35,469 nucleotides of DNA from Chloroflexota bacterium (GTDB taxonomy: Bacteria > Chloroflexota > Dormibacteria > Dormibacterales > Dormibacteraceae): contig VBGP01000034.1 of NCBI GenBank assembly GCA_005880795.1, forward strand, positions 1-35,469. The letters run 5' to 3'. This document shows, one piece after another, positions 1-35,469 of the stretch. The notes under the pieces were generated by a model. That model was not told the DNA's origin. It searched no databases and saw only the letters and a program-made list of their open reading frames with translations. The position numbers were made by a program, and so were the translations under genes. Numbering within the stretch: the stretch's first letter is position 1; the number at the start of each line of letters is the position of its first letter.

Positions 1-851
1 ATGGGCGGCTCTGCTCCTGGCACCCCGAGATCTGTCAGCGCGTGACCACCCGGGTACGTGCGTGTCCTTGACTGGCTGATCAGGCGCGGAGTCCGGCGCC
101 GGGGCAACAGCCGTACGGCGTGCGCTCTCACTCGCATGGCGAGGTCAAGCATCCTGCGCAGCCATCGAGGTGGATGCCGGTAGCCAAAAGCGTCCAGCAG
201 GGGATCGTCGAGCATAGCGAATATCGCTTGCCTCACCAACGGTCGCAACGCGCGCGAAAACCAAGACAGGTACAGGTTCAATGTGTAATCGGCAACCCGG
301 CGGTTGCTCTCGGTGTGGCGAAATCGTGTCGCCTCGTAACCACGGCTCCATCGCTCGAGCTCTTCCAGGCTCGCGGGAACGTCCCGGATGCGCATCCGAG
401 TCGCCAGGCGCTTCATGTACTCGAGTGACGCTTCCAATTCCCGATCTGTGTAGCGGCGCCAGCCCCATCGTCGGTTCCAGCGGATCGGCTCGAGCACGAT
501 GGTCGACAGGACGTACAGATAGTCGTCGTTGCTGATCGAGTAGCGGGCGTGCATCCGATTCATGCGCCGGTTTGCCTCGCGACCGCGCTCACTATCGAGG
601 CCTGAGTCCAGCATCTCGGCCAGGATCAGCTTGGTGTCGTCATAACGCTTCTGGGGTCGTTGGCGGAACTCGCCGGTCTCGTCGAGAAGGACGCTTATCG
701 TCGGGATGCCATAGGTCCTGAAGAAAGCCAGGCTCAACGACTGCTCGACGTCCCAGGGAAAGTCGTAGTTGGTGCTCAGGAAAGAGATTCGCTCGAAATC
801 GCGCTTCGGGTCGAGGTGCTCGATCTCCGCCAACACGCTTGATCGAGTCAT
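1..851 (-). CDS. MpaB-family haem oxygenase (DUF2236), 3' end outside window
   Basis: An open minus-strand frame runs from ATG at 849-851 off the left edge, with 283 codons visible and no stop. Reading it by hand gives a protein starting MTRSSVLAEIEHLDPKRDFE. It then has FFRTYGIPTISVLLDETGEF, KRYDDTKLILAEML and MHARYSISNDDYLYVLST followed by EPIRWNRRWGWR. These are hallmarks of the MpaB/latex-clearing-protein haem-b oxygenase family (PF09995), in the subfamily with the RYDDT and NDDYLYVLS motifs. Family members are near 300 aa, so little is missing. It starts 23 bp after the rplS stop on the same strand, with no evident Shine-Dalgarno sequence. Substrate is unknown. Confident in the family, not in the function. 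Confidence 0.85.
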   Translation of the reverse strand, partial: MTRSSVLAEIEHLDPKRDFERISFLSTNYDFPWDVEQSLSLAFFRTYGIPTISVLLDETGEFRQRPQKRYDDTKLILAEMLDSGLDSERGREANRRMNRMHARYSISNDDYLYVLSTIVLEPIRWNRRWGWRRYTDRELEASLEYMKRLATRMRIRDVPASLEELERWSRGYEATRFRHTESNRRVADYTLNLYLSWFSRALRPLVRQAIFAMLDDPLLDAFGYRHPPRWLRRMLDLAMRVRAHAVRLLPRRRTPRLISQSRTRTYPGGHALTDLGVPGAEPP

Positions 852-874
852 CCGTCGTCGTGCTGCAGCAAGGC

Positions 875-1300
875 CTACGACTCTTCTGTCGCCTCTTCCT
901 TTCCCGTTTCCTCCGCCGGCTCTTCGGCCTCCGCTTCCTCTGGCTCGTTCGTGACGAGCTGACGGCGCTCGCGGATGCGGGCTTCGCGGCCCACCTTGCC
1001 TCGCAGGTAGTACAGGCGGCCCTGGCGGACGTCGCCGTGGCGCAGGACGTCGATCTTGTCGATGCGCGGCGAGTGGATCATGAACGTCCTCTCCACACCG
1101 ACCCCATGGGTCACGCGCCGGACGGTGAAGTTCTGGCGCAGGCCACCGCCGGTAACCCTGATCACCGTGCCCTCGAACACCTGGATGCGTTCGCGCGTGC
1201 CCTCGACGACCTTCGCGTGGACACGCACGGTGTCGCCGGCACGCAGAGCAGGGACCTTCTTTTTCTGCTGCTCCTTTTCGAGCTGCTGGATCACGTTCAT
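875..1300 (-). CDS. rplS: 50S ribosomal protein L19
   Basis: 141 aa. L19 sits at the 30S-50S interface of the ribosome. The sequence has the expected core: [31 protein letters not shown] and [21 protein letters not shown] roughly 22-residue acidic tail rich in Glu follows residue 118 and makes the protein longer than the usual ~115-120 aa. The ATG overlaps the trmD stop as ATGA (1297-1300), and AAGGAG lies about 11 nt upstream. Last conserved gene of the ylxM-ffh-rpsP-khpA-rimM-trmD-rplS operon. Confidence 0.97.
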
Positions 1301-1971
1301 GTCTTCTTCAACTCCTTACCGCGTGGAACGCGTCTCTGTGCCGCTTGCTGCCGGCGCCACTGCTTGATCCGCGCGTGGTCGCCGGACAGAAGGACATCAG
1401 GGACGGTCATGCCTCGATACTCGGCCGGGCGCGTGAACTGCGGCCAGCCGGTGAGCTCGTCGGCGAAACTGTCCTGCGCCAACGAGCCGGGGTCGCCGAC
1501 CACCCCCGGGATGAGCCTGGCCACCGCGTCGACCAGGACCATCGCGGGGATCTCGCCGCCGGTGAGAACGTAGTCGCCGATCGAGATCTCTCGCGCCTGC
1601 AGCGCCGCCCGAACCCGATCGTCGATGCCTTCGTAGCGCCCGCACACGATGACCAGGCCCGGCTCGGCGGCGAGCTCGGCCGCCAGGTTCTGGTCGAGGC
1701 GCTCGCCCCAGGGCTCCATCAGGATCACGGGACCAGCGTTCTTGGTCCTGATGGACTCGACCGCCTCGATCACCGGCTCGGGCTTCAGCACCATCCCAGG
1801 ACCGCCGCCGAACGGCATGTCATCGACCTGGCGGTGGCGGTCGTGCGTGTGTTCCCGGAGGTCGTGAGCCTGCAGCTCGATCAACCCTCGCTCGATGGCG
1901 CGGCCGATCACGCCCTGCTGAAACGCGGGGCCGAACATGGCCGGGAAGATCGTGACGACGTCGAATCTCAT
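1297..1971 (-). CDS. trmD: tRNA (guanine37-N1)-methyltransferase
   Basis: 224 aa. TrmD methylates G37 next to the anticodon using S-adenosylmethionine and prevents +1 frameshifting. Trefoil-knot motifs are visible: [13 protein letters not shown] at the N terminus, [40 protein letters not shown] and [11 protein letters not shown]. The start is the ATG at 1969-1971, one base after the rimM TGA (TGAGATG). The frame stays open upstream to 2061, but that part overlaps rimM and is not homologous to TrmD. Length is slightly short of the usual 230-250 aa. Its stop overlaps the rplS start. Confidence 0.97.
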
Positions 1972-1972
1972 C

Positions 1973-2476
1973 TCAGCCGCTCTCTTTGGCGTCCTCGACC
2001 CGCAATAGCCAGTCGGCGACGACAACCCGGCCGGCCTCGACGTCGACCTCGACGACCGCATCCTTCGTGGCCGGGATGAGGTGCTCGATCGTGCCTTCCC
2101 GGCTGACCCACACGTCGTTGGCCGGCCGCTCCAGGACCTCCTCGATCACCCCCAGACGCTCGCCCGAGCTCGACAGCACCGCAAGGCCCACCACCTGGTG
2201 GTGGTAGAAGTGACCGGGCTCCGGCGCGCGCATCTCGCCATCCGGAACCTCGAGGTAGCGGCCTCGGAAGAGCTCCGCCATGGTCCGGTTGTCGATGCCC
2301 CGGAACTTGACCACGAGGCCCGGTTGGCCTTCGCGGCTCCACTCCACATGGTGAGCGCAGCCGTCGAGCAGCAGGCTCGCTCCGGTGTCGAAGCGATCCT
2401 GAAAATCTGTCAAGGGCAACACCTTGACAGCTCCATCAAGTCCAAACGCACCCATCACCTGCCCCACTCGGATCAC
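1973..2476 (-). CDS. rimM: 16S rRNA processing protein RimM
   Basis: 167 aa, normal length. RimM assists maturation of the 30S head and binds S19. The N-terminal beta-barrel is recognisable (VGQVMGAFGLDGAVKVLPLT, then FRGIDNRTMAELFRGRYLEV). The C-terminal PRC-barrel contains HHQVVGLAV, GVIEEVLERPANDVWV and a final VDWLL-like ADWLLRVED. The GTG start at 2474-2476 overlaps the khpA stop as GTGA, so translation is probably coupled. It lies between khpA and trmD as in Bacillus-type operons. Confidence 0.96.
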   Translation of the reverse strand: MIRVGQVMGAFGLDGAVKVLPLTDFQDRFDTGASLLLDGCAHHVEWSREGQPGLVVKFRGIDNRTMAELFRGRYLEVPDGEMRAPEPGHFYHHQVVGLAVLSSSGERLGVIEEVLERPANDVWVSREGTIEHLIPATKDAVVEVDVEAGRVVVADWLLRVEDAKESG

Positions 2477-2907
2477 GCCGTCACCTCGCCCGTCGGCCGC
2501 CTTCCGCCTCCTCGCGGCGAGTACTGCTGACCGGTGATCGGCGCGTTCGCCAGGTCGACGAACACTCGCTTGCGGTCCCGCGACGAGGCGACCCGCACCA
2601 GCGTGCGCAGGGCTTCGATGTTGCGCCCGGCTTTGCCGATGAAACGGCCGACGTCTTCGTCCGCCAGCTTGACCTTGATCGCAACCGTTCCTCCGCCGCG
2701 CTCGAAGACCTCGACCAAGACCTCTTCCGGCTTCTCGGCCAGCGACTTCGCCACAAACTCCACCATCGCGCGGTAGTCGGTACCGGGTCCGCCGCTCGGC
2801 GACGGCCTGTCGCGCCGGAAACCACCGCCGCCGCGATTGAATCCACCGCCGCTGCCGCCGCGCCGAAAGTCACGCCGTGGGGGTTGGCTTCTCTGCACGT
2901 CGCTCAA
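2473..2907 (-). CDS. khpA: KhpA-like KH-domain RNA-binding protein with Gly/Arg-rich N-terminal arm
   Basis: 144 aa. Residues ~45-120 form a KH domain ([19 protein letters not shown], then [20 protein letters not shown] with the GxxG loop GKAG and [11 protein letters not shown]). This matches KhpA (YlqC), normally ~76-85 aa and always between rpsP and rimM. Here an additional ~45-residue low-complexity arm ([19 protein letters not shown]) precedes the domain and a short [10 protein letters not shown] tail follows it. The start is TTG at 2905-2907 with GGGAGGG 5 nt upstream, inside the rpsP 3' end (38-bp overlap). The arm is encoded in frame and looks like an RGG-type disordered RNA-binding region. 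Confidence 0.9.
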
Positions 2908-3142
2908 GGATTCCCTCCCGCTTCAACAAGCTGCGCGCCGCTTCGCTGGGCTGCGCGCCCTGTTGCAGCCACTTCATAACTTTGTCCACGTCGATCTTGA
3001 CCTTCACGGGTTCCGTCATCGGGTCGTAGTACCCGAGATGCTCGATAAAGCGGCCGTCGCGCGGTGATCGCGCGTCCGCCACCACGAGACGGTAGAAGGG
3101 GTGTTTCTTCGCCCCCATCCGCCTCAGCCTGATCTTTACCAA
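2870..3142 (-). CDS. rpsP: 30S ribosomal protein S16
   Basis: 90 aa. The conserved beginning [20 protein letters not shown] is followed by [20 protein letters not shown], typical S16. The start is TTG at 3140-3142: the family always begins with (M)VKIRL and no ATG or GTG is available. AAGGAGG sits 6 nt upstream and confirms it. The TTG overlaps the ffh TAA stop by 7 nt. Order ffh-rpsP-khpA is the standard Gram-positive arrangement. Confidence 0.97.
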
Positions 3143-4458
3143 CCTGCGCCTCCTTGTCCATAGATTCGGGGAATTCCGACTGCTCGTTTCCCGCCTTGGC
3201 GGCCGAACTGCCTGGCCATCTGCTGCATCGCGTCCCTGGCCTTGAGCAGCCGGTTGATGTCGGCGGGCCGCACACCGCTGCCTTTGGCGATCCTGCGCTT
3301 CCGCTTGCCGTCGATGATGTCGGGATGCGCCCGCTCTCTGGGGGTCATCGACAGGATGATCGCCTCCATCCGTTTCATCTCTTTCTCCGTGTCGGCGCCG
3401 GCGAGCTGGCCCTTCAGCGCGCCGCCGCCCGGGACCATCTCCAGCATGCCTTCAAGCGAGCCCATGCCGCGCAGCTGGCGGATCTGGGCCAGGAAGTCGT
3501 CGAAGCTCAGCTGGCCTGCGCGCAGGTGGCGCTCCACCTCCGCAGCCTTCTCGGTGTCCAGCGTCCTTTCCGCCTTCTCGATCAGGGACAGCACGTCGCC
3601 CATGCCAAGGATTCGTGACGCCATCCGCTCGGCGCGGAACACCTCGAGGTCCTGCGGCTTCTCGCCGATCCCGGCGAACCGGATGACCTGTCCCGTGGCC
3701 ACGCGCAGCGACAGCGCGGCGCCTCCACGCGCATCGCCGTCGAGCTTGGTGAGGATCACCCCGTCGAGCCCGATGGCCTGGCCGAAGGCCTCGCCCATTT
3801 TCACAGCTTCCTGGCCTGTCATGGAGTCGGCGACCAGAAGCGTCTCGGTGACGCGGATCCGCGCCTTGAGCTGCTTGAGCTCGTCCATGAGATCGGCGTC
3901 CACGTGCAGCCGGCCCGCGGTGTCGAGGATCACGACGTCGCACTTGAGCCTCGCCGCCTCTGCCACGCTTTCTTCACCCTTGCCGAAGGCGATGTTCTCG
4001 CGCTGGGCGAGCGTCTTCAGCTGCTCGACCGCTGCGGGCCTTCTGAAGTCCAGAGCTGCGACGAGTGGCCGGTGGCCGTCCTTTCTCGCCAGCAGCGCCA
4101 GCTTCACGGCTGTGGTCGTCTTGCCCGAACCCTGCAGGCCGACCAGCATCACGACCGTGGGCGGCTGCGAGGAGTAGCGAAGGCCTTCGGCGTTGCCGCC
4201 CAGGAGGTCGACCAGCTCGTCGTTGACGGCTTTGACCACGGTCTGCGGCGCGGTCAGTCCCGGCGAGATCTCGACGCCGGTGATTCGAGTCCGGACGCGC
4301 TCCACGAACTCCTTGACGACCTTGAAGTTGACGTCGGCTTCGAGCAGGGCCAGCCGCACCTCACGCAGGCCCGCCTCGACGTCTTCGGGACGCAACACGC
4401 CGCGCCCCGTGATTTTCTTGAGGGCGGCGGCGAGTCTTTCTCCGAGTGCTTCGAACAT
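3136..4458 (-). CDS. ffh: signal recognition particle GTPase Ffh
   Basis: 440 aa. Ffh binds signal sequences on nascent chains and, with 4.5S RNA, docks with FtsY at the membrane. The N domain (~1-90) and G domain are clear: P-loop [10 protein letters not shown] (~107-116), DTAGR (~179) and [10 protein letters not shown] (~237). The M domain begins near 300 and contains the RNA-binding [12 protein letters not shown] (~384-395). The Met-rich C-terminal end is short and replaced by a [10 protein letters not shown] tail. ATG at 4456-4458 lies 3 bp after the ylxM stop. Its receptor gene ftsY is in the same window at 8248-9141. Confidence 0.98.
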
Positions 4459-4461
4459 CCG

Positions 4462-4785
4462 CTAGACCGTTCCCTCCAGGCCGGCGATGCGCCGCCTCAG
4501 CCCATTCAGGTCGCGTTCCATCCTCTCCACCGCGCGGCGCCGTCGCGCCGCCTCGGCGAGGAGCCCAAGGCGTTTCTCGTACTCCTGCAGGGCCTGGGTC
4601 GAGCGCCGCACGATGTCGTGCACGGCCGCGCGTGAGGTGCCCTGGTGCGCCGCGATTTCGGCCAGCGACCAATCGCTGCGCAGGTAGAGGTCGATCACGT
4701 CGCGCTGATGCTGCGTCAGGAGCGGTCCGTAGCGCTCGTACAGCGCGAGGGCGCGGCCGCGGGCTTGGAGTCTGTCAAGGGCCAT
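4462..4785 (-). CDS. ylxM: YlxM-family helix-turn-helix protein of the SRP operon
   Basis: 107 aa from ATG at 4783-4785. The sequence ALYERYGPLLTQHQRDVIDLYL, then DWSLAEIAAHQGTSRAAVHDIV, is a sigma-70 region-4-like HTH typical of YlxM, which precedes ffh in many Gram-positive genomes. A helical, Arg-rich C terminus follows. The frame is open upstream to a TTG at 4803, but the ATG fits the family start. A -10-like TAAGCT (4799-4794) ends 8 nt before the ATG, so the operon mRNA may be leaderless. Confidence 0.88.
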   Translation of the reverse strand: MALDRLQARGRALALYERYGPLLTQHQRDVIDLYLRSDWSLAEIAAHQGTSRAAVHDIVRRSTQALQEYEKRLGLLAEAARRRRAVERMERDLNGLRRRIAGLEGTV

Positions 4786-4793
4786 GCCTTGAC

Positions 4794-4799
4794 AGCTTA
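4794..4799 (-). promoter_or_regulatory. -10 element of ylxM-ffh operon
   Basis: TAAGCT on the minus strand, 8 nt before ATG 4785. It lies 7 bp from the opposing -10 (4807-4812), a compact divergent promoter. Confidence 0.5.
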
Positions 4800-4806
4800 C
4801 CAAGAT

Positions 4807-4812
4807 TAGAAT
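4807..4812 (+). promoter_or_regulatory. -10 element of dinB-family gene (leaderless type)
   Basis: TAGAAT, 7 nt before GTG 4820. No Shine-Dalgarno fits in the gap, so transcription probably starts at or next to the start codon. Confidence 0.6.
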
Positions 4813-4819
4813 CAGCGGC

Positions 4820-5323
4820 GTGGATGAGTCACTTCTGGTCGAAGCGTTCCGTTACAACAAGTGGGCCAACCTCCACATCCTTGACGTATGCGAGAGGTTG
4901 AGCGAGGAACAGATGCAGCTGACCACGCCCGGGACTTATGGAACCGTCGGGGCGACACTGATGCACCTGCTGGCAGCGGAGCAGCGATACCTGCGCCGGT
5001 TGACGGGCCACGAGCCGCAGCTCAACGAGCGCGATACATTTCCGGGTGTGCCTGCGCTGCGCGCACTGGCTGAGCGCAGCGGGGATCAGCTCATCGAGGT
5101 GTCCGGACGCCTGGTCGGCGGCAAGATGACCGAGACCGAGTACGGCGACCGGCGCCAGAAGATCGACCTTGGCGTAGTGCTCATTCAGGCCATGCATCAC
5201 GGCAACGATCACCGCACTCACATATGCACGATCTTCGGCACCCACGGAATCGACTACGGCGACATGGACGTGTGGTCCTACGGCGAAGCGACCGGCGCGA
5301 TGGTTCCGCTCGGCGCGAGCTGA
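4820..5323 (+). CDS. DinB/YfiT-family metal-binding four-helix protein
   Basis: 167 aa. The DinB fold is a four-helix bundle with three metal-binding His residues. Visible here are FRYNKWANLHILDVCERLSE in helix 1, TLMHLLAAEQRYLRRLTG with the first His, and the closing HHGNDHRTHICTIF, which carries HxxxH. The family includes thiol S-transferases and DNA-damage-induced proteins; no substrate can be assigned. The GTG start at 4820 follows TAGAAT (4807-4812) by 7 nt and has no Shine-Dalgarno sequence, so the transcript is probably leaderless. Its TGA overlaps the next start by one base (TGATG). Confidence 0.87.
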   Translation: MDESLLVEAFRYNKWANLHILDVCERLSEEQMQLTTPGTYGTVGATLMHLLAAEQRYLRRLTGHEPQLNERDTFPGVPALRALAERSGDQLIEVSGRLVGGKMTETEYGDRRQKIDLGVVLIQAMHHGNDHRTHICTIFGTHGIDYGDMDVWSYGEATGAMVPLGAS

Positions 5324-5613
5324 TGCTGACCGCGTTCATCCTCATCGAGTCGACGCGAGAAGGTCTCACCCACCTCGGCCCGGAGCTGGCCGACGTGGAA
5401 GGCGTGGCCGAGGTCTACACGGTCACCGGTGACTGGGACTTCGTCGCGATCGTGCGGGTGCGCGAGCACGACGACCTGGCCAAGGTCGTGACCCAGCACC
5501 TCACTCGCTTGACCGACATCGAACGCACGCAGACGATGGTCGCGTTTCAGCAGTTCTCGGCCCACGACCTCGAGGCGATGTTCGGACTGGGCCTCGAAGA
5601 CAAGCAGGCCTGA
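5323..5613 (+). CDS. stand-alone AsnC/Lrp ligand-binding (RAM) domain protein
   Basis: 96 aa from ATG at 5323-5325. The whole protein is one AsnC-type RAM domain: LTAFILIESTREGLTHLGPELADVEGV, then VYTVTGDWDFVAIVRV and DIERTQTMVAFQQF. There is no DNA-binding HTH, so it is a small-molecule (often amino-acid) sensor of the stand-alone kind. It overlaps the dinB stop by one base and its own TGA is the CTGA overlap with the next gene, so three genes are translationally linked. Confidence 0.87.
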   Translation: MLTAFILIESTREGLTHLGPELADVEGVAEVYTVTGDWDFVAIVRVREHDDLAKVVTQHLTRLTDIERTQTMVAFQQFSAHDLEAMFGLGLEDKQA

Positions 5614-6392
5614 GCTCTCTGCTCCCCGTCGCCCTGCGCGCCGCGCGTGCTGGGGCCGCCGTGCTTCTCGAATCGGGATTGCCTCGACCTGGTGGTTCCG
5701 TCGAGCGCAAGGGCGTCGGGGACTACGTCACGGCGACCGACCGGCGCTCAGAGGCCGCGATCCTGGAGGTGCTGGCGCGAGAAGCGCCGGGCGTGGCGGT
5801 GCTGGCCGAGGAGCGCGGTGGTTTGCGTGCGCAAACCATGTGGGCGGTGGACCCTCTCGATGGGACGACTAACTTCACGCGAGGGTTTCCGACCGTCGGC
5901 ATCTCGGTGGCGCTGCTGGAGAACGGGCGGCCGTCGGTTGGCGTGGTGCTGGCGCCGTTTCTCAACCTCGAGTTCACGATGGCCGTCGGGCGCGGCGCGT
6001 TTTTGAACGGTGACCGTCTTCCGCCTCATCGCGCCCTAGATCCGCCGGCCGCGGTCGTCGCAACGGGGTTTCCATTCCGCGACAAGAAGCTGCTGCCGCA
6101 TTACCTGTCTTTCATGCAACAGGCCCTGTACCGCTTCGAGGACCTCCGCCGGGCGGGCGCCGCGGCTCTCGACCTCGCCTGGACCGCCTCTGGCACGTTC
6201 GACGGTTTCTTCGAGCTGGGCTTGAACACCTGGGACGTCGCCGCGGGCGCCGGTCTCGTGCTCGAGGTTGGAGGTCGGGTCACGGACTGGTCGGGCGGCG
6301 ACACGTGGATCGAAACGGGGAACGTGCTGGCCGCGTCGCCGGCCGTGCACGAGGTGCTGCTAGAGCTCGCCGCGCAATCGCCTGACCGGTAG
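5610..6392 (+). CDS. inositol monophosphatase-family phosphatase, probable CTG start
   Basis: 260 aa if started at CTG 5610. Motifs of the Mg-dependent IMPase/FBPase family are complete: LAEERGG (Glu ~67-68), WAVDPLDGTTNF (Asp ~81 and ~84) and NTWDVAAGAGLVLEVGG (Asp ~209). The first ATG/GTG/TTG in frame is GTG 5661, which would remove the family's first helix. That helix is plainly encoded upstream as ALRAARAGAAVLLESG. The only plausible starts are CTG codons; the one at 5610-5612 overlaps the preceding TGA as CTGA. Substrate could be inositol phosphate, histidinol phosphate or another sugar phosphate. Confidence 0.9.
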   Translation: MSSLLPVALRAARAGAAVLLESGLPRPGGSVERKGVGDYVTATDRRSEAAILEVLAREAPGVAVLAEERGGLRAQTMWAVDPLDGTTNFTRGFPTVGISVALLENGRPSVGVVLAPFLNLEFTMAVGRGAFLNGDRLPPHRALDPPAAVVATGFPFRDKKLLPHYLSFMQQALYRFEDLRRAGAAALDLAWTASGTFDGFFELGLNTWDVAAGAGLVLEVGGRVTDWSGGDTWIETGNVLAASPAVHEVLLELAAQSPDR

Positions 6393-7061
6393 CTCGACCA
6401 TGGAGCGCCACTGCTGGCGCAGCACCAACCCGACCGGAACGCCCTCGCCGTCCCGATTGCTTCGTGGCACTGTCGTTCTTTTCTGAATCGAGGTCCGGAA
6501 ATCGCCGTCGTATTCGGTCACCACCCGGCCCATGTCGTAGCCGCCGAAGTGGCTGTCGCTGCCGCCGACCGCTGCTCCGAGACGATCGCGATTTGCCGCG
6601 TAGAAGGCCTTGAGCTGTTTGCGGCGGCGCGCTCCGATCGGAGGCGTGAACATGAGCTCGATGCCGTCGACCTCGTGGCGTTCGATGAGGCGGCGGAGCA
6701 TGCCTGGTTGGATCGAACCGAAATAGACAGGCATGAAAGGATGCGGCACGATCGCGAGCGCACCCTGGTCGTGGATCGCATCCACAGTGTCCTCGACGGA
6801 CATTCCGCGCTTCAGGGGCTTGTTGAGGAACCAGCCCATGATGTGGGTCTGCGCGGGCCAGGCTGTGGTGACCTCCTGGCCGGCGACGACGGCGATGCCG
6901 GCAGCTTCACCGCGCTCCCTGGCCTCGTTGACCGAGGCCATCGTGTCGTGGTCGGTGACCGCGATGAGGTCGAGGTGGGCTTTGACCGCGGCGTCGACCA
7001 GCTCGGCGGGCGTGACCATGCCGTCGGAGGAGAGGGTGTGGCAGTGGGGGTCGGCTAGCAC
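6360..7061 (-). CDS. PHP-domain metallophosphoesterase
   Basis: 233 aa. The PHP signature is clear: ADPHCHTLSSDGMVTPAELVD (HxH motif at the N terminus), LDLIAVTDHDTM, GQEVTTAW, IVPHPFMP and GGSDSHFGGYDMG. It resembles 3',5'-nucleoside bisphosphate phosphatases and DNA polymerase X-type PHP domains; the exact substrate is unknown. The start is GTG at 7059-7061. It is convergent with the IMPase-like gene and overlaps it by 33 bp. The C-terminal ~45 residues (after EYDGDFRTSIQ) are Arg-rich and less conserved. Confidence 0.87.
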   Translation of the reverse strand: MLADPHCHTLSSDGMVTPAELVDAAVKAHLDLIAVTDHDTMASVNEARERGEAAGIAVVAGQEVTTAWPAQTHIMGWFLNKPLKRGMSVEDTVDAIHDQGALAIVPHPFMPVYFGSIQPGMLRRLIERHEVDGIELMFTPPIGARRRKQLKAFYAANRDRLGAAVGGSDSHFGGYDMGRVVTEYDGDFRTSIQKRTTVPRSNRDGEGVPVGLVLRQQWRSMVELPVRRLRGEL

Positions 7062-7112
7062 CGCCCTGGAATGTCGCAGGTTTGGGATTTTCTTTTTGTC
7101 CTGTAAAGAGGG

Positions 7113-7141
7113 TTGATCTGGCGAACTTCTGTTCGTACGCT
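7113..7141 (+). promoter_or_regulatory. sigma-70-type promoter of DUF222-HNH gene
   Basis: -35 TTGATC (7113-7118), exactly 17 bp, then -10 TACGCT (7136-7141), then 6 nt to GTG 7148. The best complete -35/-10 pair in the window. Confidence 0.65.
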
Positions 7142-7147
7142 TGGTCC

Positions 7148-8251
7148 GTGCTTCAGATGGTGTCGCGGGGAGCTGAGATCGCCCGACGGATGGTCGAGGT
7201 GCAACGCCAGATCGACGTCTTGCTCCTCGAGCATTCCAGGCTGGCGGCGGAGTTCGCGCGGACCGACCACTGGGACGACGAGGGCTCCAACACTGCGATC
7301 GACTGGATCCGCTTCAACTGCAACCTGACCGAGAAGGCGGCCGGGGATCGGATCGCGGTCGGCTCCCGACAGGCGGAGATCGCGGCGAGCGTCAAGGCCA
7401 TGGAGTCGGGGGAGATCGGCTTCAGCCACCTGGCGGTGATGGCTCGAACCTCAATCGCGACTGGGCCCCGGTTCGACGAGGGGCGCTTGCTCGAGCTTGC
7501 GCGCAAGGTCTCGCCGGGCAAGTTCTACTACGAGAGCCTGCACTACCGCCACTCAGTCGACGCCAAAGCGTATGCGGCGGAGCAGGCTGACCTGGTCGAG
7601 AATCGGCATCTCTCGCTGAGCAGGGGCGAAGACGGCGGCCTCCTCATCAACGGGGTGCTGGACCCGGTCGGCGGCGCCGCGGTGCGCACGGCGCTCGAGC
7701 CCTTGGCTCGAAGGACGGCGTGGGACGACGACCGGAACGTCGAGAAGCGCTACGCCGATGCCCTCGTCGAGCTGGCGTGCGGCGGCCGGCCGGGCAACCT
7801 CCAGGTCACGGCTTCCATCGAAACGGTGAAGGGACTGGCGGGAGCGGTCGGCGGGGAGATGGAGTTCTCGCTGCCGGTGTCCTCGACCACTGTGCAGCGC
7901 ATCGCCTGCGACTGCAGCGTGATGCGGGTCCTGCTCGACCAGGAATCCGTGGTCGTTGATGTGGGCCGCTCCAAGCGAGTCATCTCCGGACCCGCGCGCC
8001 GGGCGTTGATGGCGCGCGACGGCCACTGCCAATGGCCAGATTGCGAAAGGCCGGCTTCGAAGTGCGATGGGCATCACCTTGTGCACTGGATCAATGCCGG
8101 GAGGACGGAGCTCGGCAACCTGATCCTCTTGTGTCACCGGCATCACTGGTTGGTGCATGAGGGTGGATGGCAGCTGGTGAAGACCCAGGAGGGCGTGAGG
8201 GCGATCGCTCCGACCAGGGTGTTTGGGCCGGCTCCTCCCTCGACGGGTTAG
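7148..8251 (+). CDS. DUF222 and HNH endonuclease domain protein
   Basis: 367 aa from GTG 7148. Residues ~1-250 are DUF222-like, helical (VEVQRQIDVLLLEHSRLAAEF, SGEIGFSHLAVMART). The C terminus is an HNH nuclease: MARDGHCQWPDCERPASKCD, HHLVHWINAGRTELGNLILL and CHRHHWLVHEGGW, with paired Cys and catalytic His. This architecture is common in Actinobacteria (13E12-repeat proteins) and related phyla and is often found in multiple copies; its biological role is unsettled. An upstream extension to 7082 is open, but a promoter (TTGATC, 17 bp, TACGCT) ends 6 nt before GTG 7148. That placement supports a leaderless start there. Confidence 0.9.
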   Translation: MLQMVSRGAEIARRMVEVQRQIDVLLLEHSRLAAEFARTDHWDDEGSNTAIDWIRFNCNLTEKAAGDRIAVGSRQAEIAASVKAMESGEIGFSHLAVMARTSIATGPRFDEGRLLELARKVSPGKFYYESLHYRHSVDAKAYAAEQADLVENRHLSLSRGEDGGLLINGVLDPVGGAAVRTALEPLARRTAWDDDRNVEKRYADALVELACGGRPGNLQVTASIETVKGLAGAVGGEMEFSLPVSSTTVQRIACDCSVMRVLLDQESVVVDVGRSKRVISGPARRALMARDGHCQWPDCERPASKCDGHHLVHWINAGRTELGNLILLCHRHHWLVHEGGWQLVKTQEGVRAIAPTRVFGPAPPSTG

Positions 8252-9141
8252 GCGAAGATGCTGCGCACGAAGGCGGCTGGGTCGAATGGGCTCAGGTCTT
8301 CGATGGCCTCCCCCACCCCCGCCAGCTTCACCGGGACGTCGAGCTCGGACTCGATCGCTATGACCGCGCCGCCCTTGGCGGTGCTGTCGAGCTTGGCCAG
8401 GACCAGGCCCGTCATGGGAATCGTCTTGTTGAACTCCCGCGCGTGGACGAGGCTCGTCAGCCCAAGCACTGCGTCGAGCACGAGGAGCGATTCGTAGGGC
8501 TGGTCGTCGAGCGCTTTGCTCATCACGCGGCCGATCTTGCCCAGCTCCTCGAGCAGGTTGCGCTGGGTCTGCAGGCGGCCCGCTGTGTCGGCGATCACCA
8601 CGTCCTGGCCTCTCTTGCGAGCCATCTGCACGCCGTCGTAGATGACCGAGGCGGGGTCGGCGCCGCTGGAGCCGTCGAAATGTGGCACTCCGGCGCGCTC
8701 GGCCCAGGCCACCATCTGGTCGATGCCGGCCGCGCGGTAGGTGTCCGCCGCGACGACGAGGGGCTTTCGGCCTTGCTCGCGCAACCGAAAGGCCACCTTG
8801 CCGGCCGTGGTCGTCTTGCCGGCGCCGTTGACCCCATAAAAGAGGATGCAGGCCGGGTTGCCCGTCAGGTTGAGCTCGCGGGGCTTCTTCGACATGACGC
8901 CGGCGGCGACCGCCACGAGCGCGTCGATCGCTTCGTCGCGAGTGCGTGGGGCGCGCGATCGCACGCCCGCCACGAACTGCGCCGCCATCGCCGGGCCGAG
9001 GTCGGCGGCCACGAGCAGCTCTTCGAGCTCTGCGTAGTAGCCGGCTGCGAGCGGCGCGCTGAGGGAGCGAAGGCCGGCCGTGAGGGCGCTTCGAGTCCGG
9101 CTGCCGACCCGGCTCCAGATCCCTTGCTTGGGTTCGCTCAG
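8248..9141 (-). CDS. ftsY: signal recognition particle receptor FtsY, probable CTG start
   Basis: 297 aa if started at CTG 9139-9141. GTPase motifs: YGVNGAGKTTTAGK (~102-115), ADTYRAAGIDQ, IADTAGRLQTQ (~183) and LAKLDSTAKGG. The first ATG/GTG/TTG in frame is GTG 9012, in the middle of the N domain. The reading frame upstream encodes the expected FtsY start: KQGIWSRVGSRTRSALTAGL, then YYAELEELLVAADLG. No standard start codon exists back to the TGA stop. CTG at 9141 overlaps the smc TGA (CTGA). It lacks the long acidic A domain of E. coli FtsY. It converges on the HNH gene with a 4-bp overlap. Confidence 0.95.
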   Translation of the reverse strand: MSEPKQGIWSRVGSRTRSALTAGLRSLSAPLAAGYYAELEELLVAADLGPAMAAQFVAGVRSRAPRTRDEAIDALVAVAAGVMSKKPRELNLTGNPACILFYGVNGAGKTTTAGKVAFRLREQGRKPLVVAADTYRAAGIDQMVAWAERAGVPHFDGSSGADPASVIYDGVQMARKRGQDVVIADTAGRLQTQRNLLEELGKIGRVMSKALDDQPYESLLVLDAVLGLTSLVHAREFNKTIPMTGLVLAKLDSTAKGGAVIAIESELDVPVKLAGVGEAIEDLSPFDPAAFVRSIFA

Positions 9142-11882
9142 CCTGCTTGCGCTGTGGTCGCAGCTCGCGTTGCGGGCCTGCGAATGTCTTCCAGCCGGAC
9201 CGAGACCAGGTGGGACGAGCCGCTCTCATCGAGGTGGATCCCGTACAGCGTCGATGCGTACGACATCGTGACGTGATTGTGCGTGATGACCAGGAACTGC
9301 CGGCGCGCGCCGAGGCGGGCGACCATCTGGCCGAAGCGGTCGACGTTGGCGTCGTCGAGTGCGGCGTCAACCTCGTCGAGGATCGTGAAGGGGCTCGGGT
9401 TCACCTCGTCCAGCGCCAGCACCAGGGCGAGCGCGGCTAGCGAGCGCTCACCGGAGGAGAGCAGCGTCACGTTTTGCAGCCGCTTGCGCGGAGGCTGGAC
9501 GAGGATCTCCACACCCGTGCGTGGACCTTCATCTCCCTCGGCATGGCGCAGGGTGGCGCGGCCGCCGGGGTTCAACTCTGAGAAGTATTCGTGGAAGTTC
9601 GCCGCCACCGCGCCGAAGACGGCTTCGTAGCGTGACTCCTCCTCCTGGCGAAGGGTCGAGATGAGACCTTCGAGGTCGGCCCGCGCCGCGCTGATGTCGT
9701 CCAGCTGCTCGGCGAGATTTTGATAGCGCTCCTCGAGCTCGCGGCACTCCGATTCGGCCAGCGCGTTCGTCGGACCGATCTCCTCGAGGCGGCGCTCGAG
9801 CGCGCGCATCTCACGCTCCCGGGCCTTCCCTCCCGGCACCTCCTCGGGCGCAACGCCATCGGGCATTCGGGACCGGATGTCGTCCATACGGGCTTGCAGG
9901 AGCTCGGCTTCGCGCGTGATCAGCTCGAGGTTGCCCTCGAGAGTCCCGGCGCGCAGGCGGGCGTCGATGCGGGCCTCTTCGAGGGCGACCAGGCGCCTGG
10001 CGCCCTCCGCGTTCTCCGCGTCATCCTCGGGCGCGTCGCGTTCCGAAGCCGCCAGGGCCTGGCGCGCCGCCTCGGCGGCGTCGCGCAGCGGGGGCAGCGA
10101 TTCGGTCGCGGCGGCCAAGGCCTGGTCGGCCTGGACCACGCGGCTGCGGCGGTCCTCCGACACGGAAGTGAGTCGAGCCAGGTCCTCTTCCACCATGCCC
10201 GCCTGCCGGCGGATGGAGTCGAGCCGGTTGCGCATCTGTCCCCGCTCCATCGCCTCGCGCAGGCGGCGCAGCTCGCCGGCTGTGTCGCGCGCGAGGGCCG
10301 CGTCGGCCTCGAGCTGCGGGAGCCGTCGCTGAAGCTCGGCGCGACGGGCATCCCAGGCGACGCGCGGGTCCGTGCCCGCTCTCACCATGCCCGGCTCGCG
10401 GTACACGCCGTCGACTGTCACGTCGCGCCCGATCAAGACGCCGCCCAGCAGCCGCCTCGCGATGGGTTCGTGACCGTCACGAACGTCGACGTGGTGGTAG
10501 AGCGACCCGTCCAGGGGTGCGGGGACATCCGTCGGGAACAGGGCTGTGACCTGTCGCTCCGTGGCCGCGGTCGATTCGAGCGCCGCCGGCTCGTCCGCGA
10601 CCACCAGCGCGTCGAGGAGCGGGCCCAGTGCGCCCGCCAGCGCGGCTTCGTAGCCGGGCTGCGCGGTGATCACATCGCCCAGGCGCACGCCCGACGATGC
10701 GGCAGGGCGCAGGGCGTCGATCCCTTCCAGCTCCGAGCGGAGCCTGGCCAGGGCGACGGCCGCCTCCTCCGCCGCCTTGGCCCTCCTCTCGGCTTCGGCA
10801 AGCTCGCTCTCCGCGACTTGCTCGACCGGCAGCGCCTCGACCGCCAGCTCCCTCGAGAGCTGCGCGTGCAGGTCGGCGGCCGCGTCGAGGACGGCTTTGT
10901 TCTCCGTCTCGGCGCTCCGTGCCGCGTCGGCGACGGTGCGCCGGTTCTCGAGACGCTCCTGGGCCAGCTGCACGCGGTGCTCGGCCTCAGAAAGCTGCAG
11001 CCGCAGCTGGCCCAGCGTCCGCTGTCGCGCTATGCGGCGGTCCTGGGCCGCTTGAGCGGCCTCGCGGCCGGAACGGAACTCCTCCTCCGACACGCGGGCT
11101 TGCTCGCGGGCCTCGATGAGGCGCCGCTCCAGCGCCTGGGCCTGCGAGGACGCCCGGCGGTGGGCGTCACGGGCCTCGCGCCACTCCTCCCACACGATGC
11201 TGCCGCGCAGCACCTCGAGGCGGGCGGTCGCCTCGCCGGCTTCACGGGCGGCAGCCGCCTGGGCGCGGAGCCCCTCGAGGCGCGGCGCGAGCTCCGTCTT
11301 CAGGTCTTCGAGGCGGAGCAGGTTGTTCGCGAGCTCCTGCAGCTTTTGGGACGCCTCCTGGCGCCGGGCCTTGACACCGCGCACCTGGGCCGCCTCCTCG
11401 AGCAGCTGCCTGCGTTCGGCCGGTGAGCAGACCACGATGTGCTCGATGTCGTGCTGGTCGATGATCGCGTACGAGTCGACGGTCAGGCCGGTCGACGAGA
11501 GAAGGTGGATCAGGTCGCGGCGCCGCACTCGGGTGCCGTTGAGGAAGTAGTCGCTCTCCCCATCGCGCTCGACCCGGCGCTTGATCGCCACCTCGTGGTA
11601 GTCGACCGGCAGCCGGCCCGCGGTGTTGTCGAAGACCAGCGACACCTCGGCGTACGAGGCGCGGGGGCGGCGGTCGCCGCCGGCGTAGATGACCTCCTCC
11701 ATCTTCTTGCCTCGGAGATCGCGCGCCTGGCTTGAGCCGAGCACCCATTTGACGGAGTCGACGATGTTCGTCTTGCCCGAGCCGTTCGGGCCGACGATGG
11801 CGGTCACGCCGCCGTCAAAGAGGATCTCGGTCTGCCGGGCAAAGGTCTTGAAGCCCAGCAATTGCAGGGACCTGAGGAACAA
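9138..11882 (-). CDS. smc: chromosome segregation ATPase SMC, short-armed
   Basis: 914 aa. SMC organises and segregates chromosomes with ScpA/ScpB. Walker A VGPNGSGKTN (~30-39), Walker B TILDEVDAALDDANV (~833) and the H-loop region LVITHNHVTM are intact. A hinge lies near 400-515 (RLGDVITAQPGYEAALAGAL to REPGMVRAG). Coiled-coil arms on each side are shorter than usual, since bacterial SMCs are typically ~1150-1200 aa. The ABC signature reads LLSSGERSL instead of LSGGEK. The start TTG 11880-11882 fits the family N terminus (FLRSLQLLGFKTF). A -10-like TACTCT (11898-11893) lies 10 nt upstream. Confidence 0.97.
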   Translation of the reverse strand: MFLRSLQLLGFKTFARQTEILFDGGVTAIVGPNGSGKTNIVDSVKWVLGSSQARDLRGKKMEEVIYAGGDRRPRASYAEVSLVFDNTAGRLPVDYHEVAIKRRVERDGESDYFLNGTRVRRRDLIHLLSSTGLTVDSYAIIDQHDIEHIVVCSPAERRQLLEEAAQVRGVKARRQEASQKLQELANNLLRLEDLKTELAPRLEGLRAQAAAAREAGEATARLEVLRGSIVWEEWREARDAHRRASSQAQALERRLIEAREQARVSEEEFRSGREAAQAAQDRRIARQRTLGQLRLQLSEAEHRVQLAQERLENRRTVADAARSAETENKAVLDAAADLHAQLSRELAVEALPVEQVAESELAEAERRAKAAEEAAVALARLRSELEGIDALRPAASSGVRLGDVITAQPGYEAALAGALGPLLDALVVADEPAALESTAATERQVTALFPTDVPAPLDGSLYHHVDVRDGHEPIARRLLGGVLIGRDVTVDGVYREPGMVRAGTDPRVAWDARRAELQRRLPQLEADAALARDTAGELRRLREAMERGQMRNRLDSIRRQAGMVEEDLARLTSVSEDRRSRVVQADQALAAATESLPPLRDAAEAARQALAASERDAPEDDAENAEGARRLVALEEARIDARLRAGTLEGNLELITREAELLQARMDDIRSRMPDGVAPEEVPGGKAREREMRALERRLEEIGPTNALAESECRELEERYQNLAEQLDDISAARADLEGLISTLRQEEESRYEAVFGAVAANFHEYFSELNPGGRATLRHAEGDEGPRTGVEILVQPPRKRLQNVTLLSSGERSLAALALVLALDEVNPSPFTILDEVDAALDDANVDRFGQMVARLGARRQFLVITHNHVTMSYASTLYGIHLDESGSSHLVSVRLEDIRRPATRAATTAQAG

Positions 11883-11929
11883 ACTGGCGCCGAGAGTAGC
11901 AGATGTAGGGCCTGACGGCTCCCCGGCTA

Positions 11930-12841
11930 CTACTCGATGGGTTCGCCGAATTGCCGGCTGCGGGATATGAGGGGCGTCGCCGGCTCTTGAGACATGACGT
12001 GAATCGGCACGACGTCGGCCGGCGCCGGCTCGGCAGGCACCGGCTCGGCAGCCGGAGCCGGCAGCTCCCGCTTCTTACGCGGCGCGCGGCGGGTCCGCGA
12101 CTGCGCCGGCTTGGCGGCCTGGACCACGTCTTTGGCGGCTGATCCGAGCAGGCTCTCCAGGGCGGCGCGGGCCGCGTCCTGCTCGGCTTCCTGCTTGCTT
12201 GCACCATGTCCGGTGCCAAGGGGCTCAGGGCCGGCGAAAACGACCGAGGTGTACTCGCGGCGGTTGGCCACGCGGGCTCCCTCGCTGTCGTACACCGGCG
12301 TTTCGCCGAATCGCTCCTGCGCGACCTGCTGGAGGCGGCCTTTGAAGTTCTCGTCGCGGACCGGGGACGGGAGGGCTCGATAACGATCGAGGTAGTAGTG
12401 ATAGGCGGCGTCATAGCCGGCGTCGAGGAAGACCGCGCCGAGCACAGCCTCGAACGCATTCGCGAGCAGGGACTTCAGGTTGCGACCGCCCCCTTTCGCG
12501 ATGCCCTTGCCGAGGTAGAGGTAGGCGCCCAGGCCCAGCTGCTCCGCAAGCTGGGCCAGGGTGTTGGTGTTGACCATGGCCGAGCGCGTCTGGGTCAGCT
12601 CGCCCTCGGCTGCGCCGGGATGATGCTTGTAGAGGTACTCGGCCGCGATGAGCTGCAGGACCGCGTCGCCGAGATACTCGAGCCGCTCGTTGTCGCGCGG
12701 CGAGACCGAAGGGCTCTCATTGGCGAACGAGCTGTGGGTGACGGCCTCGAGAAGGAGCCCTGGATCGCGAAAGTGAATTCCGATCTTTTGCTGTAGCTGT
12801 TGCAGCGACTGAGCGAGAGGTGCTGCCTGAGGCTGTGCTAT
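11930..12841 (-). CDS. rnc: ribonuclease III, probable ATA start, extended C-terminal tail
   Basis: 303 aa from ATA 12839-12841. RNase III cleaves double-stranded RNA, including rRNA precursors. The first ATG in frame (12577) lies after the catalytic motif. Upstream the frame reads [20 protein letters not shown], then [20 protein letters not shown], the catalytic core. No ATG, GTG or TTG exists upstream in this frame. ATA overlaps the acpP stop as ATAG and has AGGAGAAGG ending 7 nt upstream. CTG 12805 is the alternative. The dsRNA-binding domain (~165-235) is followed by a ~70-residue basic then Pro/Ala-rich tail absent from most RNase III proteins. Confidence 0.93.
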
Positions 12842-13086
12842 GAGCCGGCCTTCTCCTGGATGTACTCCCAGGCTTGTCCGACGGTCGTGATCTTCTCCGC
12901 GTCCTCGTCAGGAATTTCGAGACCCGTGTTTTCCTCGAACGCGTAGATCAGCTCGACGAGGTCGAGAGAATCGGCGTTCAGGTCTTCCTGAAATGAAGCG
13001 TCCATCGTGACTTGCTCGGGCTCGCAGCCAAGACGCTCGACGATGATGTTCTTGAAGTCCTCGAAGCTCAGCTTTTGAGTTTCCAT
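12838..13086 (-). CDS. acpP: acyl carrier protein
   Basis: 82 aa. ACP carries growing acyl chains on a phosphopantetheine arm. The attachment motif [14 protein letters not shown] gives Ser40. The acidic four-helix composition ([28 protein letters not shown]) is typical. The start is ATG 13084-13086; TACAGT (13101-13096) ends 9 nt upstream. Its TAG overlaps the proposed rnc ATA start. It precedes rnc and smc as in Bacillus, but no fabG, fabH or plsX is present nearby. Confidence 0.97.
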
Positions 13087-13095
13087 ACGCGGACT

Positions 13096-13101
13096 ACTGT
13101 A
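13096..13101 (-). promoter_or_regulatory. -10 element of acpP-rnc-smc-ftsY
   Basis: TACAGT, 9 nt before ATG 13086. It lies after a strong hairpin that separates acpP from the preceding gene, so it probably drives the acpP-rnc unit. Confidence 0.5.
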
Positions 13102-13129
13102 CACGAGGGCGTATCGCGCACGCCCGGCT

Positions 13130-13157
13130 GGGCCGGGGCTCCGCGCGGCCCCGGCCC
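13130..13157. terminator. GC-only hairpin between ABM-SnoaL gene and acpP
   Basis: GGGCCGGGGC (13130-13139), 8-nt loop, GCCCCGGCCC (13148-13157): a perfect 10-bp stem with no T-tract. It follows the ABM-SnoaL stop by 17 bp and precedes the acpP -10, as expected of a terminator. Confidence 0.55.
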
Positions 13158-13174
13158 GACGCCGGCAAATCCAC

Positions 13175-13915
13175 CTACCGGCGGGTGTTCAGCGCCTGCT
13201 GAGGGGTTGCAGGGGCCATGCCAAGCTGCGTCATCAGCTGCACCTGGTCGAACATCAGGCGCGCTTTCTTGATCAGGCCGCGATCGACCTCGAACACCTG
13301 CACGAAATCTCCCTTGACCTTGCGGCCCGTCGCGGGCACATCACCCATCGGGGTCTTCAGCGTCCCGTTGTGCGTCCCGACGAAGGTGGCTTCAACGACG
13401 ACCTGATTGCCCTGGGCAAAGATGTTCTTCGTTTCGAAGCGCGCGTCAGGAAACGCCGTGATCCAGTTCTGGTTGTACCCCTTGATCGCTTGCGGTCCCT
13501 TGACCGTCATGTCGCCGGGCGCGGTTAGCTCGCCATCTGGCGCCGTGTCGCGCGCGGCGGCTTCGAGGTCATGCGCGTTGAGCGCCTTGTACGTGCGCTC
13601 GACGACGGCCTTGGCCTCTGTCTGCGTCGAGGCCGCGATCTCGTAGACCTCGCGCGCCGGCCTCGCGTCCGGTGCGGCGTATTTTTGAAACGACGCGATC
13701 AGCTTCTCCGCCTTCGGAGCGAAAGCCTTCGCGGACGCCTCGCTTTCGTAGAACGCGATGGACAGGGTGTCGCCTGTCTCGCGATTTATGAGGAGCGTGG
13801 CCGACCGAGCGCCTTCATGGGTCGCAATCGCCGGCAGCGCCGTCTCCTTGTACTCCTTGATGGCCTTGTCCAGCTCCGACTTCTTGTACTTGGACTTGAC
13901 TACGCCTGCATTCAT
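13175..13915 (-). CDS. monooxygenase-like (ABM/dimeric alpha-beta barrel) plus SnoaL-like fusion
   Basis: 246 aa. The N-terminal ~90 residues ([38 protein letters not shown]) resemble small dimeric alpha/beta-barrel proteins of the antibiotic-biosynthesis-monooxygenase type. Residues ~110-235 ([53 protein letters not shown]) are a SnoaL/ester-cyclase-like NTF2-fold domain. Catalysis is uncertain. ATG at 13913-13915 has a perfect GGAGGTGA Shine-Dalgarno, unlike most neighbours. It sits between acpP and fabD, where fabG would be in Bacillus, and looks like an insertion. A GC-rich hairpin follows its stop. Confidence 0.75.
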
Positions 13916-14010
13916 CTCTCACCTCCGTGAGAAAGCCGAGTCAGGCAGGGATCCGAAGTTCGATTCTCCGCCCGCCTCGCCAGGGGCCGTCAAGGGGCAG
14001 AAGCCCGCCA

Positions 14011-14027
14011 GGCAACGATCTGTTGCC
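14011..14027 (-). terminator. hairpin at fabD stop codon
   Basis: GGCAAC (14011-14016), 5-nt loop, GTTGCC (14022-14027). It overlaps the last base of the fabD TAG, in the 111-bp gap before the ABM-SnoaL gene. No T-tract; possibly a terminator for the rpmF-fabD unit. Confidence 0.4.
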
Positions 14028-14947
14028 TACGCTGAGATCGCCAGCTCCTGAATCGCGGCCGGGGTGGCAACGGCGAAGGCCGCGCGCCCGGGCGCCAGCT
14101 CGCGCATCATCCCGGTCAGGGCGCGCTTCGGCCCGACCTCGACGAAGGTGTCGCACCCCATCTCGACGAGCGAGCCGATGCACGCCGCCCAGCGCACAGG
14201 CGAACGCAGCTGCATCTCCATTACGTGCGGGATGCGATCGCCCCCCTGGTGCGGCCGCCCCGTGAGGTTCGCCATCACAGGGAGCCGCGGCGAACGCCAC
14301 TCGACCTTGTCCAGCGCGGCGCGGAGACGTTCCGCGGCCGGCGCCATCAGCGGCGTATGAAAGGCCGCGCTGACGTTGAGTGGGATGACGCGCTTGGCGC
14401 CCGCGACCTGGAGCCGCTGCGTCGCAACCTCGATACCGGTCATCGTGCCGGCGATCACGGTCTGGGTCGGAGTGTTGTAGTTGGCGGGCCAGGCGTCGTT
14501 CATTCCGGCCAGCGCGACCTCGACCGCCTGGGCGTCCAGGCCGAGGACAGCCGCCATCGAGCTGGTTCCCGCGGGCGCGGCTTCGGCCATCGCCTTCCCG
14601 CGCTCGACGACCGCCTTGATCACCTGCGGAGCGATGACCGCGCCGCCGGCGGCCAGCGCCGCGTACTCGCCGACCGAGTGGCCGGCTGCGCCAGAGGGCT
14701 CGATGCCACGCCGGCGTAGGAGCAGGGTGAGGGCGATGCCGGCGAAACAGAGCGCGGGCTGGGCGTTTTGCGTCAGGCGGAGCTCATCGTCGGTCGCGGT
14801 CGTGAGGAGGCGGCGCAGGTCCACGCCGGCGGCCGACTCGCACCTCTCGCACAGCGCCGAGATCTCTTCGTCTGCGAGGAGCTCGGTTCCCATGGCCGGC
14901 TGCTGAGAGCCCTGGCCCGGGTACAGAAACGCTATCCGGGGTTCCAT
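14027..14947 (-). CDS. fabD: malonyl-CoA:ACP transacylase
   Basis: 306 aa. FabD loads malonyl groups onto ACP for fatty-acid synthesis. RIAFLYPGQGSQQPAMG at the N terminus, GHSVGEYAAL with nucleophile Ser91 and SAAFHTPLM with catalytic His197 are all present, and the length is normal. ATG 14945-14947 is preceded by GGAGG 5 nt away. The frame is open to an ATG at 15025, but those 26 extra residues have no counterpart in FabD. Its partner acpP is 940 bp downstream. Confidence 0.96.
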   Translation of the reverse strand: MEPRIAFLYPGQGSQQPAMGTELLADEEISALCERCESAAGVDLRRLLTTATDDELRLTQNAQPALCFAGIALTLLLRRRGIEPSGAAGHSVGEYAALAAGGAVIAPQVIKAVVERGKAMAEAAPAGTSSMAAVLGLDAQAVEVALAGMNDAWPANYNTPTQTVIAGTMTGIEVATQRLQVAGAKRVIPLNVSAAFHTPLMAPAAERLRAALDKVEWRSPRLPVMANLTGRPHQGGDRIPHVMEMQLRSPVRWAACIGSLVEMGCDTFVEVGPKRALTGMMRELAPGRAAFAVATPAAIQELAISA

Positions 14948-15050
14948 CAGCCCCTCCGGCGCTTCGCGCCACCTGCGGGCCAAGCCCGTCCAGGACGCGC
15001 GATACGCGCCCACTGATTGCCCCATGAATGGGGAGGAGACCTTTTTTCTG

Positions 15051-15239
15051 CTATTCCTTGGCTTTGATTACTTCACGGCCGCTGCCGGCGCCGTAGTGGC
15101 CGCAGTTGGGGCACACGGTGTGCGGTCGCCGCATGTGCTTGCAGTTAGGACACGGCTGGATCTGGACGAGCGCAAGCGCGAGGTGCGAGCGGCGGCGGCC
15201 CTTCTTCGACTTGGATAGCTTGACCTTCGGTAGAGCCAT
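15051..15239 (-). CDS. rpmF: 50S ribosomal protein L32, zinc-binding type
   Basis: 62 aa. N terminus MALPKVKLSKSKKGRRRSHL is typical L32. A CxxC...CxxC zinc ribbon is intact (Cys30, Cys33, Cys43, Cys46; CPNC and CPNC). It stands immediately upstream of fabD, preserving the rpmF-fab linkage common in bacteria, but plsX and fabH are absent. Confidence 0.96.
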   Translation of the reverse strand: MALPKVKLSKSKKGRRRSHLALALVQIQPCPNCKHMRRPHTVCPNCGHYGAGSGREVIKAKE

Positions 15240-15262
15240 GGCTCGTGGAAGTCTACGGGATG

Positions 15263-15748
15263 CTAGGAACCCGTCGCCTGGTCCGCGGTCTCCTGCGGTT
15301 GAGGCTGGTTGGCCTGCAGCGCCTCCACCCCACGCCGGACGGTCTGCAGCGTGCGGCCGAGATGCGCCTCCAGCTGCTTGAGCTGCTCGAGGGCGTAGGC
15401 CTCGGCCTCGCGGATGATCTGGTCGCCCTTGGCCTGAGCGTCCTTCACGACCTGCGCGGAGTGGCGCTCGGCGCGTCGCAGGATCTCGTGCTCGGAGGCC
15501 GCCTCCTCTGCGCGCTCGTTGGCTCGTGACATCGTGCGTGCGGCTTCGGCGTGGGCCTCGGTCATGATCCGCTGCTGCTCGGACACGGTCCAGTTCGCCT
15601 GCTTGATCTCATCCGGGAGGTTGAAGCGGATCTGGTCGATCAGCTCCATGAGCTCATCCTCGTTGAGCATGATCTGGGTCGAAAGCGGGACATGGCGCGC
15701 GTTCTGGATCAGGTACTCGAAACGGTCAAGCAGCTCGTCGACCTTTAT
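15263..15748 (-). CDS. coiled-coil protein encoded after coaD (DivIVA/ATP synthase B-like), probable ATA start
   Basis: 161 aa from ATA 15746-15748. The N-terminal region ELLDRFEYLIQNARHVPLST, then EDELMELIDQIRFNLPDEIK, is a conserved motif of a family seen near coaD in Chloroflexota and Clostridia. A long Ala/Glu-rich coiled coil follows (~60-145). The first ATG in frame would remove ~25 conserved residues, and no ATG/GTG/TTG lies upstream outside coaD shadow sequence. ATA overlaps the coaD TAA (ATAA) and has AAGGAG exactly 8 nt upstream, an ideal ribosome-binding arrangement. Function unknown; perhaps envelope or cell-division related. Confidence 0.8.
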   Translation of the reverse strand: MKVDELLDRFEYLIQNARHVPLSTQIMLNEDELMELIDQIRFNLPDEIKQANWTVSEQQRIMTEAHAEAARTMSRANERAEEAASEHEILRRAERHSAQVVKDAQAKGDQIIREAEAYALEQLKQLEAHLGRTLQTVRRGVEALQANQPQPQETADQATGS

Positions 15749-16251
15749 CTGAACTTCTCCTTCAACGCTCTCGCGACCGCCGCCGGGACGAGGTCCGAAA
15801 CCTTGCCGCCATAGCTCGCGATGTCCTTCAAGATACTTGACGAGACGAAGATGTGCGCGAAGCCCGACATCAGGAACACAGTGTGGATGTCGGGCGCGAG
15901 CTTGCGATTCATCAGCGCCTGCTGCAGCTCGGCGTCGAAGTCCGAGTAGGCGCGCAGACCCTTGACGAGCGTGCTCGCCCCCCGCGATCGCGCGTATTCG
16001 ACGGTGAGACCGGTGAAGCTCGCGACCTCGGCGCGGTCGCGTCCGTTGAGGGACGCACGGATCAGTTGGAGGCGCTCCTCGACCGTGAAGAGCGGCTGGC
16101 GCTTCTCCGGGTTGGCTGTCACCGCGACGATCAGCTTGTCGAAGATGCCGAGCGCGCGGTCGACCACGTCCAGGTGTCCGTTGGTGAAAGGGTCGAAGCT
16201 GCCGGGATAGACGGCGATCTTCGAGTTGGGGACCTGGTTGCGGGCCATCAC
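15745..16251 (-). CDS. coaD: phosphopantetheine adenylyltransferase
   Basis: 168 aa. CoaD makes dephospho-CoA from phosphopantetheine and ATP. The nucleotidyltransferase motif VYPGSFDPFTNGHLDVVDRA (~15-34) is diagnostic. The GTG at 16249-16251 overlaps the rsmD TGA as GTGA; the following ATG (16246-16248) also works. rsmD-coaD linkage is standard. A 12-bp hairpin lies within the last codons of rsmD directly upstream. Confidence 0.97.
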   Translation of the reverse strand: MMARNQVPNSKIAVYPGSFDPFTNGHLDVVDRALGIFDKLIVAVTANPEKRQPLFTVEERLQLIRASLNGRDRAEVASFTGLTVEYARSRGASTLVKGLRAYSDFDAELQQALMNRKLAPDIHTVFLMSGFAHIFVSSSILKDIASYGGKVSDLVPAAVARALKEKFR

Positions 16252-16829
16252 TTAGGGGCCCCCGAAAAATCGTAGATTTTTTGGGGTAGTCCGGCAATCA
16301 GCACTGTGACCACGGTGTCCCCGTAGCGCCGCTCGCGGTCGACGCGCAGGCGCGAGAGCTCCGGGAGCTGCTGCCGCTTGGAGTGCTCGACGAAGACGGA
16401 CGAGGGGGTGACGATTCGGTCCAGCACCTTGAGCACTCGATCGAGCACCGCGTCGTCATAGGGTGGATCGAGAAAAACGAAATCCGCTGCGCTCAGAACG
16501 CTGGGCCCAGCATCGAGCCAGTGGACAACGTCACCTCGAATCACGTCCGATCGGTCTTTGAAGCCGAGGGCGTCCAAGTTTTGCCGCAGGATAGCAAGAC
16601 CGCGAGGCTGCTGGTCCACGAACGTGACGCGCGACGCGCCGCGCGACAGCGCCTCGATGCCCAGCGCGCCCGAGCCGGCAAAGAGGTCGACCACGGTCGC
16701 GCCTTCGATGCGCGGACCGACCATGTTGAAGATCGCCTGCTTGACCATGCCCTGGGTCGGCCGGATGTTCTTTGGCGCCTTGAGGCGGCGACCCCTGGCC
16801 TCGCCGCCACTCACGCGCAGCCTGGACAT
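16248..16829 (-). CDS. rsmD: 16S rRNA (guanine966-N2)-methyltransferase
   Basis: 193 aa. MSRLRVSGGEARGRRLKAP, DLFAGSGALGIEALSRGA (SAM-binding motif I) and FVFLDPPYDD (catalytic DPPY) identify RsmD. The last ~13 residues (GLPQKIYDFSGAPK) go beyond the usual end of the family and are encoded by an AT-rich palindrome (16260-16286). ATG at 16827-16829 directly abuts the selD stop (TAGATG). Confidence 0.95.
   Translation of the reverse strand: MSRLRVSGGEARGRRLKAPKNIRPTQGMVKQAIFNMVGPRIEGATVVDLFAGSGALGIEALSRGASRVTFVDQQPRGLAILRQNLDALGFKDRSDVIRGDVVHWLDAGPSVLSAADFVFLDPPYDDAVLDRVLKVLDRIVTPSSVFVEHSKRQQLPELSRLRVDRERRYGDTVVTVLIAGLPQKIYDFSGAPK
16260..16286. repeat. AT-cored palindrome in rsmD 3' end, upstream of coaD
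   Basis: Plus strand CCCCGAAAAATC (16260-16271), 3-nt loop, GATTTTTTGGGG (16275-16286): a 12-bp stem with one G-U pair, or one A-C mismatch on the coding strand. It is in frame in rsmD and ends 9 bp before the coaD GTG. Its AT-rich core is unlike the surrounding GC-rich sequence. Confidence 0.6.
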
Positions 16830-17840
16830 CTATGCGACTCGAATCTTGCCGTCACCGCGCATGACGCCGATCCGGACAGCCGACCTCGCGGCCTGTTCGA
16901 ACCTGTCTGCGTTGTAGGACGGGATCGCGACCAGCAGCCCGCCACTGGTCTGCGCGTCGCACAGCATCATCTGGTCGATCTCGGCGACTCCATCCCACGT
17001 CACCTGGTCCCGATACGCGGCATGGTTGCGGCGGCTTCCGTCCGGGAACAGGTCGCGTCCGGCGAGGTCGCGCACGCCGCGCATGAAAGGAACCGCGCGG
17101 AGCTCGACGTCGGCGCCGCCCTTGAGGTTGGCCAGGTGCCCGATCAAGCCATAGCCGGTCACGTCGGTGGCGGCGGTGGCGTGGGCCGCGAGCATGGCAG
17201 CCGAGGCCTCGCGGTTCAGCGTCGTCATCACGGCGATCGCTTCGCGCTCCAGCTCGGGCGGGCACAGGCCGCGCTTGATCGCCGTCGCCACCAGTCCCGA
17301 GCCGAGAGGCTTGGTCAGGTAGAGCAGGTCGCCCGCCTGCGAGCCTTCATGGCCAACCAGGTGATCGGGGTGAACCTCGCCGATCACCGTGTAGCCGAAC
17401 TTCGGCTCGGCGTCGTCGACCGAGTGTCCGCCGACGACCGGGACGCCGGCCTCGCCGAGCTTGGCCGCTCCGCCGCTGACGATCTTCTCCAGCAATCCGG
17501 TGCCGAGCTTGTCGCGTGGGAAGGCCGTGATCCCCAGGGCGAACAGCGGTCGCGCGCCGACGGCGTAGACGTCGCTGAGGGCGTTGGCCGCGGCGATGGC
17601 GCCGAACTCTGAGGGGTCGTCGACGATGGGCGTGAAGAAGTCGACCGTCGCGACAAGCGCGCGGTCGGGCGCGATGCGGTAGACCGCCGCGTCATCGCGG
17701 GCGGCCGCACCGTGCAGCACGTTGGGGTCGACGATCGGGGGCAGCGCCCCGAGTACCTGCCCTAGCTCCACCGGGCTGAGCTTGCAGGCTCAACCGGCCC
17801 CGTGGCTGTACTCCGTCAAACGCAGCGGTGAGACTTCCAT
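16830..17840 (-). CDS. selD: selenide, water dikinase with in-frame UGA (selenocysteine)
   Basis: 336 aa including Sec17. SelD makes selenophosphate from selenide and ATP for selenocysteine synthesis. From ATG 17838-17840 the frame reads PLRLTEYSHGAGUACKLSP, where U is TGA at 17790-17792. E. coli SelD has RLTQYSHGAGCGCK with catalytic Cys17 and Lys20, so the UGA falls on the catalytic residue and Lys20 is retained. A stop-aware ORF call would begin at GTG 17771 and lose the active site. Downstream motifs are intact: AARDDAAVY, TVDFFTPIVDDP, GGHSVDDAEP, LTKPLGSG, TDVTGYGLIGHL and CDAQTSGGLL. A SECIS-like stem-loop follows the UGA. Confidence 0.95.
17755..17789 (-). promoter_or_regulatory. SECIS-like stem-loop for selD UGA decoding
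   Basis: Starts right after UGA (17792-17790). On the mRNA, GCCUGC (17789-17784) pairs with GCAGGU (17760-17755). Inside it AGCUC (17782-17778) pairs perfectly with GAGCU (17768-17764). The apical loop AGCCCGGUG (17777-17769) contains a GGU, as expected for SelB recognition. Total length is ~35 nt, matching bacterial SECIS elements, which lie in the coding region just 3' of the UGA. Confidence 0.8.
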
Positions 17841-17848
17841 CTGACGGC

Positions 17849-17855
17849 TAGTATC
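17849..17855. promoter_or_regulatory. overlapping divergent -10 elements of selD and dioxygenase gene
   Basis: Plus strand TAGTAT (17849-17854), 6 nt before ATG 17861. Minus strand GATACT (17855-17850), 9 nt before ATG 17840. The two -10s share five bases, so both genes seem to use one bidirectional promoter. Confidence 0.55.
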
Positions 17856-17860
17856 GGCGG

Positions 17861-18685
17861 ATGCCATTGGTCTTCGCCGCCATCGCACCCCATGGGGGGA
17901 TTGCTATTGCGGAGGCTTGCTCGCCTGAGGAGCGCGAGGTCGCCGTGGTGACGCGTGCGGGCATGGTGGAGCTGGGACGCCGCTTCACCGCGGCGAAGCC
18001 CGACCTCGTCATCGTCGCGACCCCGCACAACGTGCACATCTCCGACGCGCTGGCGGTGGTCGTCGCCGCCCGGCTCAAAGGGCGGCTCAACGGCGTGACA
18101 CCTCCGATCGAGCTCGACGTGCCATCCGACCTGAGCTTCGCGTGGGGACTCCTGGAGTCGATGGCTGCAGCGAGTCTGCCCGCGGCGGCGGTGAGCTTTG
18201 GGTCCAACGACCCGTCGACGGCGGTGGCTCCGATGGACTGGGGAGTTCTCATCCCGCTCTGGTTCATGGGCGGGCGGAGCGAGCCGCCGCTGCCCGCGGT
18301 CATCGTCACCCCGGCGCGTGAGCTGTCCGCCTCCGACCATGTGAGCGCCGGCGCGGCGATTGCGGCGGCGGCCGCTGCGTCAGACCGGCGTGTCGCGTTG
18401 ATCGCGAGCGCGGACCACGGGCACGCACACCAGGAGGACGGGCCCTACGGGTTTCATCCGGCCGCGAAGGAATATGACTCGCTGGTGTGCGAGCTTGTGC
18501 GCACAAACCGGCTCGACCGCCTGTCCGAGGTCAGCCGGGAGCAGGTCGAGCTGGCGAAGGCCGACAGCTGGTGGCAGATGCTGATGCTGCACGGCGCGAC
18601 GGCCAGCTGGCGCGGACATCTCATCTCTTACGAGGCGCCGACCTATTTCGGCATGCTGACCGCCGCGTACGCGCCGCCTAGCTGA
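17861..18685 (+). CDS. LigB/DODA-type extradiol dioxygenase family protein
   Basis: 274 aa. FAAIAPHGGIAIAEAC at the N terminus, VIVATPHNVHISDA, IASADHGHAHQEDGPYGFHP and AAKEYD are metal-site motifs of class III extradiol ring-cleavage dioxygenases (LigB, PF02900; the MEMO1 superfamily). Candidate Fe ligands are the His residues in APHGG and PHNVH. The substrate is unknown. ATG at 17861 follows TAGTAT (17849-17854) by 6 nt, consistent with a leaderless transcript. It is divergent from selD with only 20 bp between start codons. Confidence 0.85.
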   Translation: MPLVFAAIAPHGGIAIAEACSPEEREVAVVTRAGMVELGRRFTAAKPDLVIVATPHNVHISDALAVVVAARLKGRLNGVTPPIELDVPSDLSFAWGLLESMAAASLPAAAVSFGSNDPSTAVAPMDWGVLIPLWFMGGRSEPPLPAVIVTPARELSASDHVSAGAAIAAAAAASDRRVALIASADHGHAHQEDGPYGFHPAAKEYDSLVCELVRTNRLDRLSEVSREQVELAKADSWWQMLMLHGATASWRGHLISYEAPTYFGMLTAAYAPPS

Positions 18686-20756
18686 TCGAGGTCAGCTCCA
18701 GCCTTCTCGCAGTCGCCGCCTTGAGCAGCGGGTGATTCTCGAAGCCGGGGTCTGACTCGAGGATCCGCTCGGCTTCCTGCCGCACCTCGCTCAGCAGCTC
18801 GGGCTGCTGCAGCGATGCCATGGCCACGTCGGACATTCCGTGCTGGCGCGGACCCATCAGCTCCCCCATCCCCCGCATCCTCATGTCCTCTTCCGCCAGC
18901 TTGAAACCGTCGCCCAGTCGGGTGAGCAGGCTCAACCGGTTGAGGGCGGCCTCTGACGGGTCGTCGGCGAGCAGGAGACACCAGGCCTGGGCGGCGCCGC
19001 GTCCGACCCGCCCTCGAAACTGGTGCAGCTGGGCGAGGCCGAAGCGGTCAGCCCCCTCGATCATCATCACCGTCGCGTTGGGCACGTCCACGCCAACTTC
19101 GACCACCGCGGTCGCGACCAGGACCTGGATCTCGCCCGCGACAAAACTCTGCATGACCTGTTCTTTGTCCTTCAGCCGGCCGTGGATCAAGCCCAGCTTG
19201 AGGTCCGTGAAGACGTCCTTCTGCAGGCGCTCGAACTCGGCGGTGGCGGATCGGGCAGCCAGCGTCTCCGATTCATCGATCAGCGGACAGATCACGAAAG
19301 CCTGACGTCCCGCCGCCACCTCCTTTCGAACCAGGTCGTAGGCGCGAGCGCGATTGTCCGGGTCGATGACCTCGGTCTCGACCGGTGTGCGGCCGGGCGG
19401 CATCTGGTCCATCGTGGACAGCGTCATCTCTCCGTAGAGCGCAAGCGCGAGCGTACGCGGGATCGGCGTCGCGGTCATGGCGAGGAAGTGCGGCCGGCCC
19501 AGGCCTTTGGCCCGAAGCAGCTCACGCTGCCGCGTGCCGAATCGATGCTGCTCGTCGACGACGGCCAATCCGAGGTTGACGAACCCCACCTCGTCCTCGA
19601 TCAACGCATGCGTGCCGACGACCAGCGCGCAGTGACCCGAGGCGGCCGAGGCGCGCACGCGCCGGCGCTCGGGCGCGCTCTGGCTGCTGACGAGTAGCTC
19701 GACCGTCAGGCCTGGGAAGCTGTCCTCCAGATAGGCGCGAAAGCGCCGCAAGTGCTGGCGGGCCAGGATCTCGGTCGGAGCCATGACCACCGACTGCAGG
19801 CCAGACGCGTGGGCCATCGCGACGCATGCGGCCGCGACGGCGGTCTTGCCGGAGCCCACATCGCCGTTGAGGAGCCGGTTCATCGGGACCGTTCCCTCCA
19901 TGTCCCGGTACGCGTCCCAGACGGCCTTGCGCTGGGCGGTGGTCAGCTCGAAGCCCAGGCCCGCCTTGAACCCCTCGATGACCTCCTGCCGGTAGCGGAT
20001 CGGCGTCGCGGGCTCGAGGGCGATGTTGGCCCGCATGAGCGCAAACGCAGCCTGCAGCTCGAACAGCTCGGCAAAGGCCATGCGGCGGCGGGCCTCTCTG
20101 TATTCCTCGTCGTTGTCAGGCTTGTGGCCGCGGCGCACCGCGTCGCCGACGTCGAGAAGGTGATGCCGCTCCCTGACTTCGACCGGGAGGAGATCCTCCA
20201 GCTGCCCGGCGAGCGGCAAGGCGGATTCGACCCAGCGGGCGATCCTGCGTGAGCTGAGCCCGTCGACCAGGTGATATTTCGGCATCATCCCGCCGACGCG
20301 TGCGGGTTGCATGTCCTCGACCCCATCGAGCCGCTCGTAATGCGGGTTCTGCATGTTCAGGCCGCTGTAACGCGAGAGCTTCACCGCGCCGGCCACAGCG
20401 ATGCGGTCGCCCTTGTGCAGCTGCTTGGCGACAAACGGCATGTTGAACCACACGAGACGAAGCGAGCTGCCCGAGTCGTCCACGATGGTCGCCTCGGTCA
20501 GCTTGATGCGCCTGCGCAGCGACTGCTTGGGGTTGATCGTCTTCACGATTCCCACGACGGTCGCCGGCGACCCCTCTTCGAGCGATGCGATCGGGGTGGG
20601 CTCGCCGTATGACTGCCAGCCGAACGGGAGCGCGAGCAGCAGGTCACGGATCGTGCTGATGCCAAGTTTCTCGAGCCGCTTTGCGTTGGTGGGCCCGATG
20701 TCGGGAAGCTTTTCCACGGCGGCGTCGAGCGTGCGCGGAAGAACCAGGATGGCCAT
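18678..20756 (-). CDS. recG: ATP-dependent DNA helicase RecG
   Basis: 692 aa, normal length. RecG rescues stalled forks by branch migration. Wedge/OB region at ~60-150; helicase motifs LNGDVGSGKTAVAAA (Walker A ~298-305), VVDEQHRFGTRQ (DEQH ~401) and MTATPIPRTLAL (~428). C-terminal motifs are VATAVVEVGVDVPNATVMMI and QFRGRVGRG. ATG at 20754-20756. It is convergent and slightly overlapping with the dioxygenase gene, and divergent from the 20778 gene with a 21-bp gap. Position between fakA/degV and rsmD/coaD is the conserved Gram-positive one. Confidence 0.98.
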   Translation of the reverse strand: MAILVLPRTLDAAVEKLPDIGPTNAKRLEKLGISTIRDLLLALPFGWQSYGEPTPIASLEEGSPATVVGIVKTINPKQSLRRRIKLTEATIVDDSGSSLRLVWFNMPFVAKQLHKGDRIAVAGAVKLSRYSGLNMQNPHYERLDGVEDMQPARVGGMMPKYHLVDGLSSRRIARWVESALPLAGQLEDLLPVEVRERHHLLDVGDAVRRGHKPDNDEEYREARRRMAFAELFELQAAFALMRANIALEPATPIRYRQEVIEGFKAGLGFELTTAQRKAVWDAYRDMEGTVPMNRLLNGDVGSGKTAVAAACVAMAHASGLQSVVMAPTEILARQHLRRFRAYLEDSFPGLTVELLVSSQSAPERRRVRASAASGHCALVVGTHALIEDEVGFVNLGLAVVDEQHRFGTRQRELLRAKGLGRPHFLAMTATPIPRTLALALYGEMTLSTMDQMPPGRTPVETEVIDPDNRARAYDLVRKEVAAGRQAFVICPLIDESETLAARSATAEFERLQKDVFTDLKLGLIHGRLKDKEQVMQSFVAGEIQVLVATAVVEVGVDVPNATVMMIEGADRFGLAQLHQFRGRVGRGAAQAWCLLLADDPSEAALNRLSLLTRLGDGFKLAEEDMRMRGMGELMGPRQHGMSDVAMASLQQPELLSEVRQEAERILESDPGFENHPLLKAATARRLELTSIS

Positions 20757-20777
20757 CTGCGCTATGGTCGAAAGCTC

Positions 20778-21614
20778 GTGCTTCTAAAACGCATCGAGCT
20801 CATCGTGCTGGGCATCTTGATCATTGGAATCATCGGATATGCGGGGACCGGCATCGTATACGCGGGCGTCATGGTCGCGAACGCGGACCGCACGCTGAAC
20901 ACAGTTGTGTCACATGAGAACGATTTCAGCAAATCCTTCAACGAGATCACCACAGAGCACAAGGCGTTGAGCGGAAGCAACTTCAACCCTAAGGACGAGG
21001 TCGCCCTCGCCGACAAGTCGGTCATGAGCTCGCAGCTCGCCGCGCAGACGATCAACCAGGATGATGCAGCACTTGGCTCGGTCGAGCGCTCCCTGGAGGG
21101 GTCCAGGTGGCTGACCGCGGTCAGCCGGAGCAGCCTGGACCGAGAATCGACGCGGATCCGCCATTTGCAAAATTCACTCGCGGCCGGCCGCACGATCGCC
21201 GCGGCCGGAGTGGTGGACGGCAGCTTCTGGCATTCGGTCTACAGCGCGTTGGCGGACCTGGACCTGATCAACACCCAGGCCGGCACGGGTGACTTCACCT
21301 CGGCCAGGACTACGCTCACCATCATGAAGGCTGACGTGGACAACGCGGTGCAGCAGCCGGCGTCGCCGAGCCTGCCGGCCGACCTGCGGCAGCTGGTGAT
21401 CGAGCTGCAAACCCTCGTCGCCGATTACAGCAAGCAGCTCGACGCCCAGATCGCGGGCGACGACGCGACCGTGGCGGCTCAGCAGGCGGTGCTCGACGCG
21501 GACCGAACGAAGCTGGCGTCGTACGACATGGACAAGGTTGGCACCGAGATCGACGCTTTCTACAAACCGCTGATCGACCGGTTCAACTCGGAGATGGCGG
21601 CGGCTACCGCTTAG
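20778..21614 (+). CDS. membrane-anchored coiled-coil protein of unknown function
   Basis: 278 aa; not recognised. One N-terminal hydrophobic segment (residues ~6-35: IELIVLGILIIGIIGYAG, then IVYAGVMVA) acts as a signal anchor. The remainder is hydrophilic and helix-rich with several coiled-coil-like stretches (LTIMKADVDNAVQ, LVIELQTLVADYSKQLDAQI). The topology suggests an extracytoplasmic domain. GTG at 20778 follows TATGGT (20763-20768) by 9 nt. Its 3' end overlaps the converging small membrane gene by 11 bp. Confidence 0.7.
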   Translation: MLLKRIELIVLGILIIGIIGYAGTGIVYAGVMVANADRTLNTVVSHENDFSKSFNEITTEHKALSGSNFNPKDEVALADKSVMSSQLAAQTINQDDAALGSVERSLEGSRWLTAVSRSSLDRESTRIRHLQNSLAAGRTIAAAGVVDGSFWHSVYSALADLDLINTQAGTGDFTSARTTLTIMKADVDNAVQQPASPSLPADLRQLVIELQTLVADYSKQLDAQIAGDDATVAAQQAVLDADRTKLASYDMDKVGTEIDAFYKPLIDRFNSEMAAATA

Positions 21615-21810
21615 ACCTCTGCGCCTCGGCGCGCGCGAACCAGACCAGCTGGCCCGCGAGCAGCAGCACCAGCACCACCAGCGCCGCAGCGCCCAGCCTG
21701 GAGACGGCCAACCAGCCGGCGCCGAGGATCACCAGGACGATGGCGCTCTGGACCCAGTCGCCGACGAAGAGCCCGACGACAGCTTCGCCGGCCGAGCGCA
21801 GGAACTTCAT
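21604..21810 (-). CDS. small two-TM membrane protein
   Basis: 68 aa with two hydrophobic spans (~21-38 and ~41-58: SAIVLVILGAGWLAVS, AALVVLVLLLAGQLVWF) and a basic end (RAEAQRSKR). No family recognised. ATG 21808-21810 overlaps the preceding gene's TGA as ATGA, so the two membrane proteins are coupled and probably function together. Confidence 0.7.
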   Translation of the reverse strand: MKFLRSAGEAVVGLFVGDWVQSAIVLVILGAGWLAVSRLGAAALVVLVLLLAGQLVWFARAEAQRSKR

Positions 21811-22529
21811 GCGAGGGCCGGTCGGCGGATGAGCACCACGGCCAGGCGCGAGGCGGCGAAGTAGATCACCGCCAGGCCGAGGATCGAAACGAAGTCAAGG
21901 GGCCACGAGGCGCCCATCCCCTCCGCCGCCCAGAACGTGCCGAGGCTCGTCAGGATGACACCGACCGCGTATTTCAGGGTGTTCTCGGGCACCCTTGCCA
22001 GCGGTCTGCGCACGACCACGCCGGCCACCGCGACCACCACCATGGCAAGCAATCCGCCTACGACGGCTGCGGGCAGCCCGCGGCCCGTTCCTCCGACCGC
22101 GATGACGATGAAGACCACCTCGAGACCTTCCAGGAAGACTCCTTTCAAGGCGAGGACGAATCCGACCCAGTCGCGGCCCGGCGCCGGGCCCTGCAGCTGG
22201 TTGACCGTGTTGCGATAGGCCATGTCTTCGTCGTGCTTCTCGACGACTCCGGCGGAGCGGAGGACCGCTTTGTGCAGCCAGCGCAACCCGAAGAGGAGCA
22301 GCAGCGTGCCGACCAGGAGCTTGAGCGCGGAGTCGGGGATTCGGGTCACGATCAGCTGGCCGAAGAAGATGACCAGGACGGCGAGCGCCACCAGGGCGGC
22401 GACCGTGCCCAGGAGTGGCGCGCGCCAGCCGCGGGTGAGGCCAACCGCCAGGACGATGGTGAGCGCCTCGGTCGACTCGACCGCCGAACCCAGGAACGCG
22501 GCGCCGAACACCAGGAGTGTCTGGTACAT
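21807..22529 (-). CDS. polytopic membrane protein with paired ExxE motifs (FTR1/COG4280-like)
   Basis: 240 aa with about six or seven hydrophobic helices. An acidic pair occurs in the first helix (GSAVESTEALTIVLAVGL) and again in the middle (KGVFLEGLEVVFIVIAVG). The second resembles the REGLE motif of FTR1 iron permeases, and the repeat suggests an internal duplication. Iron or other cation transport is an inference only. ATG 22527-22529 follows TAATCT (22543-22538) by 8 nt. It is divergent from the second MpaB-like gene and coupled to the small membrane gene. Confidence 0.72.
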   Translation of the reverse strand: MYQTLLVFGAAFLGSAVESTEALTIVLAVGLTRGWRAPLLGTVAALVALAVLVIFFGQLIVTRIPDSALKLLVGTLLLLFGLRWLHKAVLRSAGVVEKHDEDMAYRNTVNQLQGPAPGRDWVGFVLALKGVFLEGLEVVFIVIAVGGTGRGLPAAVVGGLLAMVVVAVAGVVVRRPLARVPENTLKYAVGVILTSLGTFWAAEGMGASWPLDFVSILGLAVIYFAASRLAVVLIRRPALA

Positions 22530-22537
22530 CCCGAAAG

Positions 22538-22561
22538 AGATTAACCAAGGCTTGCTTTAAT
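22538..22561. promoter_or_regulatory. divergent -10 elements of membrane-protein gene and MpaB-like gene
   Basis: Minus strand TAATCT (22543-22538), 8 nt before ATG 22529. Plus strand TTTAAT (22556-22561), 7 nt before ATG 22569. Confidence 0.5.
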
Positions 22562-22568
22562 GGGTTCC

Positions 22569-23363
22569 ATGCGGCCGGGGCTCTACGCCGACGACTCGAT
22601 CACCCGGCGTGTCAACCGGGAGAACGTGCTGCTGCTCGGCGGCGGCCGCGCTTTGTTGATGCAGCTAGCGCACCCCAAGGTCGCGGCGGGCGTGGACGAG
22701 CACTCGGATTTCCGTTCACATCCGATCCGGCGCTTGCGCCGGACCATCCGGATGACCATGGCGATCGTGTTCGGCGACCGCGAAACGGCGCTGGCCGCGG
22801 CGCGCGCCGTCAACCAGACACATGGTCGGGTGCGCGGAAATGAATATCGCGCACTGGATCCGGACCTCCTGCGGTGGGTCCACGCGACCCTCGTCGATTC
22901 GGCGTTGGTGACCTATGACACTTTCGTCAGGCCGCTCTCAACGCGTGAACGGAACGAGTTCTTTCAGGAGTCAAAGCTCCTCGGTGAGCTGCTCGGCATT
23001 CCGCGGGATCGCTTTCCGGACACGTATGACGATTTCGTGGATTACGTCGACGGGATGGTCTCCGGCGGTGCGGTGCGGGTTGGACCGGTTGCGATGGGGC
23101 TCGGGCGGCTGGTCGTGAGGCCGCGACTGCGGCTGGTTCCGGGGCGGGCGATGATCCCGTTCGAGATCGTCACCGCGGGGCTTCTGCCGCAGAGGCTGCG
23201 CGAGCAGTACGGGCTGGCGTGGGGGCGGGGGCAGGAGCAGGTGTTCCGGCTTTTGGTGAAGGCGCTGCCCCGGCTCATCGCGGTCACGCCGCCGATCATC
23301 CGGGTGTGGCCTTTGCCGGGGCACAACGTGAAGCTGAGCCAGGATCTCTCTTTCACCGTCTGA
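22569..23363 (+). CDS. MpaB-family haem oxygenase (DUF2236), second copy
   Basis: 264 aa from ATG 22569; ATG 22560 would add three residues. Motifs NRENVLLLGGGRALLMQLAH, PKVAAGVDEHSDFRSHPIRR, VFGDRETALAAARAVNQTHG and WVHATLVDSALVTYDTFVRP are those of the large DUF2236/MpaB family (PF09995), with haem-ligating His candidates in QLAHP and NQTHG. This subfamily differs from the truncated copy at 1-851. TTTAAT (22556-22561) ends 7 nt before ATG 22569, supporting that start as leaderless. Substrate unknown. Confidence 0.85.
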   Translation: MRPGLYADDSITRRVNRENVLLLGGGRALLMQLAHPKVAAGVDEHSDFRSHPIRRLRRTIRMTMAIVFGDRETALAAARAVNQTHGRVRGNEYRALDPDLLRWVHATLVDSALVTYDTFVRPLSTRERNEFFQESKLLGELLGIPRDRFPDTYDDFVDYVDGMVSGGAVRVGPVAMGLGRLVVRPRLRLVPGRAMIPFEIVTAGLLPQRLREQYGLAWGRGQEQVFRLLVKALPRLIAVTPPIIRVWPLPGHNVKLSQDLSFTV

Positions 23364-23384
23364 CAAATACGTCACTCCCCACCC

Positions 23385-23425
23385 GCCCGGCGTTGCCGGG
23401 CGACCTCCCCGGCGAGCGGGGAGGT
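23385..23425. terminator. tandem perfect hairpins between convergent genes
   Basis: Two adjacent GC-rich palindromes. The first is GCCCGGC (23385-23391), 3-nt loop, GCCGGGC (23395-23401). The second is ACCTCCCCG (23403-23411), 5-nt loop, CGGGGAGGT (23417-23425). Neither has a T-tract. They lie in the only roomy convergent gap of the window, between the MpaB-like gene and degV, and probably terminate transcription from both sides. Confidence 0.65.
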
Positions 23426-23439
23426 AAAGATCCTCGGAC

Positions 23440-24273
23440 CTACTTTTTGATGTAGACGATGCCCAGTGCCTTTGGGCCTGCGTGGGTGCCTAGCACGCTG
23501 CCTATCTGGCCTAGTGGGATTTGTTGTTGGTCGGGAAACTCTTTCTGCAGGTCCGCCGCTATGCGCTCGGCTTCCTCCTTCGCCTCGGCGTGCATCACGC
23601 CGACGTATTCGACCGGCTGCTCCGAGCGGAAGAACTCGATCATGCGAGAGATCGCGCGCGAGCGCGTGCGAACACGGTCGACCGGCTTGATCTGCGCTTC
23701 CTCCGCCACGAGCAGGAGAGGTTTGAGATCGAGCATCGTCCCGATCATCGCCCCGGCACGGCTGAGGCGTCCCCCCATCTCGAGGTAGCGCAGCGAGTCG
23801 AGAAGGGCGAGCACGCGGCACTTCGGCACCCGCTGCTCGACCGCCGCGACCGCCTGCTGCAGAGTGCCGCTTTCCGCCGCGATTCGGCAGAGGAACGCAA
23901 TCGGCATCGACACGGTCTGGCTGTCGATCACATTGACCTCGAAGCCCTCGACCGAAGCCGCACCGATCCTCGCCGATTCGGCGGTCGCGGAGAGCTTCGC
24001 GCCGATGTGGATCGAGATGCAGCCCTCGTGGTCTTTGGACAACCTGCGGTAGACCTCGGCAAACTCGCCCGGTGACGGCGCCGACGTGGTGGGCAGAGTG
24101 TTCGAGACGGCGAGCCGGCGGAAGAACTCCTCGTCTGTCATGTCCACGCGGTCCCGAAACGTTTCCTTGCCGAAGATGACCTTGAGCGGCACGACCTCGA
24201 TGTCGTAGCGGTCGCGCCACTCGTCCGGCAGGTCGGCAGTCGAGTCGGTGACGACCGCGAAGCTGCGCGTCAC
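23440..24273 (-). CDS. DegV/FakB-like fatty-acid-binding protein
   Basis: 277 aa from GTG 24271-24273. The DegV start RSFAVVTDSTADLPDEWRDR, then IEVVPLKVIFGKETFRD, and SNTLPTTSAPSPGEFAEVY with the conserved TSxPSPGEF-type motif are clear. FakB proteins bind fatty acids for phosphorylation by FakA, which is encoded 13 bp upstream here, so a FakB role is likely. The frame is open to 24453, but that segment overlaps fakA and is not DegV-like. Confidence 0.92.
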   Translation of the reverse strand: MTRSFAVVTDSTADLPDEWRDRYDIEVVPLKVIFGKETFRDRVDMTDEEFFRRLAVSNTLPTTSAPSPGEFAEVYRRLSKDHEGCISIHIGAKLSATAESARIGAASVEGFEVNVIDSQTVSMPIAFLCRIAAESGTLQQAVAAVEQRVPKCRVLALLDSLRYLEMGGRLSRAGAMIGTMLDLKPLLLVAEEAQIKPVDRVRTRSRAISRMIEFFRSEQPVEYVGVMHAEAKEEAERIAADLQKEFPDQQQIPLGQIGSVLGTHAGPKALGIVYIKK

Positions 24274-24286
24274 TCGGGAGGCAGTG

Positions 24287-25933
24287 CTATTCGACAGAAA
24301 GGATGAACGGGTAGTGCTGCTGCCCGCCCTGCTGGACCTCGACCTCGAGACTTGGGTAGCTGGAGCGGATCTCTGATTCGAGCTTGGCGAGCTCGTCGTC
24401 GCTCGCCTGCTCACCTCGGTACACCGTGACGAGCTCATAGGAGCCGGGGCCAAGCTTGCCGAGCGCCTTGTTCACGACCTCGGCGTAGTCGTCGCCGGCG
24501 AACTCGAGGCGGTCGTTGATGAGCCCGATCACGTCTCCCTTCTTCACCCTCAAACCATTCGAGCGCGTGTCGCGCACGGCGTGGGTGACCTCTATGGTCT
24601 GCACCCGCTCCGCTTCGGCCTTCATCGCGCTGAGGTTTTCGGACGCGGGCTTTTCGGGCCGGAATGCAACGACCGCAGAGACGCCCTGGGGGACGCTGCG
24701 GGTGTCCACGACATGCACCTTCTTCTTTGTGACGCCGATCACCTGCTTGGCCGCGGCAATGACGTTGCCGTTGTTGGGCAGCAGGATGACCTCGTCGTAA
24801 GGCACCGACTCGATCGCCGTGAGCATGTCCTGGGTGCTGGGGTTCATCGTCTGCCCGCCCTCGATGATCGCGTCCACGCCGAGGCCGCGGAAGATCTCGA
24901 CGAGGCCGCGGCCGGCCACCACCGCGACGACGCCGACCCCGTTGGGACGCGGCGGCCTGGTCCCCGTGCCTGCGCCCTCGGTTTCGAGGATGCGCCGGTG
25001 CTGGGTGGACATGTCGCCGACGTTCAGCTTCATCAGCTTTCCGTAGCGCCCGGCGAGGTTGATCACGCTCGTCGGGTCATCGGTGTGTACGTGCACCTTG
25101 ACCAGCTCGGGCTCACCTACGACAAGCACCGAGTTGCCCATGGCCTCGATCTCCCCGCGGATGACATCGAGGTCGAGGTTGGCGCCCTCGATCAAGAACT
25201 CGGTGCAGTAGCCCCAGCCGCCCTCAGGCAGCGCCATCGAGACCTGCGAGGCGGGAGAGATGGAGCGGTTCGTGTCCATCATGGCCGCCAGGCTTGGTTC
25301 GGTCTCCTCGACCGACTTCAGCATGCCTTCGAGGATCAGCTGCAGGCCGAACCCGCCCGCGTCGACGACGCCCGCGTCACGGAGGATCTGCAGCTGGCTG
25401 GGCGTCTTCTGCACAGCTGCTCGCGCTCCTGCAGCGGCGGCGGCGATGACGCGCGGCACGTTGGCGTCGGGGCTGCTTGCCGCGGTGGCGGCGGCTCGGC
25501 CCGCCTCGCGGGCCACCGTAAGGATCGTGCCTTCGGTCGGTTTGTTCACGGCGCGGTACGCGGCATTGGCGGCCTCCTCGAAGGCCGCCGCCAGCTCCGC
25601 AGGGGTCAGCGAGCTCTTGCCTTCGACGGCGCGCGCGAATCCGCGAAAGATCTGCGACAGGATCACGCCCGAGTTCCCGCGTGCGCCCATCAGGCTTCCA
25701 TGTGAAGCGAGCTTGGCGATCTTGCTCACCTCCGCGGCGTTCGATTGCTTGACGTCCTCGACCGCGGATTGCAGCGTGAGCAGCATGTTGGTGCCTGTGT
25801 CGCCATCGGGCACCGGGAACACGTTGAGCCTGTTCACCTCTTCATGGTTGGACGCGAGCCAGTTGAGGCTGCCCAGCAGCGCTCGCTTGAAAAGCGGTCC
25901 ATCGACGCCTGTCGTCTTTACAGCGGCCACCAC
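24287..25933 (-). CDS. fakA: fatty-acid kinase FakA (DAK/YloV family)
   Basis: 548 aa, typical length. Residues ~1-200 form the DhaL-type kinase domain: RLNVFPVPDGDTGTNMLLTL (Asp43, Asp45 and neighbours bind Mg-ATP), HGSLMGARGNSGVILSQIFR and DAGGFGLQLILEGM. The middle and C-terminal domains (HVHTDDPTSVI, ILLPNNGNVIAAAKQ) are as in YloV. The GTG at 25931-25933 directly abuts the asp23 TGA. The asp23-fakA-degV trio is an intact fatty-acid incorporation module. Confidence 0.95.
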   Translation of the reverse strand: MVAAVKTTGVDGPLFKRALLGSLNWLASNHEEVNRLNVFPVPDGDTGTNMLLTLQSAVEDVKQSNAAEVSKIAKLASHGSLMGARGNSGVILSQIFRGFARAVEGKSSLTPAELAAAFEEAANAAYRAVNKPTEGTILTVAREAGRAAATAASSPDANVPRVIAAAAAGARAAVQKTPSQLQILRDAGVVDAGGFGLQLILEGMLKSVEETEPSLAAMMDTNRSISPASQVSMALPEGGWGYCTEFLIEGANLDLDVIRGEIEAMGNSVLVVGEPELVKVHVHTDDPTSVINLAGRYGKLMKLNVGDMSTQHRRILETEGAGTGTRPPRPNGVGVVAVVAGRGLVEIFRGLGVDAIIEGGQTMNPSTQDMLTAIESVPYDEVILLPNNGNVIAAAKQVIGVTKKKVHVVDTRSVPQGVSAVVAFRPEKPASENLSAMKAEAERVQTIEVTHAVRDTRSNGLRVKKGDVIGLINDRLEFAGDDYAEVVNKALGKLGPGSYELVTVYRGEQASDDELAKLESEIRSSYPSLEVEVQQGGQQHYPFILSVE

Positions 25934-26323
25934 TCAGCCGCGTTCCTCGCGTACGCCCTGCACGTTGACGTTGACCTTCAGCACGGGCACGTTGACCGAG
26001 CGCTCGACCTCGAACTTCACGGTGTCCTGCAGGTTGTGCGCGACCTCCGAGATCCGGATGCCGTACTGGACGATGACGTAGACGTCGATCGCAAGGCCTT
26101 CGTCGACCTGGACGACATCGACTCCCTTGTCGACGTTCTCGCGTCGCAGCAGCTCCGCGAATCCGTCGCGCAGGCCGCGGCCGGCCATGCCGCTGATGCC
26201 GTAGCAGCGCATCGCCGCGTGGCCCGCGATCGCGGCGACGGCGGACGGAAACACCTCGATGCGGCCCCACTGGCGGGACTGGATGAGGGCGGTTGTGGTC
26301 TTCGAGGCCATTGGAAACCCCAT
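25934..26323 (-). CDS. Asp23/Gls24-family protein (YloU-like)
   Basis: 129 aa from ATG 26321-26323 (ATG 26311 is an alternative). Asp23 motifs: GRIEVFPSAVAAIAGHAA, GVDVVQVDEGLAIDVYVIVQ and GIRISEVAHNLQDTVKFEVE, ending in VNVNVQGV. The family is linked to cell-envelope homeostasis, and YloU lies next to yloV (fakA) in Bacillus as here. TTGAAT (26335-26330) ends 6 nt upstream of the ATG. It is divergent from rpmB with 73 bp between starts. Confidence 0.9.
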   Translation of the reverse strand: MGFPMASKTTTALIQSRQWGRIEVFPSAVAAIAGHAAMRCYGISGMAGRGLRDGFAELLRRENVDKGVDVVQVDEGLAIDVYVIVQYGIRISEVAHNLQDTVKFEVERSVNVPVLKVNVNVQGVREERG

Positions 26324-26396
26324 GGTACAATTCAACTCCGCGCGCAAGCGTTTGTTTGCTGCTGCGCGCCTCTCAACTCCAGGCGGAAGGTGCTCC

Positions 26397-26576
26397 ATGG
26401 CCAGACAGTGCGCGATTTGCGGCAAAACGCCTCAATTCGGACATCACGTGAGTCACGCGAAGAACCGGGTCAACCGGAGGTTTCTGCCCAACCTCCAGAT
26501 GGGCCGCGTGACGGTGAAGGGCAAGACCTTCCGCGCGCGCGTCTGCACCCGCTGCCTGCGGACCTACTCCGTCTAG
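26397..26576 (+). CDS. rpmB: 50S ribosomal protein L28, zinc-binding type
   Basis: 59 aa. MARQCAICGKTPQFGHHVSH, KNRVNRRFLPNLQ and ARVCTRCLRTYSV give L28 with a Cys5/Cys8...Cys50/Cys53 zinc site. ATG 26397 has GGAAGG upstream. A -10-like TACAAT lies at 26326-26331, overlapping the opposing asp23 -10, so rpmB keeps a ~60-nt leader. The stop TAG is shared as a CTAG palindrome with the converging deacetylase gene. Confidence 0.96.
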   Translation: MARQCAICGKTPQFGHHVSHAKNRVNRRFLPNLQMGRVTVKGKTFRARVCTRCLRTYSV

Positions 26577-27685
26577 AGCTCCATCCCGTGCACTTCGCCT
26601 AGGCGGCGAAGGTCGTTGCGCAGGGCGTTCCAGACCCTCTCCTGCGCCTCCTCCGACGGGATGACTGTAACCGGGTCGTCGACCTCCGCCGCGAGCTCTG
26701 GGTGCTCCACCATCTCGGCGAAGAGCAGCGTCCACGCGCGCGGCACCACCTCGTAGATCGCGTACCCGCCCCCGCCGAGGGCGAGCCAGCGACCGTCGCA
26801 AAGCTCGTGCGCCAGCGTGTGAAAAACGCTGCCGATGCGCGGCCATATGCGCGTCGTGGCGGCGAGGTGCGCGAGCGGGTCGAGGTGATGCGTGTCGCAG
26901 CCGTCCTGCGTCACGAGCACCGTGGGCTTGAACCGGCGCAGCATCGCCGGCACGACCTTCTCGAAAGCGCCGAGCCAGGGCTCGTCCCACGTGTAAGGCG
27001 CGAAGGGCAGGTTGACCGCAAAGCCGCGGCCTTTCCCGACGCCGGAGTCCTGCGGAAAGCCGGTGCCCGGGAAGAGCCAGTGGCCGCTCTCGTGGAGGCT
27101 GATGGTGAGGACTTCGGGGTCGGCCTTGAAGATGTCCTCGACCCCGTCGCCGTGGTGCACGTCGACATCGACGTAAGCGACGCGGTGGCCTTGCTCCTTG
27201 AGCCACTGGCACGCGATGGCGGCGTCGTTGTAGGTGCAGAAGCCTGATGCCCGGTCGCGGTGCGCGTGATGCAGGCCGCCCGACGGGCTGAACGCGTGCA
27301 GCGCCAAGCCGCCCTGGATCGCCTCGGCGGCGACCAGGCCCGCGCCCGCGACGAGGGCGGTCCCCTCGTGCAGCTCGTCGGAGATCGGGTTGTCCGCGGA
27401 GGCGTAGCCGGCGGCGTCGATTGCGGCGGGTGAGACCTCGCGGCGCTGCTTTGGGTCGCTGAGCCTCTGCACGAGCTCGACGTACTCGGGTGCGTGCACG
27501 AGCTCGAGCTCTTCTGTGGTCGCGGCACGCGGCGGAAGCAGATGGGCGTGCTCGATCAGGCCGGTTGATCTGATGAGGTCGACGGCCAGCTTGACCCGGA
27601 TCGGCTGCAGCGGATGCGCGTCCGACAGGTGATGCTTCATCAGCGCGTCGCCGTAGACGAGCGCCACCGGGCCTGACACGCCCAC
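26573..27685 (-). CDS. AcuC-like zinc deacetylase (HDAC superfamily)
   Basis: 370 aa from GTG 27685 (GTG 27679 and 27667 also possible). HDAC-superfamily motifs: SGGLHHAHRDRASGFCTYND (paired active-site His 139-140), YVDVDVHHGDGVEDIF (zinc ligands Asp175 and His177), DGCDTHHLDP (Asp264) and LGGGGYAIYEVV. AcuC deacetylates acetyl-CoA synthetase in Bacillus; that target is not shown here. TAGCGT (27693-27688) ends 8 nt before GTG 27679, favouring that start. Divergent from the formiminotransferase gene by 17-23 bp. Confidence 0.92.
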   Translation of the reverse strand: MGVSGPVALVYGDALMKHHLSDAHPLQPIRVKLAVDLIRSTGLIEHAHLLPPRAATTEELELVHAPEYVELVQRLSDPKQRREVSPAAIDAAGYASADNPISDELHEGTALVAGAGLVAAEAIQGGLALHAFSPSGGLHHAHRDRASGFCTYNDAAIACQWLKEQGHRVAYVDVDVHHGDGVEDIFKADPEVLTISLHESGHWLFPGTGFPQDSGVGKGRGFAVNLPFAPYTWDEPWLGAFEKVVPAMLRRFKPTVLVTQDGCDTHHLDPLAHLAATTRIWPRIGSVFHTLAHELCDGRWLALGGGGYAIYEVVPRAWTLLFAEMVEHPELAAEVDDPVTVIPSEEAQERVWNALRNDLRRLGEVHGMEL

Positions 27686-27686
27686 T

Positions 27687-27693
27687 TACGCTA
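27687..27693. promoter_or_regulatory. overlapping divergent -10 elements of deacetylase and formiminotransferase genes
   Basis: Plus TACGCT (27687-27692), 10 nt before ATG 27703. Minus TAGCGT (27693-27688), 8 nt before GTG 27679. Five bases are shared. Confidence 0.45.
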
Positions 27694-27702
27694 ACGGTTC
27701 GC

Positions 27703-28809
27703 ATGAGCGCGCAAGAAGGCCTTTTCGAGTCGGTGCCCAACTTCTCCGAAGGCCGACGCCGTGAGGTGATCGACGCGATCGCGTCGCGCGCCTTGCCTGC
27801 GTTCGTGCTCGACACGGACCCTGACCCGGAGCACCACCGGGCGGTGCTGTCGATCGCGGGGTTTCGCTCGAGGCTGGTCGAGGGCTTGATGGGCGCGATC
27901 GGCGAGGCCGTCGAGCGCATTGATTTACGTGAGCATCGCGGGGTGCATCCTCGCGTCGGGGCTGCCGACGTCGTGCCGATCATCCCGCTCGGCGAGACCG
28001 CACTCGAGGCGTGCCGCGAGCTCGCGCGTGAGGTCGGCGGGCGCGTGTGGTCCGAGCTGAAGGTGCCCGTCTACTTCTATGGGCACGGAGAGGGAAAGAC
28101 TCTGGCCGATATTCGCGCGGGGCGGGCCAGGCCCGACCTCGGTGGACCGGACCTCCACCCCACCGCCGGCGCGGTGTGCGTTGGAGCGCGACGCACGCTC
28201 GTCGCGTTCAACGTGATGCTGTACGACTACGACCTGGTCGCAGCCCGCGCCCTGGCGCGCGCGATCAGGGAATCGGCGGATGGCCTGCGGGGCGTGCAGG
28301 CGCTTGCCTTCGAGCTCCCCCGCGATCGGGTGCAGCTGTCGATGAACCTGTTTCGGGTCGAGGAGACCACGCCCTCCGATGTCATCGCCGAGCTCGAGCG
28401 GCGGGGGGTGGCGATGGGCGCCCAGCAGGTGGTCGGGCTGTCCCCCGCGGCGGCGGCAAACCCGGCGGCGGACGGGCGGTTGCTGGAGGGCCGCCTGGCG
28501 AGCGCCGCGGCAAGTGCGGGTGCGGCGCTTGCGGCGGAGCGAGGGGGCGAGGAGCTGACCGCGCTCGCCACGCGGTTGCGGCGCGAGGCGGAGGGGCTTG
28601 CACTGCTCGCCGCGGACCAGGATGCGATTCTCGCCGGAGCCGAGCGGGCGGCGGCGCTCATCCGCGTCATGGGAGCCGCGAGCCTCGCGGACGGCGAGCT
28701 CGACGCGATGCTCGGCGCGGCGGCCCGAGGTTTACGCCGCGCGCTTACGGCCGCGACCGAATCGATCTATCGAGCCCGGATCGAAGCCCTCGACGCCTGG
28801 CTAGCCTGA
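27703..28809 (+). CDS. glutamate formimidoyltransferase with short helical C-terminal extension
   Basis: 368 aa. The transferase domain is clear: FESVPNFSEGRRREVIDAIA, DPDPEHHRAVLSIAG, REHRGVHPRVGAADVVPIIP and YFYGHGEGKTLADIRAG, ending with AMGAQQVVGLSP. It transfers the formimino group of formiminoglutamate to tetrahydrofolate in histidine degradation. After ~residue 275 there are ~90 Ala/Arg-rich helical residues; this may be a remnant or variant of the cyclodeaminase domain, which is normally ~190 aa. No hut genes are nearby. ATG 27703 has no Shine-Dalgarno; TACGCT (27687-27692) lies 10 nt upstream. Confidence 0.88.
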   Translation: MSAQEGLFESVPNFSEGRRREVIDAIASRALPAFVLDTDPDPEHHRAVLSIAGFRSRLVEGLMGAIGEAVERIDLREHRGVHPRVGAADVVPIIPLGETALEACRELAREVGGRVWSELKVPVYFYGHGEGKTLADIRAGRARPDLGGPDLHPTAGAVCVGARRTLVAFNVMLYDYDLVAARALARAIRESADGLRGVQALAFELPRDRVQLSMNLFRVEETTPSDVIAELERRGVAMGAQQVVGLSPAAAANPAADGRLLEGRLASAAASAGAALAAERGGEELTALATRLRREAEGLALLAADQDAILAGAERAAALIRVMGAASLADGELDAMLGAAARGLRRALTAATESIYRARIEALDAWLA

Positions 28810-29709
28810 CGCGGCGCTCGTGTCGAGCGACACGTTGCATGCACCGCCGTTGATGTGGATGCGGTAGCCAGTCGACGCGCCCGAAAAGTCCGGTGACTCG
28901 TAGCTGATGTCGCCGATCGCGTGCATGTTCCTGCCATCCGCCATCAGGGACGACGCCCCGCCCGACACCGTGACGGAGGCCGCGGTGCCGCTCGGCCGGT
29001 GCAGGCGGACGGTGAGAGCACCTCCGTTGATCTCGACTGGAACGATGTCAGGTGGTGGACCGAGCGTGATCTCCTCGCGGCTGGCGCCGGTGTTCACCGT
29101 GATGCCTAGCACGTGCGTCGATCCGAGCCGCCAGGTGTCGTTGGTCGCGCCGGAATTCTCCGTGATGTTCCACACGACGTCTTGGTTGAGCTGCAGCGTG
29201 AGCGCGAATTTACGGCTCTGCAGACCGAAGACGCCGCTGTTCGGCTGATCGATCTTGAGGACCGTGCTCGTGCGATCGAACGTGACTTGAGGTGTAGGGC
29301 CCGAGTATTCGACGTGCGCACGGTAGAGGTCGGAGCCGAGGCCCCCACTCCCCGAGATGGCGATGGTGGCTGCCCCGACGTCGATCTCCACGGTGGCCTG
29401 ACTGAGCCCGGCGACCTGGCCCGAGTAGTCGCGCGAGCTGGTCGCCGCGGGGTTGGGCGTGAGGGTGACGTAGGCCACCGCGCCGACGACGGCGACCAGG
29501 ACGATGAGCGCGGCGGCGACCTCCCCCGCCGGACCATGCATGGAACGCCGCACTATGAGCTCGAGGCCGATCACGATGAGGACCACGGGCCACAGGTTGA
29601 GCAGCTGGTAGATGCGGTCGACCGAAAGCTGGCCGGTGTTGACCAGCAGCGCGACCACGCCCGCGAGGATCAGGACCGCGGGCCAGAAGAAGCTGCGGTA
29701 GCGCTGCAC
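28801..29709 (-). CDS. LiaF-like membrane protein with toastrack-type beta domain
   Basis: 302 aa. The N terminus has LiaI/LiaF-like TM segments (FFWPAVLILAGVVALLVNTG, LWPVVLIVIGLELIV) plus a third span (AALIVLVAVVGAVAYV). The remainder is beta-rich with repeats such as VEIDVGAATIAISGSGG and VEINGGALTVRLHRPSG, resembling the cell-wall-sensing toastrack domain of LiaF/DUF4097-type proteins. Likely extracytoplasmic. GTG 29707-29709 has AAGGA a few nt upstream. It follows the 54-codon gene below by 7 bp, so they form one unit. Confidence 0.8.
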   Translation of the reverse strand: MQRYRSFFWPAVLILAGVVALLVNTGQLSVDRIYQLLNLWPVVLIVIGLELIVRRSMHGPAGEVAAALIVLVAVVGAVAYVTLTPNPAATSSRDYSGQVAGLSQATVEIDVGAATIAISGSGGLGSDLYRAHVEYSGPTPQVTFDRTSTVLKIDQPNSGVFGLQSRKFALTLQLNQDVVWNITENSGATNDTWRLGSTHVLGITVNTGASREEITLGPPPDIVPVEINGGALTVRLHRPSGTAASVTVSGGASSLMADGRNMHAIGDISYESPDFSGASTGYRIHINGGACNVSLDTSAASG

Positions 29710-29716
29710 CTTTCCT

Positions 29717-29881
29717 TCAGGTCCTGGCGCGACGCACGATCAAGTAGAGACCGATGGCGATCAGGACCAGCGGCCAGAAGATGTCGACGCGGATCCAACC
29801 CAGGTTGTGCAGCAGGAAATACACGCCGGCGATGATGAGGACGACCGGCCAGAACAGCTCATGCCGCCAGAACTGGTTCAC
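29717..29881 (-). CDS. small LiaI/LiaF-type TM protein (DUF5668-like)
   Basis: 54 aa, read by hand from GTG 29879-29881 to TGA 29717-29719. Sequence: MNQFWRHELFWPVVLIIAGV, then YFLLHNLGWIRVDIFWPLVL, then IAIGLYLIVRRART. It forms two TM helices, each introduced by the FWP motif, as in the first two helices of the neighbouring LiaF-like protein. TACACT (29894-29889) ends exactly 7 nt before the GTG with no Shine-Dalgarno sequence, so this is a probable leaderless gene. It is easily missed because of its length. Confidence 0.82.
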   Translation of the reverse strand: MNQFWRHELFWPVVLIIAGVYFLLHNLGWIRVDIFWPLVLIAIGLYLIVRRART

Positions 29882-29888
29882 CGGCGCC

Positions 29889-29894
29889 AGTGTA
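29889..29894 (-). promoter_or_regulatory. -10 element of small LiaI-like gene
   Basis: TACACT, 7 nt before GTG 29881, in the short gap after the M16C stop. Confidence 0.5.
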
Positions 29895-29905
29895 GTTCCG
29901 GCTCG

Positions 29906-32794
29906 CTAAACGGGGGCGACGACCTCGAACAGCCCGGGCCTCTCCTTGCGCGCCGCCTCCACCATGTCAGGGCCGGCCACGGTGGTCTGCGCCGCGGGGG
30001 CCTCCAGCAGGTAAACGCGCGTCACTCGCTTCAGGTCGTCGGCCGTCACGGCCAGGAGACGCTGCTTGAATCGCTCCCGGGCCTGGCGTGTGAAACCGGT
30101 CGCGCGGTTGGTCGCCTCGCGCCGTCCTTTGATGTCCGGTGACTCGAGCGGATCCACGTCTCCGCAGGAGCCGAGGATTGCCTCTTTCAAACCTTCGGCG
30201 TCGATGTCGTCTTCGATGATCCACCGGACGGCCTGATCGAACACGTCGTAGGTGCGGACGATGTTCGGGTCGCGGTAGGAGCCGAGGTAGAACGTTCCGC
30301 TGGCGACGCCGGCTTGTGCGTAGCCGCCGTAGGCGCCTCCTTTCTCCCTTAGCTCGCGATGGAGGAACCTGTCGCGCAGGTAGTTGGCGAGGACGAGCAG
30401 GGCCGGCGAATCCTGATGCGTGTAGCGGACAGTTTTGAAAACGCGGACGTTGAACGCGACCGGCACGGCGACGGTGCGGGCTTCGGTTGCACGTTCGACG
30501 GCCGGCAGCGTGGAGGCGCTGCCGTCTGCCCGGTCCTTGTTCAGCTCGCCGACCAGATTGGTGAGCAGATTCTCGAGGGACGGGATCACCTCTTCTTCGC
30601 AGGTGACGATGATCCGAAGGGCGTTCTGCCTGAACAACATCGTGCGAATCTCGTCGAGGTCGTTGATCAGCTCGCCGAGCTGCGTCTCGTCCAGGCGCGC
30701 CAACCTTCGCATCGTGTGGAGCATGCCGATGCCCTGGAGGCGGTCGTTGATCGCGCCCTCCGAGCCCAGCTTCGAGTGCGCGCGAAGGAGCGCGAACTGG
30801 AAGCCCAGCCCCGCAAGCGAGCTCTCCAGACGGGTGCTGATCTCTCCGATGATCTCCTTCAGGCGGCGGGGCTCGATCTCGAGCCGTGCGACCAGGTCGG
30901 TGAGGAGGTCGATGAAGGGCTTTGCGTTCCGGTCGAGGGCGCGGCCGGAGATCACAAACGATTGGAGATAGTCGTCGCGCTCGGCGAGTGACTGAACCTG
31001 CGCCGCAGCGCCGACCCCGCCGGTGTTCGCGGCGATCCGCGCGGCGATGACCGCGTAGTCCTGTCCCGCGGCGCCGCTCTGCGTCAGGACACGGCCGAAC
31101 AGCGGGAGAAGGTCCTTCTGCTCGGGAGTCAGACGCGCGAAGTCGCTTCGGATGTCGAGGTAGGTGATGCCGTTCGTGGGCTGTGGATAGAACTCGACAC
31201 TGGCCTCGCCCGCCTTCGCACCCACGCTGGGTACATCTTCAAACCGCATCGGAATGTCGGAGAGCTCGAGCGTCGGCAGCACCGACGGGTCTTGCTTGGC
31301 GTCCTGCTCTGACTTGAGGCGCAGCGCGTCGGCGACGATGCGGGCGCGGTCGTCGTCGGTGAGCGTGGTTTCAATCGTGGCTAGCCGTTCCAGCTCCGTG
31401 CGGCGCTGGCGCTCCTCGAGGTCGGTGTCTGGCACGGCCTTCAGCAGCGCGCGGTGCGTGTTGTCGAGCATCTCCGCGCGGATGAGGTTCTCGAAGAAGC
31501 GTCCTTCGGCACGGGCCCGCTGCAGGTGCTCCAGGTCGGCGTCGAAGTTGAGCGCGCTGAGGGGATTGCCGCCGTGCTGATAAGCGGGCATCGCCGTGAA
31601 CAGAAGCCTGAGCGCGTACGGGAAACCGGCGTTCGACCGCTCCCGCTTTTCGAATTCCAGGTGATGGATCGCGGCGTCCACCTGGGATGCGTCGACGCCG
31701 TGATCGGCAAGGCTCTCGAGCGTGTCGAGGACGACGCGCTGCACTTTTTCGGCGTCCTCGGCTGCAACTCCCTTCAAGCCGGCGCCGAAGACCGCTTCTC
31801 GAAAGTCGTCGTGCAGTCCGCTGCCGTCGGCCAGCGCGCTGCCGAGCCCAGAGTCGATCAACGCCTTGCGCAGCGGAGACCCAGCGTTGCTGAGCAAGAC
31901 CTCGGAGAGGATGTTCATCCCCAGCATTCGGAATGAGTCGGAGGTGCGCGAGGTCACCCATGCGACAAGGGCCTGGGACTTGCGCGAGTTGTCGTCGGCG
32001 GGGTTGGCCGGGTAGGGCTCGGTAGCCTCGGTCGGTCCTTTGAGCCGGCTGACATCGCCGATCGAGGTGTCGATCGCGATGCGCTCGAAACGGGACAGGG
32101 CGTTGCGTTCGACTATCTGGAGCGTGTCTTCCAGCGGCCGATCTCCATACGTGTAGAAGAAAGCGTTGCTCGGGTGGTAGTGATGGGCGTGAAATTGCCT
32201 GAGCTTCTGCCACGTCAGGTTCGGGATCTCCTGCGGGTCGCCACCGGACTCATGCTCGTAGGGCACGCCCCTGAAGAGCGACCTGCGCATCGCGCGGTCG
32301 ATCGCGGCCCCTGGCGCGGCGAGAGCGCCCTTCATCTCGTTGAAGACGACGCCCTTGTAACGCAGGCCGCTCTTCGAGTCGGCCGGATCCTCGAACTCGA
32401 AGCGGATGCCCTCTTGCTTGAATGCGTCCTCGGAGAGCTTGGGGAAGAATGTCGCGTCGAGGTAGACCTCGAGCAGGTTCCCATAGTCCTTTGCGTTGCG
32501 CGTGCTGAACAGGTAGGTGGTCGAATCAGGCCTGGTGAAGGCGTTCATGAAGGTCGCGAGCGACCGCGTGGTCATGCTGAAGAATGGGTCGCGGACGGGG
32601 AATTTTTGGGATCCCGCGAGGACCACGTGCTCCAGGATGTGCGCAACGCCGGTCGAATCGGTTGGCGCGGTGGGGAAGAAAACGGCGAAGCCGTTGTTGT
32701 CGTCGGGACACTCGATATGGATATGCCGCGCGCCGGTCCGCTCGTGCCTCACCACCTCGTAGCCGCCAACAGCGGTTGCGGTCGTTTCTGCCAT
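29906..32794 (-). CDS. M16C-family zinc metalloprotease (PreP-like)
   Basis: 962 aa from ATG 32792-32794. The inverted zinc motif HILEH (52-56) sits in DSTGVAHILEHVVLAGSQKF, followed by PVRDPFFSMTTRSLATFMNA and YKGVVFNEMKGAL, as in presequence proteases. The C-terminal half contains ELREKGGAYGGYAQAG. These enzymes form a closed chamber that degrades peptides and have four M16 modules, consistent with the length. No signal peptide is seen, so it is cytoplasmic. The frame extends to 33103 but overlaps the opposing gene. TAGACT (32811-32806) lies 11 nt upstream. Confidence 0.94.
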   Translation of the reverse strand: MAETTATAVGGYEVVRHERTGARHIHIECPDDNNGFAVFFPTAPTDSTGVAHILEHVVLAGSQKFPVRDPFFSMTTRSLATFMNAFTRPDSTTYLFSTRNAKDYGNLLEVYLDATFFPKLSEDAFKQEGIRFEFEDPADSKSGLRYKGVVFNEMKGALAAPGAAIDRAMRRSLFRGVPYEHESGGDPQEIPNLTWQKLRQFHAHHYHPSNAFFYTYGDRPLEDTLQIVERNALSRFERIAIDTSIGDVSRLKGPTEATEPYPANPADDNSRKSQALVAWVTSRTSDSFRMLGMNILSEVLLSNAGSPLRKALIDSGLGSALADGSGLHDDFREAVFGAGLKGVAAEDAEKVQRVVLDTLESLADHGVDASQVDAAIHHLEFEKRERSNAGFPYALRLLFTAMPAYQHGGNPLSALNFDADLEHLQRARAEGRFFENLIRAEMLDNTHRALLKAVPDTDLEERQRRTELERLATIETTLTDDDRARIVADALRLKSEQDAKQDPSVLPTLELSDIPMRFEDVPSVGAKAGEASVEFYPQPTNGITYLDIRSDFARLTPEQKDLLPLFGRVLTQSGAAGQDYAVIAARIAANTGGVGAAAQVQSLAERDDYLQSFVISGRALDRNAKPFIDLLTDLVARLEIEPRRLKEIIGEISTRLESSLAGLGFQFALLRAHSKLGSEGAINDRLQGIGMLHTMRRLARLDETQLGELINDLDEIRTMLFRQNALRIIVTCEEEVIPSLENLLTNLVGELNKDRADGSASTLPAVERATEARTVAVPVAFNVRVFKTVRYTHQDSPALLVLANYLRDRFLHRELREKGGAYGGYAQAGVASGTFYLGSYRDPNIVRTYDVFDQAVRWIIEDDIDAEGLKEAILGSCGDVDPLESPDIKGRREATNRATGFTRQARERFKQRLLAVTADDLKRVTRVYLLEAPAAQTTVAGPDMVEAARKERPGLFEVVAPV

Positions 32795-32805
32795 GTGAAT
32801 GGTTG

Positions 32806-32815
32806 AGTCTAGGAT
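32806..32815. promoter_or_regulatory. overlapping divergent -10 elements of M16C and PPOX genes
   Basis: Plus TAGGAT (32810-32815), 7 nt before GTG 32823. Minus TAGACT (32811-32806), 11 nt before ATG 32794. They share two bases (TA/TA). Confidence 0.55.
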
Positions 32816-32822
32816 GTGATTC

Positions 32823-33122
32823 GTGTTCACCGCCGCGGAGCTCGATTTCCTGCGCTCCCAGCGGATCGGTCGCCTCGCGACGGTGGGCCCGTCGGGCTGG
32901 CCACATGTCGTGCCGGTCATGTACACGATGAATGACGATGGATCGCTCGATTTCGACGTGGACGGCGTGAAGTTGCGAAACCTCAGTCGCGAGGCCCGGG
33001 CGGCCATGGTCGTGGATGCGATGGGGCCGCGGCGGGGCGTTGCGATGCAGGGTCGCGTCGAGCTCATCGCGCCGGAGAGGGCGCGCCTGGAGCCGGTGCG
33101 CAAATTCGCCTGGGGTCTTTGA
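32823..33122 (+). CDS. PPOX-fold (pyridoxamine 5'-phosphate oxidase-like) flavin/F420 protein
   Basis: 99 aa. FTAAELDFLRSQRIGRLATV, GPSGWPHVVPVMYTMNDDGS, LRNLSREARAAMVVDAM and GVAMQGRVELI match the PPOX-class, F420-type family, whose members often end in a WGL-like tail as here (KFAWGL). It lacks the usual IRIRPRRV stretch before the end, making it slightly short. GTG 32823 follows TAGGAT (32810-32815) by 7 nt: a leaderless start. The TGA overlaps the next start as TTGA. Confidence 0.85.
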   Translation: MFTAAELDFLRSQRIGRLATVGPSGWPHVVPVMYTMNDDGSLDFDVDGVKLRNLSREARAAMVVDAMGPRRGVAMQGRVELIAPERARLEPVRKFAWGL

Positions 33123-34495
33123 TTCCGCGCGCTTCCTTAGTCCTGGCTTTGTGCCTGCCTCTGGCCATGGTTGCGTGCAGCTCGGGTTCCGGCTCATCAA
33201 ACTCCTCGAGCTCGCGGGGGTCCGTGACCCCCACTCCTTCGCCTCCGATCTCGGCGGAATGGGTCGAGTACCACCGCGACGCGGGTCGGTCTGGAGTCGG
33301 ACCTGCTGAGCCAGCGCTGACCACGCCTAAGGTCGCCTGGCGAACCAGCGTCGACGGCGATGTCTACGCTTCGCCGCTGATCGTTGCGGGGCACGTCATC
33401 GTCGCGACCGAAAACAACACGGTGTACTCGCTCGACGTCTTCACCGGTTCGGTCGTATGGAAGGCGCATCTAGGCGATCCTGTCGACGCGTCGTCGCTGC
33501 CCTGCGGCAACATTCGGCCTGTCACCGGGATCACCGGCACCCCGGCCGCAGATCCCGCCACGGGCCGGCTGTTCGTAGTCGCGTTCTTGCGCGGCCAGCA
33601 TCACATGCTGTACTCGCTCAGCCTCACCGATGGCTCGAGCGCCTGGCAGCGCGACATTGATCCCTCCGGCTCCAATCCCGCAGTGCAGCAGCAGCGCGGC
33701 GCCCTGGCCATCGGTTCGGGTTTCGTGTACATGCCGCTCGGCGGGCTGTACGGCGATTGCGGCGCGTACCACGGGTACGTCGTGGGTATGTCGCTGAACG
33801 GCGCGCAGGCCGCGGCCTACCAGGTGCCCAGCCAGCGCGGCGCGGGCATCTGGTCGCCGCAGGGAGTCACCGTCAGCGCCGATGGGAGCGTTTACGTGGT
33901 GAGCGGAAACGCTACGTCGGGGTCGGGCTTCGGCAACAGCAACTCCGTGATCCAGCTGGCGCCCGATCTGACCGTGCGGTCTTACTTCGCGCCGTCGAAC
34001 TGGGCGGCGCTCAACGCCAGCGACACCGACCTCGGATCTGTCGGGGCCACCGTCCTGTCGAATGGGTTGGTGGTGGCAATCGGGAAAGACGGCGTTGCTT
34101 ATGTGCTTCGAGCCGGGAGCCTGGGCGGCGTGGGAGGGCAGCTCACGAGCCGCAAGGTGTGCTCCGGAGCGTGGGGCGGTACGGCCTCGTCGGGTTCGGA
34201 CGTATATGTGCCGTGCGCCGACGGATTGTTTGCGTTGTCGGTCACTTCCACATCGATCGATATCAAGTGGTTCACGGGCAGCCCGCTGGTGGCTTCGCCG
34301 ATCATCTCTGCCGGCGCTGTGTGGGCCATCGACACGTCATCAGCAACTTTGTTCGCGCTTGAGCCGGCCACCGGGCATGTCCTTTTCAAAACGGCGCTCG
34401 GCGCGGCGCAGCGCTTCAGCACGCCGGCGGCGACGGACGGGTTCGTGGTGGCGCCGGCGGGAGCAAACGTGGTGGGTGTGTCGGTGGTCGGCTAG
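33119..34495 (+). CDS. PQQ-like beta-propeller lipoprotein
   Basis: 458 aa. A lipoprotein signal peptide (IPRASLVLALCLPLAMVAC, lipid Cys20) is followed by a Ser/Gly linker (~21-45). Then come propeller repeats of the PQQ_2 type: VYASPLIVAGHVIVATENNT, VYSLDVFTGSVVWKAHLGD, GLFALSVTS and LFALEPATGHVLFKTALG. Members such as BamB are scaffolds; dehydrogenase activity cannot be claimed. The TTG start at 33119 overlaps the PPOX stop as TTGA. It converges on ribH, sharing a CTAG stop palindrome. Confidence 0.87.
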   Translation: MIPRASLVLALCLPLAMVACSSGSGSSNSSSSRGSVTPTPSPPISAEWVEYHRDAGRSGVGPAEPALTTPKVAWRTSVDGDVYASPLIVAGHVIVATENNTVYSLDVFTGSVVWKAHLGDPVDASSLPCGNIRPVTGITGTPAADPATGRLFVVAFLRGQHHMLYSLSLTDGSSAWQRDIDPSGSNPAVQQQRGALAIGSGFVYMPLGGLYGDCGAYHGYVVGMSLNGAQAAAYQVPSQRGAGIWSPQGVTVSADGSVYVVSGNATSGSGFGNSNSVIQLAPDLTVRSYFAPSNWAALNASDTDLGSVGATVLSNGLVVAIGKDGVAYVLRAGSLGGVGGQLTSRKVCSGAWGGTASSGSDVYVPCADGLFALSVTSTSIDIKWFTGSPLVASPIISAGAVWAIDTSSATLFALEPATGHVLFKTALGAAQRFSTPAATDGFVVAPAGANVVGVSVVG

Positions 34496-34956
34496 CCCTG
34501 GATGGAGTGAAGGAGGTTGGCCATCTCGATGGCGACCTCCGCGGCGTCGGACCCCTTGTTGTTCTTGGGTCCGGATCGGGCGAGCGCTTGGTCCTTGTCC
34601 TCGGTAGTCAGGACGCCGAACGCGATCGGGACTCCGGTGTCGAGCTGCACCTGCATCAGGCCGGACGCCGACTGCATCGCGACGACCTCGAATTGAAACG
34701 TTTCGCCGCGGACGACGCAGCCGAGGCAGATGATCGCATCGTGTTCGCCCTTTTCCGCGAGGGCTAATGCCGTGACGGGGAGCTCGAGGGCACCAGGTAC
34801 CCAGTAAACGTCGGGATCTTCGACTCCGTGGCTTTGGAGAACCTCCTGCGCACCGCGCAGAAGACGTTTCGTTACGTCTTCGTTGAATCGCGCCACGACG
34901 ATCGCGATGTGCAGATCGGTGCCATCGAGGTGCGGCGTTGCTCCTATGTCTCCCAC
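34492..34956 (-). CDS. ribH: 6,7-dimethyl-8-ribityllumazine synthase
   Basis: 154 aa, normal length. RibH makes the riboflavin precursor lumazine. IAIVVARFNEDVTKRLLRGA, VYWVPGALELPVTA, ICLGCVVRGETFQFEVVAMQ (with the catalytic His of the usual GETxHFD motif replaced by Gln), and PIAFGVLTTEDKDQAL. The replaced residue is worth noting: most RibH proteins read RGxTxHFDyV, and here the position reads F-Q-F-E. GTG 34954-34956 lies 8 bp after the stop of the small gene at 34965. No other riboflavin genes are present. Confidence 0.92.
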   Translation of the reverse strand: MGDIGATPHLDGTDLHIAIVVARFNEDVTKRLLRGAQEVLQSHGVEDPDVYWVPGALELPVTALALAEKGEHDAIICLGCVVRGETFQFEVVAMQSASGLMQVQLDTGVPIAFGVLTTEDKDQALARSGPKNNKGSDAAEVAIEMANLLHSIQG

Positions 34957-34964
34957 TCCCTGAA

Positions 34965-35120
34965 TTACAACAGGTGGCCGAGCTTGTCTTCTTCCTCGTT
35001 GTCGTACTCGCCTCGGTGGGTGATCGTCTCCATCGCGGCGGCCCCCAGGTGGAGGGCGTGAGCCGACCAGTGGTGGTCGGCGATGCGCTCGCTCCCCAGG
35101 AGACGTGTCTCAGCTGTCAT
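34965..35120 (-). CDS. small hypothetical protein between 23S rRNA and ribH
   Basis: 51 aa from ATG 35118-35120: MTAETRLLGSERIADHHWSA, then HALHLGAAAMETITHRGEYD, then NEEEDKLGHLL. The codon third positions are strongly G/C, like real genes here, while the sequence upstream of the ATG becomes AT-richer, as expected of a leader. A perfect 8-bp hairpin (35062-35081) is embedded in it. No family recognised. It could alternatively be a structured RNA; ribH begins 8 bp after its stop. Confidence 0.5.
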   Translation of the reverse strand: MTAETRLLGSERIADHHWSAHALHLGAAAMETITHRGEYDNEEEDKLGHLL

Positions 35121-35232
35121 TGCAACAACCGAATTAGGTCTATGAGATTCTCCAGTTTGCCTTTTCTTCGCTGGATCCAATTTCGTGCGTCGCTTGTCAC
35201 TCTCTCCTCAGTGAGCTGAAGAGTGAGTTATA
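35121..35232. other. intergenic spacer between 23S rRNA and small gene
   Basis: About 110 bp, more AT-rich than the rest. It holds the hairpin at 35197-35226 and no 5S rRNA or tRNA sequence that I can recognise. Confidence 0.6.
35197..35226. other. hairpin just after 23S rRNA 3' end
   Basis: TCACTCT (35197-35203) and AGAGTGA (35220-35226) form a perfect 7-bp stem; CAG/CTG inside may extend it. It begins ~7 nt past the 23S end. It could be a processing site or a weak terminator. Confidence 0.4.
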
Positions 35233-35469
35233 GGTGAACAAGCCCTCGGGCTATTAGTACCGCTCAGCTCAAAGGATTGCTCCTCTTACACCTGCGGCCT
35301 ATCAACCTGGTTGTCTACCAGGGCCCTTACCCGGTTAACCCGGTGGGAGACCTTATCTTGGAGTTGGCTTCGCACTTAGATGCTTTCAGCGCTTATCCAA
35401 ACCGGCCATGGCTACCCGGCGCTGCCACTGGCGTGACAACCGGTACACTAGCGGGCCGTTCAACCCGGT
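35233..35469 (-). rRNA. rrl: 23S ribosomal RNA, 3' end (5' part outside window)
   Basis: The complement ends ...GAGCTGAGCGGTACTAATAG, then CCCGAGGGCTTGTTCACC, the standard 3' terminus of 23S rRNA. Preceding it are the usual domain VI sequences (GATAGGCCGCAGGTGTAAG, GCATCTAAGTGCGAAGCCAA). About 237 nt are in the window. The 3' boundary is an estimate. No 5S gene follows in the 275 bp to ribH. Confidence 0.95.

Follow-up and report, generated by a model that had tools for sequence, protein, structure and literature searches.

The window, a 35,469-nucleotide stretch of DNA from the Dormibacteraeota, a group of uncultured soil bacteria, raises a simple question: does the gene directly behind coaD begin with AUA? 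This codon is almost never used as a protein start. Furthermore, gene finders, which normally accept only ATG, GTG and TTG, shorten AUA-started genes or overlook them. The gene in question encodes a coiled-coil protein and lies in the minus-strand order rsmD - coaD - coiled-coil gene - rpmF - fabD (rsmD, rpmF and fabD are named solely by their sequence and place in this order). In Actinobacteria, too, proteins of a similar kind are encoded between coaD and rpmF. An earlier note on this DNA had described the Shine-Dalgarno sequence AAGGAG, 8 nucleotides from an ATA codon that overlaps the coaD TAA as ATAA, and had proposed initiation at that codon. By direct reading, these coordinates are exact. 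The relevant features, together with those of a second junction discussed below, are listed in Table 1.

Table 1. Features of the coaD/coiled-coil and acpP/rnc junctions, in window coordinates
Feature	Position	Strand	Comment
coaD (pantetheine-phosphate adenylyltransferase)	15745..16251	-	GTG start, TAA stop; NCBIfam TIGR01510 E=1.4e-54, above cut-off
Shine-Dalgarno AAGGAG	15757..15762	-	within coaD 3' end; kept in family; complementary to family 16S anti-Shine-Dalgarno GGATCACCTCCTTT
ATA, probable start codon of coiled-coil gene	15746..15748	-	shares bases with coaD TAA as ATAA
Coiled-coil gene (read from ATA)	15263..15748	-	161 aa
Internal ATG, codon 27 (MLNEDELME)	15668..15670	-	nearest downstream standard start; rejected as true start
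Shine-Dalgarno AGGAG	12853..12857	-	within acpP end, 11 nt before rnc ATA
rnc (RNase III) ATA, putative start	12839..12841	-	overlaps acpP TAG as ATAG
rnc-like gene (RNase III), read from ATA	11930..12841	-	sequence and alignment

The coaD 3' end reads ...AAGGAGAAGTTCAGATAAAGGTCGACGAG. The spacer between AAGGAG and ATA is aagttcag and the coaD stop occupies positions 15747-15745. Hence, stop and putative start form a 4-nucleotide overlap on the same strand (15748-15745). Translation from the ATA gives IKVDELLDRFEYLIQNARHVPLS... and ends at 15263. Note that a search for the string AAGGAG-N8-ATAA gave a single match in the 3.2-Mb genome, as it did in a reversed control. The bare motif is therefore no rarer than chance, so that the motif alone is not evidence and conservation carries the case. 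No unusual RNA fold was found at the junction in folds of the window (z score 0.69) and of two related loci (L027 and L028).

We then considered where translation of the coiled-coil frame could begin. Reading upstream in frame from the ATA, a stop is met before any ATG, GTG or TTG at 27 of 30 ATA loci; at L022 it lies 16 codons away. At the other three, the closest standard start is more than 170 codons distant. The window behaves in the latter way: the frame is open through coaD up to a TTG at 16297, 183 codons off, with no ATG, GTG or TTG between. Near the start of the frame, only the ATA has a Shine-Dalgarno sequence at normal distance. Downstream, the first standard start is the ATG at 15670. 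This is codon 27, often also the first downstream standard start in other genomes, and the true start could conceivably be here, with the upstream 26 codons untranslated. Such a start would deny translation of the N-terminal stretch KVDELLDRFEYLIQNAR. Across codons 2-26, variable sites are distributed 14/5/23 by codon position, the pattern of a translated frame, in which changes fall mainly at third positions and the protein is conserved. Conversely, the 25 codons before the ATA, read in the same frame, give 20/13/10, which is the pattern of the coaD frame. Since coding character appears after the ATA and coaD-like character precedes it, translation of the coiled-coil frame probably starts at the ATA or within a few codons of it. 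Alignment of the family, which the earlier note had suggested as a check, agrees: the internal ATG is not where homologues begin. Rather, the outgroup family of the same class (f3) has its ATG at the ATA column. L030 and L032 have no standard start at codon 27. Initiation at the internal ATG is thus highly unlikely. The earlier statements that the conserved N terminus begins close to the ATA, and that no standard start is available there, both hold.

The coiled-coil protein is present in 59 of the 61 genomes searched, including the window's own. A family-wide pattern search matched 39 genomes, of which 33, spanning 10 genera, have ATA with an identical ribosome-binding site (GGAGAA context). 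At the same column, the other six have CTG, TTG or ATG (two genomes each), and G027, which lies outside the pattern matches and was read separately, has ATG. One coiled-coil match, L026 (G022:C21), has a single in-frame TAG and possibly a shorter C terminus. The earlier note's expectation of a Chloroflexota-like host was close: the named relatives are recorded as Chloroflexi or Candidatus Dormibacteraeota metagenome-assembled genomes (MAGs) from several submissions, and L059, L064 and L068 are among those with the same ATA. Hence, assembly error is excluded. While the chance frequency of the bare motif would suit a sequencing error or a fortuitous intergenic ATAA, occurrence in 33 genomes, including MAGs of several submissions, refutes both. 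In a tree of CoaD and the coiled-coil protein, all 28 rows of one supported clade carry ATA, as does a separate pair, and two changes are required: the family's ancestor may have had ATA, with two later losses, or ATA may have been gained twice. In sister genera whose coaD stop is TGA, the preceding base is T, C or A. Note that two bases of the column are set by the coaD stop, and the xTG codons of these genera follow from TGA; their apparently proper starts are weaker evidence than they look.

Conservation of the ATA exceeds what the overlapping coaD sequence requires. The final coaD codon in ATA genomes is AGA (21 loci), CGA (4), AAA (2), ACA (2) or CAA (1). Its third base, the first of the ATA, is A at 30 of 30 loci, with a variable amino acid, against a background of 7.4% A at coaD wobble positions. 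Among 19 loci more than 10% divergent, no other of the 59 wobble sites is invariant for A. The Shine-Dalgarno codons AAG GAG AAG hardly vary either, which tells us less, G being frequent at their wobble positions. In principle, the A might be selected on behalf of coaD itself, for its termination context or TAA stop, rather than as part of a start codon. In all ATA genomes, it does stand before the coaD stop, which is always TAA. However, the TGA sister genera tolerate T, C or A at this position. Moreover, the combination of A before a stop and a Shine-Dalgarno sequence is found again at the acpP TAG and before a gene resembling dagK (below), in each case where the next gene begins. We regard selection for coaD alone as very unlikely.

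The same observations bear on recoding. The coiled-coil frame is -1 relative to coaD and open upstream, and a Shine-Dalgarno-like motif can stimulate -1 frameshifting. Ribosomes could, then, slip at the coaD end to make a CoaD-coiled-coil fusion, merely passing through the ATA. Four observations make this extremely unlikely. The coaD end lacks a slippery heptamer; the last coaD codon differs between loci as listed above while the ATA is constant; the f3 coiled-coil gene has an ATG of its own; and ATA with a Shine-Dalgarno sequence recurs at the acpP-rnc junction and at infC, in the latter case with no stop overlap. Taken together, conservation, selection and reading frame support the earlier proposal, and the coiled-coil gene very probably starts at AUA.

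The encoded protein appears, from its composition, to be a coiled coil, and no Pfam or NCBIfam family scores above its cut-off. There is weak resemblance to DivIVA/Wag31, with scores well short of membership (Pfam DivIVA, 13.4 bits against a cut-off of 28; NCBIfam Wag31, 22.1 against 260).

How might AUA be decoded? We found one initiator tRNA. It is ordinary, having a CAU anticodon, C1-A72 and an anticodon stem with three G-C pairs. An AUA-reading initiator, with anticodon UAU, was not found among the tRNAs read (39 of the 47 found). Two further CAU tRNAs, at L073 and L099 (G000:C90 and G000:C89), are similar to each other and look like the AUA-reading Ile2 type; the T arm of L099 is odd. The window's own genome yielded no 16S gene; those read belong to other genera of the family. 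They have an ordinary anti-Shine-Dalgarno, which the correctly spaced AAGGAG matches, and their CATGAAG motif around position 1338 is unaltered. The G1338A change has been discussed as relaxing start selection (PMC11497404); it is absent from the family 16S genes read. Given an ordinary initiator, no UAU anticodon and ordinary 16S RNA, normal fMet-tRNA is most likely the decoder.

These features suggest the following sequence of events. The overlapping AUA would be reached either by ribosomes that have just terminated coaD translation at UAA or by 30S subunits that the AAGGAG near the end of coaD has recruited. This codon would be set in the P site, 8 nucleotides behind the Shine-Dalgarno sequence, and ordinary tRNA-fMet(CAU) would initiate in spite of a third-position C-A mismatch. 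The strong Shine-Dalgarno sequence and the start-stop overlap may offset the weak codon. Even so, AUA probably holds the coiled-coil protein low relative to coaD, and may render its production sensitive to IF3. The gene for IF3 itself, infC, also appears to be AUA-started in family genomes.

Other genes of the family also appear to start with conserved ATA codons. The rnc gene begins with ATA in all 13 genomes aligned, and at all acpP-rnc junctions that a family-wide search matched. The codon before the acpP TAG is always TCA at the matched junctions, and the ATAG arrangement is conserved equally well as that at coaD. The junction, at 12841, is probably one of four cases that the earlier note counted but did not list. 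For infC, the start is ATA in 14 genomes and ATC in two (G035 and G019). A fourth example is the DagK-like gene of G003, where the junction reads GGGAGG-CCCACG-ATAG and the gene upstream resembles a glcD-type oxidase, judged from its C terminus. ATA is found here in G005 and G019 also; a family-wide pattern search gave mostly chance matches, so that we describe this example for these three genomes.

All four conserved ATA starts (coiled-coil, rnc, infC and DagK-like) occur in a single 224-kb contig of G003. By a strict scan, ATA starts make up approximately 2% of the 185-191 genes examined in this contig, a rough figure. Among gene overlaps in the contig, a Shine-Dalgarno-like motif accompanies 2 of 2 ATA cases, 12 of 50 NTGA cases and 0 of 7 other NTAA or NTAG cases. 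Most overlaps of the last group lack conservation across genomes, which makes them an internal control. With the coiled-coil gene and infC included, the motif is present for 4 of 4 ATA starts, compared with the 12 of 50 (Fisher p 0.006; the comparison is post hoc and only indicative). Similarly, when Shine-Dalgarno enrichment is calculated codon by codon, ATA is among the most enriched, with too few strict columns for firm statistics. Note that the start survey ran on individual contigs of family genomes. A survey of BLAST boundaries for genes lacking standard starts was too noisy, since alignments run into the overlapping upstream gene. We tentatively suggest, as a possibility with the balance of probability against it, that AUA serves this family as a regular start codon, kept by selection, for a small gene set, the messages being jointly held low by an IF3 that is itself AUA-started. 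The proposed set comprises infC, rnc, the DagK-like gene, the coiled-coil gene behind coaD and, probably, others, or about 2% of genes sampled. Two more ATAG junctions were noted in the window's genome: L135 2069 (plus strand) and L133 10705 (minus strand coordinate). The L133 junction has a good Shine-Dalgarno sequence and an ATG directly behind.

Bacterial AUA starts in the literature that we searched come chiefly from one Staphylococcus aureus study. There, infC, ccpN and citZ have AUA starts with strong Shine-Dalgarno sequences, and reporters yield ~10-30% of the AUG level; initiation at the infC and ccpN AUA codons was seen by retapamulin Ribo-seq, and the ccpN AUA is conserved (PMC13009471). 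The Dormibacteraeota coiled-coil gene shares the pairing of AUA with a strong Shine-Dalgarno sequence. In contrast, the passages of that study consulted describe no stop overlap, whereas the putative Dormibacteraeota AUA start lies inside ATAA or ATAG and is kept family-wide. In Escherichia coli, infC and pcnB start with AUU, and IF3 discriminates against the AUU of infC (PMC9410913). The likeness here is a weak start codon acting as a brake. Differences are that the E. coli AUU codons are not described as stop-overlapping, and that the Dormibacteraeota infC has AUA.

Stop-start overlaps are themselves familiar. Overlaps of -4 nucleotides are the commonest coupling motif, in the form NTGA (PMC12548453), and an intragenic Shine-Dalgarno sequence matters in most gene pairs tested (PMC6728339). 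As in NTGA pairs, start and stop at the coaD junction share two bases and the Shine-Dalgarno sequence is inside the upstream gene, so coupling would be expected (PMC12548453, PMC6728339). NTGA pairs, however, combine NTG with TGA; the Dormibacteraeota overlap combines ATA with TAA or TAG. Hence, AUA starts and stop-start overlaps are both already known, and it is the ATAA/ATAG overlap, with its family-wide conservation, that is new. No report of AUA starts in Dormibacteraeota was found in a literature search that was mostly without subscription papers, and earlier reports may exist. Family-wide AUA within a stop-start overlap indicates that evolution can retain a weak start as a trait, which sets it apart from noise. 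It also offers a gene list, infC, rnc and others, for IF3 control outside model organisms, and a route to more cases: invariant wobble A before TAA or TAG stops, with a Shine-Dalgarno sequence upstream.

Some gene overlaps in these genomes contain CTG. Behind smc, an ftsY-like gene (window 9141-9139, minus strand) overlaps as CTGA, and CTG is present in 8 of 9 genomes in a G003-based alignment; this may be a conserved CTG start. Likewise, three genomes keep CTG where CTGA overlaps precede aroB-, miaB- and hflX-like genes (G003:C86 131674, 67950 and 60497, minus strand; L148, L145 and L145, respectively). CTG starts may thus be common in the family.
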